Part shown: piece by piece, positions 1 through 64,000 of the stretch
How positions within the stretch are numbered: position 1 is the stretch's first letter
Layout: every line of letters starts with the position of its first letter
Origin: Acidobacteriota bacterium
GTDB taxonomy: Bacteria > Acidobacteriota > Terriglobia > Terriglobales > Acidobacteriaceae
Direction: 5' to 3'
DNA: 64,000 bases
NCBI GenBank assembly: GCA_013285705.1
Contig: JABDHA010000004.1
Span: 1 to 64,000 of the forward strand
Made by a program: the position numbers and the translations under genes
Notes under the pieces: model-generated
What the model was told of the DNA's origin: nothing
The model's input: only the letters and a program-made list of their open reading frames with translations
Databases searched by the model: none

Positions 1-878
1 AGGTGTCCGCACTGGGCGTGGGCGGCTATCATCTTGGCTCGACGCGCGATCAGAAAGAGGCGACGGAGCTGGTTGCGCGCGCTCTCGATGCGGGGATTAT
101 TTTCTTCGACAATGCCTGGGAGTATCACAAGGGCGAAAGCGAGCTGCGCCTGGGTGCGGCGCTCAAAGGGAAGCGCGATCAGGCCATCGTGATGAACAAG
201 GTCTGCACGCATGGGCGCGACAAGGCGGTCGGCATGCGCATGCTCGAAGAGTCTCTGCGGCGACTGCAGACTGACCATCTTGATGTGTGGCAAGTTCACG
301 AAGTGATTTATGAGGACGATCCCGACCTTATTTTCAGACCGAATGGAGTGGCCGAGGCCTTGATCGAGGCCAAAAAACAGGGGAAAGTGCGCGCGATTGG
401 ATTTACCGGTCACAAGGACCCATCCATCCATCTGCGTATGCTGGAGCATGATTTTCCCTTCGATACGGTGCAGATGCCGCTCAATTGTTTTGACGCGACC
501 TTTCGCAGCTTTGAGCAGAATGTGCTGCCGGAGGCCCGGCGGCGCGGCATCGCGGTGCTGGGGATGAAGAGTCTTGGCGGCGGCGAGATGGTCAAAAAGG
601 GCGGAGTCACTCCAGACGAAGGACTGCGCTATGCGATGAGCCTTCCGGTGGCGACAACGATCAGCGGCATGGATTCGATCGACGTGCTCGAACAGAACCT
701 CAAGATTGTCGCGGGTTTCCAGCCGTACACGGCCGAGGAAATGGACGCTCTGCGCAAGCGAAGCCAGGAGCTGGCGGCGGATGGACGCATGGAATTGTTT
801 AAGACAACCAAGATGTATGACGGAGATGAGGGGCGGCAGCAGCATCATTTTCCGTCGGCAGCCGAGCTGCCTGTTTGA
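1..878 (+). CDS. Aldo/keto reductase, 5'-truncated by window edge
   Basis: NAD(P)H-dependent oxidoreductase with a TIM-barrel fold, probably cytoplasmic. The reading frame is open to the first base, so the true start lies outside the window; the first possible start (GTG at 3) is not convincing. Counting from that GTG, the AKR catalytic tetrad is visible: D36 and Y41 in FFDNAWEY, K66 in VMNKV and H99 in WQVHEV. The sequence IGFTGHKDPS and the later GMKSLGGG fit the barrel strands and cofactor-binding region of the family. Its C-terminal tail is short and polar. The substrate cannot be told from sequence. It resembles the AKR proteins often annotated as predicted oxidoreductases with a downstream ferredoxin-like part, but no such part is present here. 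Confidence 0.88.
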   Translation, partial: VSALGVGGYHLGSTRDQKEATELVARALDAGIIFFDNAWEYHKGESELRLGAALKGKRDQAIVMNKVCTHGRDKAVGMRMLEESLRRLQTDHLDVWQVHEVIYEDDPDLIFRPNGVAEALIEAKKQGKVRAIGFTGHKDPSIHLRMLEHDFPFDTVQMPLNCFDATFRSFEQNVLPEARRRGIAVLGMKSLGGGEMVKKGGVTPDEGLRYAMSLPVATTISGMDSIDVLEQNLKIVAGFQPYTAEEMDALRKRSQELAADGRMELFKTTKMYDGDEGRQQHHFPSAAELPV

Positions 879-1264
879 CAACAAATTGCAAGTCCATCCT
901 GCCGACGTGGGAGCCTGAGGAGCTTTGAACTGCAAACTACGTAAATCTCCTGATTCTCAGGACTGCGGCTCGCAGCATTGTGAGCCCAATATGAATTTCC
1001 CTATGTAAAATGATAGATAGCTTACAGAAGAATGGAATATAAGGGTTTGGCAGCAAGTCTCTTGGGTCATTCTGCGCAAACGAGTGAGTCCGAGCCAAAG
1101 AATTCCCTTCGCAATGCAAAGGAATTTGGAATTGTGAGCGACTTCAACTCGGAAACCTACGTCTGTATCAACGGGTACGTGGGTTCTGAGTCACATATAT
1201 AGCGGATTTGCCCTTCCTTCGAATTGCAAACTGCAGAATTTGGATTAAAGACCTGACAAGCAAG
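879..1264. other. Intergenic region with no recognised gene
   Basis: About 390 bases between the reductase and the next secreted protein. Short ORFs exist on both strands (for example at 937-1119 on the minus strand) but none has a convincing ribosome binding site or protein character. It is more AT-rich than its surroundings and probably carries the promoter of the downstream gene. No clear hairpin terminator was seen. Confidence 0.4.
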
Positions 1265-2167
1265 ATGCACTTTTTGATGATTTTTCGCCGTATTGCGTTT
1301 GCAATTTCGTTCGTTGCGCTGTTGCCGACTGCTACCCTGTTGCGGGCGCAGACTGAACATATTTCGACTGCCAGTCAGAATAATGACGTGCCGGATGCAC
1401 CAGTGCCTGCTGGACAGCAGCAGGAACCACCGACGGCTACGGCTCCGGCTCCGGCCACAACTCCAGATCCGCCTGCAACGACAACTCCGCCGAAAAAGTC
1501 GCAGCACGACCAGGCCGCCGAGGACCTTAAAAAAGAGGAGAAGCAACGCATTCTGGGAATCATGCCTGATTTCAACATGATGAATAATGCGGATGCTCCG
1601 CCGTTGAGCCCGAAACAGAAGTTCCATCTTTTCTGGAAGAGCTCGACTGACCCCTATGTTTTCTTTGTTTCCGCCTTCGTGGCGGGCTACGGCCAGGCCC
1701 AGGATAGTAATCCTGGATATGGGCAGGGGGCAGAGGGATACTTCAAGCGTTTTGGCGCAAGCTATGCTGATACATTCGACGGCAATCTCTGGGGTAATGC
1801 GATCCTGCCGGTATGGTGGCATGAAGACCCGAGATATTTCCGCAAGGGAACAGGAAGCGGCGGCAGTCGTATGCTCCATGCTGCGCTGTCGACCGTCTGG
1901 TGCCGCAGGGATAATGGAACGTGGGGTCCGAACTACGCGAACGTCGCAGGAAATTTTATCGGCGGCGCAATTTCCAATTTGTATTATCCTGCCGAGAATC
2001 GCGGAGCGGGACTTGTTTTCAGCAATGGCTTAACGGTGACGGCGGAAGGAGCGATTGGCGCGCAGCTGGTCGAGTTCTGGCCCGATATCCTGCGTCACTA
2101 TCGCAACAAAAAGATGAAGCAGGCAGATGCGCAGACCCTGCCTGCCGATACTGCGTCGCAAAAGTAG
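1265..2167 (+). CDS. Secreted protein of unknown function, proline/threonine-rich N-terminus
   Basis: Function not recognised. The frame is open from a TTG at 1208, but the ATG at 1265 (or 1277) gives a good Sec signal peptide: basic start, hydrophobic stretch, and cleavage near LLRAQ. After that comes a low-complexity linker of about 50 residues rich in P, T and A, then a basic/acidic stretch (KKSQHDQAAEDLKKEEKQR), then a compact domain of about 190 residues with many aromatic residues and glycines (for example AILPVWWHEDPRYFR and GNFIGGAISNLYYP). The lack of catalytic motifs and the glycine/aromatic pattern suggest an exported, perhaps outer-membrane-associated protein. I recall similar uncharacterised proteins from other acidobacteria, but this is not a functional clue. 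Confidence 0.75.
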   Translation: MHFLMIFRRIAFAISFVALLPTATLLRAQTEHISTASQNNDVPDAPVPAGQQQEPPTATAPAPATTPDPPATTTPPKKSQHDQAAEDLKKEEKQRILGIMPDFNMMNNADAPPLSPKQKFHLFWKSSTDPYVFFVSAFVAGYGQAQDSNPGYGQGAEGYFKRFGASYADTFDGNLWGNAILPVWWHEDPRYFRKGTGSGGSRMLHAALSTVWCRRDNGTWGPNYANVAGNFIGGAISNLYYPAENRGAGLVFSNGLTVTAEGAIGAQLVEFWPDILRHYRNKKMKQADAQTLPADTASQK

Positions 2168-2239
2168 AAGCGGTTCGGCGGAGCTATTCCGCTTTGGTGC
2201 AGTGATGGGATATCGTTATCATTCAGCCGATATCCAACC

Positions 2240-5200
2240 ATGACTCGTTTCCTTCGTGCTTTTCTCGCCTGCTGTTGTTTTCTTGTCATTTCCTATGCGC
2301 GCGCAGCGTCCCACGCTGTAGTTTTCTACGAGGCCGGCTTTCCTGCCGCGGACTCGCCGTCGGTGGCGGAGGGTGCGCTGCATGGCGCATTTGCCGATGC
2401 TGAATTCGCGGGCGCGCAGCAGTTGGCTTCCGCGCTGGTGAAGCCTGAAGCTAATCTCTTAGTCATGCCGTATGGCTCGGCTTATCCCGAGGCTGCGTGG
2501 CCTGCGATTCTGCATTATCTGGATCGTGGCGGCAACCTGCTGGTGCTGGGCGGCAAGCCCTTCACACGCGCTGCTTATTCAACGGGTTCAGGCTGGCAGT
2601 TGCGTGCGCCGAGTGTGGCCGCGTCGCTGGAGTTGTTCATTCATGACTATCAGGAGACGCCTGGGTCGGAGTCGCTGACGTTTGAGCCGAACCACGAGGT
2701 GCAGCCTGAGGTTTCGAGCTTTCACTGGAAGCGCGCCTTCAGTCCGGTGCTACGGCTTTCTGTTGTCGAAAAATATCACGATGGCGGTACGACCGGCGAC
2801 GAGGACTTTGACCTGACTACGCTGGCATGGGGATCGAAGGACGGCCATAAGCTGGCCGCGCCCATCTTCGAGATCGATCACAACCAGTATCGCTTCGTGG
2901 GCGGACGCTGGATCTTTGTGGCCTGCGAACCGGATGCGGATTTCTTCTCCAACACGCAAATGCTCTCGACGCTGGCGGAATTAGCGACGCGCGAGAATGA
3001 CCGGTTCACGCTTCGTCCGAGACTGCCGCTGTTTCTGCCGGGAGAAGCACTGGAGCTGCGCTATGAGCAGGCGAATCCGCTGAGTACGGAGCCGGCGGGC
3101 GATCAGTTGAAAATCAAAGTGACTGCTGAAGAGGGTGGCCAGCCCGTTGAGCTTACGGTTCCCGCGGATGCGTCGCATTCGATCATTTTGCCGCCGGATG
3201 CTTCGAGCGGACGCGGGTTGCATACCATTGAGGCTACGCTGGTGCGCGATGGCAAGGCGCTGCGCACGTATCGCAGCGGGTTCTGGATGCGGGACTGGGA
3301 CTATCTGAAGTCGGGTCCGAAGCTCACGGTCGGGACCGATTATTTCCAGCTGGATGGCAAGCCACTGCCGGTGGTCGGCACTACATACATGGCGAGCGAT
3401 GTGCAGCGCATGTACCTGATCCGGCCAAATGCCTACGTATGGGATCGCGATATGGCGCAGATCCACGGCGATGGATTGGACATGATTCGCACGGGGCTGT
3501 GGACGGCGTGGGAGCCGCAGCTTGCGCCGAACGGGGAAGTGAGCGAAGCGGCGCTGCGCACCATCGAGGCGTTTCTGATGTGCGCGCGGCACAATCATCT
3601 GCCGGTGCAGTTCAATTTGTTCTCGTTCTCTCCGACGAATTTTGGAGGCGTGAATGGGTATCTCGACCCGGCGGGATTGCGGGCGCAGGCGCTCTTTGTG
3701 AGTTCGCTGGCCAAGCGTTTTCATGATGTGCCGTTTCTTGCCTGGGATCTGATCAACGAGCCGAGCGCGAATGACAATGAGTGGAAGGAGCTGCCGCAGG
3801 GCGATGCCTTTGAACAGACGGCGTGGCGGAAGTGGCTTGCGGCGAAATATCCTGATCAGGCGAAGCTGCTCGATGCCTGGGCCGAGCCTTCGCTTGGCAT
3901 TGGACGCGATCTGCAGCGGCAACCGACAACGACCGCGCCGGAAGTCGCAGCGCAGGACCCGCTGGCGCTGCCTAAGGCGGGCGCGTGGAACTTCGATCCG
4001 GTGCGCGCGGGCTACAACCCGCTCAAGATTTATGACTACTATCTCTTCACGCAGGATGTCTTTGCCGATTGGGTGAAGCAGACGAAGAGCATCATTCGTG
4101 AGAGTGGTTCAGAGCAGTTGATTACTGTGGGGCAGGAAGAGAATGGCGTCGGCAACCGTCTTTCACCTGCGTTCTATGCGCAGATGCTTGATTTTACGGC
4201 TGATCATACGTGGTGGGACTTCGATGCAATTCTATGGGCCTCGCTGGCGGCGAAGTTTCCCGGCAAGCCGATGCTGATTCAGGAGACGGGCGAGCAGCGC
4301 AGGCTTACGCAGGACGACCATCTGCGCTTCAGCGCTGAAATCGAAGGCTGGCAGCTTGAGCGCAAGATTGCCGCCGCCTTCGCGCAGGGCGCAGGCGCGC
4401 TGGAGTGGGTATGGAATGTGAATTCCTACATGGCCAACGATAACGAGATTCCGATTGGCGCGGTTCGTCCTGACGGCACGGAGAAGCCGGAGGCGCGCGT
4501 TCTTGCCGGATATGCGGCGTTCGTTGCGAAGAGTCCTGAGAGCTTTACGCATATCGAGCCGCCGGCGGTCACCATCGTTACATCGCAGGCTTTGCAGTAC
4601 AGCGGAATGGACCCGCTTGCACTCGACATTCAAAAGCATGCCTTGCGCGCACTGTGTTATTACGACCGCACACCGGCGCGCGTGCTGGCTGAGAATCGGC
4701 TGGCAGAGCTGGGTCAGCCGAAGCTGGTCATCCTGCCTGCTTCGCAGGCACTTACCGATGCGGCGTGGCAACAACTGCTGGCCTATGTGGACGGCGGCGG
4801 CACGCTGCTGGTCTCCGGGCCTGTCTCGCGCAACGAGCATTGGCAGCTCGTGGATCGACTGGGAGCGCTGGGAGTGAAGGCAAAACTGATTCCGCTTTCT
4901 GTGCGGCAGTCGGTTCTGAATTTGCAGGGGCAAGCCCCGATACAAGTCACTTATCCAACGCTGGTGCAACAGTCGCCGATCGAGGTGCTGCGCTTTGACG
5001 ATGGCAAGTCGGTCGAGACGGTGAGCCACGGACGAGGGCGCATCCTGTGGGCCTCCGATCCGGTGGAGCTGGCTGAAGACTATGTGCAGACTGCGGCGCT
5101 TTATAGCTATGCGCTGCATACGGCTGAGGTAAAGGCATCATTTACCGGCGCGCTTTCGCCGGGAGTGCTCGCATTTCCTACCGTGCTCGATGACGCGGTG

Positions 5201-5374
5201 CTCTACAGCTTCACAAATGAATCGCTCGACGATCAGCCGGTGGATATTCGCGATGCTGTGAGCGGCGCGCATCTGAAGTTCACGCTGCCTGCGCAGCGGG
5301 GTGCGGCGATCTTGTTGAATCGGAAGAATGGCGCAGAGCTGGCTGCTTACGGTGAGGCTGCGGCGGGGAAGTGA
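2240..5374 (+). CDS. Large secreted glycoside hydrolase, clan A type (GH5/GH42-like)
   Basis: Predicted exported polysaccharide- or glycoside-degrading enzyme of 1044 residues. A Sec signal peptide covers about residues 1-22 (cleavage near ARAA). Residues of about 25-130 look like a Rossmann/GATase-like domain of the sort found in beta-galactosidase trimerisation domains (LLVMPYGSAYP, GGNLLVLGGKPF). The TIM barrel lies at about 350-770, with the acid/base glutamate E507 in WDLINEPS and the likely nucleophile E682 in LIQETGEQ. A second GATase-like domain follows at about 790-930 (GGGTLLVSGP) and then a beta-rich end. The start ATG is preceded by a short gap from the previous gene. The family assignment within clan A and the substrate are uncertain; GH42, GH5 or an unnamed relative are all possible. 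Confidence 0.82.
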   Translation: MTRFLRAFLACCCFLVISYARAASHAVVFYEAGFPAADSPSVAEGALHGAFADAEFAGAQQLASALVKPEANLLVMPYGSAYPEAAWPAILHYLDRGGNLLVLGGKPFTRAAYSTGSGWQLRAPSVAASLELFIHDYQETPGSESLTFEPNHEVQPEVSSFHWKRAFSPVLRLSVVEKYHDGGTTGDEDFDLTTLAWGSKDGHKLAAPIFEIDHNQYRFVGGRWIFVACEPDADFFSNTQMLSTLAELATRENDRFTLRPRLPLFLPGEALELRYEQANPLSTEPAGDQLKIKVTAEEGGQPVELTVPADASHSIILPPDASSGRGLHTIEATLVRDGKALRTYRSGFWMRDWDYLKSGPKLTVGTDYFQLDGKPLPVVGTTYMASDVQRMYLIRPNAYVWDRDMAQIHGDGLDMIRTGLWTAWEPQLAPNGEVSEAALRTIEAFLMCARHNHLPVQFNLFSFSPTNFGGVNGYLDPAGLRAQALFVSSLAKRFHDVPFLAWDLINEPSANDNEWKELPQGDAFEQTAWRKWLAAKYPDQAKLLDAWAEPSLGIGRDLQRQPTTTAPEVAAQDPLALPKAGAWNFDPVRAGYNPLKIYDYYLFTQDVFADWVKQTKSIIRESGSEQLITVGQEENGVGNRLSPAFYAQMLDFTADHTWWDFDAILWASLAAKFPGKPMLIQETGEQRRLTQDDHLRFSAEIEGWQLERKIAAAFAQGAGALEWVWNVNSYMANDNEIPIGAVRPDGTEKPEARVLAGYAAFVAKSPESFTHIEPPAVTIVTSQALQYSGMDPLALDIQKHALRALCYYDRTPARVLAENRLAELGQPKLVILPASQALTDAAWQQLLAYVDGGGTLLVSGPVSRNEHWQLVDRLGALGVKAKLIPLSVRQSVLNLQGQAPIQVTYPTLVQQSPIEVLRFDDGKSVETVSHGRGRILWASDPVELAEDYVQTAALYSYALHTAEVKASFTGALSPGVLAFPTVLDDAVLYSFTNESLDDQPVDIRDAVSGAHLKFTLPAQRGAAILLNRKNGAELAAYGEAAAGK

Positions 5375-5386
5375 GCGACGGTGAAT

Positions 5387-5411
5387 CCCCATATCTTTTC
5401 AAGATGTGGGG
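5387..5411 (+). terminator. Hairpin just after the glycoside hydrolase gene
   Basis: CCCCATATCTT, loop TTC, AAGATGTGGGG: an 11-bp stem with one wobble pair, 13 bases after the stop codon. There is no strong T-run, so it may be a processing or stability hairpin and not a classical intrinsic terminator. Confidence 0.45.
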
Positions 5412-5430
5412 CACCCATGCGGTGATCCCT

Positions 5431-5537
5431 TGTCATCCCGATGCTGAACAATGAGCGGAAGGATATGTTTTTTCTGGGTACACAGGCTGCCGGCTAATAC
5501 CAGGAAAAACAGATCCTTCGCTGCGCTCAGGATGACA
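5431..5537. repeat. REP-like interspersed palindromic repeat
   Basis: Ends are complementary (TGTCATCC at 5431 and GGATGACA at 5530-5537). The right part contains the recurring core ATCCTTCGCTGCGCTCAGGATGA (given here in pieces: ATCCTTCGCT then GCGCTCAGGATGA). The same core in variant form recurs at 6364-6469, 6790-6842 and 13871-13929, always between genes. This is a dispersed non-coding repeat family of the genome. Confidence 0.7.
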
Positions 5538-5564
5538 ATTCATGGCTAGTGAATCAGGAAGAGT

Positions 5565-6314
5565 CTAATACTTCACAATTTTGGCGAAGGAATGTGGGTC
5601 GAGGCTGGCTCCGCCGACGAGTGCGCCGTCGATCTCTGGCTGGTTGAGCAGGGCGGTGGCGTTGTCGGGCTTGACGCTGCCTCCGTAAAGGATGCGGATG
5701 GTGTCGGCGACGTGACGCCCGAGGCGGCGGGCGATTTCGCTGCGGATGAGTAGATGCGCGGAGGCGGCAATCTCTGGCGTGGCGGTCTTGCCAGTGCCGA
5801 TGGCCCAGACTGGCTCATAGGCTACGACGATGTTTTCCGCGTCTTCGGGGGTCACTCCGACTAATGCGAGCGATATCTGTTTGCGTAGGATTTCGTCGGT
5901 GTGGTTGGCTTCGCGCTCGGCCAGGTTTTCGCCGATGCAGACGATGGGGACGAGCTTGTGCTTGAGAGCGGTGGCGAGCTTCTTGTTGACAGTCTCGTCG
6001 GTTTCGTTGAAGTACTGGCGGCGCTCGGAGTGCCCGATGATGACGTGGGTTGCGCCGATCGCGGTGAGCATGAGCACGGAGGTCTCGCCAGTGTAGGCAC
6101 CTTCTTCAGCGAAGTGCATGTTCTGTCCGCCAATGGCGACGTTGGAACCAGCGACGGCGGGGACGATGGCACAGATCGATGTGTCCGAGGGGCAGAGGAC
6201 AATTTCGTCGCGGTCGTGGTTTTTGACCAGCGGAAGGAAGGCTTTGACGTAGTCTTCGGCCTGGGCCGGGGTTTTGTACATCTTCCAGTTGGCAGCGATG
6301 AGTGGTTTGCGCAT
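5565..6314 (-). CDS. tpiA: Triosephosphate isomerase
   Basis: Interconverts dihydroxyacetone phosphate and glyceraldehyde 3-phosphate in the cytoplasm; glycolysis and gluconeogenesis. The 249-residue length is normal for the family. Visible signatures are AANWKMYKT at the N-terminus (catalytic Lys), the catalytic His in IIGHSERR, the catalytic Glu in YEPVWAIGTGKTA, and the phosphate-binding ILYGGSV and DGALVGGASL near the end. It is the last gene of a minus-strand block that also holds gap, ridA and pgk, but it is separated from pgk by about 540 bases containing repeats and a nuclease gene, so co-transcription with pgk is doubtful. Confidence 0.97.
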   Translation of the reverse strand: MRKPLIAANWKMYKTPAQAEDYVKAFLPLVKNHDRDEIVLCPSDTSICAIVPAVAGSNVAIGGQNMHFAEEGAYTGETSVLMLTAIGATHVIIGHSERRQYFNETDETVNKKLATALKHKLVPIVCIGENLAEREANHTDEILRKQISLALVGVTPEDAENIVVAYEPVWAIGTGKTATPEIAASAHLLIRSEIARRLGRHVADTIRILYGGSVKPDNATALLNQPEIDGALVGGASLDPHSFAKIVKY

Positions 6315-6363
6315 TCTTTTTTTAATTGTCCTGGCTAAGTTTAATTTCTCTACTGCGCGCCGT

Positions 6364-6469
6364 CATTCCGAGGAGCAGAAGCGACGAAGAATCTCAGCGA
6401 ATACGGCTGTGTTGAAATCGCTGAGATTCTTCACTACGCTGCGCTCCGTTCAGAATGACGGCTTACTTT
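6364..6469. repeat. REP-like palindromic repeat, copy A (full hairpin)
   Basis: A left half (CATTCCGAGGAGCAGAAGCG...) folds on a right half (TCGCTGAGATTCTTC...CAGAATGACG). The right part, 6417-6469 (53 bases), is repeated directly at 6790-6842 with four mismatches. The stop codon and last residues of the GIY-YIG gene fall inside this copy. Confidence 0.75.
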
Positions 6470-6791
6470 CAGAGCGTTGCCTAGGTTCAAATCCTGGTAA
6501 TGGCTTTCCCCAGTCTTCTGCTAAATCGCGGTAATGCTCGTTCATTTCGCGAATTAACGCTAGTTTCTTTGCCCTCGTCCAGCCTTTGAGCGTTTTCTCT
6601 CGCGCAATGGCCGAAGTTACATATGCGTATTCTTCGTAGTACACCAAGCGATGGCAGCGATACTTTGTGGCGAAGCCGGAGCGAATGCCTGAACGATGAT
6701 CTAAGATTCGGCGATCAAGTTCGCTGGTTACGCCGATGTAAAGTACACCTCGGTCGCTTGCCAGAATGTATACCCACGCCTTCTTCTGCAT
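6450..6791 (-). CDS. GIY-YIG nuclease family protein between two direct repeats
   Basis: Small (113 residues) single-domain protein of the GIY-YIG/URI superfamily of the type found as stand-alone YhbQ-like proteins. The paired motifs are YIL at residues 8-10 (in WVYILASDRG) and YIG at 18-20 (VLYIGVTSELDRR), with the conserved arginine in the following helix and the Glu in YYEEY and AIAREKTLKGW. Nuclease action on DNA is inferred from the fold; the true substrate of such proteins is mostly unknown. The start codon lies at the edge of repeat copy B and the stop inside repeat copy A, so the last six residues (ESKPSF) are read from repeat sequence. It interrupts the tpiA-pgk neighbourhood, which suggests it arrived later than its neighbours. 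Confidence 0.87.
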   Translation of the reverse strand: MQKKAWVYILASDRGVLYIGVTSELDRRILDHRSGIRSGFATKYRCHRLVYYEEYAYVTSAIAREKTLKGWTRAKKLALIREMNEHYRDLAEDWGKPLPGFEPRQRSESKPSF

Positions 6792-6842
6792 CGTTGAGAT
6801 TCTTCACTCCGCTGTGCTTCGTTCAGAATGACGGCTTACTTT
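6790..6842. repeat. REP-like repeat, copy B (right half only)
   Basis: Direct copy of 6417-6469, 49 of 53 bases identical, starting exactly at the start codon of the GIY-YIG gene. It lacks the left half of the palindrome found in copy A. Confidence 0.75.
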
Positions 6843-6858
6843 TGCGATCTACGGCTAC

Positions 6859-8073
6859 CTATTTGTTTGTCAGCGCTTCAACACCCGGCAGCTTTTTGCC
6901 TTCAAGAAATTCAAGCGATGCGCCGCCGCCGGTTGAGATGTGGGTGATCTGCTCGGCTACTCCGGCTTGTCTTACGGCGGCTACCGAATCGCCGCCGCCG
7001 ATGATCGAGATGGCCTCGCTGTTCTTCGCGACGGCCTTGGCGATCTTGGTGGTGCCGTTGGCGAAGGCCGGCATTTCAAAGACGCCCATAGGGCCGTTCC
7101 AGACGATGGTGCGAGCCTCGGCGATTTCTTCTGCGAACAGCTCGACTGTTTTCGGGCCGATGTCGAGGGCCATCCAATCGGCGGGGAAGGGGCCGTCGCC
7201 GGAGAGGATCTGCGTCTTCGCGTCGGGCGCGAACTTGTCGGCGAGAATGTGATCGAGGGGCAGCAGGAAGCGCACGCCTTTGGCTTCGGCTTTCGCAAGC
7301 GCTTCTTTGGCCACTTCAATTTTGTCGGCTTCGACGAGAGATTTGCCGACTTCCTGTCCATTAGCCTTGAGGAAGGTGTAGGCCATGCCGCCGCCGATGA
7401 GCAGGGCGTCGACTTTGCCGAGCAGGTTGTCGATGACTTCGATCTTGTCGGAGACTTTGGCGCCGCCGAGAATCGCGATGAAGGGCTTGGCCGGTTCGGT
7501 GAGCGCTTTGCCCATGTATTGCAGCTCTTTTTCCATGAGCAGACCAGCGGCGGATTGCTTGACGAAATGCGTGATGCCTTCGGTCGATGCATGGGCGCGA
7601 TGGGCGCTGCCGAAGGCGTCGTTTACGTAGAGCTCGCACAGGGACGCGAGCTCTTTTGCGAAGTTTGCATCGTTGGCTTCTTCGGCCGCGTGGAAACGCA
7701 GGTTCTCAAGCAGCAGCACCTGGCCGGATTCGAGCTGACGCGAAAGCTCGGTGGCGATCTCGCCGACGCAATCGGGCGAGAAGGCGACGTTGACGCTTTC
7801 GCCAAGATGATGATCGAGCAGCACGCGCAGGCGGTCGACCACGGGACGGAAGCTGTACTTCGGATTCGGCTTGCCCTTGGGGCGGCCGAGGTGCGAGGCG
7901 AGAATCAGCTTCGCCTTGTGGCGCAGCGCGTATTCAATGGTGGGCAGCGTTTCGCGGATGCGCGTGTCGTCAGTGATCTCGCGGCCATCCTCGGTAAGCG
8001 GAACGTTGAAGTCGACACGCATGAATACGTGCTTGTGCTGGAGATCAAGATCGCGGATCGATAGTTTCGACAT
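6859..8073 (-). CDS. pgk: Phosphoglycerate kinase
   Basis: Transfers phosphate between 1,3-bisphosphoglycerate and ADP in the cytoplasm. Start chosen at the ATG at 8073, giving [26 protein letters not shown]; the frame is open 16 codons further upstream (to 8121) but that stretch is translated from a hairpin repeat and does not look like protein. Family landmarks are RVDFNVPL, the substrate-binding [17 protein letters not shown], the hinge [11 protein letters not shown] and the nucleotide-binding GGGDSVAAV near the C-terminus. Length of about 404 residues is normal. It follows gap and ridA on the same strand, with about 135 bases of hairpin-rich DNA before it. Confidence 0.96.
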
Positions 8074-8104
8074 CTTCAAAAACTTTCTGAGGCGATTTCC
8101 CTCA

Positions 8105-8158
8105 GGGGCGAAAGCCCCCATTGATTCTTGAATTGATTGCGAGAATTAAAATTCTCGC
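8105..8158. repeat. Short hairpin cluster upstream of pgk
   Basis: Two adjacent hairpins: GGGGC-GAAA-GCCCC at 8105-8118 and GCGAGAATT-AA-AATTCTCGC at 8139-8158. Just beyond lies AAAAACGGCCC, which recurs at the other side of ridA next to a similar hairpin. Likely a dispersed repeat; a role in mRNA processing between ridA and pgk is possible. Confidence 0.55.
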
Positions 8159-8208
8159 CTACCCAAAAACGGCCCTTGAAGCATTCTGCAAAAATCGCGT
8201 TATGTTGT

Positions 8209-8613
8209 TCAGATTATTTTAGAAGATTGCAGAGTGTTTTCTGCATTTGAGATAACGGCGTCGGCTTCAATTTCAATCCGCCAGGACGGATTCAGGAGCT
8301 TGGCAACAACGACCATGGTAGCAGCCGGGCGGATGGCACCGAAAAATTCACCATGGACGCGGCCGACGGCTTCCCAGTCTTCCACGTGGGTCAGGTACAT
8401 GCGGGTGCGGACGACATCTTCCAGTCTTGCACCGGCTTTTTCCAGAGCTTCTTTGATGATGAGGAGTGTGTGGCGCGTTTGCGCGGGGGCATCGGCGGTG
8501 TCTGCGCCGACCGGGCCTGTTCCGGAGACGTGCACGGTATTGCCAACACGCACGGCGCGGGAGAAGCCGATGATGGGCTCAAAGGGAGATGATCCTGAGA
8601 TGTTCTTGCGCAT
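8209..8613 (-). CDS. RidA family protein (enamine/imine deaminase type)
   Basis: 134-residue member of the RidA/YjgF/UK114 family; such proteins are trimers that hydrolyse reactive enamine/imine intermediates. Visible are the N-terminal substrate-pocket region (PIIGFSRAVRVGNTVHVSGTGP), the helix RHTLLIIKEALEKAGARLEDVVRTRMYLTH (shown in part) and the C-terminal VAKLLNPSWRIEIEADA, where the family's conserved Arg and Glu are present (WRIEIEADA in place of the common MLVEIEAVA). It sits between gap and pgk on the same strand and is flanked on both sides by hairpin repeats, so it may be transcribed on its own. Exact substrate unknown. Confidence 0.9.
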   Translation of the reverse strand: MRKNISGSSPFEPIIGFSRAVRVGNTVHVSGTGPVGADTADAPAQTRHTLLIIKEALEKAGARLEDVVRTRMYLTHVEDWEAVGRVHGEFFGAIRPAATMVVVAKLLNPSWRIEIEADAVISNAENTLQSSKII

Positions 8614-8675
8614 CGGTACTGCTTTCCAAGAAATAAAGTACGCGTTTCGCGCGGTCTTAATTTGAAAAACGGCCC

Positions 8676-8775
8676 GGGGCTGAAGCCCCTTGGATTATGC
8701 TCTTATTTTCACCTGGCTAAAGCCAGGTGCTTCTACCGCTTTTGAAAAGGCATGGCGGAAAAGCCATGCCTTTTC
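8676..8775. repeat. Triple hairpin cluster downstream of gap
   Basis: Three successive palindromes: GGGGCTGAAGCCCC (8676-8689), CACCTGGCTAAAGCCAGGTG (8710-8729), and a 13-bp stem GAAAAGGCATGGC / GCCATGCCTTTTC (8744-8756 and 8763-8775). The last one lies 20 bases past the gap stop and on the minus strand ends in CTTTTC, so it can serve as the gap terminator. Confidence 0.6.
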
Positions 8776-8796
8776 AACGACAAGTTTGGGTTGGAC

Positions 8797-9801
<1,005 letters not shown>

Positions 9802-10024
9802 TGAAACTTTTCTCCTTTGTTGTTTTGCTTAAAGGTTTTAGTGCGCGGGCCTTCTGCACCAGAAAGCGAGGGCGAGCACCGCCGGATGCCACCAAATATC
9901 GATGCTAGCACCGTCGTCAACATCAATAAAGTCTTTCAGGCAGATTAGGAAAATTTATTCGCAATTTCGCGGCTTTTGCAGGATGAGTTTGCGGCGATGC
10001 AGACAACTGTGTTACATCAGCATC

Positions 10025-10894
10025 ATGCGCGAATGGATGCGCGAACGCATGAGAAGACGCTCGAAGCGTGGACCGAACACCTCGGAATCCACAGGAAAGA
10101 TTGGGCAGGAGATCCCTGCCAACCAACCCGCGCCGTTACGGCCAAACTATCCCGAGGCGCAGGCAGCAGCAGGCCATGCTGAGGAAGCGGTTGAGCCTCA
10201 CGAGGATGGAGTAGATGAGCCGTCCGGCACGTTTGCGGATGCAACAGAACCGCATGAACTGGAGCCCCATGAACCGGAGCCGCACCAGCCTGTAGAGGAG
10301 CCTGAGATGTCCTTAGGCGAGCCGACGGGCAAGCTTGTGGTGGAGACGCAGCCGGAATCACTGGGAACGCCGCCACCGGAGCAGCAGGCGGCGGCACAGC
10401 GTAGTCCACGCGGCTTTGTCGTGCTGACGATCGGGTTGCCGGGGTCAGGCAAGACGACCTGGTTCAAACGCCGCGGAGTCACTCCGCTGTCGAGCGATCT
10501 GCTGCGGACGATTTTGTTTGACGACATCACCGAGCAGCGCTATCAGGGGCTGGTCTTTTCGACGCTCCGGTCGTTGCTGCGGGCAAGGCTGATTGCCAAG
10601 ATGCCGTGGAACTATGTGGATGCGACGAACCTTTCACCGCATGAGCGGCGGCAGTGGATCAAGATGGCCAAGAGCTTCGGCTACGAGGTGCAGGCTGTCT
10701 TTTTCGATGTGCCGTTTGAAGTGTGCATGGAGCGCAACCGGCGTCGCGAACGCACGGTAAGCGACGAGGTGATGCAGAAGATGGCTGAACGACTGCGTCC
10801 GCCAAACTTTAAAGAAGGTTTTTCGAAGATCACGGTGGTGCGCGTGAAGGGCGCTCCGCAGCCGGAAGCAGCAGAACCGCCAGCCGGTGAGTGA
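10025..10894 (+). CDS. P-loop ATP-binding protein, polynucleotide-kinase-like, with long acidic N-terminal linker
   Basis: Probable cytoplasmic kinase-fold protein of about 289 residues. The frame is open from 9902, but the ATG at 10025 (MREWMRERMRRRSKRG) is a more natural start. A basic N-terminus is followed by about 90 residues of disordered sequence rich in P, E and H (repeated EPHE/EPHQ pieces). The catalytic part begins near GFVVLTIGLPGSGKTTW (Walker A) and continues with LSSDLLRTILFDD, YVDATNLSPHERR and FDVPFEVCMERNRRRERTV, the order of motifs seen in AAA_33 / T4 polynucleotide-kinase-like P-loop proteins: an aspartate-lid and an arginine-rich lid. Substrate unknown; RNA or DNA ends or a small molecule are all possible. 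An intrinsic terminator follows at 10925. Confidence 0.8.
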   Translation: MREWMRERMRRRSKRGPNTSESTGKIGQEIPANQPAPLRPNYPEAQAAAGHAEEAVEPHEDGVDEPSGTFADATEPHELEPHEPEPHQPVEEPEMSLGEPTGKLVVETQPESLGTPPPEQQAAAQRSPRGFVVLTIGLPGSGKTTWFKRRGVTPLSSDLLRTILFDDITEQRYQGLVFSTLRSLLRARLIAKMPWNYVDATNLSPHERRQWIKMAKSFGYEVQAVFFDVPFEVCMERNRRRERTVSDEVMQKMAERLRPPNFKEGFSKITVVRVKGAPQPEAAEPPAGE

Positions 10895-10924
10895 TCCGAA
10901 ACTAACGTAATGTGAGATAAAGGG

Positions 10925-10949
10925 AGCCGGGCAGCCAAGCCCGGCTTTT
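10925..10949 (+). terminator. Intrinsic terminator
   Basis: Perfect 8-bp stem AGCCGGGC / GCCCGGCT with a six-base loop followed by TTTT. It separates the P-loop kinase gene from the ABC importer operon. Confidence 0.8.
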
Positions 10950-10969
10950 CTGTCTCCAAACAACGAGCC

Positions 10970-11725
10970 ATGCCGACAGCGATTGAATTCCGTGACGTAA
11001 GTTTGAAGACGGCTGAAGGCCGGGCGCTGCTGGACCACATCAATCTGAGCCTGGAGGAAGGGACGACGACGGCGGTGCTGGGCCGCAGCGGATCGGGTAA
11101 GACGACGCTGCTCAGGCTGGTGAACCGCATGCTCGATCCGACGGACGGGACGGTCTTCATTCGCGGCAAGGAGTGCGAGCAGTTGAATGTGATTACGCTG
11201 CGGCGCGGCATTGGATACGTGATTCAGGAGACGGGCTTGTTTCCGCACTTCACGGTTGCGCGTAATGTGGGGCTGGTTCCGGAACTTAACGGCAAACGTA
11301 TTGGCGAGGAGAAGACCGGCGAACTACTGGCCCAGGTGGGACTGGAAGCGGAGAAGTTTGCGAAGCGTTATCCGCACCAGCTTTCGGGAGGGCAGAGGCA
11401 GCGCGTTGGACTGGCGCGCGCGCTTGCTGCGGGGCCGTCCATATTGCTGATGGACGAGCCGTTCGGGGCGCTCGATCCGCTGACGCGCGCGGAGATGCAG
11501 GACATGCTGCGCGACCTGTTGAACCGGCTGAAGAAGACGGTGCTGATTGTGACGCATGATCTGGATGAGGCGCTGTATCTCGCGTCGCGTATTGTGCTTC
11601 TGGAGGACGGGCACGTGGTGACCGACGTCGCGGCTGAGGATTTTCTACGGTCAGAGATTCCGGCGGTGAAGGCGTACGCGGAGGCTTTTCGTCGCGGAGA
11701 AAAAGACCGGGAGACATCGAGATGA
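10970..11725 (+). CDS. Osmoprotectant-type ABC transporter, ATP-binding subunit
   Basis: Energy-coupling ATPase of a glycine betaine/carnitine/choline (OpuB/OpuC, OsmV-like) importer, on the inner face of the membrane. In order: Walker A GRSGSGKTTLLRL, Q-loop in YVIQETGLFPHFTV, signature LSGGQRQRVGLARAL, Walker B SILLMDEPFGALD and H-loop VTHDLDEAL. At 251 residues it lacks the C-terminal CBS pair that many OpuA/ProV ATPases use for ionic-strength sensing. It overlaps the permease gene by four bases, which indicates translational coupling. Substrate specificity is inferred from the downstream permease and binding protein. Confidence 0.92.
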   Translation: MPTAIEFRDVSLKTAEGRALLDHINLSLEEGTTTAVLGRSGSGKTTLLRLVNRMLDPTDGTVFIRGKECEQLNVITLRRGIGYVIQETGLFPHFTVARNVGLVPELNGKRIGEEKTGELLAQVGLEAEKFAKRYPHQLSGGQRQRVGLARALAAGPSILLMDEPFGALDPLTRAEMQDMLRDLLNRLKKTVLIVTHDLDEALYLASRIVLLEDGHVVTDVAAEDFLRSEIPAVKAYAEAFRRGEKDRETSR

Positions 11726-12363
11726 GCGGCTTCCTGGCGCAGTACGGCGATCAGATCGTCTCGCTTACCTTTGAGCATCTCTGGTTAACCGGTGCAGCGA
11801 TGCTCTTCGCTATCGCGATCGGTGTGCCGGTTGGGATATGGCTGACGCGCCATACGAGCTGGGCGAAGCCGGTGCTAGGCTTCGTGAACATTATCCAGAC
11901 CATTCCCAGCCTGGCGATGTTCGGTTTCCTGCTGCCTCTGCCGTGGCTGGGAGAAAATGCGGCGCGCATTGCGATTGTTGCGTTGACCGGCTACGCTCTG
12001 CTGCCGATTGTTCGCAATACCTATGCGGGGATTCGCGGTGTTGATGCGACAGTGACGGGTGTGGCGCACGCACTGGGCATGACGGGCATGCAACGGTTGT
12101 TCAAGGTGGAGCTGCCGCTGGCTGCGGGCGTGATTCTGGCCGGGTTACGCACAGCGACAGTGACCTGTGTGGGCATTGCCACGATTGCGGCCGCGGTGGG
12201 AGCAGGCGGTCTGGGCGAGTTCATCTTTCGCGGCGTTGCGTCGGTCGATAACCGGCTGGTGCTTGCCGGGGCGATTCCAGCGGCGCTGCTGGCGCTAGGC
12301 GCGGATGCCTTGCTGGGGTTGGTTGAGCACTGGCTGCGCGTGCCGGGAGCGGCCAAGCTGTGA
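11722..12363 (+). CDS. Osmoprotectant-type ABC transporter, permease subunit
   Basis: Integral membrane permease (213 residues, about five to six hydrophobic segments) of the BPD_transp_1 family. The coupling loop for the ATPase is visible as EAA-like sequence VAHALGMTGMQRLFKVELPLA (shown in part: VAHALGMTGMQRLF). The IIQTIPSLAMFGFLLP motif near residue 60 is characteristic of OpuB/OpuC-type permeases. Start ATG overlaps the end of the ATPase gene (ATGA-type arrangement) and its own stop overlaps the start of the binding-protein gene, so the three are one transcription and translation unit. Confidence 0.92.
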   Translation: MSGFLAQYGDQIVSLTFEHLWLTGAAMLFAIAIGVPVGIWLTRHTSWAKPVLGFVNIIQTIPSLAMFGFLLPLPWLGENAARIAIVALTGYALLPIVRNTYAGIRGVDATVTGVAHALGMTGMQRLFKVELPLAAGVILAGLRTATVTCVGIATIAAAVGAGGLGEFIFRGVASVDNRLVLAGAIPAALLALGADALLGLVEHWLRVPGAAKL

Positions 12364-13325
12364 TGTGGATGCATCCTGCGAAACCTCCCAGGTTACCCTT
12401 CGACGGACTCAGGGGAACCCTTCGGCAGGCTCAGGGCAGGCTCTGGGGCCCTCTGGCTCTCATTGTGCTCACTCTTCTTTTTTGCGGCACATTAATTAGC
12501 TGCGGACCGCCGCATCCGAATCATCCGGTGATTGGCGCGAAGAACTTTACCGAGCAGGTTGTGCTTGGCGAACTGCTGGCGCAGCAGATTGAAGCCAAAG
12601 GCATGAAGGTGGATCGCCGTTTCTATCTGGCGGGAAGCTATATCTGCAACCAGGCGCTGATTTCGGGGCGTATCGACGCGTATGTGGAATATACGGGCAC
12701 GGCGTTGACGGCGATTCTGAAACAGCCTGTGAATCGCGACCCGGAAGCGGTGCTGCGCACGGTGAGGAATTTGTATCAGCAACGGTATCATATTGCCGTT
12801 CTCGATCCGCTCGGCTTTGAGAATACCTTTGCCATGATCATTCGCGGAGACGATGCTGCGCGTTTGCACATCGATACTTTGAGCGAGTCTGCGCAGTACA
12901 CGCCGCAGTGGGTTCTGGGAGTAGGGTATGAGTTCGAGCAGCGTCCGGATGGATTGCCTGGGCTCAGCAAAGCCTATGATCTGCATTTTAAAGATCAGCC
13001 GCGCACCATGGATCTGGGACTGCTCTATCGCGCCATCAATGCGCATCAGGTGGATATGATTGCGGGCAATTCGACGGACGGGCCGATTGCCTCGTTTCAT
13101 CTGAAAGTACTGGCCGATGACAAGCATTATTTTCCGCCGTATCAGGCAGTGCCGCTGGTGCGCGACGCGGCGTTGCAGCGCTGGCCCGCGATGCGCGTTG
13201 CGATCAACGAGCTTCAGGGTAAAGTAACAGCAGACGACATGAGCGCCATGAATGAAGCAGTCGACGGAGAGCATCGCGATCCGGCGGTAGTCGTGCGTGA
13301 ATTTCGACAGAAGAAAGGTCTTTGA
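12363..13325 (+). CDS. Osmoprotectant-binding lipoprotein of the ABC importer (OpuAC-type)
   Basis: Captures a quaternary amine or related solute and delivers it to the permease; predicted lipoprotein. Start taken as ATG 12363, overlapping the permease stop (TGATG). The signal is odd: a 29-residue hydrophilic n-region precedes the hydrophobic core PLALIVLTLLFCGTLIS, and the lipobox cysteine follows at about residue 47 (LISCG). That n-region is encoded by two copies of a dispersed repeat (12396-12436). The mature part starts IGAKNFTEQVVLGELLAQ and includes RIDAYVEYTGTAL and the aromatic-containing binding pocket pattern of the family. In a second lobe, GLLYRAINAHQVDMIAGNSTDG is typical. A later ATG at 12369 would not shorten the n-region much. 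Confidence 0.88.
   Translation: MWMHPAKPPRLPFDGLRGTLRQAQGRLWGPLALIVLTLLFCGTLISCGPPHPNHPVIGAKNFTEQVVLGELLAQQIEAKGMKVDRRFYLAGSYICNQALISGRIDAYVEYTGTALTAILKQPVNRDPEAVLRTVRNLYQQRYHIAVLDPLGFENTFAMIIRGDDAARLHIDTLSESAQYTPQWVLGVGYEFEQRPDGLPGLSKAYDLHFKDQPRTMDLGLLYRAINAHQVDMIAGNSTDGPIASFHLKVLADDKHYFPPYQAVPLVRDAALQRWPAMRVAINELQGKVTADDMSAMNEAVDGEHRDPAVVVREFRQKKGL
12396..12436. repeat. Dispersed repeat in tandem inside the binding-protein gene
   Basis: Two 19-mers, CCCTTCGACGGACTCAGGG (12396-12414) and CCCTTCGGCAGGCTCAGGG (12418-12436), 16 of 19 identical, 22 bases apart. This CCCTTCG...CTCAGGG core is a well-known kind of intergenic repeat in GC-rich bacteria. Here it is translated as part of the signal peptide n-region. 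Confidence 0.75.
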
Positions 13326-13329
13326 CGCT

Positions 13330-13863
13330 ATGAGTGATGGACAAGGTAGAGTAGCGCCAGCGCAGCAGCCGGAACCCTGGCTGCGTGGAACACTGACAGA
13401 AATACCAACCGTAGCGCGCGCTGTTCTGCACGCTCTCGAACTGGCACTGGAAGATGTAAACCGCTGGTGCGAATCGTTGAGCGAGGCTGACCTGCATGCG
13501 CGACCTTTTGACCTCGCGCCGATTGCGTTTCATCTGCGGCACATTGCGCGAAGCCTTGACCGGTTGCTGGCTTACGCAGAAGGTCATCAGCTTACCAATG
13601 ACCAGATTGCGGCGCTGAAGAGCGAGATGGACCCAGGCGCGAGCCGGGAAGCGCTCTTTGTGGAATTCAACCAGGGACTGGAATTGGCGGCGCAGCGTGT
13701 GCGTGCTTTGGCGGGAAGCGATCTTGATCAGCCGCGCGCTGTGGGAAAGAAGCAACTGCCGACGAGTGTTGGCGGATTGCTGGTGCATGTGGCCGATCAC
13801 ACGCAGCGTCATGTGGGGCAGACGGTCACGACGGCTAAGATTTTGCTGGCAGGGAAGAGCTGA
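13330..13863 (+). CDS. DinB-like four-helix protein
   Basis: 177-residue protein of the DinB/YfiT-like putative metalloenzyme superfamily. Start chosen at ATG 13330, five bases after the binding-protein stop and with AGAAAGG as ribosome binding site; the frame is open to 13297 but that would overlap the upstream gene. The three metal-binding histidines expected of the fold are visible: in IAFHLRHIARSLDR (first), and in LLVHVADHTQRHVGQ near the C-terminus (the others). Bacillithiol-dependent transferases belong to the same superfamily, and a bacillithiol synthase gene (bshA) lies 2.2 kb downstream on the other strand; a thiol-S-transferase role is therefore possible but not shown. Confidence 0.82.
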   Translation: MSDGQGRVAPAQQPEPWLRGTLTEIPTVARAVLHALELALEDVNRWCESLSEADLHARPFDLAPIAFHLRHIARSLDRLLAYAEGHQLTNDQIAALKSEMDPGASREALFVEFNQGLELAAQRVRALAGSDLDQPRAVGKKQLPTSVGGLLVHVADHTQRHVGQTVTTAKILLAGKS

Positions 13864-13870
13864 TAAAAGA

Positions 13871-13929
13871 GCTGTCGTTCTGAGGGGGTTAGGGAAAAGC
13901 AGATTCTTCGCTTCGCTCAGAATGACAGC
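13871..13929. repeat. REP-like palindromic repeat
   Basis: Ends GCTGTCGTTCTGAG and CTCAGAATGACAGC pair with one mismatch; the middle contains AGATTCTTCGCTTCGCTCAG. Same family as the repeats at 5431, 6364 and 6790. It lies between two convergent genes. Confidence 0.75.
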
Positions 13930-13966
13930 TTCTAGATGTAGGAAAGGCTCTATTTGAAAGAGAAAC

Positions 13967-14626
13967 TCAGCGTGCTTTGCTTTCCAGTACTTCGTGGATG
14001 TGGCCCATCTTCTCGCGTTTGACATCGAGATAGCGCTGGAAGGTTTCTTCCGGTTCTACGGCGGCGGATATGCGCTCGACGACGCGGACGCCTGCTGATT
14101 CGAGAGCTTCCACTTTTTCGGGATTGTTCGTAATCAGGCGCACGGCGTGGACGCCGAGCAGCTTCAGCACTTCGGCGGGCAGCTCGAACTCTCGGCAGTC
14201 TGGCTTATAGCCAAGCTCGACGTTGGCTTCGACGGTGTCGAATCCCTGGTCCTGCAGTTCGTAGGCTTTCAGTTTCGCCATCAGGCCGATGCCGCGGCCC
14301 TCCTGCTGCTCGTAGAGAAGAATGCCTCGGCCCGCTTCGGTGATGGTCTTGAGCGCCAGCTCAAGCTGCAGGCGGCAATCGCAGCGCAGCGAGTGGAAGA
14401 CATCTCCGGTAAGGCATTGCGAATGGATGCGGACGATCGGTGGTTCGGAGTGGATATCACCCATTACGAGCGCCACGGCACCTTCGATGCGCTTTGCGGG
14501 GGCAGGAGTGTTGCCATTGCATGATTGCGGATTGTCGACGATGCCTTCGAATCCGAGAATCCGGAAATGGCCCCAACGGCTGGGGAAATCTGCATCTGCA
14601 ACCTTTTTTACGCTTTCAAAGGGCAT
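13967..14626 (-). CDS. ribA: GTP cyclohydrolase II
   Basis: First step of riboflavin synthesis: opens GTP to a diaminopyrimidine, releasing formate and pyrophosphate. Start set at the ATG at 14626 (MPFESVKKVADADFPSRWG); the ORF opens 10 codons earlier. Visible are the zinc-binding cysteines in HSQCLTGDVFHSLRCDCRLQ, the preceding IVRIHS, and EQQEGRGIGL with the catalytic region, then NNPEKVEALESAG. It is a stand-alone RibA without the RibB (DHBP synthase) domain. The length of about 219 residues is normal. It is divergent from the sensor kinase gene. Confidence 0.95.
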   Translation of the reverse strand: MPFESVKKVADADFPSRWGHFRILGFEGIVDNPQSCNGNTPAPAKRIEGAVALVMGDIHSEPPIVRIHSQCLTGDVFHSLRCDCRLQLELALKTITEAGRGILLYEQQEGRGIGLMAKLKAYELQDQGFDTVEANVELGYKPDCREFELPAEVLKLLGVHAVRLITNNPEKVEALESAGVRVVERISAAVEPEETFQRYLDVKREKMGHIHEVLESKAR

Positions 14627-14733
14627 AGTCCTCATTATACGAACGTTGGCGGTCATTCTTTCCGGGCAACAAAAGAGTTACAAGATAATGATGAAACTGT
14701 GACCAGAAAGATGCAGGAGCGTAAAGTGAAAGG

Positions 14734-16104
14734 GTGATCGAGCAGAAGCTCATTCTGATTACGCTGCTGATTAAGCTTGGCGTAGCGGCGGCTGTATCAA
14801 GCGCGCTGGCGCGTGCGCGCAGCTTCCAGCGACTGCTGTTCACCGAAGACCGTAACACCGGGCAGACACTGGGGTTGCTGGCTTTCATCTGCATTCCGCT
14901 TGCGCTGGGCGTGTGGGTGCGCGTGACCGTCCCCAATTTCTACGCCGCCGATATCTCCTTTGAAACGACGATCTTACTCGGCATTCTGATGGGGCCATTG
15001 TCGGCACTGGCTGGCGGCGCGCTGCTCTCGCTTCCGGCGATGCTGCACCACGAATATTTGTCGCTGCCGTTCAATCTGGCCGTTGCCGCGATTGCGAGCT
15101 TCTACGGCAGCTTTGTGGAAGATGAAGAGGTCTGGTCGTTCTCGCCTTTTGTCGATCTCAGCATTTACCGCTGGGTGCGGCGTAATTTGCGGCAGCCCCG
15201 CTTCGACCGGCAGGTGCTGCTGCTGGTGCTGATCATCGGGCTCGAGATGTGCCGCGACTGGCTGGCCAGCATCTATCCGCACCGGCTTTTTGCGCTCTCG
15301 ACTTCGAACTGGTGGGTGCGGGTCGCGGTCTGGGCCTGCGCGGCGATGGTGGTCGGCATTCCGCTCAAGATATGGAACGCCATTCGCATCGAGCAGAAGC
15401 TGGAAGAGCAGAAGCGACTGCTGCTGGAGGCGCGGCTGGATGCATTGCAGCGGCAGATCAATCCGCATTTTTTGTTTAACACGCTCAATTCCATTGCATC
15501 GCTGGTGCGCTTCCGTCCGGAGCAGGCGCGCGAGCTGATTGTGAAGCTGGCCAATATTCTGCGCGCTTTGCTCAAGGATCACGATTCGTATGTTCTATTA
15601 CGCGACGAGCTGAGCTTTACAGATGACTATCTGGGAATTGAAGTGGTGCGTTTTGGCGCGGACAAGCTGAAGGTCGTGAAGGAAATCGAGCCAGCGACTT
15701 TAGAGGTGCCTGTTCCCAGCATGATTCTGCAGCCTCTTATCGAGAACAGCATCAAGCATGGGCTGGAGCCGCGCATCAGCGGCGGCACGATTACGATTCG
15801 CACCCGCATTGACGGCGGCAAGCTGATGATCGAGATCGAAGATGACGGAGTGGGCATTGCGCCGGGACGCTCGCATTCGAGCGGCGTGCTGCATCAGGGC
15901 ACAGGGATTGGCATGAACAATGTGCGCGAACGGCTGGACGTGCTCTTTGGCGATGCTGCGACCTTTGAGGTAACCAGCAGGCCGGGGCGCGGCACGCGCA
16001 TCACGATGGAAATGCCGGCGGCGAATTATGACGATGGCGAGACGGGCTCGGCTGCGGCACCGGTCTTAGCACCGTTCCCGGCGCGTTCGAGCACGCGCTC
16101 GTAA
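14734..16104 (+). CDS. LytS-type sensor histidine kinase
   Basis: Membrane sensor kinase of 456 residues starting at GTG 14734. The N-terminal 200 residues hold about five to six membrane segments resembling the 5TM-5TMR_LYT sensor module (TTILLGILMGPLSALAGGALL). A helix of about 30 residues leads to the His_kinase domain: H245 in QINPHFLFNTLNS, then the ATPase N-box LIENSIKHGLEPR and G-boxes DDGVGIAPG and GTGIGMNNVRERL. A LytR-type response regulator usually lies next to such kinases; none is visible here. Its last 26 codons overlap the end of bshA on the opposite strand by 79 bases, so its polar/proline-rich tail is antisense-derived. Confidence 0.9.
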   Translation: MIEQKLILITLLIKLGVAAAVSSALARARSFQRLLFTEDRNTGQTLGLLAFICIPLALGVWVRVTVPNFYAADISFETTILLGILMGPLSALAGGALLSLPAMLHHEYLSLPFNLAVAAIASFYGSFVEDEEVWSFSPFVDLSIYRWVRRNLRQPRFDRQVLLLVLIIGLEMCRDWLASIYPHRLFALSTSNWWVRVAVWACAAMVVGIPLKIWNAIRIEQKLEEQKRLLLEARLDALQRQINPHFLFNTLNSIASLVRFRPEQARELIVKLANILRALLKDHDSYVLLRDELSFTDDYLGIEVVRFGADKLKVVKEIEPATLEVPVPSMILQPLIENSIKHGLEPRISGGTITIRTRIDGGKLMIEIEDDGVGIAPGRSHSSGVLHQGTGIGMNNVRERLDVLFGDAATFEVTSRPGRGTRITMEMPAANYDDGETGSAAAPVLAPFPARSSTRS

Positions 16105-17216
16105 TACTGCTCGTACTTGGGGATGATCTTCGTCGAACAGAAGCGCTGTTGCGCGGTCTGGCGGGCAGCGGTGGCCATGGTATCCAACTGGTCTGGGTTG
16201 CGCAGCAGCTCGACAGCGGCGGCAGCCATGGCGTCCACGCCACCAACGGGGAAGAGCCTGCCGTTGACGCCGTCTTCAATGAGTTCAGGCACGCCGCCGA
16301 CCTGCGTGGCGATGGAAGGCACGCGGCAGGCCATGGCTTCGAGTGCGGCGAGGCCGAAGGACTCAAGCTCGCTGGGCATAAGCATGAGGTCGGCCAGAGG
16401 CAGCAGCTCGTTCACGCTGTCCTGCTTGCCGAGAAAGTGAACCCGCTCCTGAATGCCTTTCTTGTGCACAATCCACTCGGCGGCGGAGCGGTCCGGGCCA
16501 TCGCCGACTAGTAGCAGGTGCGCGGGCACCTTTTCGACGACGCGCGCGAAGATTTCGACGGTGTCGGTGACACGTTTGACCGGGCGGAAGTTCGAGAGAT
16601 GGATGAGGATTTTTTCATCGGGCGCGGCGTAGCGGGTGCGCTTCTGCCTGCGGTCCTCGTCGGTTAACGGCACGTAGAAATCGCAGTTGACAAAGTTGGG
16701 GATCACTTCGATATCGCGCTTGATCTTGAATTCCTTCACAGTCCGTTCGCGCAGGTATTGCGAGATGGATGTGACTCCGTCGCTTTCTTCGATGGCGAAC
16801 TGGGTAATTGGCAGGTAAGAGCGGTCGAGGCCGACCAGCGTGATGTCGGTGCCGTGCAACGTGGTGACAAAGGGCAGGTGACGGCCGCGCGCTGCGAGCA
16901 TCTGCCGCGCCAGCAGAGCGCTTACCGAATGCGGGATGGCGTAGTGGACGTGCAGGATGTCGAGCTCATAATATTCCGCGACTTCGGCGGTGCGCGATGC
17001 GAGCGCCAGGTCGTAGGGCGGGTACTCAAAGAGCGGGTAGTTCGACACCGGGACTTCGTGGTAGAAGATGCCCTGTTCGCGTCCGGTCAGACGGAAGGGC
17101 TGCGAATAGGTGATGAAGTGGACCTGATGCCCGCAGGCAGCCAGCTCGATGCCTAGCTCGGTGGCCACAACGCCACTGCCGCCGTAGGTGGGATGGCAGG
17201 TAATTCCAATCTTCAT
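16026..17216 (-). CDS. bshA: Bacillithiol synthesis glycosyltransferase (GlcNAc-malate synthase)
   Basis: GT4-family glycosyltransferase that joins UDP-GlcNAc and L-malate, the first step of bacillithiol synthesis. The 396-residue protein begins MKIGITCHPTYGGSGVVATE, the hallmark BshA N-terminus, followed by HVHYAIPHSVSALLARQ, TLHGTDITLVG, a phosphate-binding HLSNFRPVKRV, and the GT4 glutamates in PSELESFGLAALEAMACRVP with GGVPELIEDG. It starts 61 bases after the deacetylase gene on the same strand. No bshC was seen in the window. Similarity to other GT4 enzymes is a caveat but the N-terminal motif is diagnostic. Confidence 0.92.
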   Translation of the reverse strand: MKIGITCHPTYGGSGVVATELGIELAACGHQVHFITYSQPFRLTGREQGIFYHEVPVSNYPLFEYPPYDLALASRTAEVAEYYELDILHVHYAIPHSVSALLARQMLAARGRHLPFVTTLHGTDITLVGLDRSYLPITQFAIEESDGVTSISQYLRERTVKEFKIKRDIEVIPNFVNCDFYVPLTDEDRRQKRTRYAAPDEKILIHLSNFRPVKRVTDTVEIFARVVEKVPAHLLLVGDGPDRSAAEWIVHKKGIQERVHFLGKQDSVNELLPLADLMLMPSELESFGLAALEAMACRVPSIATQVGGVPELIEDGVNGRLFPVGGVDAMAAAAVELLRNPDQLDTMATAARQTAQQRFCSTKIIPKYEQYYERVLERAGNGAKTGAAAEPVSPSS

Positions 17217-17277
17217 CGTTTACTCACAATCTCTTTAGATGGTCTTTGCATAAGACGGGGATGGCAGGGGATCGGAC

Positions 17278-18129
17278 TCATGAAAGCTGTCCGAAGTGGA
17301 TGCGCTCGACATCTGCGTTTGGAATGGTTTCAAGCAGGGCGGTACGTTCGACCTCGCGTGAGGCGAGCAGCCGCGTGCGCTCCTGTTGCAGGGCGGCATC
17401 GTTATAGCCGGGGTGGCAGACGAGCTCCCATGTTCCATCGGGCATAGCGGCGAGCAGGCTGCGAATGGTCTGCGTGTCGAGGGTGCCGGTTGCGAGAACG
17501 CCGATGGCTCCGTCGGTGGTCAGTAGCCCGGCGCGGGTGACCTCCTGCGTGAAGGATGCACTTTGCGAGCGCAGCAGGCGCACCTGCATCTTGCGGACGT
17601 GGCCTGCGTTGGCCGTGGCGTTGAGACTCCAGTTGGGCTCGAAGGGGTTGCGGATGGCCTTCACCCCGCAGGCCAGGGCGGCGCGCAGCAAAGGGCGCAG
17701 GACGCGGGGAAACATATGCGTGTGCTTATGGGTATCGACGTGGGTCACGGCGATGCCGGCCGCTTTCAGCTTCTGGATTTGCGCGGTGGCTTCGACTTCG
17801 ATTTCGGAGTCGCTGATGCGTCCGCGCAGCAAATCGGTGACAAAACCGCTCAATTTTGGACGAAATTGGCCATTATTTGGCGCAGATGGGTCGATTAACG
17901 AGGGGATTTTGTCGGCGGGCAGAGCTGGCGTTCCATCGACGAGGACGATGTGGCAACCGACTCCGAGGGATGGGAGGGTTTTGGCGTCGGAGACAGCTTC
18001 GTTGAAAGAGTTGGCTGTGGCCATCAGTGTGGCGGAAGTGAGGGCGCCGGCGCGGTTCAGTTCCACGACCGCCGCGTTCACTCCCTCGGTCAATCCAAAG
18101 TCATCTGCGTTCACGATCAGGCGGCGCAC
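17278..18129 (-). CDS. ChbG/HpnK (YdjC-like) carbohydrate deacetylase
   Basis: 283-residue member of the YdjC/ChbG metal-dependent deacetylase family, which removes acetyl groups from N-acetylated sugars. The metal-binding and catalytic Asp pair is in LIVNADDFGLTEGVN at the N-terminus, metal His in VGCHIVLVDG and HVDTHKHTHMFP, and the last His in LVCHPGYND. It precedes bshA on the same strand with a 61-base gap, a setting where a GlcNAc-malate deacetylase (BshB) would be expected. Classical BshB is of the unrelated LmbE-like family, so an in-place substitution here would be an inference only; a cell-wall or hopanoid role is the alternative. Confidence 0.88.
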   Translation of the reverse strand: MRRLIVNADDFGLTEGVNAAVVELNRAGALTSATLMATANSFNEAVSDAKTLPSLGVGCHIVLVDGTPALPADKIPSLIDPSAPNNGQFRPKLSGFVTDLLRGRISDSEIEVEATAQIQKLKAAGIAVTHVDTHKHTHMFPRVLRPLLRAALACGVKAIRNPFEPNWSLNATANAGHVRKMQVRLLRSQSASFTQEVTRAGLLTTDGAIGVLATGTLDTQTIRSLLAAMPDGTWELVCHPGYNDAALQQERTRLLASREVERTALLETIPNADVERIHFGQLS

Positions 18130-18242
18130 AGCGGCCAGTGTATCAGCGGGGGACAGATTTCATGGTCTAAGGCTGGCGTAAGAGCAATTGCCTGTTAAAA
18201 TTGCGGTAACAGTTCCGGCCTTGGTGAACTGGGGGTTTTCAT

Positions 18243-18319
18243 GGGCGGTTAGCTCAGTTGGTTAGAGCGCCTGCCTTACAAGCAGGAGGTCGCAGGTTCG
18301 AGCCCTGCACTGCCCACCA
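18243..18319 (+). tRNA. tRNA-Val (anticodon TAC)
   Basis: Full cloverleaf: acceptor GGGCGGT pairing with ACTGCCC, D-arm GCTCAGTTGGTTAGAGC, anticodon stem CCTGC/GCAGG with loop CTTACAA (anticodon TAC), T-arm GCAGG TTCGAGC CCTGC, discriminator A and encoded CCA. Confidence 0.97.
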
Positions 18320-18492
18320 TGAAGGATGAATCGCACGTAAGTTGTTGCAGTGCTTGCTTGACTTGTTGTTGATTCAATAATTCCTAAGAACTGCTAGCCA
18401 CGCAGTCAACCCTCGTTTGTTTTCAGCACGCTTTTCGCGACTTCCTTCATCCTTGTTCAATCACCGCCGATGGTGAGGTAAGAGAGATCGCC

Positions 18493-20187
18493 GTGCAAAA
18501 CACCCTGCTCGACATCCTGATCCTGGGTCTCCTGGTGCTGCTCTTTGGAGCGATTTACCGGAAGCGCGCCACGCTGCGCCTGCGCTTCTGGATTTCGGGC
18601 TGGCTGTTTGTCCTGGCTCATTTTGCAGCATTGCTTCCCCAGGTTACGGCGCCCTTCTGGCAGTCGATGCAGTACGCGCTGGGCATGAGCGGTCTGGTGC
18701 TGGGCGGGGTCTGTTTTGTGCTCGCATCAAGCGCCGTCACGCTGCGCAGCAGAGACTTGAGCCTGCTGGCTGCGGTGGTTGGTATTCCATCCCTTCTTTA
18801 TTGCTTCCTGGTATTTTTCGGATTCACGGCGGTATGGCCTCTGACAGGTTTTGCATGTGCGAGCGAGACGGCGACGCTGTGGATTGGATGGCGCTTTAAC
18901 CGGAACAAGCGGATCGTTTTGTGGACCAATACCATCGCTGCGCTGGTTTGCGGTGCATGGCTGATCTACCTCATTCGAACGGATCAGGCTGAGTATGGCA
19001 TTTACGCCATACTGACGCAGCTTTTTCTGGTCAATGCGGTTCTTTTCTGGAGCGATTTTCGCCGCATCTCCGCCGGAGTCATTACCGCGTCAGGCGGCTT
19101 GCTGGCATGGGCCTCGGTCTTTCCCTCCGCACTCGCGGTGAGACATTTCTTTCCCCATGCGGATGTTCCCGGCGAGTTATGGAACGTGCCAAAGTATTTT
19201 GTCGAGTTCGGCATGATTCTCACCTTGCTGGAGAATCAACTCTACTCGGCGAAATGGCAGAGTGAGCAATACCGGCTGCTCTTCGACAGCAATCCGCACC
19301 CGATGTTCATCTATGATGCGCAGCACCTCACCTTTCTCCGGGTGAACGACGCGGCGTTGCGGCAATACGATTACAGCAGAACCGAATTCCTGCGGATGAC
19401 CATGGGCGATCTGCATGAGGTGGCGGTTCTGCCCGGCCTCGAAAAGATGCTTGCCGAGCAAAATAGCTCGATCAAGGTCACGGGGCCGTGGACCCAGCGA
19501 AGAAAAGACGGGAGTCAGTTTCAGGCAGAGATATCGTCGCACTCGATTGAGTTTGAGGGATTCGACGCGCGCTTTTTCATGGTGCAGGACGTCACCGACC
19601 GTGAGCGCCTGCATGACGAACTGGTGCATCGCGCGCATCACGATTCGCTGACCAACCTGCCGAACCGCTTCCTGCTGGAACAGCGGATGCGTCAGACGCT
19701 GGAAAATGCCTCGCGTTATAGCCACAAGGCGGCGATCCTGTGCATCGATCTGGACCGCTTCAAGCAGATCAATGACAACTACGGTCATGCGACCGGAGAT
19801 GCGTGTTTGCAGGAGATAGCCGCCAGACTGACGTCGCGCCTGCGCGAATCGGATACGGTGGCGCGCACAGGCGGCGAGGAATTCACAGTTGTGATCGGCG
19901 AACTACTCTATAACGCTGACGCGGAAAAGGTGGCGTGCGATCTGTTGACAGGGTTCCAGAGGAGATTCAGCGTGGGTGAGATGGAACTGCAACTCTCTGC
20001 CAGCATCGGGATCGCGCTGTATCCGGATCATGGAACGGAAGGCACGCAGCTCTGGCGGGCCGCGGACATTGCCATGTACCGCGCCAAGTATGCCGGCGGG
20101 AACCGATACATGATCGTTTCAGATGGCGTAGAAAATGCTTTGCCGGAGAAAGTATTGCCCTGGGCTACACGCGGCGATAGACGGTAA
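18493..20187 (+). CDS. Membrane diguanylate cyclase with PAS domain
   Basis: Makes cyclic di-GMP at the inner membrane. GTG start at 18493. Residues 1-210 contain about seven hydrophobic segments (sensor part, no named family recognised). A PAS domain follows at about 255-380 (YRLLFDSNPHPMFIYD, then FMVQDVTDRERLHDEL). The GGDEF domain starts near HDSLTNLPNRFLLEQR; the active-site loop is GGEEF at residues 460-464, and an inhibitory RxxD site (RESD) sits five residues before it, so product feedback inhibition is expected. The metal ligand region LCIDLDRFKQINDNYGHATGD is intact. It lies after tRNA-Val in the same direction and has no linked EAL gene; an EAL protein is encoded 28 kb away. Confidence 0.92.
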   Translation: MQNTLLDILILGLLVLLFGAIYRKRATLRLRFWISGWLFVLAHFAALLPQVTAPFWQSMQYALGMSGLVLGGVCFVLASSAVTLRSRDLSLLAAVVGIPSLLYCFLVFFGFTAVWPLTGFACASETATLWIGWRFNRNKRIVLWTNTIAALVCGAWLIYLIRTDQAEYGIYAILTQLFLVNAVLFWSDFRRISAGVITASGGLLAWASVFPSALAVRHFFPHADVPGELWNVPKYFVEFGMILTLLENQLYSAKWQSEQYRLLFDSNPHPMFIYDAQHLTFLRVNDAALRQYDYSRTEFLRMTMGDLHEVAVLPGLEKMLAEQNSSIKVTGPWTQRRKDGSQFQAEISSHSIEFEGFDARFFMVQDVTDRERLHDELVHRAHHDSLTNLPNRFLLEQRMRQTLENASRYSHKAAILCIDLDRFKQINDNYGHATGDACLQEIAARLTSRLRESDTVARTGGEEFTVVIGELLYNADAEKVACDLLTGFQRRFSVGEMELQLSASIGIALYPDHGTEGTQLWRAADIAMYRAKYAGGNRYMIVSDGVENALPEKVLPWATRGDRR

Positions 20188-20420
20188 GATATTTTTCACG
20201 CAGAGGATTTCGTCCTGTGCACCATTCACAGGTGAGGCAAGCGCGCAGCCTCTCAACTCTACTCGCTCAAAATATCCTTAGTTGCCGAAGATGATTCGCT
20301 AAAATTTCCCCTATCTTTCGGCCAGCGCCGGGGAGAAAGTAAGAATCGATGGAGTCGGTGCTGTAAGTTTTGTCCGAGTTGGCTTACAAACTAAATCCTG
20401 AACCGTAAAGGAGACGAAAC

Positions 20421-20726
20421 ATGGTTTACTTCTGGGAATGGACTCAGGTTAGCCTCGGGACAGGTACGGTCGGGGAAGCGTATAACCAGATCGCTACGAA
20501 CACATCGTATGGCTTTCCGTCACTCGGTTGGACCGGTATCAAGGTCGCCTCAGACGTGCATGCGTGGAATGGAAAACTCATCGTTGTCGTGGTGCTTCTT
20601 CCCATCTCTGGATCGGAATACTGGCTGATTGTGAGCTCCGCCGGAGACGGTACCGAAGATGACGCGAAAGCAAACATCAATATTGTTTCGAGCCAAATTA
20701 AGATCATACTCAACGACTACTTCTAA
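20421..20726 (+). CDS. Small orphan protein of unknown function (101 residues)
   Basis: Not recognised. A strong ribosome binding site (AAGGAGA, seven bases before the ATG) and good codon structure support a real gene. The sequence is mildly acidic, with a central hydrophobic strand (KLIVVVVLLPISG) and many aromatic and Ser/Thr residues (VYFWEWTQVSLGTGTVGEAYN). No signal peptide or cysteine. The C-terminal half (DAKANINIVSSQIKIILNDYF) looks helical. It could be a small soluble alpha/beta protein. It has a leader of about 230 bases with a GC-rich hairpin region near 20305-20334. It is not in an obvious operon with the diguanylate cyclase upstream or the convergent dehydrogenase. Confidence 0.72.
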   Translation: MVYFWEWTQVSLGTGTVGEAYNQIATNTSYGFPSLGWTGIKVASDVHAWNGKLIVVVVLLPISGSEYWLIVSSAGDGTEDDAKANINIVSSQIKIILNDYF

Positions 20727-20790
20727 ACTCATTGTCATGCTTTAGGCGTAGGAATTAGTTGACGGGCAGCTAGCTCTATAGCGATATATC

Positions 20791-21828
20791 TTAGCTTGTG
20801 AGAACCGCGCGGTAACGTACCTGGTTTTTGCGGACGCGTTTGACGGCGTCGTTCGCTTTCGCCATGGGAAAGCGCTCCACCTGAGCTTTGACGCTGTGTC
20901 TCGCAGCTACATCCAGCATTTCTGCGATCTGCACCGGGCTGCCGGTGTTGCAGCCGCTCATATTTTTCATTGCGCCGGTGAGAGAGGAAGCGGGCGTCGC
21001 AACCGGAGATGGTGGCACTCCGGCAAAACAAAGCGTTCCGTGAGGCCGCAGCGCGGTGAGATAGGCCTGCCAATCCTGATCCGCGTTGATCGTTGACAGA
21101 ATCAGATCAAACGATCCGGCGAGACGTTTCAAGCCCTTGGATTCGCGCGTGTGCACGAAATGATGAGCGCCGAGTGCGAGCGCGTCTGCTTCTTTTGCAG
21201 CGGTGCTTGAAAAGGCAGTCACTTCCGCGCCGAAAGTACGGGCAAACTGCAACGCGACATGGCCCAGGCCGCCGATGCCGATGACGCCGACGCGTGAGGA
21301 TGGGTTCACTCCATGCAAGCGCAGCGGGTGATAGACAGCGATGCCGGCGCACAATAGCGGAGCCGTGGAATCGCTTTCCAATGCGTCTGGAATTTTCACG
21401 GCGAAGCGCGCGTTGACGCGAATGCTTTCCGCATAGCCGCCGTGGCGATGAACGCAGGTTGGCTGGCTCTGTGCGCAAAGATGTTCTTCGCCTTTGCGGC
21501 ACCATTCGCAGTGACCGCAGGAGTCGGCCTGCCAGCCAATGCCTACGCGCTCACCTTCGGTAAGATCTGTGACCTCGCTGCCGACAGAGTTGACCGTGCC
21601 GATAATTTCGTGACCGGGAATAAACGGATATTTACTTAACCCGCCGTCGTTGTCGATGAGGTGCAGATCGCTGCGGCAGATGCCGCAATGCGTGATCCTG
21701 ACTTCCACATCGTATGGGGCAAGTTTGGATGCCTCATATTTGAAAGGAAGAAGCTCGGCGCCTGCGGCGTGTACAGCATATCCATGAATCGTGCTGAGAG
21801 GACTGGTGCTGATCGGGATGGTGCTCAT
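20791..21828 (-). CDS. Zinc-dependent alcohol dehydrogenase, YahK/CAD type
   Basis: Medium-chain NADP(H)-preferring aldehyde/alcohol oxidoreductase of 345 residues. Catalytic zinc site: Cys in HCGICRSDLH, GHE in FIPGHEIIGTV and later Cys in LLCAGIAVYHPL. Structural zinc cysteines lie in SCGHCEWCRKGEEHLC. The nucleotide-binding motif is VGVIGIGGLGHVALQFAR. These features match the cinnamyl-alcohol-dehydrogenase-like group, which act on many aldehydes. The gene is monocistronic in appearance, 31 bases downstream of the S55 peptidase gene on the same strand, so it may be read as its second cistron. Confidence 0.92.
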   Translation of the reverse strand: MSTIPISTSPLSTIHGYAVHAAGAELLPFKYEASKLAPYDVEVRITHCGICRSDLHLIDNDGGLSKYPFIPGHEIIGTVNSVGSEVTDLTEGERVGIGWQADSCGHCEWCRKGEEHLCAQSQPTCVHRHGGYAESIRVNARFAVKIPDALESDSTAPLLCAGIAVYHPLRLHGVNPSSRVGVIGIGGLGHVALQFARTFGAEVTAFSSTAAKEADALALGAHHFVHTRESKGLKRLAGSFDLILSTINADQDWQAYLTALRPHGTLCFAGVPPSPVATPASSLTGAMKNMSGCNTGSPVQIAEMLDVAARHSVKAQVERFPMAKANDAVKRVRKNQVRYRAVLTS

Positions 21829-21859
21829 AGGTTCCGGGCTCTCTTTGGGGGAAGCTTTT

Positions 21860-23713
21860 TCATTCTACCCGGAGTGTCAACACCTGCTGCCCGCTCAACA
21901 TGCTGTCGATGGGAATGGACGCCATGGGCACTGCCGATTCACCGCTCAATGTTAATTTTTGATTTTGCCGCAGCGGCTCGAGCACATTGGCCATGGACAT
22001 GGGGACGGTTGCGAGGGTGCGTCCGTCGAGCACAGCCTGAGGCGAGGGCTCGAGCAGCGTTATATAGAGACGGTCGTTTTCGTGAAGGCTGTTCAGTTGC
22101 TCGATGGTCGCAGCCACGTCGAGATTGGGGCTGCCCGTGCGCGATGTCTGCGTCAGCTTGTCGAGTGTCGTGCCGTCGCTGACGAGGAGCCGTATCTGCC
22201 CTTCTCCCAAAACAGCAGGCAGGGTGACGGGAATGCGCACATTGCGCACTTCGCCGCGCCAGGGCCGGATGGTGGCTTCGATTGTGATGGTCTGGCCTGC
22301 ATGCACAATCGCGGCGGTGCTTTGAGCGCTCTCGAGGTCGGCAGCCAGATGCTTGGGAATGGCTTCGACTTCAATCTCTACCTTGTTGATCGGTGTCTGG
22401 CGGGCGGCGTTGTCATACAGACGCGAGAAGCGTTCGCCGACCATCAGCGCGGCCATCAGGTTTGCCGGTGCGATCTCGCTGGGCGCTACGAGACCGCCGA
22501 AGTGGACAGCAGGGAATCCGGAGACATCGACGGTACTGCGCACGCGGTAGCTGGTCTCCGCCGTGAAGTTGTTGCGCTGCATCAAGGCTTGAAAGACGGC
22601 TACCATGACGGCGGTCGGCGTGATCTGCGGCTGGTCTACGACTTCCAGATGCAGTGAATGCTCATTCAACGAATGTTGATCCAACGCATGCGATTCATCT
22701 TCACCGGTGATCTTCACGGTGACGGGAATCATTTTGGCCTGCTGGCCGAACTGGCCGCGAATGGCGGACTCGCGATCTTCCGTAAACGAACCCACTGTCT
22801 CGGTCGTGTTGACGATCTTGAAGGCGTTGAGCGGCGAGGGCAATGTGGCCACGACCTGCGCCTTCGTCATCGGCATGGAGACTGGGCCGAACTGCGTGAT
22901 CGGGTGTCCGCAGGCGAGAAGCTGTTTGGGATCGACGTAGGTAACGGTGCAGGTGGCCGCGATTTCGAGATCGCCGCGCATCAGCAGAGCGCTTACGGCT
23001 GAACCGGGAATGATCGGCTCCGGCTGCTTCTCATTGCTGGATGAGCCCCCGATGCCTTCGACCGCAGTGAGGCCGAGCGACGAAGAATGCTGTTTCCAGA
23101 GCTCCAATGCCTGCGGGCTGAATCCGTTGAAGACGAGCGGCGTATCCATGGGACGAATCGCGGTGGTTTCGACGGCGTCCTGATTCGCGCCGGAAAAGGG
23201 CGAGGCATCTTTAGTGCTTGCAGTGAGCGTGGAAAGCGGCGGCGGGTTGTTGGCGGCGATCAGATCGGTGCTGTGGCGCGCGACTTCAAGCATCTGACCA
23301 ATGGGAGTGATGCCGGCGATGGGCTCCTTGCTGAATGCGCCGATGCGATAACTGATTGCACCCAGCAGCTTGCCATCGACATAGACGGGGCTGCCGCTCA
23401 TGCCTGCAACCACGCCGGTGTATTCGGGCTTGGTGCCTTCGAGGCGCGCGAGAATCATGTCCTGTCCAGGGCCAAGCGCATTATGCAGCAGGCCGAGAAT
23501 CAGCACGCCCATCGGCTCTGGCTGCGTACCTTCGAAGACCGTGTACGCCACGCCATGCACTCCGCGATGTACTTGTTCCAGAGGATAAAAACCGGCACTC
23601 GAAGGAGGTGGAGTCGCAGGCAAGGCAACAGGTAAAGTGGACGTGGGCTGACCGAGGAGCGCCGTGGCGCTAAACAAAATCAGCCAGCCGATGTCCTTTA
23701 AGCGATTACTCAC
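21860..23713 (-). CDS. SpoIVB-type S55 peptidase domain protein, exported
   Basis: 617-residue protein with a GTG start and a signal peptide (WLILFSATALLGQ). After a proline-rich linker comes the S55 domain: GVHGVAYTVFEGTQPEPMGV near residue 52, and the serine motif VVAGMSGSPVYVDGKLLGAISY near residue 101. The remainder (residues of about 180-617) is beta-rich with no family I recognise. S55 peptidases are best known from Bacillus sporulation (SpoIVB), but such proteins also occur in non-sporulating acidobacteria, where the role is unknown. The adjacent divergent gene codes for the VWA protein; the two share a short 90-base promoter region. Confidence 0.87.
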   Translation of the reverse strand: MSNRLKDIGWLILFSATALLGQPTSTLPVALPATPPPSSAGFYPLEQVHRGVHGVAYTVFEGTQPEPMGVLILGLLHNALGPGQDMILARLEGTKPEYTGVVAGMSGSPVYVDGKLLGAISYRIGAFSKEPIAGITPIGQMLEVARHSTDLIAANNPPPLSTLTASTKDASPFSGANQDAVETTAIRPMDTPLVFNGFSPQALELWKQHSSSLGLTAVEGIGGSSSNEKQPEPIIPGSAVSALLMRGDLEIAATCTVTYVDPKQLLACGHPITQFGPVSMPMTKAQVVATLPSPLNAFKIVNTTETVGSFTEDRESAIRGQFGQQAKMIPVTVKITGEDESHALDQHSLNEHSLHLEVVDQPQITPTAVMVAVFQALMQRNNFTAETSYRVRSTVDVSGFPAVHFGGLVAPSEIAPANLMAALMVGERFSRLYDNAARQTPINKVEIEVEAIPKHLAADLESAQSTAAIVHAGQTITIEATIRPWRGEVRNVRIPVTLPAVLGEGQIRLLVSDGTTLDKLTQTSRTGSPNLDVAATIEQLNSLHENDRLYITLLEPSPQAVLDGRTLATVPMSMANVLEPLRQNQKLTLSGESAVPMASIPIDSMLSGQQVLTLRVE

Positions 23714-23802
23714 GTCTACAAGAGTAGAGCATTTTGGCCTTTGCGGTAACGAAACCTTCGTTCCCTTATGACGCTTGCAGGAGAGGGCCTCGGAGTTTCA
23801 CA

Positions 23803-25068
23803 ATGAATCCACGCATGAAGATCCCACTGGCTGCATCCCGAGTTCGTCAGATATTCGCTTCCTTAGCGTTGCTTTCGCTGGTGTTCTGCCAGTCGGTTGC
23901 TCCCGCGCAGCAGCAACCGCAACAACAGCCGCAGCAGAATCAGCAGCAACCGCAACAACAGCCGCAGCAGAATCAGCAGCAAACGCAACCGAATCAGCAG
24001 GGTCAGCAGCCGGAAGACCAGTCAGCGCCGGATGCGGGCGGCCCTGGGGGCGACAATGGCGCCATCGCCATTCCGAAAAAGAAGGAAAAAGAAGAGGCTC
24101 CGCCACCACCGCCAGAGCCGAAGGTGAAGAACCCGCCGGGTTTACAGAACTTCTCCCTGCGCGTGGATGTCCCGGTCGTTAACGTGGATGTGGGCGTGAT
24201 TCTGGAAAAGACACACCAGTTTGTGCCTAGTCTGCAGAAGGAAAACTTCCGCGTCTACGAAGATGGAAATGCGCAGGAAATTACCAGCTTCCAGCGCATC
24301 CAGGCGCCGATCACCGCTGTTCTGGTTGTCGAGTTTGCAGCCAACAGCTATGCGTTTATTTACGATATGAAAAACGCGGCCTATACCTTTGCCCAACAGC
24401 TTAGGCCGGATGATTACATCGCTGTCGTCACCTATGACATGCACACGCAGATCCTGACTGACTTTACCCAGGACAAGCGCCTCGTTTATGAATCGCTGAA
24501 CTCGCTTACCATCCCCACCTGGCATGAGACGAACCTCTTCGATGCGGTTTACCAGACGCTCGACCGCCTGACCCGCGTGGAAGGACGCAAGTACGTCGTG
24601 CTGATTTCCTCCGGGCGCGACACGTTCAGCAAGATCAACCTGGACAAAGTGCTGCAGAAAATTAAAGCCACGCCGAACGTGACGATCTTTTCGATTGGCA
24701 CCGGGCAGACGGCGCGCATCATGGCCGATGGCGCAGGCGCGATGGGGCCGATTCGCAATCTCGACTACCTGCAGGCTGACAATCAGATGACGACCTTTGC
24801 GCGGATGACCGGCGGCCAGGCCTTTTTCCCGCGCTTTGTGGGCGAGATGCCGGACATTTTTCACCAGATCAACGACTCAATCCGTAACCAGTATGTGCTG
24901 AGCTACCACCCCACCAATACGAAGCAGGACGGCACCTATCGTAAGCTGCGGGTCGAGCTGGTGGACAACGAGGGCCACCCGCTGCGCATGCAGGATGAGA
25001 AGCACAAGCCACTGAAGTACGACGTCATCGCGCGCGACGGCTATCGCGCCAAACAGGAAGTGGAGTAG
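23803..25068 (+). CDS. Acidobacterial VWFA-related secreted protein
   Basis: 421-residue exported protein. Start chosen at ATG 23803, which gives a signal peptide with cleavage near APAQ; the ORF opens at 23734. The mature N-terminus is a 35-residue glutamine/proline/asparagine run made by tandem DNA repeats, then a proline/lysine stretch. Residues of about 120-330 form the VWA-like domain of the acidobacterial VWFA-related family (VDVPVVNVDVGVILEKT, NFRVYEDGNAQEITSFQRI, VVLISSGRDTFSKINLDKVL). The metal-site motif DxSxS is replaced by EFAANS (in LVVEFAANSYAF), so a metal-dependent adhesion site is unlikely to be intact. Members of this family are common in acidobacteria; none has a firmly known role as far as I know. 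Confidence 0.88.
   Translation: MNPRMKIPLAASRVRQIFASLALLSLVFCQSVAPAQQQPQQQPQQNQQQPQQQPQQNQQQTQPNQQGQQPEDQSAPDAGGPGGDNGAIAIPKKKEKEEAPPPPPEPKVKNPPGLQNFSLRVDVPVVNVDVGVILEKTHQFVPSLQKENFRVYEDGNAQEITSFQRIQAPITAVLVVEFAANSYAFIYDMKNAAYTFAQQLRPDDYIAVVTYDMHTQILTDFTQDKRLVYESLNSLTIPTWHETNLFDAVYQTLDRLTRVEGRKYVVLISSGRDTFSKINLDKVLQKIKATPNVTIFSIGTGQTARIMADGAGAMGPIRNLDYLQADNQMTTFARMTGGQAFFPRFVGEMPDIFHQINDSIRNQYVLSYHPTNTKQDGTYRKLRVELVDNEGHPLRMQDEKHKPLKYDVIARDGYRAKQEVE
23908..23973 (+). repeat. Two perfect 33-bp tandem repeats inside the VWFA-related gene
   Basis: 33-bp unit beginning CAGCAGCAACCGCAACAACA occurs twice without mismatch (23908-23940, 23941-23973), followed by a shortened degenerate third copy. 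Encodes the 11-residue unit QQQPQQQPQQN. The unit length preserves the frame, so copy number can vary without loss of the gene. Confidence 0.85.
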
Positions 25069-25092
25069 GGACTGCGCACACGGCAACACACA

Positions 25093-25378
25093 GGACTGGC
25101 CGTCCATGCACACGCGCCTTCGGCGCCAGTCGTACCGGTCCTCGTGCTTTGATTTAGCGTTGATTGACCTCTGATTTGGTTGGGCTTTGGGTCCAGGGCT
25201 AAAGCCTGACCTTGCCTGACTTGCCACGGTCTATCTGACTTGCCCAGTTCGCCCGCTCACCGGGCCATGTTTGTACCCTGAATGTGAGTTTCAGAAGAAA
25301 TTCTCAAAAACGGCAGTAGTAAAGTCGGCATGGAATCCGTCCTGGCGCCGAAGGCGCGTGTGTCTGGACGACCAGTCC
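25093..25378. repeat. Long inverted repeat flanking 212 bp of non-coding DNA
   Basis: Left arm 25093-25129 and right arm 25342-25378 are 37 bases each and complementary at 34 positions; 21 bases (ending in CGCCTTCGGCGCCAG on the left) are perfect. The region between has no ORF. It sits between two convergent genes. The arm core resembles the GCGCCCTTCGGGCGC hairpin at 43046. Confidence 0.75.
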
Positions 25379-25404
25379 CGCGTGTGCCTGGACGGCGAGT
25401 CCCC

Positions 25405-25992
25405 CTAAGGGTGGATTTTTTCGCCGCGCTCCAGCATCTCGATGAACAGGGCGATGCGCCTGGCGCGCGTCTCAGCCTTTTTGGCGGTTTGTACGCGCCA
25501 CAGTATGGCGTACCGATTTCGGCCCTCTAATGTGGCAAAGAACGCTTTGGCGCGGGCATTCTTGTTGAGAGCGGCCTGCAAATCCGGTGGCACGGTTGCC
25601 GTACTTGGGGAATCGTAGGCCTGTTCCCAGCGACCGTCTGCCTTGGCGCGTTCCATCTCGGCAAGGCCCGTTGCCTGCATGCGGCCGCATGCGACGAGAG
25701 TGAGCGCTTTTTCGCGGTTGATCTTCGACCAGATGCTCTTTTTACCGCGGGGCGTGAATTTCTGCAGCCAGGCCTCGTTGCTGAGACTCTTTTTCTGACC
25801 GTCGATCCAGCCGTAGCAAAGGGCGACTTCAATGGCCTCGGCGTAAGTGACGGACGAGGTGCCTGAGTCTTTTTTGGCGAGCTGCAGCCATATTCCAGGA
25901 GAGGAAAGGTGGTTTGTTTTCAGCCATTTCTCCCAGACCTTCTGGTTGGCGAAGGCTAATTTCGGCAACTCGGATTTGGGCTTGTCCGGCAT
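25405..25992 (-). CDS. YdeI/OmpD-associated family protein
   Basis: 195-residue cytoplasmic protein of the YdeI-like family (bacteriocin-protection/YdeI, OmpD-associated). Characteristic sequence: FANQKVWEKWLKTNHLSSPGIWLQLAKK, then SVTYAEAIEVALCYGWIDGQKKSL, FTPRGKKSIWSKINREKAL and the C-terminal KKAETRARRIALFIEMLERGEKIHP (pieces shown: YAEAIEVALCYGWIDGQ and SIWSKINREKAL). The biochemical role is unknown; in some bacteria YdeI is linked to peptide resistance. No signal peptide. It is convergent with the VWFA-related gene and divergent from the DUF2934 gene. Confidence 0.9.
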   Translation of the reverse strand: MPDKPKSELPKLAFANQKVWEKWLKTNHLSSPGIWLQLAKKDSGTSSVTYAEAIEVALCYGWIDGQKKSLSNEAWLQKFTPRGKKSIWSKINREKALTLVACGRMQATGLAEMERAKADGRWEQAYDSPSTATVPPDLQAALNKNARAKAFFATLEGRNRYAILWRVQTAKKAETRARRIALFIEMLERGEKIHP

Positions 25993-26095
25993 GGCGTTAC
26001 CTTTTTAGTCAATGAACGAGGCGACTTCCTGTTTCTCAATCGCCAAGGAATTTGGCATGATAGATAAGAATATCCTTGAGGAGGATCTCAACGAA

Positions 26096-26320
26096 ATGGC
26101 AGCTCCAAAAGCCGAAAAGACGACGAAACCCCGCAAGGCTCCTGCAAAGAAGAAGACCGCTGTTGAAGCGACAGAGCCGATTGTCATCCACCCCACTCCC
26201 ACCCACGACCAAATTGCCGCTCTTGCACAGAAATATTGGGCTGAGCGCGGATTTAGCGATGGACAGGCCGAGCATGACTGGTTGCGCGCCGAGCACGACC
26301 TGCTACAGGCCGCCTCGTAA
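26096..26320 (+). CDS. DUF2934 domain protein (74 residues)
   Basis: Small protein with a lysine/alanine-rich tail at the front (KAEKTTKPRKAPAKKKT) and a DUF2934 helix-turn-helix-like motif at the end: IAALAQKYWAERGFSDGQAE then HDWLRAEHDLL. Start chosen at ATG 26096 because a strong GAGGAGGA site precedes it by 10 bases; an in-frame ATG at 26057 gives 13 more residues with weaker support. DUF2934 proteins are common and often short in acidobacteria and proteobacteria; function is unknown. The basic front resembles histone-like tails and may contact nucleic acid, which is only a guess. Confidence 0.85.
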   Translation: MAAPKAEKTTKPRKAPAKKKTAVEATEPIVIHPTPTHDQIAALAQKYWAERGFSDGQAEHDWLRAEHDLLQAAS

Positions 26321-26359
26321 ACCTTTGAAATAAATACATTTTATCTTTATAAAAAGACA

Positions 26360-26381
26360 GGCGCTGCTGGATGGCAGCGCC
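26360..26381 (-). terminator. Hairpin with minus-strand T-run
   Basis: GGCGCTGC / GCAGCGCC with a six-base loop. Read on the minus strand it is followed by TGTCTTTTTAT, so it can terminate transcripts arriving from the flavin monooxygenase gene, whose stop lies about 140 bases before it. Confidence 0.6.
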
Positions 26382-26519
26382 CTGCTTATTGCTGCAAGGC
26401 TGCTTGCGGCCAGCCATTCTGCCAGGTAATCGTCAAAATCTGAAATGAGCTTCGACCGCCAGAAGAGCCGGTTAGCTCCCTCCTGTTTGGCGATGCGATG
26501 CAATCTGTCTGTTTTGCGA

Positions 26520-27779
26520 TCAGACAGATGCGGCTACAAGCGGCTCCAATACTGTGTCGCTTACCGTAGATTTTGCCAGATGCCTGGAGAGGCGGTTGGC
26601 CGTGTATTCGGAGCCAAATGCGAAGCGCGTTAGAGGTCCAAATGAGTTGGCGGAAGCTACGCCGACGAAATAGAGGCCGGGAATGGAGGACTGGAAGGAG
26701 CGATTGAGTACCGGGCTGTCCTCTACCGCGTGAATTTTGGCGCGGAGACCGTCACTGAGAAATTTCAATCGCGTAAGCCCGACACGGTAGCCTGTGCCTG
26801 CGATCAGATGATCAAAGACGAGTTCTTTTGTGCTGCCGTCCTTCGCTGAGACCTTCAAGTGAATCCGTCCGTCGCGCGCCTCGGCATGCTCGAGGTTGAC
26901 GCCCATATGCATGGGAACGCGGCCGACAATCTTCTCCTTGACGAACCAGCCCGGCGCGGGTCCGAGATGACGTTTTACAACGCGAAAGCGGAACTTCCGC
27001 GGCATCGCGTGGAAGACGAGCGGTATATCGGTGCACAGGCGGGAGCGCCAGCCCAGGCCGAGGCCGGAGCGAGGGTTCTTGATCCGCTGCAGAAACGAAC
27101 GGTTGATCACGGGCGGCTCGTGAAACGAGATACTGTTTGCGCGGGCGACGATCTCTACATCCGCCTCGGCTTCGCGCAGGAGAGCCGCTACGTCCACAGC
27201 CGAAGAGCCTGCTCCGAGGACGGCGACCTTTTTGCCTTTGAAGCGAGTCAGATTGCTGTGATGGGAGGTGTGCGTGACGAGGTCTTTGGGCAGATTGGCC
27301 AGGAGCGGCGGGAGATACGCGAAGTGGGTGATTCCGGCTGCGACAACGACTTTGCGCGCCAGTACTGTTTCGCCCTGTTCCGTCTCGAGTGCGAAGCCTG
27401 CGGGATGTTGCTTAACCGACGTGATGTAGACCTGCTCAAGGTTGGGGACGAGGCGTCTCTGGAACTCTAAGCCATAGGCAATGAAAGTCTCAATGGGAAC
27501 GGGTATGCCGACGTGCGCATATGGCTGTCCCGTCTCCTTGCAGTATTGCTCCAGAGAAAAAGAATTGTCCGGGGAACTGAGGCTGGATGCGAAACCGTCC
27601 GATTTCAGGAGCATGCCTTTCGGCATCATGCTTTGCCAGCTTTGCATGGGCGGTCCGAAGATGCGGTAAGGCACACCCATTTTGCCGAGATGGGCGGCAA
27701 TCGATAACCCATACGGGCCAGCTCCGAGAATAGCAACATCAACAACCGGTGAGCCCACGCAATACTCCTTCAACAACAA
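26520..27779 (-). CDS. FAD/NAD(P)-dependent monooxygenase-like protein
   Basis: 419-residue flavoprotein resembling the lysine/ornithine N-monooxygenase and flavin-containing monooxygenase group. FAD-binding DVAILGAGPYGLSIAAHLGK near residue 13, an ATG-like KVVVAAGITHFAYLP, NADP-binding KVAVLGAGSSAVDVAALLRE near residue 182, and the FAD-contacting IPGLYFVGVASANSFGP near the end. ORF opens at ATG 27779; a GTG a few codons later (at VGSPVVDV) is also possible. It is divergent from an ATP-grasp gene 130 bases away, a pairing reminiscent of small biosynthetic loci. The substrate is unknown. Confidence 0.88.
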   Translation of the reverse strand: MLLKEYCVGSPVVDVAILGAGPYGLSIAAHLGKMGVPYRIFGPPMQSWQSMMPKGMLLKSDGFASSLSSPDNSFSLEQYCKETGQPYAHVGIPVPIETFIAYGLEFQRRLVPNLEQVYITSVKQHPAGFALETEQGETVLARKVVVAAGITHFAYLPPLLANLPKDLVTHTSHHSNLTRFKGKKVAVLGAGSSAVDVAALLREAEADVEIVARANSISFHEPPVINRSFLQRIKNPRSGLGLGWRSRLCTDIPLVFHAMPRKFRFRVVKRHLGPAPGWFVKEKIVGRVPMHMGVNLEHAEARDGRIHLKVSAKDGSTKELVFDHLIAGTGYRVGLTRLKFLSDGLRAKIHAVEDSPVLNRSFQSSIPGLYFVGVASANSFGPLTRFAFGSEYTANRLSRHLAKSTVSDTVLEPLVAASV

Positions 27780-27912
27780 TATTTTTCTACATTCACATTA
27801 CTGCCTTTTTCCGATTTATAAAATCCCGCATAAGTAACTCAATAGAAAGGTACCTATGGATATAAAAAGCTGCTTGAGGTTTTCACTTATGGTTAGTATC
27901 CTCGAATAACTT
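27780..27912. promoter_or_regulatory. Divergent, AT-rich promoter region
   Basis: AT-rich region between the flavin monooxygenase and ATP-grasp genes, with T-rich and A-rich runs. It must contain promoters for both directions; no operator was recognised. An ATG at 27889 lies in the ATP-grasp frame but meets TAA at 27907. Confidence 0.5.
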
Positions 27913-29193
27913 CTGAGTAACCCACAGCAACCCGTAGTACTTTTAGCGGCTTCGGTATGGTGGCCACTTTCCGCACGCCTGGCGATGCGCGTGGCCAGTT
28001 ATGGCTGCCGGGTGGTGGCAGTTTGTCCGCGCGGTCACATGTTACGCCACGTGACAAGTATTAGTGCGTTCTATTCTTACTCCCGGTTGGATTCGATTGG
28101 AGCGCTTGAAGCAGCTCTGAAAGATGCCAAGCCGGACATTGTTATTCCGTGCGATGACCGAGTAGTGTGGCAACTGCATGAGATTCATGCACGCAATCCA
28201 TCGCTTCGTCCGCTGATTGAATTTTCTCTTGGCGCGGTCTCAGCGTTTGAAATTGTCAACGGCCGCGAACGTCTGCTGGAGCTGGCAAAAAGCCTGTCGA
28301 TTCGAATCCCTGAGACACGCCGCGTTGCGTCTGAGGACGATGTTGCAGCATGGTTCGGCAACACGGCGTCTTCTTCGGCGGTACTGAAGCTGGATGGCTC
28401 ATGGGGCGGCGAAGGGGTTGAGATTGTCCACTCGGAGCAAGAGGGAATCGAGGCTTTTCGCAGACTGGCGCAGACGCACGGCGTAGGGACAGCGTTGAAG
28501 CGGTCTTTGGTGAACCGCGACCCACTGGCATTTTGGAGCTGGCGCCGACAGTCGACACCGGTCATTACAATCCAGCAATTTATAGCGGGGCGTCCAGCAA
28601 ATGCAATGTTGGCATGCTGGCGTGGCGAGCTGTTGGGGATGTTGGGGGTCGAGGTTCTAAGTTCGCAGGGCGCGACCGGAGCGGCGAACATCGTCAGCTT
28701 TATCGACCATGCAGAGATCGCCAATGCTGCTCAACTGTTAACCCGGCAATTGGGGCTTACTGGATTCTATGGGCTGGATTTTATGCTGGAGACCGCAACG
28801 GGATCCGCGTGGCTTATCGAGATGAATCCGCGGTGCACGCAGTTAGGCCATCTGGCGAGACCTGATCAGATGGATCTGGCTGGTCTGCTATGCATGAAGC
28901 TTACGGATCGGGCGATCACGTCGTCACAAGCTCCCATAGAAGAGAAGACCGTCGCGTTTTTTCCGCAGGCGATTGACTGGAATCCACGGAGCCACTTTCT
29001 GCGGAGCGGATACCACGATGTGCCCTGGGATGAGTCGCAGTTAGTGCGGGAACTGCTGCAGAAGCCGTGGCCTGAGCGGCAATGGCTGGCGCGTCTGTAT
29101 CATCATTTCCGCGCTCCGAAGAAAGTGACAGTGATCGAGTTCGAGACCGTTGAGTCCGTAGGTAAAGTAAACGGACAACCGCTCAATTCTTAA
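27913..29193 (+). CDS. ATP-grasp domain ligase with uncertain start (CTG or nonsense codon)
   Basis: ATP-dependent carboxylate-amine or peptide-type ligase. The first ATG is at 27985 (402 residues), but the frame stays open upstream to 27910 and reads NPQQPVVLLAASVWWPLSARLA, which is the hydrophobic strand plus helix expected at the start of an ATP-grasp N-domain. The only start-like codon for that version is CTG at 27913 (426 residues). An ATG at 27889 is in frame but followed after six codons by TAA. The ATP-grasp part: substrate-side GRERLLELAKSLSIRIPETR, AVLKLDGSWGGEGVEIV (ATP-binding loop), FYGLDFMLETATGSAWLIEMNPRCTQLGHL with the metal-binding Glu and Asn. It is divergent from the flavin monooxygenase gene. 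Product unknown. Confidence 0.78.
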   Translation: MSNPQQPVVLLAASVWWPLSARLAMRVASYGCRVVAVCPRGHMLRHVTSISAFYSYSRLDSIGALEAALKDAKPDIVIPCDDRVVWQLHEIHARNPSLRPLIEFSLGAVSAFEIVNGRERLLELAKSLSIRIPETRRVASEDDVAAWFGNTASSSAVLKLDGSWGGEGVEIVHSEQEGIEAFRRLAQTHGVGTALKRSLVNRDPLAFWSWRRQSTPVITIQQFIAGRPANAMLACWRGELLGMLGVEVLSSQGATGAANIVSFIDHAEIANAAQLLTRQLGLTGFYGLDFMLETATGSAWLIEMNPRCTQLGHLARPDQMDLAGLLCMKLTDRAITSSQAPIEEKTVAFFPQAIDWNPRSHFLRSGYHDVPWDESQLVRELLQKPWPERQWLARLYHHFRAPKKVTVIEFETVESVGKVNGQPLNS

Positions 29194-29224
29194 TCGAGTG
29201 ATTTCTGTTCTATCCTGCCTTTGA

Positions 29225-29968
29225 GTGATCGTTCATCAGGCTGAAGCCGTCGTTCTCCGCACATGGCCCATTCACGAGGCCGACCTGATCGTCTCTCTCT
29301 TCACCCGCGACCAGGGCAAGATCAAGGGCATTGCCAAGTCGGCGAGCAAGAGCCGTCGCCGCTTTGGAGGCGCGCTGGAGCCGATGACGCACGTGCTGGC
29401 CAACTATGCCGAGAAGCCCCGGCAGGAGCTGGTTCGCCTTGATTCCTTTGAAATTGTTGCCTCGCCGCTCTCCAATTCCGTGGATTACACGCGTGCGGCG
29501 GCGCTTGCCTTTTATGCCGAGGTGCTGGAAGAAATTCTTCCCGACCGTGATCCGCACGATGCCGTCTTTCGTCTTCTGCTGGCGGCTCTGGAGCAGACCC
29601 ACACGCAAAACATCTGGATGCCAGTGACTTATTTTGCGCTCTGGATTCTCCGGCTCATGGGCTGGATGCCGGATGTCATGCGCTGCACGGTTGGCGGTGA
29701 GCCCTTCGCCGGTCGTCCTGCGTACTGGCACGCGCATGCGGATGGGTTGGTCTGCATCGAGCACAAGCGGCTGGCTGGTTCCACCCTCTCGCCCGAGTCG
29801 CAGGCGCTCGCGATACGCATCTTTCGCCAGCCTATGGCGGCATTTTCTGAGGAGGCGTGGCCGCGCAGCCGTGCCGCCGATCTGAGGCGATTTGCGATTC
29901 AGGGGCTGGAGCGGCATCTGGAGCGAAGGCTGACAACGGCGGTGGCGCTGGCCAAGCTGGGTGGGTAG
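29225..29968 (+). CDS. recO: DNA repair protein RecO
   Basis: Recombination mediator that helps load RecA in the RecFOR pathway. GTG start at 29225. N-terminal OB-fold begins MIVHQAEAVVLRTWPIHEAD, continuing LIVSLFTRDQGKIKGIAKSA and FGGALEPMTHV, all characteristic of RecO. The helical C-domain follows (SVDYTRAAALAFYAEVLEEI). The zinc-binding cysteines of many RecO proteins are mostly missing: the region RCTVGGEPFAGRPAYWHAHADGLVC keeps only two (shown here in part). 247 residues is normal. It lies 31 bases after the ATP-grasp gene and ahead of glyQ. Confidence 0.93.
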   Translation: MIVHQAEAVVLRTWPIHEADLIVSLFTRDQGKIKGIAKSASKSRRRFGGALEPMTHVLANYAEKPRQELVRLDSFEIVASPLSNSVDYTRAAALAFYAEVLEEILPDRDPHDAVFRLLLAALEQTHTQNIWMPVTYFALWILRLMGWMPDVMRCTVGGEPFAGRPAYWHAHADGLVCIEHKRLAGSTLSPESQALAIRIFRQPMAAFSEEAWPRSRAADLRRFAIQGLERHLERRLTTAVALAKLGG

Positions 29969-29972
29969 GAAT

Positions 29973-30121
29973 GCTACCGCCAAGGCGCTAAGGACGCCAA
30001 GGACGCCAAGATTCGCAAAAGAAAATTCTTTTGTCACAGAGGAAACGAAGTCTCTGCGTACTCTGTGCTCTCCGTGGTGAAACTTGAGAAACCTTGGTGT
30101 CCTTCGCGTCTTGGCGGTGGC
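29973..30121. repeat. Interspersed inverted repeat between recO and glyQ
   Basis: Arms 29973-30002 and 30092-30121 are complementary at 26 of 30 positions (left contains CCGCCAAGGCGCTAAGGACG, right ends TCTTGGCGGTGGC). The inner part has a second, shorter complementary pair around CACAGAG / CTCTGTG. Such CCGCCAAGGACGCCAAG elements are widespread intergenic repeats in soil bacteria. Confidence 0.75.
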
Positions 30122-30180
30122 TTTTTCCGATCATTTAGAATCGCACCAGCACCTAATTCAGTCTATAGAGAGATTTACAC

Positions 30181-31206
30181 GTGGCATCAGCCCCCGTTCT
30201 TACCAAACAGGTACCTCTTACTTTTCAGCAGTTGCTGTTTCGCCTGCAAAGCTTCTGGGCAGAGCGCGGATGCGTGCTGCAACAGCCCTATGACGTGGAA
30301 GTGGGCGCAGGCACCATGTCGCCGGACACATTTTTGCGCGTGCTGGGGCCGAAGCCGATCAACATCGCCTATGCGCAGCCCTCGCGGCGTCCTGCGGACG
30401 GGCGCTATGGCGAGAATCCGAACCGGCTCTTCAAGCACACGCAGTTTCAGGTGATTCTGAAGCCGCCGCCGTCGGATATTCAGGATGTGTATCTTGCATC
30501 GCTAGAGGCAATCGGCATCGACCTGCGCGAGCACGATATCAAGTTTGAGGAAGACAACTGGGAGTCGCCAACGCTGGGCGCCTGGGGCATTGGCTGGCAG
30601 GTGATGCTCGATGGCCTGGAGATTACGCAGTTCACTTACTTTCAGCAGTGCGGCGGCATCGATCTCGATCCGATTTCTGGTGAGATTACGTATGGACTGG
30701 AGCGCATTGCGGCCTTCCTACAGGATGTGGACTCGATCTATGACATCGTCTGGGCTCGCGATCCGATAAGTGGGCGCGCGGTGACGTATGGCGAGGTACG
30801 GTTTGAGGAAGAGCTGCAGTTCTCGGTTTATAACTTTGAGGCGGCAGAGGTCGACAAGCTCTGGGAGCATCTGCGCATGTACGAGGCCGAGTGCCAGACG
30901 CTGCTCGCGAGCTTCCACGATCTGAAGAAGCTGGAGCCGGGTAAAAAGGCTCACGACCGTCTGCTGCATGAAGATGGAGCGTCCGAGCCGGATGAAGATG
31001 TTGCGGTGGAGCTGAAGCGCTTTCCGGTATTGGCGGCTTACGATCTCTGCCTGAAGTGCTCACACCTGTTCAATCTGCTCGACGCACGCGGCGCAATCTC
31101 GGTAACGGAGCGCGTGGGCGTGATTGCGCGCATTCGCAACCTTGCCGTTGGAGTGGCCAAAGCCTACGCTGCGCAGCAGGACGCCAAAGAAAGTCAGAAG
31201 AAATAG
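30181..31206 (+). CDS. glyQ: Glycyl-tRNA synthetase alpha subunit
   Basis: Catalytic subunit of the tetrameric bacterial-type glycyl-tRNA synthetase (class II). GTG start at 30181. The N-terminal [40 protein letters not shown] region (pieces: [27 protein letters not shown]) and [20 protein letters not shown] carry the class II motifs; [20 protein letters not shown] and [24 protein letters not shown] complete the catalytic core. The 341-residue length includes a C-terminal tail after about residue 290. The beta-subunit gene follows three bases later. Confidence 0.97.
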
Positions 31207-31209
31207 ACG

Positions 31210-33303
31210 ATGCCAGATTTTCTCCTTGAAATTGGACTTGAAGAGATTCCCGCGCGCATGACTGCCGCCGCGCAGGTCGAACTGGCCCGCCGCGTGAACG
31301 AACTGCTTACCCGTGAGCGACTGCTGGGTACGACTGCTGTTACCGGCAGCTATTCGACGCCTCGGCGTTTGGCTGTGTTGGTAAGCAGTGTGCTTGCCGC
31401 GCAGGCCGATGCGGAAGAGCAGCTTACCGGGCCGTCGTGGAGCGTGGCGTTTAAGAATGGTGAGCCGACTCCGGCTGCGCAGGCGTTTGCGAAGAAGGCC
31501 GGTGTTAAAGTTTCGGCGTTGCAGAAGATCACCAACGCCAAGGGTGAGTATGTTTCGGCGACTGTGCTGCGCAAAGGGCGTTCGGCTGCGGATGTTCTGA
31601 CCGAGCAGTTGCCTAAAGAGCTGGCGGCGCTCTACTGGCCCAAGAACATGTACTGGCGCGCGGGCAAGCCGGAGCGATTTGTGCGTCCGGTGAAGTGGCT
31701 GTTGGCGATTCTCGATCATGCGATTGTTCCGGTCGAATTTGCCGGGGTGCACTCCGGCAATCTCAGCTATGGCCACCGCATTCTGCATGGCGAGCATGCG
31801 GTTACGATCAACAAGCCTGCGGAATATGTTGCGGCACTTGAATCGGCTAAGGTGCTGGTCGATGTCGAGGCGCGTCGTCATCGTATCCGCAAGGCGCTCG
31901 ATGACGTGACGCGGACGGTCGCTGGTGCGCGATGGAGAGAAGACGAGGCGCTGGTCGATACGGTTACGCATCTGACGGAGTGGCCTTCGGTGCTGCTTGG
32001 CAACTTCGAGGCTGAGTATCTTTCTTTGCCGGAAGAAGTGCTTGTCACGGTGATGCGCGACCACCAGAAGTACTTTGCGGTCGAGGATGCTGCGGGCAAG
32101 CTGGCACCGCATTTTCTGACTGTGCTCAATACCGAGACGAACGCGCAGGGAATTGCCGTGATTCGCCACGGCAATGAGCGCGTGCTGCGTTCGCGCTTCA
32201 GCGATGCCCGGTTCTTCTGGGACTTCGACCAAAAGATTCCATTGGTGGATCGCGTCGAGATGCTCAAGTCGGTGACTTTCCAGAAGGATCTGGGCAGTTA
32301 CTTCGTCAAGACGGAAGCGAACCTTCAGATTGTCGAACAGCTGGCTTCGATGGTGAAGCAGCATGGCGTCGAGGTAGAAGAGTTTTCACTGCTGCGGGCT
32401 ACGAAGCTTGCTAAGACCGATCTGACTGCGGAGCTGGTGAAGGAGTTCACCGAGCTGCAGGGCATCGTCGGCGGTCTTTATGCTCGTGCTCAAGGTCTGG
32501 GTGAGATCGCGGCGCAGGCGATCTATTCGCAGTACACGCCAGCTTCGACCGACGACGCAATTCCGGCAACAGTCGAAGGGCAGATTCTTGGTCTTGCTGA
32601 CCGCTTCCAGACGATTGCGGCGATGTTTGCCATCGGGCTTGAGCCGACGGGATCGAAAGACCCGTTTGCGCTGCGCCGTGCTGCCAATGGAGTGGTCAAG
32701 ATTCTGGCTGAGTCGGAGCTGCCATTGACGTTCTCTGATCTATCTATGGCCGCAGGCGCTGCGAAGGCTGCTTCGTCGGATTCGCTGACGGCCTTCTTCC
32801 GGGAGCGAGTTGAGTTCTATCAGCGCGATGTGCGCGGCTTCAATTACGACGTGGTGAACGCGGTGCTTGCTGCTGGTTTCGATGATGTTCGCGACACCAT
32901 GGCTCGCGCTGATGCGCTGACCGCGGTTCGCGGCTCTGAGGACTTTGCCGCGATCTCGGCTGCGTTCAAACGGATGAAGAACATCGGGCGGCAGGCATCG
33001 GAAAAGGGCATTGCGACAGACGAAGCCGTATCCGACGTGCTGCTCACCGATCCTGCGGAGCTTGCTCTGTACCAGCATTCTGACAAGCTGGCTCCTCTTG
33101 TCGAAAAACTGCGGACCGAGCACAAATACCAGGAAGCTTTGGAGCAGATTGCTACGCTGCGTCCGCATGTCGATCTCTTCTTCGACAAGGTGATGGTGAT
33201 GGTGGACGATTCTGCGGTGCGGCAGAATCGATTGGCTTTGATTGCTAAGGTGCTTATTGGCTTCTCCTCGATTGCTGATTTTTCTGAGATCGTAACGAGT
33301 TGA
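31210..33303 (+). CDS. glyS: Glycyl-tRNA synthetase beta subunit
   Basis: Beta subunit (697 residues) that binds tRNA-Gly and completes the enzyme with GlyQ. N-terminus MPDFLLEIGLEEIPARM is diagnostic of GlyS. Further landmarks are RFVRPVKWLLAILD, HRILHG, VMRDHQKYFAVED and the HD-like region ending with an anticodon-binding DALR-type domain near the C-terminus (FDKVMVMVDDSAVRQNRLAL). It is directly linked to glyQ (three-base gap). A glycine tRNA gene (anticodon CCC) lies 13 kb downstream in this window, though the two are not linked. Confidence 0.97.
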   Translation: MPDFLLEIGLEEIPARMTAAAQVELARRVNELLTRERLLGTTAVTGSYSTPRRLAVLVSSVLAAQADAEEQLTGPSWSVAFKNGEPTPAAQAFAKKAGVKVSALQKITNAKGEYVSATVLRKGRSAADVLTEQLPKELAALYWPKNMYWRAGKPERFVRPVKWLLAILDHAIVPVEFAGVHSGNLSYGHRILHGEHAVTINKPAEYVAALESAKVLVDVEARRHRIRKALDDVTRTVAGARWREDEALVDTVTHLTEWPSVLLGNFEAEYLSLPEEVLVTVMRDHQKYFAVEDAAGKLAPHFLTVLNTETNAQGIAVIRHGNERVLRSRFSDARFFWDFDQKIPLVDRVEMLKSVTFQKDLGSYFVKTEANLQIVEQLASMVKQHGVEVEEFSLLRATKLAKTDLTAELVKEFTELQGIVGGLYARAQGLGEIAAQAIYSQYTPASTDDAIPATVEGQILGLADRFQTIAAMFAIGLEPTGSKDPFALRRAANGVVKILAESELPLTFSDLSMAAGAAKAASSDSLTAFFRERVEFYQRDVRGFNYDVVNAVLAAGFDDVRDTMARADALTAVRGSEDFAAISAAFKRMKNIGRQASEKGIATDEAVSDVLLTDPAELALYQHSDKLAPLVEKLRTEHKYQEALEQIATLRPHVDLFFDKVMVMVDDSAVRQNRLALIAKVLIGFSSIADFSEIVTS

Positions 33304-33348
33304 TCTGAGCTTGCTGTCTTTACTGAGAACGCGGATAGAATCTCGAGC

Positions 33349-33831
33349 ATGGCCGATTTAAGCAGTTTGTGGGAAGAGCACACACGGGATGAATTCGTCA
33401 CACGCGATGTGGAGGCGACGCTCGCGACCATGGTCGAAGATGCGTATGTGAACCATATTCCGGTGATGACGGGTGGATCCGGCAAAGCTGCGTTGCGCGA
33501 ATTTTACGGGCGCGACTTTATACCTTCGATGCCTCCCGATACTGCACTGACTCCGATCTCGCGTACAGTTGGCGAAGACCAGCTGGTGGACGAGATGATC
33601 TTCTCGTTCACACATACGCAGGAGATGCCCTGGATGCTGCCCGGTGTTCCTCCGACGAACCGGCGGGTAGAGATTCCGCTGGTTGCCATTGTGCGCTTTC
33701 GTGACGGAAAGCTTGCGCATGAGCATATCTACTGGGACCAGGCGTCGGTCTTAAAGCAGATCGGTTTGCTGGATGATTCCAACTTGCCTATCTATGGCGT
33801 GGAGACGGCGCACAAGATCAGCCAACCATAA
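33349..33831 (+). CDS. NTF2/SnoaL-like protein
   Basis: 160-residue protein with the cone-shaped NTF2-like fold, judged from VEATLATMVEDAYVNHIPVMTGG, then LREFYGRDFIPSMPPDT, and a C-terminal IVRFRDGKLAHEHIYWDQASVLKQIGLL (pieces shown: VRFRDGKLAHEHIYWDQASV), which is the typical last strands of SnoaL-like polyketide-cyclase relatives. Similar proteins occur as the companion of carboxymethylenebutenolidase-type hydrolases. No catalytic role can be assigned. It lies 45 bases past glyS in the same direction and may be co-transcribed; an intrinsic terminator follows. Confidence 0.85.
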   Translation: MADLSSLWEEHTRDEFVTRDVEATLATMVEDAYVNHIPVMTGGSGKAALREFYGRDFIPSMPPDTALTPISRTVGEDQLVDEMIFSFTHTQEMPWMLPGVPPTNRRVEIPLVAIVRFRDGKLAHEHIYWDQASVLKQIGLLDDSNLPIYGVETAHKISQP

Positions 33832-34154
33832 GATTGCTTCGGTTTTTGGCACATCCCGTGGATGGGGATACCCCCTCCTCCCCCAGGGTGCGCAAGTCTT
33901 TCAAAACAAAGTGGTTCGAGAAACAATTTTGTAAAGTATTGAAAGAGCGGGCGTTAGACGCAAAGTCAAGATTTCAAATTATTTAGACAAAACAAAAAGC
34001 CCACAGTTCGCGCCTGTGGGCTTGTTGTTCCTACTAGTTCTATTATAACGAATTTCCGGAAATGCTATGCCAAATCTCCGAAGCTATATCTCTAATTGCA
34101 TCAAGCGATTAAGCAGTATACTTCAAGCTCGCCCCCTTGACAGGCGTTCCATGG
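33832..34154. other. Convergent intergenic region
   Basis: About 320 bases between the NTF2-like gene and the permease gene. It contains a purine/pyrimidine-biased stretch (TACCCCCTCCTCCCCC near 33869) and the terminator at 33997-34023. No gene or other pattern was seen in the remainder. Confidence 0.5.
33997..34023. terminator. Bidirectional intrinsic terminator
   Basis: AAGCCCACAG, loop TTCGCGC, CTGTGGGCTT: a 10-bp perfect stem. A-rich DNA on the left (AACAAAAAG) and GTTGTTC on the right give U-rich ends in both directions, suited to the convergent flanking genes. Confidence 0.8.
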
Positions 34155-36611
34155 CTACTCTTCGCGCAGCAGACGCGCCGGGTCGACGGACTGCGCTCTC
34201 CGCGCGGGAACGGCGGTTGCGACGGTTCCCAGCAGAATCATGGTGAGGACGACTCCAGCTAGTACCAGCGGATCGCGTGGTGTGGCCTCGAAGACGATGT
34301 GCGCGAGTATGCCGCTTGCCAGAATGCCAAGAATGAGACCGGCGATCGATCCGCCAAGAAGCAGGAAAACAGGACGGGCGAGCGCTGCATGCATGACCTT
34401 CAGGGGCTGAGCGCCAAGAGCTACGCGGATGCCCAGCTCCTTCATACGTTTGCTGACGCTGTAAGAGGCCATGCCGAAGATTCCGGTGACGGCGAGCATG
34501 GCGGCAAGCAGACCCATGACGCCGAGGGCTGCGGAGGCCACGCGAGACGGGAAGAGGGCAAATTCAAGCGAGTCGGACCAGGAGTGGATGGTGAAGGGCA
34601 GACTGGGGTCGAGCCCGGTGATTTGGTGCTGAAGCGTGGACGCTACGTCTGTCCGCAATAACTGCGAGCGTACAACCAGGAATGTGGCTGTCGTGTTGTT
34701 TTGAGCCAGCGGGAAGAACATGGCCGGCTGTTGCTCCTCGGTCAGGAAGCGGTACTTGCCGTCTTCGACGACGCCGACGATTTCATAGAGCTCGCGTTCA
34801 GTGGAATCCTTATCTTTCAGCTGGAAGGACTGTCCGATGGGCGAGCTGTTTCCGAACATGATGTGGGCGAAGGTTGCGTTGACGATGGCGACATGCGGTG
34901 CTTTTTCATCGTCGTGCCAGGTGAAGTCACGCCCGGCGAGGAGACGGGTTCCGGCAGCGCGCAGATAGCCGGGGGAAATTTTGCTGTCGATGGCGTCGAG
35001 AATGCTGTTGGAGCTACGGTAGTCGGTCGTTTCTTTACGGTAGACGGAGCGGTCGCTGTGAACGACGCCAAGAGGCAGGTGATTGATGGTTCCCACGGAG
35101 AGAACACCCGGGATCTGCGCGGCTTGTTCGAGCATGCGTTTTTGAACGGGGAGTGCCTGCTGATCGCTGTAGCCGGCAAGTTCCATGTCGGTGTCAACCA
35201 AGGTGACTCCCTGCGGATGGAAGCCGAAGCTGGCGTGGAGCGAACGCATCATGCCGCGCAGAGCCACGAGAGACGAGGTAACGAGCAGTGTGCAGATCGC
35301 AATCTGTACGGCAAGAAGCACGTCGCGCAGGGTGAGGCGGTGGAATGCGGTCACGGCCATGGGGCCGGTCTTCATGGCCTGTGCCGCTTCGATGGTCCAG
35401 ATTTGCCGTGCCGGCAGAACTCCAAAGAATATGCCGCTGATCAGGGACAGGAGCAGGGCCACGATATAGACGCCCGCATCGGGTGCGACAACCACGTGCA
35501 GTGGTACCTGCACGATGGGCTGCCAGTGGCTGAGGGCTTGCAGCAGAGAGGCCGCCAGGACGGTTCCGATAGCGCCACCCATGAGCGCTACGATGATGGA
35601 CTCAGCCAGAAGCTGCCGCACCAAATGCCAACGGGTGGAGCCAATCGCCATACGGATGGCCAGCTCGCGGCTGCGGTCGGCGGCGCGCGCGGCGAAGATG
35701 CTGGCGAGGTTGGCGCAAGCCGCCAGCAGCACCAGCAGAGCCATGAGCATGATGCCCAGCAGAAAGGCGCGCATGGGACCGCCGAGACTGTCGCCCATAA
35801 GACCCGGCTTCACCAGCCGTGCGTCCAAACCATCATCGTCGGGATAGGTTTTGGCCAGCTGACCGGCGACGGTGTTCAGGTCGTCATATGCTTGCTGGGG
35901 GTTGACTCCGTTCTTCAGACGGCCCAGCAGAAAAATCTCATGATTGGCGCGCTGATGGAGGTAATCCTCGCCCTCGAGCTGCTGCTCATTGACCATGGGG
36001 ACCCAGATGTCGGGCCAATAAAAGAGTTCCGTTCCGTGGAAGTCTTTTGGCGCGACGCCGATGAGGGTAAACGGATGCTTATTGAGGTTAATGACTGTGC
36101 CGAGGGCATGCGGGTCGCCATTGAGGTGGTCGTGCCAGAAATCATGGCTGACGACGACATAGGGAGCGGAGTTTGGGCCGCGCTCATCGTTGGGGTGGAA
36201 GAAGCGGCCCAACTCGGGCTGGATGCCGAGCATGTCAAAATAATTGCCGGAAACCTCGTAGCCCCAGTTTTGCGTGACACCCGAATTTTTTCCATCCGGA
36301 CCGGGAATGGTAAGACCGGCGTTGCCCAGACTGTAGGCGGCCATACTGCTGAAGGTTTTATTTCGGTCACGGTAGTCGAGGTAATCGGGGTAGGACTGCG
36401 TGTCCCAGCCATAAGGCTTGCGCGAGACGTTGAAGAGGCTACGCGGCTGCGGAACGTTCAGCGGGCGCAGGACGAGTCCGTTGAGCACGCTGAAGACGAC
36501 CACGTTTGCGCCGACGCCCAAGGCAAGCGTCAGGATGGCCGTCAGCGTGAAGCCGGGAGACTTGCGCAGTTGCCGCAAGGAAAAACGGAAATCCTGCAGG
36601 AGGGAATGCAT
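34155..36611 (-). CDS. Acidobacterial duplicated orphan permease (ADOP, MacB/FtsX type)
   Basis: 818-residue inner-membrane protein with two FtsX-like modules. It starts MHSLLQDFRFSLRQLRKSPGFT, then the first membrane helix LTAILTLALGVGANVVVFSVL. A MacB-like periplasmic core follows at about 60-260, then three helices near residues 285-410 (GIMLMALLVLLAACANLASI; RELAIRMAIGSTRW). A second periplasmic core and a second FtsX triplet complete the protein (VMGLLAAMLAVTGIFGMAS; ELGIRVALGAQP), ending PARRAQSVDPARLLREE. No ATPase gene is adjacent, which is the reason for the 'orphan' name of this family. Export of a substrate or mechanical signalling are possible; the role is unknown. The lower strand places it downstream of lon. 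Confidence 0.93.
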   Translation of the reverse strand: MHSLLQDFRFSLRQLRKSPGFTLTAILTLALGVGANVVVFSVLNGLVLRPLNVPQPRSLFNVSRKPYGWDTQSYPDYLDYRDRNKTFSSMAAYSLGNAGLTIPGPDGKNSGVTQNWGYEVSGNYFDMLGIQPELGRFFHPNDERGPNSAPYVVVSHDFWHDHLNGDPHALGTVINLNKHPFTLIGVAPKDFHGTELFYWPDIWVPMVNEQQLEGEDYLHQRANHEIFLLGRLKNGVNPQQAYDDLNTVAGQLAKTYPDDDGLDARLVKPGLMGDSLGGPMRAFLLGIMLMALLVLLAACANLASIFAARAADRSRELAIRMAIGSTRWHLVRQLLAESIIVALMGGAIGTVLAASLLQALSHWQPIVQVPLHVVVAPDAGVYIVALLLSLISGIFFGVLPARQIWTIEAAQAMKTGPMAVTAFHRLTLRDVLLAVQIAICTLLVTSSLVALRGMMRSLHASFGFHPQGVTLVDTDMELAGYSDQQALPVQKRMLEQAAQIPGVLSVGTINHLPLGVVHSDRSVYRKETTDYRSSNSILDAIDSKISPGYLRAAGTRLLAGRDFTWHDDEKAPHVAIVNATFAHIMFGNSSPIGQSFQLKDKDSTERELYEIVGVVEDGKYRFLTEEQQPAMFFPLAQNNTTATFLVVRSQLLRTDVASTLQHQITGLDPSLPFTIHSWSDSLEFALFPSRVASAALGVMGLLAAMLAVTGIFGMASYSVSKRMKELGIRVALGAQPLKVMHAALARPVFLLLGGSIAGLILGILASGILAHIVFEATPRDPLVLAGVVLTMILLGTVATAVPARRAQSVDPARLLREE

Positions 36612-36760
36612 GGAACGTACCTCGTCGAAGAAATAGGAGCATCTCGCAGACCAAAGTTTGGGCGAGGTAAGCTGTTTATTTGCAAGGTTTATGCAGGAAA
36701 GCTTGTCGCATGTACCGGAATGTGTGTTCGGAAGCGAATTTAAGTGTCCAATTGCGGACA

Positions 36761-36793
36761 GGCCGTCATCCTGATTCAGTCAGGATGACGGCC
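36761..36793. terminator. Strong hairpin downstream of lon
   Basis: 14-bp perfect stem GGCCGTCATCCTGA / TCAGGATGACGGCC with loop TTCAG, 22 bases after the lon stop. No T-run on either strand. Its GTCATCCTGA sequence resembles the ends of the genome's REP-like repeats. Confidence 0.55.
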
Positions 36794-36814
36794 TATGTAG
36801 CGTTGCGTGGGTTG

Positions 36815-39235
36815 TTACTGATGCGGGCGCTGTTCGGGTGTGACGGAGGGCGGCGGGACATTCGCCAAGGCTGCTGGAGCTTCTTCCTTTAGCTCGGGCA
36901 ACGGGCCTTCTAGAGCCAGTTGCAGCACTTCGTCCATGGAGTCGACGAAGTTGAGCTTCATGGCGCTTTTCAGGTTCTCCGGCAGGTCGGCCAGATCCTT
37001 CTCGTTGTCTCGGGGAAGGATGGCCTCGAAGATTCCGGCGCGATGAGCTGCAAGGAGCTTCTCTTTGAGCCCGCCGATGGGCAGCACTTTACCGCGCAGG
37101 GTGATTTCTCCCGTCATGGCGATGTCGCGGCGGACGGGAATCTTGGCCAGTGCGCTGGCGAGTGCTGTGGCTAAGGTGATGCCCGCGGATGGGCCGTCCT
37201 TGGGGATGGCGCCTTCGGGGACGTGGACGTGGATGTCGATGTTCCGGTAGAAGTCGCGTGGCAGACCCAGGTGGGCGGCGCGGCTGCGGATGTAGGAAAG
37301 CGCCGCTTGCGCTGATTCCTGCATTACGTCGCCGAGCTGACCGGTGAGGGTGAGCTTGCCCTTGCCGTCGAGGACCTGAACCTCGGCGGGAAGAATGCTG
37401 CCGCCAACTTCTGTCCATGCAAGGCCGGTGACGAGGCCGACTTCACTCTTTTCGTGGACCTGCGAGTCGCGGAACTTGGCTACGCCGAGGAAATCGGCGA
37501 CGTTCGCGGCGGTGATCTCTTCTTTATGCTTGAGGCCGTTTTTGACGACGCGGCGCACGACCTTGCGGCAGACGTTGCCGATTTCGCGCTCAAGGTTGCG
37601 GACGCCCGCTTCGCGGGTGTAACCGCGAATGATTTCGACCAGAGCGTCGTCGCTGAAGACGATGTTTTTCTCGGTGAGGCCAGTGTTGTCGCGCTGCTTT
37701 TTGACCAGATACTGCTTGGCGATTTCGAGCTTTTCCGTTTCCGTGTAGCCGTGCAGGCGCAGGATTTCCATGCGGTCCTGGAGCGGCGCGGGAATGGTGT
37801 GCAGGACATTGGCTGTGGCGACGAAGAGGACTTCGGAGAGGTCATATTCGACGTCGAGGTAGTGATCCTGGAAGGTGGTGTTCTGCTCGGGGTCGAGGAC
37901 TTCGAGCAACGCAGAAGATGGATCGCCGCGAAAGTCGGAGGCCATCTTGTCGACTTCATCGAGCATGAAGACCGGGTTCTTGGTTCCGGCTTTCTTCATG
38001 GACTGGATGATCTGACCGGGCAGGGCTCCGATGTAGGTACGGCGATGGCCACGGATTTCCGCCTCGTCGCGCACTCCGCCTAAGGACATGCGGACAAACT
38101 TGCGGCCGGTGGCTTTCGCAATCGACATGCCGAGCGAGGTCTTGCCGACGCCCGGAGGTCCGACAAAGCAGAGGATCGAGCCTTTCGGATTTTTTACCAG
38201 CTGGCGCACGGCCAGGAATTCGAGGATGCGGTCTTTGATTTTTTCGAGGCCGTAGTGGTCTTCGTTGAGAACTTTTTCGGCGCGGTCGATGGAGCGCGTT
38301 TCCTTGGATTTCTTCTTCCATGGCACGGCGAGGAGCCAGTCGAGATAGTTGCGCGAGACGGTGGACTCGGCGGACATGGGCGGCATTGCTTCGAGCTTCT
38401 TCAGCTCCTGGATGGCCTTCTCCTGCACGTCCTTGGGCATGCCTGCGGTTTCGATCTTCTTCTTCAGATCGTCGTACTCGCTTTTTTCGCCGCGGCCCAG
38501 CTCCTTCTGGATGGCCTTGATCTTTTCGTTGAGGTAGTACTCTTTTTGCGCGCGCTCCATCTGCCGCTTGACGCGCGACTGGATGCTGCGATCCATGTTG
38601 AGCTTTTCGATTTCAACGTCGAGCACATCGGCAACACGAAGCAGGCGCTCTGCCGGGTCGAAGATGTCGAGCAGCTCCTGCTTCTCCGGAATTTCCAGCT
38701 GGAGATTCGCGGCGATGGTGTCGGCGAGTTTGCTCGGCTCATCGGTGCGAACGGCGGCGATCATCGTCTCGTAGTTGAGCGACTGCTGCAGCTTGACGTA
38801 TTGCTCGAAGAGGGAAGTGACGCGCTGCGTGAGCTGCTCGATCTGCGAGGTGATTTCAAGATCGGACTTGAAGGTGCGCACGGTGGCGACGAAGAAGCCG
38901 TCGGAGTCATTGAGCTCGACAGCCTTGGCGCGCTCCAATCCTTCGACGAGTACCTTGATGTTGCCATCGGGCATCTTGACGCTCTGCACGATATTGCCAA
39001 CGGTGCCGACGGTGAAGATGTCGTCGGCTTTCGGCTCATCGATGCGAGCGTCATGCTGCGTGGCGAGAAAGATTTTGCGATCGCCGTTCAGCGCTTCTTC
39101 GAGAGCGCGCACGCTGGATTCGCGACCCACAACAAACGGGGTCATCATGTAGGGGAAGATCACCATATCCCGAATGGGCATCATCGGGAGTTTGCGAAGA
39201 TCGTTTTTCTCTTTTACTTCTTTGGATTGGGTCAC
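36815..39235 (-). CDS. lon: ATP-dependent protease Lon
   Basis: Cytoplasmic AAA+ serine-lysine protease, 806 residues. N-domain starts [22 protein letters not shown] module: Walker [20 protein letters not shown], Walker [11 protein letters not shown], sensor and arginine finger regions. The proteolytic domain has the catalytic Ser in [16 protein letters not shown] and the Lys in [16 protein letters not shown] short Ala/Pro-rich tail ends the protein. It is the third of a clpP-clpX-lon run on the minus strand, downstream of trigger factor, an arrangement known in many bacteria. A T-rich hairpin lies between clpX and lon, so lon may have its own promoter. Confidence 0.97.
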
Positions 39236-39359
39236 ATCATCCCTTTCGCTCTGTCGCGTGCACAGTTGGAGTTCTATCCCTGTTAGATGAACTGTAACTC
39301 ATCTCGACTCAAGAGGGAACAAAACGGGTGCGCTTTTGGTAACGCGTAAGAAAAGAGAA

Positions 39360-39419
39360 ACCCCGCACTTTTCCATTGCAGCGGGCGCGATGCCAGCGTG
39401 TTGAAGAGAAGCGCGGGGT
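39360..39419 (-). terminator. Probable clpX terminator
   Basis: Complementary ends ACCCCGC (39360-39366) and GCGGGGT (39413-39419) with a large inner loop; on the minus strand the structure is followed by TTTCTCTTTTCTT. Located 20 bases past the clpX stop. Confidence 0.45.
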
Positions 39420-39438
39420 CTTTCTGTCTGCTAAGAAT

Positions 39439-40725
39439 TCAGCCTGCCTTTTCGAGCATGGTGATGGAGAGATCGCGTTTCTTGACCATTTCAGCGGTGA
39501 TCTCTAATTCTTTGACTTTCTTGTTGCTGGGAAGGTGATACATCAAATCAAGCATCAGTTCCTCGAGAATCATGCGCAGACCGCGCGCGCCGACTCTACG
39601 GTGCAGCGCTTCCTGTGCAATGGACTTCGATGCTTCTTCTGTGAAAAGCAGTCGAACGCCTTCATATTCAAAGAGTTTCTGGTACTGCTTGAGGATCGCG
39701 TTGCGCGGCTTGGTGAGAATCTCGACCAGCGCGACTTCATCGAGCTCATCGAGAATGCCGATGACCGGGAGGCGTCCGACAAATTCGGGGATGAGACCGA
39801 ATTTGATCAGATCCTGTGGCTCAGCCTGGCGGAGAAGCTCGGCATCGCGCTGCGCGCGAACGGACCCAGCCTGCTCAGCCTGATCCTTCTCCTTCTCCGT
39901 AAGCGTCTTGAAGCCAAGAGCCTTCTTCCCGACGCGGCGCCCGACGACGCGCTCCAACCCGACAAAGGCACCACCGCAGATGAAAAGAATATTGGTAGTG
40001 TCAACGGGCGTGAATTCCTGGTGCGGATGTTTGCGGCCACCCTGCGGCGGCACGTTGGCAACGGTGCCTTCGAGAATTTTGAGCAGTGCCTGCTGCACGC
40101 CTTCACCGGATACATCGCGGGTGATGGAGGGGTTCTCGTCCTTGCGTCCGATCTTGTCGATTTCGTCGATGTAGATGATGCCGGTCTGCGCGCGGGCTAC
40201 ATCGCCGTCTGCGGCCTGAAGCAGCTTGAGGATGATGTTCTCGACATCTTCGCCGACATATCCCGCTTCCGTCAGAGTAGTGGCGTCCACGATGGCGAAT
40301 GGAACGTCGAGCATCTTGGCCAGGGTGTGGGCAAGCAGGGTTTTGCCGCTGCCGGTGGGACCGACCAGCAGGATATTCGATTTTGCGAGCTCTACATCGT
40401 TGCCGCGCGTCCGGTTCATCTGGATGCGCTTGTAATGGTTGTAGACGGCGACGGCGAGCTTCTTCTTGGTCTGGTCCTGCCCGATGACATATTCGTCGAG
40501 GAAGGCGCGGACTTCAAGCGGCTTGGGAAGATGCGCGGGCGCAGCGCCGGCCTGGGCTTCGCTGCGGTCGTCTTCGAGGATAGAGTTGCAGACGGCGACG
40601 CACTCGTCGCAGATGTACGCGCGCGGGTAATCGCTGGGCGAAGAAATCAGTTTAGCGACTGCGTCCTGCGATTTATGGCAGAACGAGCAGCGAAGAGCGT
40701 CGTCGGATCCCGTGCGCGTTTTCAT
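39439..40725 (-). CDS. clpX: ATP-dependent Clp protease ATP-binding subunit ClpX
   Basis: AAA+ unfoldase that feeds ClpP, 428 residues. N-terminal zinc-binding domain: CSFCHKSQ and [13 protein letters not shown] core: Walker [19 protein letters not shown], Walker [15 protein letters not shown], and the pore loop GYVGEDVE. The RKH-type loop region is represented by [11 protein letters not shown]-domain ends with [21 protein letters not shown]. It starts 24 bases after clpP on the same strand and is therefore very probably co-transcribed and co-assembled with it. Confidence 0.97.
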
Positions 40726-40749
40726 CGTTGTGCTGCTCCAAACAACTCG

Positions 40750-41364
40750 TTAGTCCGCCGCGACGTTGAGTTTTGAATCCGGAGCCTGCCCGGAGACTTC
40801 GTCGACAATGCCGTATTCCCTGGCCTGTGCGGCGTTCATGATAAAGTCGCGCTCTACGTCGCGTTCAATGCGTTCCAGCGTTTGTCCTGTGTGCTTGGAC
40901 ATCAGGGTATTGGTAATTTCACGGATGCGCAGAATTTCGCGCGCATGGATATCAATATCGGTCGCTTGACCGGAAAGTCCACCCATGGAGGGCTGGTGGA
41001 TCAGAATGCGCGAGTTCGGCAGGGCGAAACGTTTGCCCTTTGTTCCCGACATGAGTAGGAATGCTCCCATGCTGGCCGCCTGACCGATGCAGTAAGTCAC
41101 CACATCGTTCCTTATGTATTGCATTGTGTCATAGATGGCCAGTCCAGCGGTAATCGAACCGCCGGGGGAGTTAATGTACAACTGGATATCCTTCTCCGGA
41201 TCTTCGGCGGAGAGAAAAAGCATTTGAGCGATGACAAGATTGGCGATCATGTCGTCAATCGGCGTTCCTAGAAAGATGATGTTGTCGCGAAGCAGACGGG
41301 AATAGATGTCGTAGGCGCGTTCGCCACGATTCGTCTGCTCAATGACCATTGGGACCAGTGCCAT
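40750..41364 (-). CDS. clpP: ATP-dependent Clp protease proteolytic subunit ClpP
   Basis: Serine protease subunit, 204 residues. Catalytic triad: Ser in [14 protein letters not shown], His in [11 protein letters not shown] and Asp in [16 protein letters not shown]-terminal axial loop region [23 protein letters not shown] (shown: [12 protein letters not shown]) is normal, as is the hydrophobic-pocket region. It lies between tig and clpX in the same orientation, with about 100 bases after tig. Confidence 0.97.
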
Positions 41365-41466
41365 ACTGCTCTCACTCCCCGGAGCCGCTTAGGATCTCCG
41401 TTTTAAGGATAGTGCGGAGGTGGGGCCGGTGCGTTTCTCGCGATTCACCGGCCAGAACGTAAACGT

Positions 41467-42897
41467 TTATGAGGCAAGCTTTTCGTAAAGCAGGCTGCCT
41501 GTTTTTTCTCTGCGAAGTTGTTCACGGATTCTAGCGAGACTGCCGTCCTCCGTCAAACGATGACGCAAAGTGTCGAGTGGCTCGCGCGACTGCAGCGAGA
41601 GAATTTCCAGCTCGCGATCTACTTCTGCGTCCGTAACCTCAATTTTTTCCTCGTCCGCAATGCGGTCAAGCAACAGAGAACCCTTCACTTCATTGACGGC
41701 CGAATCATGCTGCGCCTCGCGCAGACGGTTGAAGTCGAGCTTGCGCATGTCTTCCGTACGCATGCCCTGCTGCGCCAAGGCGCGCAGACCGCGATCGAGG
41801 CGGGCATCCACCTGCTGCTGCACGAGCGACTCAGGAACGGGGAATTGATACTTTGCGATCAATGCCTCGACAATTTTGTCCCGCGTCTCGCCTTCAAGCT
41901 TGCGTTTCTTGTCGCTTGCAAGATGATCCTTCAACTTCTGCTTGAAGTCTTCGATGCCTTCGTATTCGCCGAGCTCTTTGGCGAATTCGTCGGTCAGCTC
42001 AGGCTGAATCTTCTTCTTGATGGCCTTGACTTCGACATCGTAGGAGATGGTTTTGCCGGCGAGACGGCGCTCGCCGAAATCTTCCGGATAGCTGACTTCG
42101 AATTTGAGCTGCTGGCCGGGCTTCGATCCGCGCAACGCTTCATTGAAGGCAGGCAGCGTGTTCTGGCCGCCAACTTCGATCATGACATCGTCACCGGTAA
42201 CGGGCTGCTGCTCGGCTTCGGCTGTTTCGCCTTCACCCTTGAATTCTCCGCGGAAGGTGATTTGCGCCCAGTCGCCGTCGGCGAGAGGACGATCTTCCGT
42301 AACCGGCTCCATGGTGGAACGGGAATCGCGGATGCGCTCGAGCTCGGCGTCCGCTTCAGCGTCGGTGAGGTCGGTGTCAGGCTTCGGGACTTTCACGTCC
42401 TGATATCCGTCGACCGAGAAGGCGGGCAATATTTCGAAGACGGCCTTGAACTTGAGCGGCTGTCCATCTTCCAGCTGAAGGTCGGTGACCTGGGGCTGCG
42501 AGATCGGCTTCAGCTCTGCCTTATCAATTGCTTCGCGGAAATGTGTGGGCAGCACCGACTCGACGACATCCTGACGGATGCCGTCATGAAAGCGCGTGCG
42601 GATGAGCGATTCGGGTACTTTCCCGGCGCGGAATCCAGGAATGCGGGCCTGTTTCTGATAACGCTTCGTCACCGTGCGGAATGCGCGCGATACCTCGTCG
42701 GCAGGAATTTCAATTTCCACTTCGCGGGTGCATTCGGGATTCAGGCTGGGACCGTGCTGATGATGTTCGTGGCCATGCTCGTGATCATGATGATGGTCGT
42801 GGTCGTGGCCATGCTCCGGTTGCGCGGAAGCAGTACTGGCCTCGGGATTCGGAGTTGTTTCTAATGTGTCTGCTGAACTCAACGTAATGCCTTCCAA
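41467..42897 (-). CDS. tig: Trigger factor with histidine-rich N-terminal extension
   Basis: Ribosome-associated chaperone and peptidyl-prolyl isomerase, 476 residues. The standard protein begins near residue 50 (LNPECTREVEIEIPADEVS); ahead of it is an extension whose residues 29-48 contain 12 histidines mixed with D, E and G. The ribosome-binding signature GFRAGKVP is at about residue 90. The FKBP-like PPIase domain lies near residues 210-300 and the helical chaperone arms after it. The start could be re-set, but no other ATG exists before the His-run in this frame, and the run continues the same frame without break. Metal (for example Ni or Zn) binding by the extension is inferred from the His density, as known for SlyD. 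Confidence 0.93.
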   Translation of the reverse strand: MEGITLSSADTLETTPNPEASTASAQPEHGHDHDHHHDHEHGHEHHQHGPSLNPECTREVEIEIPADEVSRAFRTVTKRYQKQARIPGFRAGKVPESLIRTRFHDGIRQDVVESVLPTHFREAIDKAELKPISQPQVTDLQLEDGQPLKFKAVFEILPAFSVDGYQDVKVPKPDTDLTDAEADAELERIRDSRSTMEPVTEDRPLADGDWAQITFRGEFKGEGETAEAEQQPVTGDDVMIEVGGQNTLPAFNEALRGSKPGQQLKFEVSYPEDFGERRLAGKTISYDVEVKAIKKKIQPELTDEFAKELGEYEGIEDFKQKLKDHLASDKKRKLEGETRDKIVEALIAKYQFPVPESLVQQQVDARLDRGLRALAQQGMRTEDMRKLDFNRLREAQHDSAVNEVKGSLLLDRIADEEKIEVTDAEVDRELEILSLQSREPLDTLRHRLTEDGSLARIREQLRREKTGSLLYEKLAS

Positions 42898-43045
42898 ATG
42901 TCGTCGCTCAAGTGCAGAAAAGGGCAGTTTTCAAGGGGGTCTGTGGCACCTGTGATGCAGCCCTGTGATGCAACATAGAACGGTCTCTTCTTATGGTATG
43001 TGGCTTTCCAAAGAAGATCAAACGGGGCTAGGCGCCCGGCGACAC

Positions 43046-43115
43046 GCGCCCTTCGGGCGCCAGGGCTGTGCATGCGGTTGTGGTGCGCCTTTCAAGCGCG
43101 ATCCTGATGGATCGC
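43046..43115. repeat. Hairpins upstream of the Imm50-like gene
   Basis: GCGCCC-TTC-GGGCGC (43046-43060) and GCGATCC-TGAT-GGATCGC (43098-43115). The first resembles the arm core of the inverted repeat at 25093-25378. Likely dispersed-repeat sequence; a terminator function for transcripts from either side is possible. Confidence 0.5.
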
Positions 43116-43160
43116 CTCTGCACTTATGGTGGATAAGGGATCAAGCTCAAAAGGGAAAGC

Positions 43161-43526
43161 ATGGACAAGAAAGTAATGGCCGAGGCCACCCCAAGTAGCA
43201 TAGACATGCTGGAACAACACTTTGGATGTTGGCCTAGTTTTCATGATGCTGAGTTGCTTGAAATCCATCTAGCCCGAAAAGGGCAGTCGCATCTTGTTGT
43301 GCGGTTGGCAGAAAATCCAAACTATAAAAATCGCCCTGATCTCAAATTCATTTTTAATAACGTATCCGATCTAGAACTTGATGACTTTAGCAGTCAAAAT
43401 ATTTTATTTGATATGCATCTTGAAGAGAGTGAAGGCAGGTGGAAGCTATTGCTTTCACCCTCTTATGGGATCGGTGGCTACGTTGTAGCAGAGGACATTA
43501 CGATCATGGCTCTGCCAGGAAGCTGA
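43161..43526 (+). CDS. Imm50-like immunity family protein
   Basis: 121-residue protein with the pattern of the immunity-protein-50 family: LEQHFGCWPSFHDAELLEIHLARKGQ at residues of about 18-43 (key piece GCWPSFHDAELLEI) followed by a beta-rich part (LKFIFNNVSDLELDDFSSQN; RWKLLLSPSYGIGGYVVAEDI). Immunity proteins of this sort protect against contact-dependent or polymorphic toxins, but no toxin is encoded nearby. Its base composition is clearly more AT-rich than its neighbours, which suggests recent acquisition. Start at ATG 43161 with AAGGGA before it; an in-frame ATG at 43176 is an alternative. Confidence 0.78.
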   Translation: MDKKVMAEATPSSIDMLEQHFGCWPSFHDAELLEIHLARKGQSHLVVRLAENPNYKNRPDLKFIFNNVSDLELDDFSSQNILFDMHLEESEGRWKLLLSPSYGIGGYVVAEDITIMALPGS

Positions 43527-43542
43527 AGGTCTAGCGGACGCT

Positions 43543-43794
43543 TCATGTCTCAGCTTGCAGTGGTTTTCGCACGTGGCTCACAAAACGAGGATGCGCAGCA
43601 CCGTAAAGTTGATAGTTGTTACGGGCCTCGGTGAGGCTTAACTCGCCGTTGACCGTTCCCCGGATGACATCCGCGTCACTGTCGTCCTGTCCGTCATCCT
43701 GCCACCAGCAGACCGGGCAGAGGCCGAGCGAATCAGGAAGATCGAGAGTTTTGAAACCGCAGCAGAGACAGCGCACACGCGCAAGTGTTGCCAT
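43543..43794 (-). CDS. CPCC-type cysteine-rich protein
   Basis: 83-residue protein; start chosen at ATG 43794 (MATLARVRCLCCGFKTL), although the frame is open to 43893. Two cysteine pairs, RCLCCGF and LCPVCWWQDDGQDD, match the Cys-rich CPCC family (first pair CLCC instead of the usual CPCC), probably binding zinc. The rest, NGELSLTEARNNYQLYGAAHPRF, is the conserved C-terminal part of that family. Function unknown; related proteins often accompany immunity proteins in polymorphic-toxin loci. It is convergent with the Imm50-like gene, 16 bases apart. Confidence 0.8.
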   Translation of the reverse strand: MATLARVRCLCCGFKTLDLPDSLGLCPVCWWQDDGQDDSDADVIRGTVNGELSLTEARNNYQLYGAAHPRFVSHVRKPLQAET

Positions 43795-43932
43795 ATAGTT
43801 TAAGACGCGATTTTTAGGACTGAGTCGCGCAAAAATTTTTGAATGGCGTTGATCTGGCTTCTGCAGCCTGATGTTGCAGAAGCTGTGAATCAAGGCGGAC
43901 GCTTTGCATCCGCCTCGTAGGACGATCCAGAA

Positions 43933-45144
43933 CTACTTTGCTGGAGGCGGTGTGAACAGCGCCAGCTTGCACTTCCAGGTAACGGACTGACCAGGTTTTA
44001 GCGTGACCATGCCTGTGTCCATGCCGTGCCATTCTTTGCCCCAGGGGTCGCCGAAGTTGAACTGCTCTTCGACAGCGACGAAGGTCTTATCGGGCGGAGC
44101 GTAGGTCTGCACGGTTTTGATAAGTGGCGATTCGCCTTCGACATGTATGCCGTAGTTTGCACTGGGATCAGTGATATCGACCACGACCGCGCCATCGGTG
44201 CGCTTGAGTTGCGAGAAATTATCGTCGAGGAAGCTGTCCCGGAGCGGCACACCGCCAGGTGTATTGAAGTCATACTTTGTGCCCTTGACCGGAATGAGTT
44301 TGCCAGTGGGGAAAACGTCGTCATAGTTATTGACTTCCGCTAGCTGCGCTGCGGGAACGTGAAGCAGCGCGTGTTCGCGATCGCCGCTGGGAATAGCGAA
44401 ATAAGGATGCCATCCGATGGACATCGGTTCCGGTTCGGTGCCGACATTCTTTGCGGTGATGGTTGCTTCGACGCCGTCACCATTCAGCGCGATGCTGAAG
44501 TTCAGATCGGTCTGCGAGAGCCAGTAGCCGCCGAAGTTGCCCGCGTGAATGACGCCAGTCACAGTTTGGCCGTCTGCAGTGGTTTCAGTTTTTACATCTT
44601 CTGCTTTGCTCGTCAGAATAAGGCCGTGTATGGCGTGCTTTTCTGCTCCTGGTTTTTTACCGGCAAAATTTGCGGGCAGCGTGAGGGGCTTGCCATTCCA
44701 TTCCGTCGTGATGGTTTTGCCATCGTCGGAAAGCTTGCCGCGAATCCGGTTGGGATAGGGCACGAGAAATGCGCCGCCGAAAGAAAAGCTCGCGTTGCCA
44801 TTCGCATCGAGTGGGCCGCCGTTGAGTTTTGCGGCTGCATCTTCAATCGAGGGCGAGGCCAGTACCTGCACCTCTCCTTTGCCGGGGATGTTGGCCGTGA
44901 TCTGGAAGAGATTCATGCCGCGTCCGGGAAAGATTGTTGCAGAGAGAAATTCAGGCTTGGCCCCATTGGATGTAGCCTTGCGTTGCAGATGGACGATATC
45001 TTCTCCGCCAATTTGCGTGACAGCTGCGGCGGGCTGGGCTGCGTTTTCCGGCTGCGGTGTAGGAGCAGGCTTGTTGCAGCCAGCAAAGGGAAGCAGCGCC
45101 GCTGCAGCCATGGCCAGCAAATAGCGTTCGTAACGAACAGACAT
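43933..45144 (-). CDS. Aldose 1-epimerase-like lipoprotein
   Basis: Catalyses interconversion of alpha and beta anomers of hexoses; predicted exported lipoprotein. Start chosen at ATG 45144 (MSVRYERYLLAMAAAALL), which has GAGGTC eight bases upstream; an ATG five codons earlier is possible. The lipobox is LLPFAGC. A Pro/Ala linker follows. The galactose mutarotase fold is seen in the SWHPYFAIP-type segment (SIGWHPYFAIPSGDREHALL, catalytic His) and in VAVEEQFNFGDPWGKEW (catalytic Glu region). A conserved GAFLVPYPNRIRGKLSDDG identifies the aldose 1-epimerase/GalM group. Confidence 0.9.
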   Translation of the reverse strand: MSVRYERYLLAMAAAALLPFAGCNKPAPTPQPENAAQPAAAVTQIGGEDIVHLQRKATSNGAKPEFLSATIFPGRGMNLFQITANIPGKGEVQVLASPSIEDAAAKLNGGPLDANGNASFSFGGAFLVPYPNRIRGKLSDDGKTITTEWNGKPLTLPANFAGKKPGAEKHAIHGLILTSKAEDVKTETTADGQTVTGVIHAGNFGGYWLSQTDLNFSIALNGDGVEATITAKNVGTEPEPMSIGWHPYFAIPSGDREHALLHVPAAQLAEVNNYDDVFPTGKLIPVKGTKYDFNTPGGVPLRDSFLDDNFSQLKRTDGAVVVDITDPSANYGIHVEGESPLIKTVQTYAPPDKTFVAVEEQFNFGDPWGKEWHGMDTGMVTLKPGQSVTWKCKLALFTPPPAK

Positions 45145-45252
45145 AGATAGAGACCTCATGCGAATTGCGAAATAGGAAACGCTGCTTCGCCATAATCCAG
45201 GGAAACAAGCGCCCCCATTCTACGTGATGAGAGCTGGAAGTAGAATCTTGGT

Positions 45253-45963
45253 GTGCCCCGAAAACAACTCTCTGCCAAAGATGCGCTGGCCGCGCTCAAT
45301 GCGCGCATCATCGATTGCAATCGCTGTGCGCGCCTGAGAATTTACTGTGCCGAGGTTGCGGTAAAGAAGCGCCGCGCTTATATGGACTGGGAGTATTGGG
45401 GGCGACCGGTGCCCTCGTTTGGCGATCCGCAGGCGCGGATTCTGCTTCTGGGACTTGCGCCGGGAGCACATGGATCAAACCGCACTGGGCGTCCTTTCAC
45501 TGGCGACGGCTCGGGCGATTTTCTTTATCCAGTACTGTATGAGGCGGGATTTGCTTCGCAGGCGCGGGCTACGTCGCGCGATGATGGCATGAAGCTCTAC
45601 GACGCGCAAATCACGAGTGTGGTCCGCTGCGCGCCTCCGGACAACAAGCCTCTGCCGGAAGAGCTGGTGCAGTGCTCGTCCTATCTGGATGAGGAAATTG
45701 CCGCGCTGACGCGGCTCCGCGTTGTCGTTTGCCTGGGGAAGATTGCCTTCGATGGATATGTGGCGCACCTGATCCGCACGCGGCAGATTGAAAAGCGCGG
45801 AGGTCTTCAGTTCGGGCACGCCGCGGAATACAAGTTGGCGGACAATCGCTGGCTGCTGGCGAGCTATCATCCGTCGCTGCAAAACACGAATACAGGAAAG
45901 TTGACGAAGGCGATGTTCTTGAAGATATTTATCCGCGCCCGCGCTCTTGCAGAAGCGAAATGA
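45253..45963 (+). CDS. Family 5 uracil-DNA glycosylase (UDGb)
   Basis: Removes uracil and other deaminated bases from DNA. The 236-residue protein begins at GTG 45253. Motif GLAPGAHGSNRTGRPFTGDG near residue 73 is the family 5 version of the active site, lacking the catalytic acid found in family 4. The second motif is near ASYHPSLQNTNTG. Four cysteines for a 4Fe-4S cluster can be seen: two in DCNRCARLRIYC (one of three), and two in VRCAPPDNKPLPEELVQC. It is convergent with nothing and lies next to the epimerase gene head to head, with about 100 bases between starts. Confidence 0.92.
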   Translation: MPRKQLSAKDALAALNARIIDCNRCARLRIYCAEVAVKKRRAYMDWEYWGRPVPSFGDPQARILLLGLAPGAHGSNRTGRPFTGDGSGDFLYPVLYEAGFASQARATSRDDGMKLYDAQITSVVRCAPPDNKPLPEELVQCSSYLDEEIAALTRLRVVVCLGKIAFDGYVAHLIRTRQIEKRGGLQFGHAAEYKLADNRWLLASYHPSLQNTNTGKLTKAMFLKIFIRARALAEAK

Positions 45964-46118
45964 GCAGAGCCGGCGTCGCTTTCGGCAACTTGTTGTTGGC
46001 CCGGATGGGAAATCGGAACCTTGCGATTGACTATTTACTGCCTTGCTGGGGACATCTTTCCGCGGCCCAACAGGCATCTCCCGATGAGGACAACTGTAAG
46101 GTTTTCAGGAGGGAAGCG

Positions 46119-46274
46119 ATGTTGATCGATGTACTGATTGTGATCTTGCTGCTGATGCTGATTGGCGCATTTCCATCATGGCCGTACAGCCGTAATTGGG
46201 GATATTACCCGACCGGAGGCATCGGTCTCATCTTGCTCATCGTGATCATACTGCTTCTGCTGAATGTGGTTTGA
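46119..46274 (+). CDS. DUF3309 small membrane peptide (51 residues)
   Basis: Short hydrophobic protein: MLIDVLIVILLLMLIGAF, then PSWPYSRNWGYYPTGGIG, then LILLIVIILLLLNVV. Two membrane segments with the WPYSRNWGYYP motif between them are typical of DUF3309. Start set at ATG 46119, with AGGAGGGA five to six bases before; the frame is open from 45960 but the upstream part looks like non-coding sequence. Function unknown. Confidence 0.87.
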   Translation: MLIDVLIVILLLMLIGAFPSWPYSRNWGYYPTGGIGLILLIVIILLLLNVV

Positions 46275-46290
46275 GCGCGGTTGTTATTTC

Positions 46291-46365
46291 TGGAGCGGGA
46301 GACCGGGATCGAACCGGCGACATTCAGCTTGGGAAGCTGACGTTCTGCCACTGAACTACTCCCGC
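46291..46365 (-). tRNA. tRNA-Gly (anticodon CCC)
   Basis: On the minus strand: acceptor GCGGGAG / CTCCCGC, D-arm GTTCAGTGGCAGAAC, anticodon arm TCAGC-TTCCCAA-GCTGA (anticodon CCC), T-arm GCCGG TTCGATC CCGGT, discriminator T and CCA. Confidence 0.97.
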
Positions 46366-46522
46366 GCTTTCAATTCAAGCGGTTGCACTGCTTGAATGCG
46401 CTTACTATCCAACTATACTATCCATTTTGATAATCGTCACAAGCGCGGTAAGTGCGATCGAGTATTTCCGACGAGACCTCAAACGCACTGTTGATCAACT
46501 TCGTCATGCGGACAACGATGCA

Positions 46523-46550
46523 CAAACGCCTCCCTTGTGGGAGGCGTTTG
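46523..46550. terminator. Hairpin after htpG
   Basis: Perfect 12-bp stem CAAACGCCTCCC / GGGAGGCGTTTG with loop TTGT, 20 bases past the htpG stop. No long T-run but stem stability and position fit a terminator for htpG on the minus strand. Confidence 0.65.
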
Positions 46551-46570
46551 ATTTGCGGGTTGTTGGCGTC

Positions 46571-48460
<1,890 letters not shown>

Positions 48461-48748
48461 AGCTCTCTTAATGATGACTTTTTAGTTTCAATAAAATTAA
48501 CGACCCATAATCAGGGGTCGATGGTTCAACGAATGGATTGGACAAGTGCTCTACCTGATGTAGAAGGCAGCCGAGTTTTCGGAAAGCGAGTCAATCAGGC
48601 GGATAGCCTTCATATGAACAACCTTATCCCGATCCTCAAGGATATCAGGAAGGCAAATGATTTTGAAACGGATCGATGTATCGACGAACAGAATGGATTT
48701 GGCGCCTCGCGGCGCTTAATTCTGGTGGAAGCCGGTTTCCGTAAAGCG
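48461..48748. other. Intergenic region upstream of htpG
   Basis: Contains a small palindrome CGACCC-ATAATCAG-GGGTCG (48501-48520). A plus-strand frame from 48522 to 48778 is open, but it has no recognisable family and overlaps the EAL gene end, so I do not call it a gene. No promoter motif is firm. Confidence 0.4.
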
Positions 48749-49492
48749 TCATTGCCAACGGTTGCGGCGTTTCCGTGAATGCCAGCGCAGACGGAGATGG
48801 TTGAACCAGCGACTGCGTATTGTTTCTTTGGACAGCAGAACGGGGCGGGCCAGGTAGTATCCCTGGAACAGATGGAAGCCTTCTTCGAGAGCTGAGCGAA
48901 ACTGCTCGCGCGTCTCGATCTTTTCAGCGATAAGCCGGACGGGCTTTTTCGCGAGATATTCCACCATTTCCTTTCTCTGATCTTTTTCGCAGAGCTGAAA
49001 GTCGATTTTGACGTAGTCAGCTAATGCAAGGAGGCCGCTGTCGTCGACAGCGAGCTGGAAGTCGTCGAGCGCGATGTTGTGGCCAAAGGCTTTTAGCCGG
49101 CGGCAGGCGTCGACTACCCATTCATCCACCAGAACTGTTTCGAGCACTTCAACCACGATCCGTACCGGCAGCAGGGCCATCAGATCACCGGCCAGATCTT
49201 CGCGCGTGCAATTGAGAAATACCGGCTTACCCGCCGTGAGCCGGTCGAGGTCGTCCAGCAGCCAATCTGTCACGATGCGATGCGTCGCATGGCGTGAATC
49301 GCCTGTAAAGCGGTTGTTGTAGGTAGACCGGCTTAGGGCTTCGTAGCCATAGATATCTCCCTGTCGATTGAAGATTGGCTGGAGGCCCAGGAAGCGTGAT
49401 CTACCGGGAACGGATGGGACGCGACCCTCGATCCAGTCGCCCAGGCGACTGGCTGCTGTGTATGGCCGCTGCACTGGGCTTAAAGTGTCCAA
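48749..49492 (-). CDS. Stand-alone EAL-domain protein (YuxH-like, HDOD missing)
   Basis: 247-residue protein resembling the EAL half of YuxH/HDOD-EAL proteins: LGLQPIFNRQGDIYGYEALSR at the start. Residues needed for c-di-GMP hydrolysis are present (E of EALSR, N of FLNCTRE, E of VVEVLE, DD of ALDDF, K of YVKIDF, E of IAEKIET, Q of FQGYYLARP), though DDFG is DDFQ, as in the YuxH group. The HDOD domain that normally follows is absent; the C-terminus is a short basic tail with many Arg. It may act as a phosphodiesterase or as a sensor. It is divergent from a TolB/TPR gene. Confidence 0.85.
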   Translation of the reverse strand: MDTLSPVQRPYTAASRLGDWIEGRVPSVPGRSRFLGLQPIFNRQGDIYGYEALSRSTYNNRFTGDSRHATHRIVTDWLLDDLDRLTAGKPVFLNCTREDLAGDLMALLPVRIVVEVLETVLVDEWVVDACRRLKAFGHNIALDDFQLAVDDSGLLALADYVKIDFQLCEKDQRKEMVEYLAKKPVRLIAEKIETREQFRSALEEGFHLFQGYYLARPVLLSKETIRSRWFNHLRLRWHSRKRRNRWQ

Positions 49493-49953
49493 CCAGACTC
49501 CTCTCTAATCATCGAATCATCGGCACAATCGGGAAAAAGAACAAAGTGATACGGTTCCTCTGACCCACGAAGGAGTTTGGCAAAAAAGATGTTCCCTCTC
49601 AGTCACTGCTCTCAGCCGGGGACGTGGTTGCGCCCCGGAAGGATCAGGCTATCCATCCTGATCACTGAAACAGAGAGGGAACGTCGGTCGGGGGAGGAGG
49701 CCGTTAGACGTTTCCCTGCTGATGAAGTTTTACCCGGCATGCGAGCTTGTCCTCGTCTCTATCATCGACCGGGGTAGAACCGTCTGGATGTGATAGCAAC
49801 ACTCCGTCGTACTGTGCCGCAATGTTCGGAACTGTTTGTTTGCGTACCAACAGCGACTCTGTTTATTTTCATGGGATTACACAGGGCATCCGTGGATGTT
49901 TGCCGTACCGTTTGCTGTGATACATTCCACTCAGACGCTTGATTTGAGGAGGA
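49493..49953. promoter_or_regulatory. Long divergent intergenic region
   Basis: About 460 bases between the EAL gene and the TolB/TPR gene. A palindrome GATCAGG-CTATCCAT-CCTGATC sits at 49646-49667 and could be an operator or hairpin. Short ORFs are present on the plus strand but without support. Presumably contains both promoters. Confidence 0.5.
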
Positions 49954-51873
49954 ATGCCTGCAATTGGTCCATTCTCGAAGCCGGAAGAGCTGGGTCCGGA
50001 ACGTGCGGATCAGGTCCGGCATCATCTAGCAGACGTGCTCACGAGCCCCGCGTTCGCCGGGAGCAAGCGTGCCCAGGACTTCCTGCAGCTGATTGTGGAG
50101 CACGCCCTGGCTGGTCGCCTGGACAACCTGCGCGAGCGCATGATCGGCGCGGAAATGTTCGGGCGCCCCATCGACTATGACACGGCCAACGACGCTGTAG
50201 TGCGGGTGAAGGCGACTGAAGTCCGCAAGAAGCTCGGACAGTATTACCGGGAAGCGGCAGAGCCGCCGGGCATCCGCATTGAGCTTCTGGCTGGATCGTA
50301 CGTTCCGAAGTTCTACTTCGAGACCCCAGAGGTTGCCTCCGAGCCTGCTGCGGTCCCGGCTGCGGAAACGCTCCCGCAAGACGCGGCAAAGCCTGAACAT
50401 CACTTTCCACGCTGGGTCATTCTCTCGCTCGCTGCTACAGCGGCTGTTCTGGCGGTTGCGATTTACGCCGGCTTCCGCTTCTGGCGGCACGGAGGCGTGC
50501 CGGACTCTTCGATTCGAAAGATCGCGGTTCTTCCCCTTGAGAATCTTACTGGCGACCCGCACCAGGATTACTTTGCTGACGGCATCACCGATGAGTTGAT
50601 TTCAGACCTGGGGCAGGTTTCCGCTTTGCGCGTCATCTCCCGGACCTCGACAACGACCTATAGGAATACAAAGAAAACGCTGCCCGAAATCGCGCGAGAA
50701 CTGTCAGTGGACGCAGTCGTCGAAGGATCGGTACTGCGCGACGGCAACGAGGTGCGCATTACCGCACAGCTCATCGACGCGCGCACGGACGAACATCTAT
50801 GGGCGCGCAGTTATGTGCGCGACCTGACCAACGTGCTCGCACTGCAGGGCGAGGTCGCGCAGTCCATTGCTGACGAGATCAGCGTCAACGTGACACCGCA
50901 GGAACAGGCGCGGCTGGCGCGTCCGCGCTCGGTCAGAAATGAGGCGCAGGACTTTTACCTGCTGGGCCTTCATTCTCTGACTACCGGGGATCCACAAAAA
51001 GCAACTGGCTACATGCAGCGGGCCATTGAAGAGGACCCCGACTACGCACCTGCCTACGCTGGACTGGCAAACGCTTACGGCTGGCTCGGCGAAGCGGGCT
51101 GGATGTCGTATTCGGAGGCATTTTCAAAACAGAAGGCTGCCGCCGTGAATGCGATCGAACTCGATGATGCTTTCCCTCAGGGCCACGCTGAGCTTGCCTC
51201 TGCAGTTCTGAATCTGAGCTGGGACTGGGCGACCTGCGAACGGGAGATGAAGCGCACGCTCGAGCTGAATATGAGCTCCGCGTCCACGCACGCGGCTTAT
51301 GGCAACTACCTGATACGCGTCGGCAGGTTAGAGGACGCAATCGAGCAGCTGAAACAGCTTCTGGAACTCGATCCTGTGTCGAGCCGTTCCTTGATGAGCA
51401 GCGGGTTCGCGTATTACTATGCGCGGCGATATGACGAAGCATTGGTTCAGATTCAAAGGGCGAACGCGATGGGCCCCAATCCTCTGGAAACGATCTTTCC
51501 GCTCGGCGTAATTTATGTCGAAAAAGGGATGTATCAGCAGGCGCTTGAGCAATTTCGTCAACTCGGAGGTCGGCCCCATGCCATAGGCCACGCCGGGAAT
51601 GCGTACGCCCGTATGGGACGTCCCGACGAGGCGCTCGCGAGGGTCCGGCAGCTGGAGGAACAAGTGCAGAAGGATGGTGTGGGCCGATACGAGATCGCAC
51701 TGATCTACGCTGGGCTCGGGTTAAAGGATGAGGCTTTTGCGTGGCTGGAAAAATCCTTTTCCGCGCGCGATAAGGGACTCACCTATCTCAAAATCGATCC
51801 CTGCCTCGATCCGTTGCGCTCCGATTCGCGCTTCCAGGATCTGTTGCGCCGTGTTGGATTCCCTGAAACCTAG
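49954..51873 (+). CDS. TolB/TPR protein with an N-terminal domain found in such regulators
   Basis: 639-residue membrane-anchored protein. Residues 1-125 are a helical domain (RHHLADVLTSPAFAGSKRAQ, then DTANDAVVRVKATEVRKKLG, IRIELLAGSYVPKF) resembling the N-terminal part of many acidobacterial and proteobacterial TPR proteins, possibly DNA-binding. One membrane helix follows near residue 152 (WVILSLAATAAVLAVAIYA). Next is a TolB/FlgO-like module (KIAVLPLENLTGDPHQDYFADGI; ELSVDAVVEGSVLRDGNEVR), then about eight TPR units to the end. A GAGGAGGA sequence lies immediately ahead of the ATG with almost no spacer. The same order of modules with a winged helix instead occurs at 55070. Confidence 0.87.
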   Translation: MPAIGPFSKPEELGPERADQVRHHLADVLTSPAFAGSKRAQDFLQLIVEHALAGRLDNLRERMIGAEMFGRPIDYDTANDAVVRVKATEVRKKLGQYYREAAEPPGIRIELLAGSYVPKFYFETPEVASEPAAVPAAETLPQDAAKPEHHFPRWVILSLAATAAVLAVAIYAGFRFWRHGGVPDSSIRKIAVLPLENLTGDPHQDYFADGITDELISDLGQVSALRVISRTSTTTYRNTKKTLPEIARELSVDAVVEGSVLRDGNEVRITAQLIDARTDEHLWARSYVRDLTNVLALQGEVAQSIADEISVNVTPQEQARLARPRSVRNEAQDFYLLGLHSLTTGDPQKATGYMQRAIEEDPDYAPAYAGLANAYGWLGEAGWMSYSEAFSKQKAAAVNAIELDDAFPQGHAELASAVLNLSWDWATCEREMKRTLELNMSSASTHAAYGNYLIRVGRLEDAIEQLKQLLELDPVSSRSLMSSGFAYYYARRYDEALVQIQRANAMGPNPLETIFPLGVIYVEKGMYQQALEQFRQLGGRPHAIGHAGNAYARMGRPDEALARVRQLEEQVQKDGVGRYEIALIYAGLGLKDEAFAWLEKSFSARDKGLTYLKIDPCLDPLRSDSRFQDLLRRVGFPET

Positions 51874-51952
51874 CAGCCCGAAATGCCGAGCCGGCAGTCC
51901 AAGTGCATTGCGTCTCCGGATTCTTCGCCGAAGTCAATCGCTCAGACATAAG

Positions 51953-51980
51953 ATACGGGCATTCCATGGAATGCCCGTAT
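51953..51980. repeat. Perfect 28-bp palindrome
   Basis: ATACGGGCATTCC-AT-GGAATGCCCGTAT is fully self-complementary, 80 bases after the TolB/TPR stop and 20 bases before the end of the minus-strand peptidase remnant. It may be a bidirectional terminator for these convergent genes, though no T-run follows. Confidence 0.65.
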
Positions 51981-52000
51981 AGAAACAGAGGAAACATCCT

Positions 52001-52875
52001 TTAGGAAATAGCCTTCCTATATAACTCCACAAGTCCGGTACCAAAATAGGGAGACGTATTCGTTGTTGCTCCTCCACGGGAGGTCAACCCATTCACATAA
52101 TAGCCACCGCTTATCTTGACCCACCAGGGACCACCGCTAGCTCCTTGAGAAAGGATACTGCCTACAGTATAGTGCTGATAACTTACTCCTTTTAAATAGT
52201 CTCCCATGCTCCGCCACATAACTTTTCCGTTGAAGTCATAACCCCCGAGAGGCTGCCCCGGGTATCCAATGGATGTGTAGACTGAGCGCTCTTGGAATTG
52301 AATATTTGCGGCAATGGGAAGCGGGGGGAGATGCATCGGTTGATCTGTAATGCACACGGCAAGGTCATACATCGTTGTGCCTCCTCCGTCCATCCACGCA
52401 GTATATGGACTCTCTTAATCCGGTAAGTTCCAGCAGATCGCCCGTCATTGTACTGAGGCCTAAAGAGGACATCGCTTGACCAATCTCTTTCCTCAATGGA
52501 TGTCCACGGCTCTCCACTCTCTTTATCGCAAACATTACTCGCGGCAGTAATAAGGCCTGTAGGACTCACTGCCCACGCAGTACCAAAGTATGACTTGCCT
52601 CTCCATTGAAAGTTAAGCCGACCGACACCCTCAAACGGCGAAGCGTCTAGAGCTTGTACTCGTTCAGACGTTGTAACGACAGCCGGAGTAGAGAAAAATG
52701 GCTCCGGAGCAGACTTCAACAATTCGCCATTTGTCGAGGCAGGAGCGTCGGGTCGAGTGGGAAATGGCTTAGGTTCTGCCTGCGCGATTTCCTGAATGCT
52801 GGGAAGACCTAGTTCTAGGGTTGGGACTGCAAGGTCATGAGTAATGATGTCGAGGGGGGATTCTGCAGATGACAT
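52001..52875 (-). pseudogene. Frameshifted trypsin/V8-like serine peptidase, catalytic His lost
   Basis: Two overlapping frames join to one gene. The upstream frame starts at ATG 52875 (GGAGGT four bases before) and reads through GVGRLNFQWRGKSYFGTAWAVS and RPQYNDGRSAGTYRIKRVHIL. The downstream frame, shifted by a one-base loss around 52385-52420, supplies MYDLAVCITD (catalytic Asp region) and SILSQGASGGPWW (catalytic Ser), ending at 52001. The catalytic His position reads TAASNV (Ser113) instead of TAAHNV. No signal peptide. Either a sequencing error plus a true pseudoenzyme, or a decayed gene. The neighbouring retropepsin remnant favours decay. Confidence 0.78.
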
Positions 52876-53100
52876 GTACACCTCCACGCCCAGGAGCGAG
52901 CGATCTAGTAGTTACGTGTGTTGAATTTCAAGGAAGAAGCACTATTGGCTCAAAGAGTGTAAGCGCCGGTAGTGGAAGATGGCGATTCAGTGCGTGGAAG
53001 AATACGCACTAGAAATAAGCAATTAGGGAACACTCCGGAGAATATAGATGTTCCACCTGCGGGGAGGAAGATGACGGAGGTAACTTGATAGCCCGGCGGT

Positions 53101-53443
53101 TCAGCAGTCTTCCAGAATGGGTATGGAGCTTTTGAAGTCAAAGGTTACGGATTTGAACAGGCTCAGAACATCGTTTCCGAGGAGGCCTTCTGCGTCAGCG
53201 AATTGGAAGTCTCCAACAAATGCGCTTCAGCGTTGAAACCAGCCTCCGCGAAAGCAGTGTGACAGTTGAACCAGTGTCTAAGAGTAAGGTCGTACCCTTG
53301 CTATGCACCCGCGCCTTAATGTGAGTCAAGCCATCACGCTGCTGAAACAGGAGCCTGTGCTCCCCACTAGAAGTGGGAGAGAAGGCTCTTGTCCAGATGC
53401 TGGCCACGACAAACTGAGGATGGCCAGCAATCCGACGGTGCAA
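53101..53443 (-). pseudogene. Frameshifted retropepsin-like aspartic protease remnant
   Basis: One minus-strand frame from 53443 contains THIKARVHSKGTTLLLDTGST, the active-site Asp motif of retropepsin-like proteases, and then meets a stop near 53195. A second frame continues the protein with GDFQFADAEGLLGNDVLSLF, the C-terminal part typical of that family, and ends at 53101. The junction needs a single indel near 53210-53240. No start codon or signal peptide can be assigned firmly. A further frame downstream (52950-53141) has no recognisable features. Confidence 0.65.
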
Positions 53444-53535
53444 TCATGGCGCGTCGAATCGGCATGGTTCACCTGCGTAGAAGCCTCAGTAATCCCAGGG
53501 GCTCCTGACCCTCTGCTGTTTCTCTCGTTGGCTTT

Positions 53536-54885
53536 TCATGGATGCCGTTCTCGCGTGTCGCATGGATCTGCCCTCTCCCAGCGATGGTCCCTGTGGCGCT
53601 GATCGCAGAGCGGCTGGAAATAGTTTTCGAAGGACCAGCGCGCAACACGACGGCCCATTATCCGCGAGACATTGTCAGTGTGGCGATAGTGAATTCCTGA
53701 GAATACGCGTGCATCAACGACCTCGTCCTCAGCCTGCGAGAAGCGGTAGAACGTGCGCGTCTTCTGTTGTGCCAGCGCGGTCGTCGAGGTCATCTCGAAA
53801 TACAGCACATCGGTGTCGAAGAAGAGCCGGAGCGCATAGGAAATCGCGCCACTGATTGTGGCGTGACCCGAGGGGTATTCAGGGAAATTAGGCGTGTTGA
53901 TAAGCGGCTGCCAGTCTGGATCGACATTGGTAGACGGATTGTCGTCCTGATCGCCCAGGCGAATGGCGGTGATTGGCCGCCAGAAGGTGTAATGATATTT
54001 GCCATCCCAGCAGGCGATCTGGGCATCGGCTAGCGCCGTATCCGCCAAGGCAAACATGCGAGCCGAGTCGCCGATGTCGTTGAGGTACCTGGTGGAGAGA
54101 TAGCGCAAGGCGTTTTGCCACAGTATCGGCCCACTGTCGGCCCAGAAGTAGCTCATATCCGTCTGCTCAGGAGTACGCGTGGTGCTTGTGAGGGAGCCCA
54201 CGGATTGTATTTCGTTATAGTCTGTCGCCCATTTTTCGCTGGAAAGATCAGGCGGCGGCCCAACGCGAAATTGCGAGTCGGTCCTCATCGTGAACGGCGT
54301 TACATGTGCTACCCAGGGAGTGAGTCCCGGCGCAAGTGAAGGCGGCGGCCCGGGCAGGAGTGACGGCGTGGGTCTCCACTGGCCGATTGCATCACTGCCA
54401 AGGAAGGGTGGCGGGTTAGGAGGATTACGTCCGTCGTTCGAGCGCAGCGTCAGTATTGCAGCCGCAGCCTGGGTGCCTACCTTCGTTCCCGGATCAGAGG
54501 AATCAATCCAGTTCGCCGTCAAAAAGTTCTCATACTCCGCGTCCAATGTTGCGCTTTGCATGGGGAAGAGTCCTACCAGCACGTCGTGACCGGCCTTGGC
54601 CGCTGCGGCGCTCAGCGAACCCTTCGCGTGACGAATAAAGGCGTGATACGGACGGTACCGGCGGTCAATCGATTCGACGGCGTCGTAGATCGCCAGGTGG
54701 ACGATGGCAAAATCCAGAGCCGCAACAGGCGGCGGATCTCCGGCGGTTTTCACCGCCTTCTCGGCAATCTCGTTCCAGGCGGTGATTGGATCCTGCGCTC
54801 TGGCGTCTCTTACGAAGGCACACGCGAGGATTGTTACAGCGATCCCCAGTGGAATCATCTTGTTCATCCTTTTCATCCTTTTCAT
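53536..54885 (-). CDS. Vanadium-dependent haloperoxidase-like exported protein
   Basis: About 449-residue protein of the PAP2/vanadium haloperoxidase superfamily with a signal peptide (IPLGIAVTILACAFVRDARA). Vanadate-pocket residues are all visible: K and R in DGKYHYTFWRPITAIR, Ser-Gly-His at residues 339-341 in PEYPSGHATISGA, and R/H in DARVFSGIHYRHTD. Start chosen at the third codon of the ORF (54885), six bases after AGGAGGG. The start region has a tandem 9-bp repeat (ATGAAAAGG) that creates several ATGs. Such enzymes oxidise halides or act as phosphatases; which applies here is not clear. Flanked by decayed protease genes. Confidence 0.88.
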   Translation of the reverse strand: MKRMKRMNKMIPLGIAVTILACAFVRDARAQDPITAWNEIAEKAVKTAGDPPPVAALDFAIVHLAIYDAVESIDRRYRPYHAFIRHAKGSLSAAAAKAGHDVLVGLFPMQSATLDAEYENFLTANWIDSSDPGTKVGTQAAAAILTLRSNDGRNPPNPPPFLGSDAIGQWRPTPSLLPGPPPSLAPGLTPWVAHVTPFTMRTDSQFRVGPPPDLSSEKWATDYNEIQSVGSLTSTTRTPEQTDMSYFWADSGPILWQNALRYLSTRYLNDIGDSARMFALADTALADAQIACWDGKYHYTFWRPITAIRLGDQDDNPSTNVDPDWQPLINTPNFPEYPSGHATISGAISYALRLFFDTDVLYFEMTSTTALAQQKTRTFYRFSQAEDEVVDARVFSGIHYRHTDNVSRIMGRRVARWSFENYFQPLCDQRHRDHRWERADPCDTRERHP

Positions 54886-55069
54886 CGTCATCCCTCCTAA
54901 ATTCCTGGTTGTTGCTTGACCTTCCTGATGATCGTGGTCTGGGAATCCAGACTTCCTTCCCGTCAGGACCGCCCATCGAATGCGCTCAAGATTGCTTCAA
55001 CTACAGTGCGAAGTCGTTGTTTTCCGAGTTATGCTTTTGTGAGGTTTTCCTGAGGTTCTGCGGGGAGCG

Positions 55070-56950
55070 ATGGCAAGCTACCGGTTCCTTGAATTCGAAC
55101 TGAGTGAGGAAGATTTCACCCTGAGCCGACGAAGCCAGCGCATCGCACTGGAACCAAAGAGCTTGCGCGTGCTGACATTGCTGGTCAACCGGGCCGGGCA
55201 CCTGGTGGACAAGCAGGAACTGCTGGAATCCGTCTGGCCAAACACCTTCGTCGAAGAAAACACGCTAACCCGGACGGTCGGCATCCTGCGGCGTGAACTG
55301 GGCGACAGCAGCCGGGATTCGAAGATCATCGAAACAGTCCCCACCCGGGGCTACCGCTTCATCGCGCCTGTCGAAATGCTGCCGGGGCAGGCTCCGAACT
55401 CTCTTCCGGAGCAGAACGGAAACGCGACCGCGGTTCTGCAATCAAGTCCGGCAGTTTTGCCAACCGATAAACCCAGGACTCCAAAGCTCCGATGGCTTCT
55501 GCCGATTGCCTGCCTGATCCTGATCGCCATCACCCCTTTATGGTTCCGGCACCACCACCTGCAGGCAGCCCCGATCCGCTCGCTTGCCGTGTTACCCCTC
55601 AACGATCTGTCTCCGGGCACGAGGGAAGAATATTTTGCAGACGGAATGACCGATGAGCTGATTACCGAGATGGCGCGAATTCCCGGCCTGCGCATCGTCT
55701 CGCGGACATCCGTGATGCAGGTCAAGGGCACGCAGAAACCGCTGGCCCAGATCGCGCGCGAACTCAATGTCGATGCCGTTGTCGAAGGATCGGTTGTGCG
55801 ATCTGGGGATCGTGTGCGCATCACAGCCCAGCTGATCGACACCCGGAGCGACAAGCATCTCTGGGCACAGTCCTTCGAAGGGCCGCTCGGCGATGTCCTC
55901 ACTCTGCAGGACGATGTCGCGCGAGAGATCGCGTCTCAAACCAGAACTGTACTCACCCCTGCTGCGCGAGCCGAACTTTCGAGCGCAAAGCACATTGATC
56001 CGGAGGCACATGACGCTTACCTCAAGGGCCGCTATTACTGGAACAAGCGGACTGGCGACGGCCTGCAGCAGGGGTCGATTTACTTCCAACAAGCAATAGA
56101 AAAAGACCCTGCCTACGCTGCAGCCTACTCCGGACTAGCGGATTGCAATAGCGGACTGGCCTGGCACGGTTTCGTGTCTCCTGACGAAGCCCTTCCGAAG
56201 GCCCATTCAGCGGCGCTCAAAGCGATTGAACTTGATCCACAGTCCGCTGAGGCCCATGCCTCGTTGGCTCTGCTTCTTGACCACAGATGGGATTGGCCTG
56301 GATCAGAGGCTGAGTTCAAACGCGCGCTGCAGTTGGATTCTCAAAATGCAAATGCGCATCATTGGTATGGAGACTATCTGTCGATAAAGGGGCGGCACGA
56401 TGAGGCGCTGTTCCAGGCAAGACAGGCATTAGAACTCGATCCGCTCAACCTCATGATCGGCACCTGGGTAGCACTGCGTTACTATCTCGCGCGCAGATAT
56501 GACCTTGCAATTGAGCAGAGCCGGAAAACACTTGCTTTGGACCCAAACTTCGCAGCAGCTCATTTGCTGCTCGGTGACAGCTACGTGCAGGCAGGGTTGC
56601 ACAAACAAGGTCTCTCTGAACTACAGCTGGCGGCCAGGCTTTCTGGAGGCAGCCCGCTCTATCTGGCTCAGGTGGCAGTCGCTCAGGCTGTGGCGGGGAA
56701 GCAGGCTGAAGCCCTTCGGATTGTTGCTCAGCTGCAAAAGACTTCTCGCGAGCGCTATGTGTCACCCTATGGGTTTGCGCAAATCTATGCTGCGCTCAAT
56801 AACAAAGAGCAAACCTTCAAGTGGCTCAATGCTGCCTATGAGGATCATGCCGTGTGGATGTCGTATCTCGGGGTCGATCCTGTGTTTGATCGCTTTCGCA
56901 AGGATCAGCGCTTCCAGGATTTGCTGCTGCGCGTTGGCCTGCTGCCCTGA
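55070..56950 (+). CDS. CadC/OmpR-type winged helix plus TolB/TPR regulator
   Basis: 626-residue membrane protein. Residues of about 1-100 are an OmpR/PhoB winged-helix DNA-binding domain (FTLSRRSQRIALEPKSLRVL; ENTLTRTVGILRRELGD; PTRGYRFIAPV). A membrane helix follows near residue 143-163 (LRWLLPIACLILIAITPLW). The TolB/FlgO-like module and about eight TPR units are homologous to the protein at 49954 (shared AVLPL...YFADG.TDEL and ELNVDAVVEGSVVRSGDRVR). One-component membrane regulation, in the manner of CadC, is inferred. The stop is 26 bases from the stop of the receiver gene on the other strand. Confidence 0.9.
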   Translation: MASYRFLEFELSEEDFTLSRRSQRIALEPKSLRVLTLLVNRAGHLVDKQELLESVWPNTFVEENTLTRTVGILRRELGDSSRDSKIIETVPTRGYRFIAPVEMLPGQAPNSLPEQNGNATAVLQSSPAVLPTDKPRTPKLRWLLPIACLILIAITPLWFRHHHLQAAPIRSLAVLPLNDLSPGTREEYFADGMTDELITEMARIPGLRIVSRTSVMQVKGTQKPLAQIARELNVDAVVEGSVVRSGDRVRITAQLIDTRSDKHLWAQSFEGPLGDVLTLQDDVAREIASQTRTVLTPAARAELSSAKHIDPEAHDAYLKGRYYWNKRTGDGLQQGSIYFQQAIEKDPAYAAAYSGLADCNSGLAWHGFVSPDEALPKAHSAALKAIELDPQSAEAHASLALLLDHRWDWPGSEAEFKRALQLDSQNANAHHWYGDYLSIKGRHDEALFQARQALELDPLNLMIGTWVALRYYLARRYDLAIEQSRKTLALDPNFAAAHLLLGDSYVQAGLHKQGLSELQLAARLSGGSPLYLAQVAVAQAVAGKQAEALRIVAQLQKTSRERYVSPYGFAQIYAALNNKEQTFKWLNAAYEDHAVWMSYLGVDPVFDRFRKDQRFQDLLLRVGLLP

Positions 56951-56975
56951 TCCGTCGGAAAGGTCGGGTTCTACG

Positions 56976-57365
56976 TCAATCCGGACTCTGCGTTCCTGCG
57001 TGGACCTGATGGATTGTCTCCAAGAGTTTCCCCGGAGGCGCACTCTTAAGCACGAAAGCGCTTGCCCCTGCTGCAATGGCACGCCGCAGATCGGTGTCGG
57101 AATCAAACGTAGTCAAAATGATGATGCGCGCTTCTGGAAACTCCGTCCGAATCGCAACGGCGGCGTCGATGCCGCTCATGTCCGGGAGCCTGAGATCCAT
57201 GAGGGTGACATCGGGCATGTGTTCACGAAAACATTCGATCGCCTCGCGTCCGTTGGATGCTTGCGCGACCATCAGCATGTTCGGGTGGGAATTGATGACC
57301 ATGGCAATCCCTTCGCGCATGCGCGGATGATCGTCGACACTGAGAACACGTATTTGGTCGTTCAT
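56976..57365 (-). CDS. Receiver-only response regulator (NarL-type without HTH)
   Basis: 129-residue protein; start chosen at ATG 57365 (MNDQIRVLSVDDHPRMREG), the ORF being open to 57416. Receiver features: acidic pair in SVDDHP, phosphoacceptor Asp in VTLMDLRLPDMSG, and the Lys in AFVLKSAPPGKLLE. The sequence is that of NarL/FixJ-family receivers but stops at HAGTQSPD, where such proteins usually go on into a LuxR-type HTH. The kinase gene lies directly upstream on the same strand (about 137 bases). It may act by protein contact, as CheY does, or be a truncated regulator. Confidence 0.87.
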   Translation of the reverse strand: MNDQIRVLSVDDHPRMREGIAMVINSHPNMLMVAQASNGREAIECFREHMPDVTLMDLRLPDMSGIDAAVAIRTEFPEARIIILTTFDSDTDLRRAIAAGASAFVLKSAPPGKLLETIHQVHAGTQSPD

Positions 57366-57501
57366 AATCGCTCGGGGGTACCAGGGAATCCTAGTCTGGC
57401 GGCTATCGCGGAGCAAGGAATGAATCTCACGTTCTCACGCGTGCCACCGGCTAGTTTCAGTGCCTCCGCCGGCCACTTGGTGCCTTGCTCTTCATTTGAG
57501 A

Positions 57502-60500
57502 CTAAGACGTTTTTGCGTATACGAGGGATGCAGGAATTGTTAGTTCGATTTCCGTACCCGAGTCGAGTCTACTCCGGACAGTCAATTTGCCGCCTGCAAG
57601 TTTTGCGCGCTCGCGCATCCCGGTCAAGCCGTAGTGTCCTTCACGTCCTCCACAATCCAGAACCTTCGGGTTGATGCCTTTTCCGTTGTCCTCGATGCGT
57701 ACCAGAAGTTGCCTGTGGTCATAGCAGATTTCGACGGCAATCCGCGTCGCCCCTGAGTGCCGGAAAGCATTGCGTGTGGCCTCACTGGCAACGCGGTACA
57801 CCTCGTCCCTCAAGATCGGGTGCATATCTCGCGGCTTTCCTTCGACCGTCACACGGAAGTCCACGGGGTTCTGGGCATTTTGCTCGGCCGCGAGTCTCTC
57901 TCCGACCATGGCGAGGGCATGGGCTAGGTCGTTTTGGGTGACTGTCGACGAGCGCATCCCTCGCACCGCATCCCGCCCCTCGTCGATGGCCTGCCGGCCC
58001 TCCTCCAGGAGGCCTTCCAATTTTTCGCGTGCTGCGGCTGGCCGGTCCAGGACGTAAGTCAAGGTGTAAAGCTTCATCATCAAGCCCTGAAAACTCTGCA
58101 GCAGGGTGTCGTGCAGGTCACGCGCAATGCGTTCTCGTTCCGCCAGCCGCTCTGCGAGGCGCGATTGCATTTCATGCGTGATGCTGCGGATGCGGAGACG
58201 GATCAGCCACCGCAAGATGAGAACAGCGACAAGGCCGCATAGGGCTGTAAACCACCATGTCTGGTAATAGGCCGGCGCAAGTGCGAAGCCCAGACTCGCG
58301 CCGGACTCATTCCATACGCCGTCGTTATTGCAGGCGATCACGTGAAAGCGATAATGCCCCGGAGGCAGGCTGGTGTAGAAAGCCTGCCGTCGTGTGCCAG
58401 CGTCCTGCCATTCGTTATCAACACCGTCGAGCTTGTAGCGAAATAACACGCGCTCGGGAATGGCAAGGCTCAGGGCGGTGTAATCGATCTCCAGCTTGTC
58501 TGTATGCGCAGGAAGCTTGAGGCTGTTTGGAACCGCGTAGGTTTTTCCATTCGCGAGGATCGCGGTGATCATCACGGGAGGCGGTATACGATTGCGATTT
58601 TCCTCGAGCTTCGCCGGATCGAGCCAGGCGACGCCCTTGGCTGTAGCAAACCACAGTCGGCCCTCGCGCGACTCCGCAACCGATGGCTCTGGAATCCTCT
58701 CTGCTGAGTACCCAGGAAGCCCATCCAATGCAGCGAGATGATCTGCGGAAATCGCGGAGGTCGGGTCGCCGAGCCACCTCGCCAACTCGGCAGCGGAGAC
58801 ATGAGTGACGCCAGAGGATCCGTTCGCCCAAAGCTCCCCGGTCTCCGTTTCCACTACGCCGGATACTCTCCCAGGCAGACCCTGATCTATCCAATGAAGA
58901 AGATAAAAATGACCCTGTGTAAACAGCTCGATTCCGCCTGATCCTCCAAGCCAGACATGGTCTCCCCGGACCGACATCGTACTCTCCGAGACGCCTCGCG
59001 CGCCGTTCGGGAATGAGAATCTCTGATAATCACTTCCGTCCCACCGGACCAGGTTGTTCGAGAATCCAAACCAGACGTTTCCAGCGTCATCACCGGTCAT
59101 GGCGCCGATGATGCCGGGCCTCTTACCGAGAGTTTCGTTCTGTCTGCTCCATACGCCATGGCTGAAATGGTATGTTCCGCCAATCGCGGTAGAGATCCAC
59201 GGGTCACCGTTCCGATCGACTGCGAGCGAAATGACGGGACCTGCTTCCTCTTCGGGGTAGTGAAGAGACGTTAACCCCGTTGCGGAGTACCGCCAAAGTT
59301 GGGAGTCACCTCCGCCAGCCGACCAGATCGTTCCATTGCGATCACGTCGGAGACAGACGGTGCCATGAGTCTCAGGGAAGGTCGTTATGCTGCCATCGTC
59401 GGCAACACGGGTGAGGGGCATACTCCTGTTTCCGATCCATACGGAGCCCTGATCTCCGGCTGCGACGCCAAAATCATGCTCTTCAGTCTGTGGAAGCACC
59501 AGTGCTGTAAGTGTGGTGCGTCGAAGCTGGTCGAGGCCCGCATTCATTCCCACCCATATGCTGCTCTCTCGATCGATCAACACTTTCCATGCGGTGTTGG
59601 AACTGAGTCCTTGCTCGGTTGTGAATCTTTCCCCAGGAGAATCTGCCATCGCTACGGGCGTTTGCCACCGCTCGACGTGGTCGAATCGCCGCACGCCTTT
59701 GTCGGATGTTGCCCAGAGAGAACCGTCGGCGCCGAAAGTGAAGTCTCCGAATTGAGTATTTTCTTTGCGCTCTTTGCCGGGTAAGGATGAGACGACAGGA
59801 GCACCTGCTGCGTTGGTCACGCGGCGAAGGCCATAATCGTCCGACAGCCAGATTGCGCCATCCGGTGCCTCATGGAGAAAGGCGTTGTGCGCAGGCGCGG
59901 CCAGAACGAAAGCAGCGGAGATCGCACCGGCGGCATATGGAAGGCGTTGGAACTTGGACTGTCCCCGTGGCAGAAAGAGAAGATCACCGGCAAGCGTCCT
60001 CACCCAGACGGTTCCCTTACGGTCAACCAGGATAGCTGCCGGAAAACCACCGGGGTATCCGTGTTCTGCACCAACCTGCTCACATACCGACCCTCGCATG
60101 TGAAAGAGACCAGCCGATCCTTGGATCCATAAAGCCCCATCTTGATCCTCGGCCAGCCCTTCCATTTGCAAGGCCGGAGTGCAGCGCCTGTCTGTATATA
60201 CGCTCAGCCGACCATCTTTCCACAAGAGAAGTCCGGCAGCCCGCGTCTTTAGCCAGACGCCTCCGGAAGATGACAGGAAGGCCGAGTGAATCTGGCTGTT
60301 TTCTACCGCTCCGTTCGTTACTTCTTCTATGGATTGGAAGCGGACTCCGTCGAAGCGGAAGACCCCAGTCGATGTGGTGAGCCACAGATATCCATCAGCA
60401 GCTTGCTGGACATCAAAAACTGCACCAAGGCCATCATCCGAGGTCCACCTCGTATGATGGAAGCCCGTTATTTGGCGAGATGATGCCCAAACCGCTGGTA

Positions 60501-60576
60501 CACATACGCCGGTGATAAGCCACAGCATCAGGCCGATGCTGACCAGCCATCCTGCCTTCTGTAGACATCTCGGCAT
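57502..60576 (-). CDS. Two-component sensor kinase with propeller sensor (Reg_prop/Y_Y_Y, HisKA_3)
   Basis: 1024-residue membrane kinase. Signal/anchor near residues 8-30. Residues of about 40-680 are beta-propeller repeats (for example TRWTSDDGLGAVFDVQQAADGYLWLTTSTGVFRFDG, shown in part: DGYLWLTTSTGVFRFDG), periplasmic. A Y_Y_Y domain follows (LSLAIPERVLFRYKLDGVDN; PGHYRFHVIACNNDG). A membrane helix at about 770-790 (WWFTALCGLVAVLILRWLI). The HisKA_3 H-box has H822 in ERIARDLHDTLLQSFQGL, and the ATPase G-box is KVLDCGGREGHYGLTGMRERA. It is paired with the receiver gene that follows. Such proteins in the Bacteroidetes sense polysaccharide fragments; the same is a guess here. Confidence 0.93.
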   Translation of the reverse strand: MPRCLQKAGWLVSIGLMLWLITGVCVPAVWASSRQITGFHHTRWTSDDGLGAVFDVQQAADGYLWLTTSTGVFRFDGVRFQSIEEVTNGAVENSQIHSAFLSSSGGVWLKTRAAGLLLWKDGRLSVYTDRRCTPALQMEGLAEDQDGALWIQGSAGLFHMRGSVCEQVGAEHGYPGGFPAAILVDRKGTVWVRTLAGDLLFLPRGQSKFQRLPYAAGAISAAFVLAAPAHNAFLHEAPDGAIWLSDDYGLRRVTNAAGAPVVSSLPGKERKENTQFGDFTFGADGSLWATSDKGVRRFDHVERWQTPVAMADSPGERFTTEQGLSSNTAWKVLIDRESSIWVGMNAGLDQLRRTTLTALVLPQTEEHDFGVAAGDQGSVWIGNRSMPLTRVADDGSITTFPETHGTVCLRRDRNGTIWSAGGGDSQLWRYSATGLTSLHYPEEEAGPVISLAVDRNGDPWISTAIGGTYHFSHGVWSRQNETLGKRPGIIGAMTGDDAGNVWFGFSNNLVRWDGSDYQRFSFPNGARGVSESTMSVRGDHVWLGGSGGIELFTQGHFYLLHWIDQGLPGRVSGVVETETGELWANGSSGVTHVSAAELARWLGDPTSAISADHLAALDGLPGYSAERIPEPSVAESREGRLWFATAKGVAWLDPAKLEENRNRIPPPVMITAILANGKTYAVPNSLKLPAHTDKLEIDYTALSLAIPERVLFRYKLDGVDNEWQDAGTRRQAFYTSLPPGHYRFHVIACNNDGVWNESGASLGFALAPAYYQTWWFTALCGLVAVLILRWLIRLRIRSITHEMQSRLAERLAERERIARDLHDTLLQSFQGLMMKLYTLTYVLDRPAAAREKLEGLLEEGRQAIDEGRDAVRGMRSSTVTQNDLAHALAMVGERLAAEQNAQNPVDFRVTVEGKPRDMHPILRDEVYRVASEATRNAFRHSGATRIAVEICYDHRQLLVRIEDNGKGINPKVLDCGGREGHYGLTGMRERAKLAGGKLTVRSRLDSGTEIELTIPASLVYAKTS

Positions 60577-60924
60577 AGGCCACCTTGGCGCTCGACACCT
60601 GCGAGACCCAGTCGTACGTCCATGGCGAGAACGTATCGCGAGCAGTTGGCCTCAAACTGCGGCAGTCAGCAATCAGCTTTACCTTGTACCTCGCGGTTCA
60701 CTTAGCGGCGCTTCCGTCGCTCCACCCACGACGCGTGGCTAGCTGACTCCAACTGGGCTAGACGGAAGTGCAGAATGACCTTGATTCGAAGTGCTGGGCG
60801 AGATCAACAAGGATGTCAGAGATTTTAGACTACAAGAGGTCACATTGCTCCCATATAAACGGACCAGTAGCCCGAGAGTTGAGAGGTGTGACCTTCTTTG
60901 GATGGTCGAGTGTAACGAGATACC
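60577..60924. other. Intergenic region between HtrA gene and sensor kinase
   Basis: About 350 bases. An imperfect pair AAGAGGTCACA (60834-60844) and TGTGACCTTCTT (60887-60898) is inverted. An open plus-strand frame (60768-60956) has no family resemblance. The kinase promoter is presumably here, since both flanking genes are on the minus strand. Confidence 0.45.
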
Positions 60925-62361
60925 CTATTCCATTTCGAAGGCAACATATTGAATGACGGACTGGCGCTCGACTTCGAAGACGACAGCGTCACCAGTTTTG
61001 AAACCTGCCAATGTTTGTCGTAAGTTTTCTGTATTAGTGGCTGGCTTGCCGTTGATGGAGCGGATGACGTCTCCGACTTGAAGATCGGCAAGGGTTGCCG
61101 GCTCACCGCTGAGCACCCCGGCCACAATCACTCCTGTCCCGGAGCGGCTTTGGATCGCGGTACCCAGCGGTCCTTTGAGGTCGATGCAGAAGATGCCGAG
61201 TGATGCGATGAGGTCTGTCTTCGGGTGGATGAAATCGGAGAGATTTTCGACGGTTGGCGGGGCTTCCGCAGGCGTAATACCCGCGGTGACTGTCTGGCCA
61301 CTCCGCGTGACCTGCATCTGAATGGGAAATCCGGCTGGGTGAAGATAAAGAAATGCAGTGTACTTGGGCAGCGAATCGATCGGTATTCCATCGATGCTTG
61401 TGACCACATCGCCGGCGCGCAAACCTCCGGCTTCTGCGGGGCTGCCTTGATCTATGTCGGAGATGATGACGCCCCAATCCTGCGGGAGCTTGAGGCCGGT
61501 GGCGAGATCGTGCGTGATGGTTTGTGCGTGGGCTCCGATCGTGATGGGACGAACGATACCGTGTGCTTTGATCTCGTTGTAGGCAAAACGCACGATGGGT
61601 TCGGGGATTGCGAAGCCGAGACCTTCGCTGCCTCCGCCGGAGGTGAAGATGAAGGTGTTGATGCCGATGAGATTGCCGCCGCGGTCGATCAATGGGCCGC
61701 CGCTGTTGCCTGGGTTGATGGGCGCGTCAGTCTGAATGTAGACCATGGGACGGTCGAGTTCGGGCTGTCTTCCTACGGCACTGACGATGCCCTTGGTGAC
61801 GGTGTGATCCAGACCTTCAGGAGAGCCGATGGCCAGAACCGTTTGCCCGAGGCGGACATGAAATTGCTCATCCGGTAGCGGGATGAAGGGAAGGTTCGTT
61901 TCTTCGATTTTGATTACGGCCAGGTCGGCATAGCGATTGGTACCGATGAGTTTCGCTTCATATACTCGCTGCTGGCGCGCGAGCGAGGTGTGATAGGGAA
62001 CCATCTCGACGGTTGCGGGCGCAAGAATGACGCGAATGCGCACTGCACCGTTTACGACATGGTTGTTGGTGACGATGTATCCGTCTGGATCGACGATGAC
62101 GCCGGAACCCAATGACCGCTGGCGCTGCAGCATTTGTGAATTGTTGTCGTCGTGCTCGGGGACGCCGTAGCCTGTGACATCGATCTCGACGACGGAGCGC
62201 ATGGCTTTTTCGGCGATCTGATCGAGAGCCTGATCGTATTCCTGCAGGATCGATGGCGCGGCAGCCGGCGGTGCTGGCGGAGTGGCTTGCTTCTGGCAGT
62301 AAAGCATGGATGGCAGGCAAGAGCAGACAGCTGCGAGAGCGATAGACGTTCTGAGTTTCAT
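60925..62361 (-). CDS. HtrA/DegP-type serine protease with two PDZ domains
   Basis: Exported S1C protease of 478 residues. Signal peptide with cleavage near residues 20-22 (LPSMLYCQ). Catalytic triad: H101 in IVTNNHVV, D146 in YADLAVIK and S220 in INPGNSGGPL, all in the usual trypsin-like order. Two PDZ domains follow: first at about 295-370 (GVIISDIDQGSPAEAGGLRA) and second at about 400-478 (GVIVAGVLSGEPATLADLQV). A periplasmic quality-control role is the usual job of the family. It is divergent from the GNAT gene. Confidence 0.94.
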   Translation of the reverse strand: MKLRTSIALAAVCSCLPSMLYCQKQATPPAPPAAAPSILQEYDQALDQIAEKAMRSVVEIDVTGYGVPEHDDNNSQMLQRQRSLGSGVIVDPDGYIVTNNHVVNGAVRIRVILAPATVEMVPYHTSLARQQRVYEAKLIGTNRYADLAVIKIEETNLPFIPLPDEQFHVRLGQTVLAIGSPEGLDHTVTKGIVSAVGRQPELDRPMVYIQTDAPINPGNSGGPLIDRGGNLIGINTFIFTSGGGSEGLGFAIPEPIVRFAYNEIKAHGIVRPITIGAHAQTITHDLATGLKLPQDWGVIISDIDQGSPAEAGGLRAGDVVTSIDGIPIDSLPKYTAFLYLHPAGFPIQMQVTRSGQTVTAGITPAEAPPTVENLSDFIHPKTDLIASLGIFCIDLKGPLGTAIQSRSGTGVIVAGVLSGEPATLADLQVGDVIRSINGKPATNTENLRQTLAGFKTGDAVVFEVERQSVIQYVAFEME

Positions 62362-62584
62362 GCTGGGTCACTCACTGGAACATAAATTTCGTTAGGGGGG
62401 GAAGGTGGTGCTTACTGGTACTTGAAGTTTGTGACGATAGACGCGAATAAGTAGACCACCAATTGGGGCGTAACACAATCAGTTTTCGTCGTGGTCTGCT
62501 GTGCAACGCGAGAGAGGAATATCGTACGAGGAGGGACGAACATGCACGAGACAGAGGACAAAGAAAGGGATCACAGACATTTCA

Positions 62585-63067
62585 ATGAACAAGAGGACGA
62601 TTGTACCCTTGCCCGATCTCGACTTACCGGGTTTGCTCGCATTGAATAATGCTCACGCGAAAGAGACCTCGTGGCTGGATGAGATTCAGCTAAACGCTCT
62701 GATGCAAAAAGCCTGTTATGCACGCGGGGTCAAACCTGCAGAAGCCTTCCTCCTCGCGCTCGATCCTAGTGCGAAATACGATAATCGCAACTTCAACTGG
62801 TTCCGAGAGCGATATAGAAACTTTGTCTATATCGACCGCATCGTGGTTGCCTCTACTTCGCGCCGTCAGGGTCTTGCCGGAGCGCTGTATGCCGACCTTA
62901 TCGAATGGGCTGCTCAGCGGGAATATGATTTCGTAGGTTGTGAGGTCAATAAAGTTCCTCCCAATCTCTCATCGGATGTCTTCCACGAAAAGATGGGATT
63001 CACGCAGGTCGGCGAAGGCCATTTGTCAACCGACAAGCAAGTGCGATATCTCGTGCGGCATATTTGA
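62585..63067 (+). CDS. GNAT-family acetyltransferase
   Basis: 160-residue N-acetyltransferase. Start chosen at ATG 62585 (MNKRTIVPLPDLDLPGLLAL); the frame opens at 62501 but the extra stretch is not protein-like. Acetyl-CoA-binding pattern: VYIDRIVVASTSRRQGLAGALYADLIEWA, with the R-x2-G-x-A part SRRQGLAGALY; a C-terminal HEKMGFTQVGEGHLS motif. The first part (NNAHAKETSWLDEIQLNALM; PAEAFLLALDPSAKYDNRNF) is typical of the predicted GNAT superfamily acetyltransferases of COG3818 type. Substrate unknown. Confidence 0.88.
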   Translation: MNKRTIVPLPDLDLPGLLALNNAHAKETSWLDEIQLNALMQKACYARGVKPAEAFLLALDPSAKYDNRNFNWFRERYRNFVYIDRIVVASTSRRQGLAGALYADLIEWAAQREYDFVGCEVNKVPPNLSSDVFHEKMGFTQVGEGHLSTDKQVRYLVRHI

Positions 63068-63126
63068 ATGCGCCTTGACCTATACGAGAAACTCCATTCA
63101 ACAGGCTCGGCAGAATATTGCCTTGA

Positions 63127-63173
63127 CGCCAAGCATGATTAGCATCACAATGTGACTCTAATCATGCTTGGCG
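63127..63173. promoter_or_regulatory. 47-bp near-perfect palindrome over the PadR start codon
   Basis: Arms 63127-63149 and 63151-63173 around a central A at 63150; 21 of 23 positions pair (inner part AAGCATGATTAGCATCACA / TGTGACTCTAATCATGCTT). Overlaps both possible starts (GTG 63152, ATG 63164). A good candidate for a PadR autoregulatory operator or an mRNA hairpin that blocks initiation. Confidence 0.65.
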
Positions 63174-63493
63174 AATTCGAGTACCTGTTGATCACTGCGG
63201 CTGCTGGACTTGGAGACAAGGCCTATGGAGCAGCGATTCGGGAAGAGATAGAAGAGAGCACTGGCCGCAAGTGCTCGATAGGTGCTCTCTATACGACCAT
63301 CGACCGTCTGGAGACGAAAGGTCTGCTCAAGACCTGGATGAGCGACGCTACGCCGCAGAGAGGCGGACGCGCTAAGCGCATGGTTCGTGTGACGCCCGAA
63401 GGTGTGCTGGCGGCGAAGAGTTTCTACGATGCAGTCATTCGGGTAAGCCGGGGCGCGTCATGGGTGGCGAACCGGAATGGGAGCAGCTTATGA
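63164..63493 (+). CDS. PadR family transcriptional regulator
   Basis: 109-residue repressor, cytoplasmic, with a winged-helix DNA-binding domain: MLGEFEYLLITAAAGLGDKAYGAAIREEIEE, then CSIGALYTTIDRLETKGLLKTW and a wing with GRAKRMVRVTPEG, all diagnostic for PadR. The start at ATG 63164 is preferred; GTG 63152 is possible. No Shine-Dalgarno sequence precedes either, which suggests a leaderless mRNA. The start region is part of a long palindrome. The stop overlaps the next gene by four bases (ATGA), so the pair is coupled. Confidence 0.92.
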   Translation: MLGEFEYLLITAAAGLGDKAYGAAIREEIEESTGRKCSIGALYTTIDRLETKGLLKTWMSDATPQRGGRAKRMVRVTPEGVLAAKSFYDAVIRVSRGASWVANRNGSSL

Positions 63494-64000
63494 CGAGCGC
63501 TGGCTGGTCATTTGTGGAGGTTGCCGCGTACCTGCTGGAGCGCGAGGAACGGGAAGTGGTTCTGGGCGATCTGATAGAAGCGGGCGAAAGCGCATGGCTG
63601 GGATTGTGGGATGTGCTTGGCTTAGTCGCACGCCGGCAACTGGTTCCTTTGAAGAGCTGGCGTCCATGGCTTGCGTCGTTCGGCCTGGCGCTTCCGGGCA
63701 GCCTTCTTCTGATGGGATTTTCTGTCTCTATCAGCCAGACGTATCAACGGCTCATCCACCCCGCAGTTTTCAAAGCGACGGGGCTGACGATAGGCCCTGG
63801 ATTCACCTTGTTGCTATGCAATGTCCTGTTGCTGATCGGGTGGTCCTGGACAGGCGGCTTTGTCATGGGGTCGGTGTCGCGGCGGACCGTACGAGTGAGT
63901 GCCGTTTTGTCCTTCCTGCCATGCGTGTTTTGCCTGGCGAGATTTCGGGTGGAATCCCTGTCGCGGTTTTGCCTGCTCCTCTTTATGTTTCCTGCGGTCT
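63490..64000 (+). CDS. Membrane protein co-transcribed with padR, 3'-truncated by window
   Basis: Open frame running out of the window, at least 170 codons. Start at ATG 63490 has GGGAG upstream and a four-base overlap with padR; an in-frame ATG at 63460 (MGGEPEWEQL) is an alternative. A soluble start (SFVEVAAYLLEREEREVVLG) with EREEREVVLGDLIEAGESAW is followed by at least three hydrophobic stretches (FGLALPGSLLLMGFSVSI; GFTLLLCNVLLLIGW; LSFLPCVFCLA). In acidobacteria PadR genes are often followed by ADOP permeases or small membrane proteins; this looks like the latter. Function unknown. Confidence 0.8.
   Translation, partial: MTSAGWSFVEVAAYLLEREEREVVLGDLIEAGESAWLGLWDVLGLVARRQLVPLKSWRPWLASFGLALPGSLLLMGFSVSISQTYQRLIHPAVFKATGLTIGPGFTLLLCNVLLLIGWSWTGGFVMGSVSRRTVRVSAVLSFLPCVFCLARFRVESLSRFCLLLFMFPAV

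Follow-up and report, generated by a model that had tools for sequence, protein, structure and literature searches.

Results

Anatomy of the tpiA-pgk cassette

The window analysed here, a stretch of 64,000 nucleotides from an Acidobacteriota bacterium, carries a small GIY-YIG nuclease gene enclosed by repeats in the interval between the host genes tpiA and pgk. The features considered below are:

5432-5536: separate head-to-head repeat dimer without an open reading frame (ORF), of a related subfamily; candidate non-autonomous derivative
5565-6314, minus strand: tpiA, flanking host gene
6361-6833: whole cassette (473 bp, within the tpiA-pgk interval), delimited by the left CGTC tag and, in inverted orientation, the right one
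6361-6460: dimer of head-to-head repeats on the left, made of a plus unit (6361-~6402) and a minus unit (~6417-6460); long hairpin
6417-6469: left copy of the 53-bp direct repeat; inner, minus-oriented unit, overlapping the 3' end of the ORF
6450-6791, minus strand: GIY-YIG nuclease ORF, 113 aa
6790-6842: 53-bp repeat, right copy; unit in minus orientation with its tag outward at 6833
6859-8121, minus strand: pgk, flanking host gene; likely start codon at 8073
13882-13926, minus strand: single repeat unit GTCATTCTGAGCGAAGCGAAGAATCT, of a related subfamily

The preliminary description reported a 53-bp repeat at 6417-6469 and 6790-6842 with four mismatches, and the two copies are indeed identical at 49 of 53 positions. 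The ORF is also placed between them as claimed, its start codon (6789-6791) abutting the right copy and its last codons and stop lying inside the left one. The direct repeat is part of a larger structure: the left copy is the inner unit of a palindromic dimer, whose two units hold GTCATTC in inverted orientation (6362 on the plus strand, 6459 on the minus strand). The order within the cassette is plus unit, minus unit, ORF, minus unit; the CGTC tags lie at 6361, 6460 and 6833. With CGTC at 6361 and its complement ending at 6833, the outer ends are inverted, and the cassette is defined as 6361-6833. What is diagnostic is the inverted orientation of the terminal units, which are often dimers, and not a plain direct repeat. 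The left inverted pair folds into a 99-nt hairpin (-28.9 kcal/mol, z -6.2), while the single repeat unit of the window forms no stable hairpin, a stable fold being found in the dimer only. The repeat core had also been described as occurring alone at 5431 and 13871; the latter copy is a single unit, at 13926 on the minus strand, but the former is part of the head-to-head dimer 5432-5536. The exact subfamily flanking the ORF has two copies in its own genome (59% complete), both at this cassette. Elsewhere in the window, a 25-bp perfect palindrome (GTCATCCTGATTCAGTCAGGATGAC, 36765-36789) resembles the single fused repeat of an ORF-less Sphingobium site.

The GIY-YIG protein

The 113-aa protein matches the Pfam GIY-YIG domain (PF01541, 56.3 bits) and nothing else in that search, and no NCBIfam model matched it; its likeness to UPF0213/YhbQ is confined to a distant similarity to the structures 1ywl and 1zg2. 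It carries the catalytic positions Y8, Y18, R28, H32, E65 and N84, of which Y18, R28, E65 and N84 are invariant in 32 sequences; across phyla, the catalytic positions are invariant or nearly so. The GIY-YIG proteins compared also share the conserved motifs REKxxKGWxRxKK and NPxWxDL. The closest folds to its AlphaFold model (pLDDT 85.9) are UPF0213 proteins, followed by Slx1, for which the matches are weak (TM about 0.5, E 0.02). The likeness of the model to Slx1, a nuclease of branched DNA, suggests that cutting of repetitive extragenic palindrome (REP) hairpins or cruciforms would be its most natural activity.

Association of the gene with repeats within the bacterial family

A small GIY-YIG gene is present in 126 of 200 genomes of the family, in one to eight copies, some with in-frame stop codons. 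The repeat was looked for beside other GIY-YIG genes, as the preliminary description had proposed, and was found both in relatives and at the second gene of the same genome (C13, with one in-frame TAG), which lies between direct repeats of another subfamily. For family-wide counts, the motif [CT]GTCAT[TC]C[CT]GA was required on both sides of the ORF within 300 bp, the units having the form YGTCAT...ATGACR. It flanked 31 of 40 GIY-YIG loci in a first sample and 45 of 58 loci fetched regardless of their flanks, a further 4 having it on one side and 9 lacking it on both. In 29 of the 45 loci, the outermost tags face outward, and motif density is 2.75 per kb within 250 bp of the ORF versus about 0.1 per kb beyond 500 bp. 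In the same DNA, both flanks carry the motif at only 5 of 378 other ORFs and at none of 161 small ORFs (<200 aa). None of 30 Y1/RAYT loci from the same genomes, taken as the best-scoring and not as a random sample, has it on both sides, and only 2 of 17 UvrC loci have any motif.

Among 86 candidates, the best match of the left repeat is its own right partner in 51 of 86 loci, and each gene therefore travels, or is homogenised, with its own subfamily. The ends of the ORF overlap the repeats in many loci. The G070 and G119 cassettes are flanked by an amplified subfamily of 29 and 34 copies, respectively (18 of them perfect in G119), which has no copies in three genomes of other genera and one match with three mismatches in a fourth. 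Compared with the two copies of the window's subfamily, these numbers indicate a turnover of subfamilies while the gene position stays fixed. G119 has the most perfect copies, yet its tpiA-pgk ORF is disrupted; other copies of the gene are present in this genome. In four genomes (loci L057, L061, L066 and L068), the GIY-YIG frame runs stop-free through the repeat into an enoyl-CoA hydratase/isomerase gene, giving frames of ~330-390 aa that possibly reflect repeat-mediated fusion.

Filled, deleted and empty sites

A comparison of tpiA-pgk spacing in relatives, also proposed in the preliminary description, bore out the idea of a repeat-carried nuclease cassette, as did the second gene of the same genome and the repeats beside other GIY-YIG genes in relatives. 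The cassette is present in G000, G070 and G119. In G142, the interval of 194 bp consists of two repeats with about the first 17 ORF codons between them, and this allele is a direct intermediate between the cassette and an ORF-less dimer, the form found in G005. The interval is 61 bp with no repeat in G017, and almost all other relatives have no repeat motif there.

Presence and absence at one site is also seen outside the family. In Azospirillum, the sufB-sufC interval holds a dimer-ORF-dimer arrangement in A. lipoferum 4B and is empty in four congeners, the exact insertion boundary not being definable because the intergenic DNA is too diverged; no target-site duplication could be defined at the sites compared. 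The A. lipoferum cassette, on plasmid AZO_p3, thus lies within an Fe-S assembly operon. At the fnrL locus of Sphingobium plasmids, seven carry the cassette, two (TomTYG72 and TomTYG65) have neither cassette nor REP, and TomTYG64 and TomTYG74 carry, at the left junction used by the cassette, one palindromic REP on its own. A remnant in S. medicae was considered as a clean internal deletion and rejected, being truncated by another rearrangement.

One cassette also occurs in two congeneric species at sites that are non-orthologous. It lies at C13 in G000 and at C260 in G142, with 84.5% identity over 536 bp plus a 76-bp repeat, and the stretches compared show no likeness outside the cassette and its repeat; it therefore moved, or was transferred, as one unit. 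In relatives, only a diverged right flank of C13 was found, with the gene absent.

Other phyla and CGTC-type REPs

Named genomes searched by alignment yielded 80 loci, of which 76 were scored for the match between left and right flanks. A score of at least 30, the cut-off, was reached by 49 of these 76 loci in about 13 phyla (as taken from record titles), versus 1 of 244 shifted control pairs, which refutes a chance origin of the repeats. The phyla with matching flanks are Acidobacteriota, Actinomycetota, Bacillota, Bacteroidota, Chloroflexota, Cyanobacteria, Desulfobacterota, Eremiobacterota, Nitrospinota, Patescibacteria, Planctomycetota, Pseudomonadota and Verrucomicrobiota. Meiothermus, Adlercreutzia and some other lineages have the gene without a flanking repeat.

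The repeats are probably members of a known superfamily, the CGTC-type REPs, which the preliminary description had not named. The window units CGTCATTC at 6361 and 6833 carry the CGTC-type terminal tag, and CGTC or its TGTC variant is part of the family-wide motif; CCTC variants are found at the GIY-YIG locus of Sinorhizobium sp. C101. The high copy number and head-to-head dimers of the superfamily are likewise present: in pattern searches of the window's own genome, the broader motif gave 121 matches versus 4 for a reversed-pattern control, and dimers lie at 5432-5536 and 6361-6460. The hairpins of the Terriglobia units are weaker than those of classical CGTC REPs. Textbook CGTC REPs flank GIY-YIG genes in A. 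lipoferum, Sinorhizobium meliloti, Novosphingobium aromaticivorans and Neisseria. In records of the plasmid collection, units with stems of at least 8 bp flank the gene in A. lipoferum (CGTCATCCCCGCGAAGGCGGGGATCCA), S. meliloti (CGTCATCCTCGGGCTTGACCCGAGGATCCA) and Neisseria (CGTCATTCCCGCGCAGGCGGGAATCTAGA), the last of which we take to be dRS3. A. lipoferum, S. meliloti and Neisseriae are listed as CGTC-positive by Di Nocera et al. (2013; PMC3733652), whose equation of Neisseria CGTC-1 with dRS3 supports that assignment. According to the same study, CGTC elements are mainly head-to-head dimers and apparently have no dedicated transposase; GIY-YIG is absent from its text. Our literature search found no paper joining GIY-YIG with REP, REPIN, dRS3 or CGTC repeats in this sense.

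Nine of 10 loci from the plasmid collection, most of them alphaproteobacterial, with Neisseria besides, have units with an 8-9 bp stem starting from a paired A-T and a loop of 4-5 nt, the exception being the Planktothrix locus. On plasmid p1 of Planktothrix agardhii, the repeat-flanked gene lies in a defence region, with an MmeI restriction-modification gene on one side and DISARM drmA on the other. A GIY-YIG gene from Chroococcidiopsidaceae (L179) lies between direct repeats that do not look CGTC-like (ATGGGTGCTGAATGATAGG...).

Copy-number covariation and its exceptions

Median repeats per Mb, uncorrected for phylogeny, were 4.8, 12.1, 17.3, 21.2 and 34.3 in genomes with 0, 1, 2, 3-4 and 5 or more GIY-YIG genes. 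The partial rank correlation of repeats with GIY-YIG number given Y1 was 0.44, versus 0.16 with Y1 number given GIY-YIG (both phylogeny-uncorrected). Among 21 genomes without any Y1 gene, carriers of GIY-YIG had a median of 70 repeat copies versus about 6.5 in non-carriers (p 2e-4, again with no phylogenetic correction). About a quarter of the genomes lacking a small GIY-YIG gene (20 of 74) are nonetheless rich in repeats. A simple model predicts hidden divergent GIY-YIG genes in them, and this prediction failed: a Pfam search of these genomes returned essentially UvrC only. Repeats can thus persist, or spread, without a GIY-YIG gene, and these genomes require the assumption that the enzyme was lost once the repeats had expanded, or that a different mobiliser exists. 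In one of them (G032, a complete genome searched for sandwiched ORFs), the repeats are mostly single. DUF559 nucleases, considered as an alternative partner, are nearly absent.

Discussion

Our analysis showed that a small GIY-YIG gene is packaged between matching repeat copies in many phyla. Its product is on this account a strong candidate for the enzyme behind the spread of CGTC-type repeats, which are one of two major classes of repeats in bacteria. We think it probable that the cassette is a REPtron-like unit, whose nuclease would recognise and cut its own CGTC/TGTC repeats and so drive their copying. In a role like that proposed for RAYT with the GTAG REPs, this GIY-YIG family is most likely the dedicated nuclease of the CGTC-type REPs, the two enzymes being unrelated. 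We also lean, if with less assurance, towards the broader proposal that a stand-alone GIY-YIG nuclease, and not a transposase, mobilises CGTC-type repeats, including Neisseria dRS3, with the dimers as non-autonomous members; this would be a new class of autonomous prokaryotic element found in a dozen or more phyla.

In the mechanism that we propose, the product of a small GIY-YIG gene enclosed in CGTC/TGTC-tagged palindromic repeats of its own subfamily would cut or nick cognate repeats extruded as hairpins or cruciforms, upon which repair or replication restart would copy the repeat, the dimer or the cassette elsewhere. Copying of the whole cassette would be rare, and ORF-less units and head-to-head dimers would often be copied in trans. 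The ORF-less dimers would be internal-deletion derivatives comparable to MITEs or REPINs, and homing into existing repeats would be a special case allowed by the Sphingobium alleles.

Homing might instead be the whole story, the nuclease gene being a parasite of REPs that cleaves repeats and copies itself in through recombination, with the repeat halves as homology, the repeats themselves spreading by other means. The single REP of TomTYG64 and TomTYG74 at the junction where seven plasmids hold the cassette, the ORF-less dimer of G005 at tpiA-pgk and the match between left and right halves would all fit such a parasite. However, the single-REP allele would likewise arise by deletion between two ACCCCGGG copies of the cassette, no repeat stands at the equivalent of the filled site in the Azospirillum congeners or in G017, and repeat number tracks GIY-YIG number also where Y1 transposases are lacking; we consider this explanation unlikely. 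A little less likely again is that the gene is a passenger, which hitchhikes on repeats moved by RAYT/Y1 or another enzyme or simply lands in repeat-rich intergenic DNA. The repeat-rich genomes without the gene and the weak residual Y1 correlation (partial 0.16) are in keeping with this idea, but it is hard to reconcile with the lack of repeats on both sides of any of 30 Y1 loci, for which RAYT/Y1 was rejected as the mobiliser, or of 161 small ORFs, with the repeat richness of GIY-YIG carriers that have no Y1 gene, and with the near absence of DUF559. Lastly, it is very improbable that the protein serves the host by resolving REP hairpins or cruciforms to protect replication, with the adjacent repeats acting as regulatory or terminator elements: its fold resembles that of Slx1 and ORF ends overlap the repeats at many loci, but its patchy distribution, one to eight copies per genome with in-frame stop codons in several, and its unrelated sites with empty or deleted orthologous counterparts look like those of a selfish unit and not of a housekeeping gene.

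If the REPtron-like reading is correct, it would explain what many proteins do that carry no annotation beyond 'GIY-YIG nuclease family protein', and would add GIY-YIG as a further nuclease fold mobilising bacterial repeats; to our knowledge, this fold was not known to do so. CGTC-type REPs such as Neisseria dRS3 and the Rickettsia RPEs lacked a dedicated transposase in their 2013 description, and a specific small enzyme family is now a candidate for that role. The cognate repeat-enzyme pairs come from cultured species, so that a direct bench test is possible.

Among known systems, the single-REP allele of Sphingobium would be compatible with a GIY-YIG homing endonuclease, which cuts an ORF-less allele and recombines into it, or with a change in the opposite direction. 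Slx1, the second-best fold, cuts branched DNA, an activity plausible on REP cruciforms, but the 113-aa cassette protein has neither its RING domain nor an Slx4 partner. UPF0213/YhbQ proteins share the single GIY-YIG domain and provide the closest solved structures (1zg2 and 1ywl), but are only 25-28% identical to the cassette protein, which has the REKxxKGWxRxKK and NPxWxDL motifs. The flanking repeats resemble the CGTC REPs, which include Neisseria dRS3 and Rickettsia RPE-4 and RPE-6 (PMC3733652), in their CGTC, TGTC or CCTC tag and their dimers, and the plasmid-collection units also in the AT pair at the base of the stem; a CCA tail is common to CGTC REPs and the alphaproteobacterial flanking units, whereas the Terriglobia units have a shorter, imperfect stem. 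In organisation, the cassette is like RAYT (TnpA-REP) and its GTAG REPs and REPINs, where a low-copy small nuclease gene is also flanked by palindromic repeats abundant in the genome, divergent gene copies in one genome have different repeat subfamilies, and ORF-less inverted dimers occur. RAYT is an HUH Y1 tyrosine transposase acting with GTAG repeats and the cassette enzyme is a GIY-YIG protein with CGTC/TGTC repeats; it is not a RAYT, because the HUH transposase and the GTAG tag are absent. One trait of the RAYT/REPtron arrangement, a nuclease gene flanked by the REPs of its genome, is found at 45 of 58 GIY-YIG loci.
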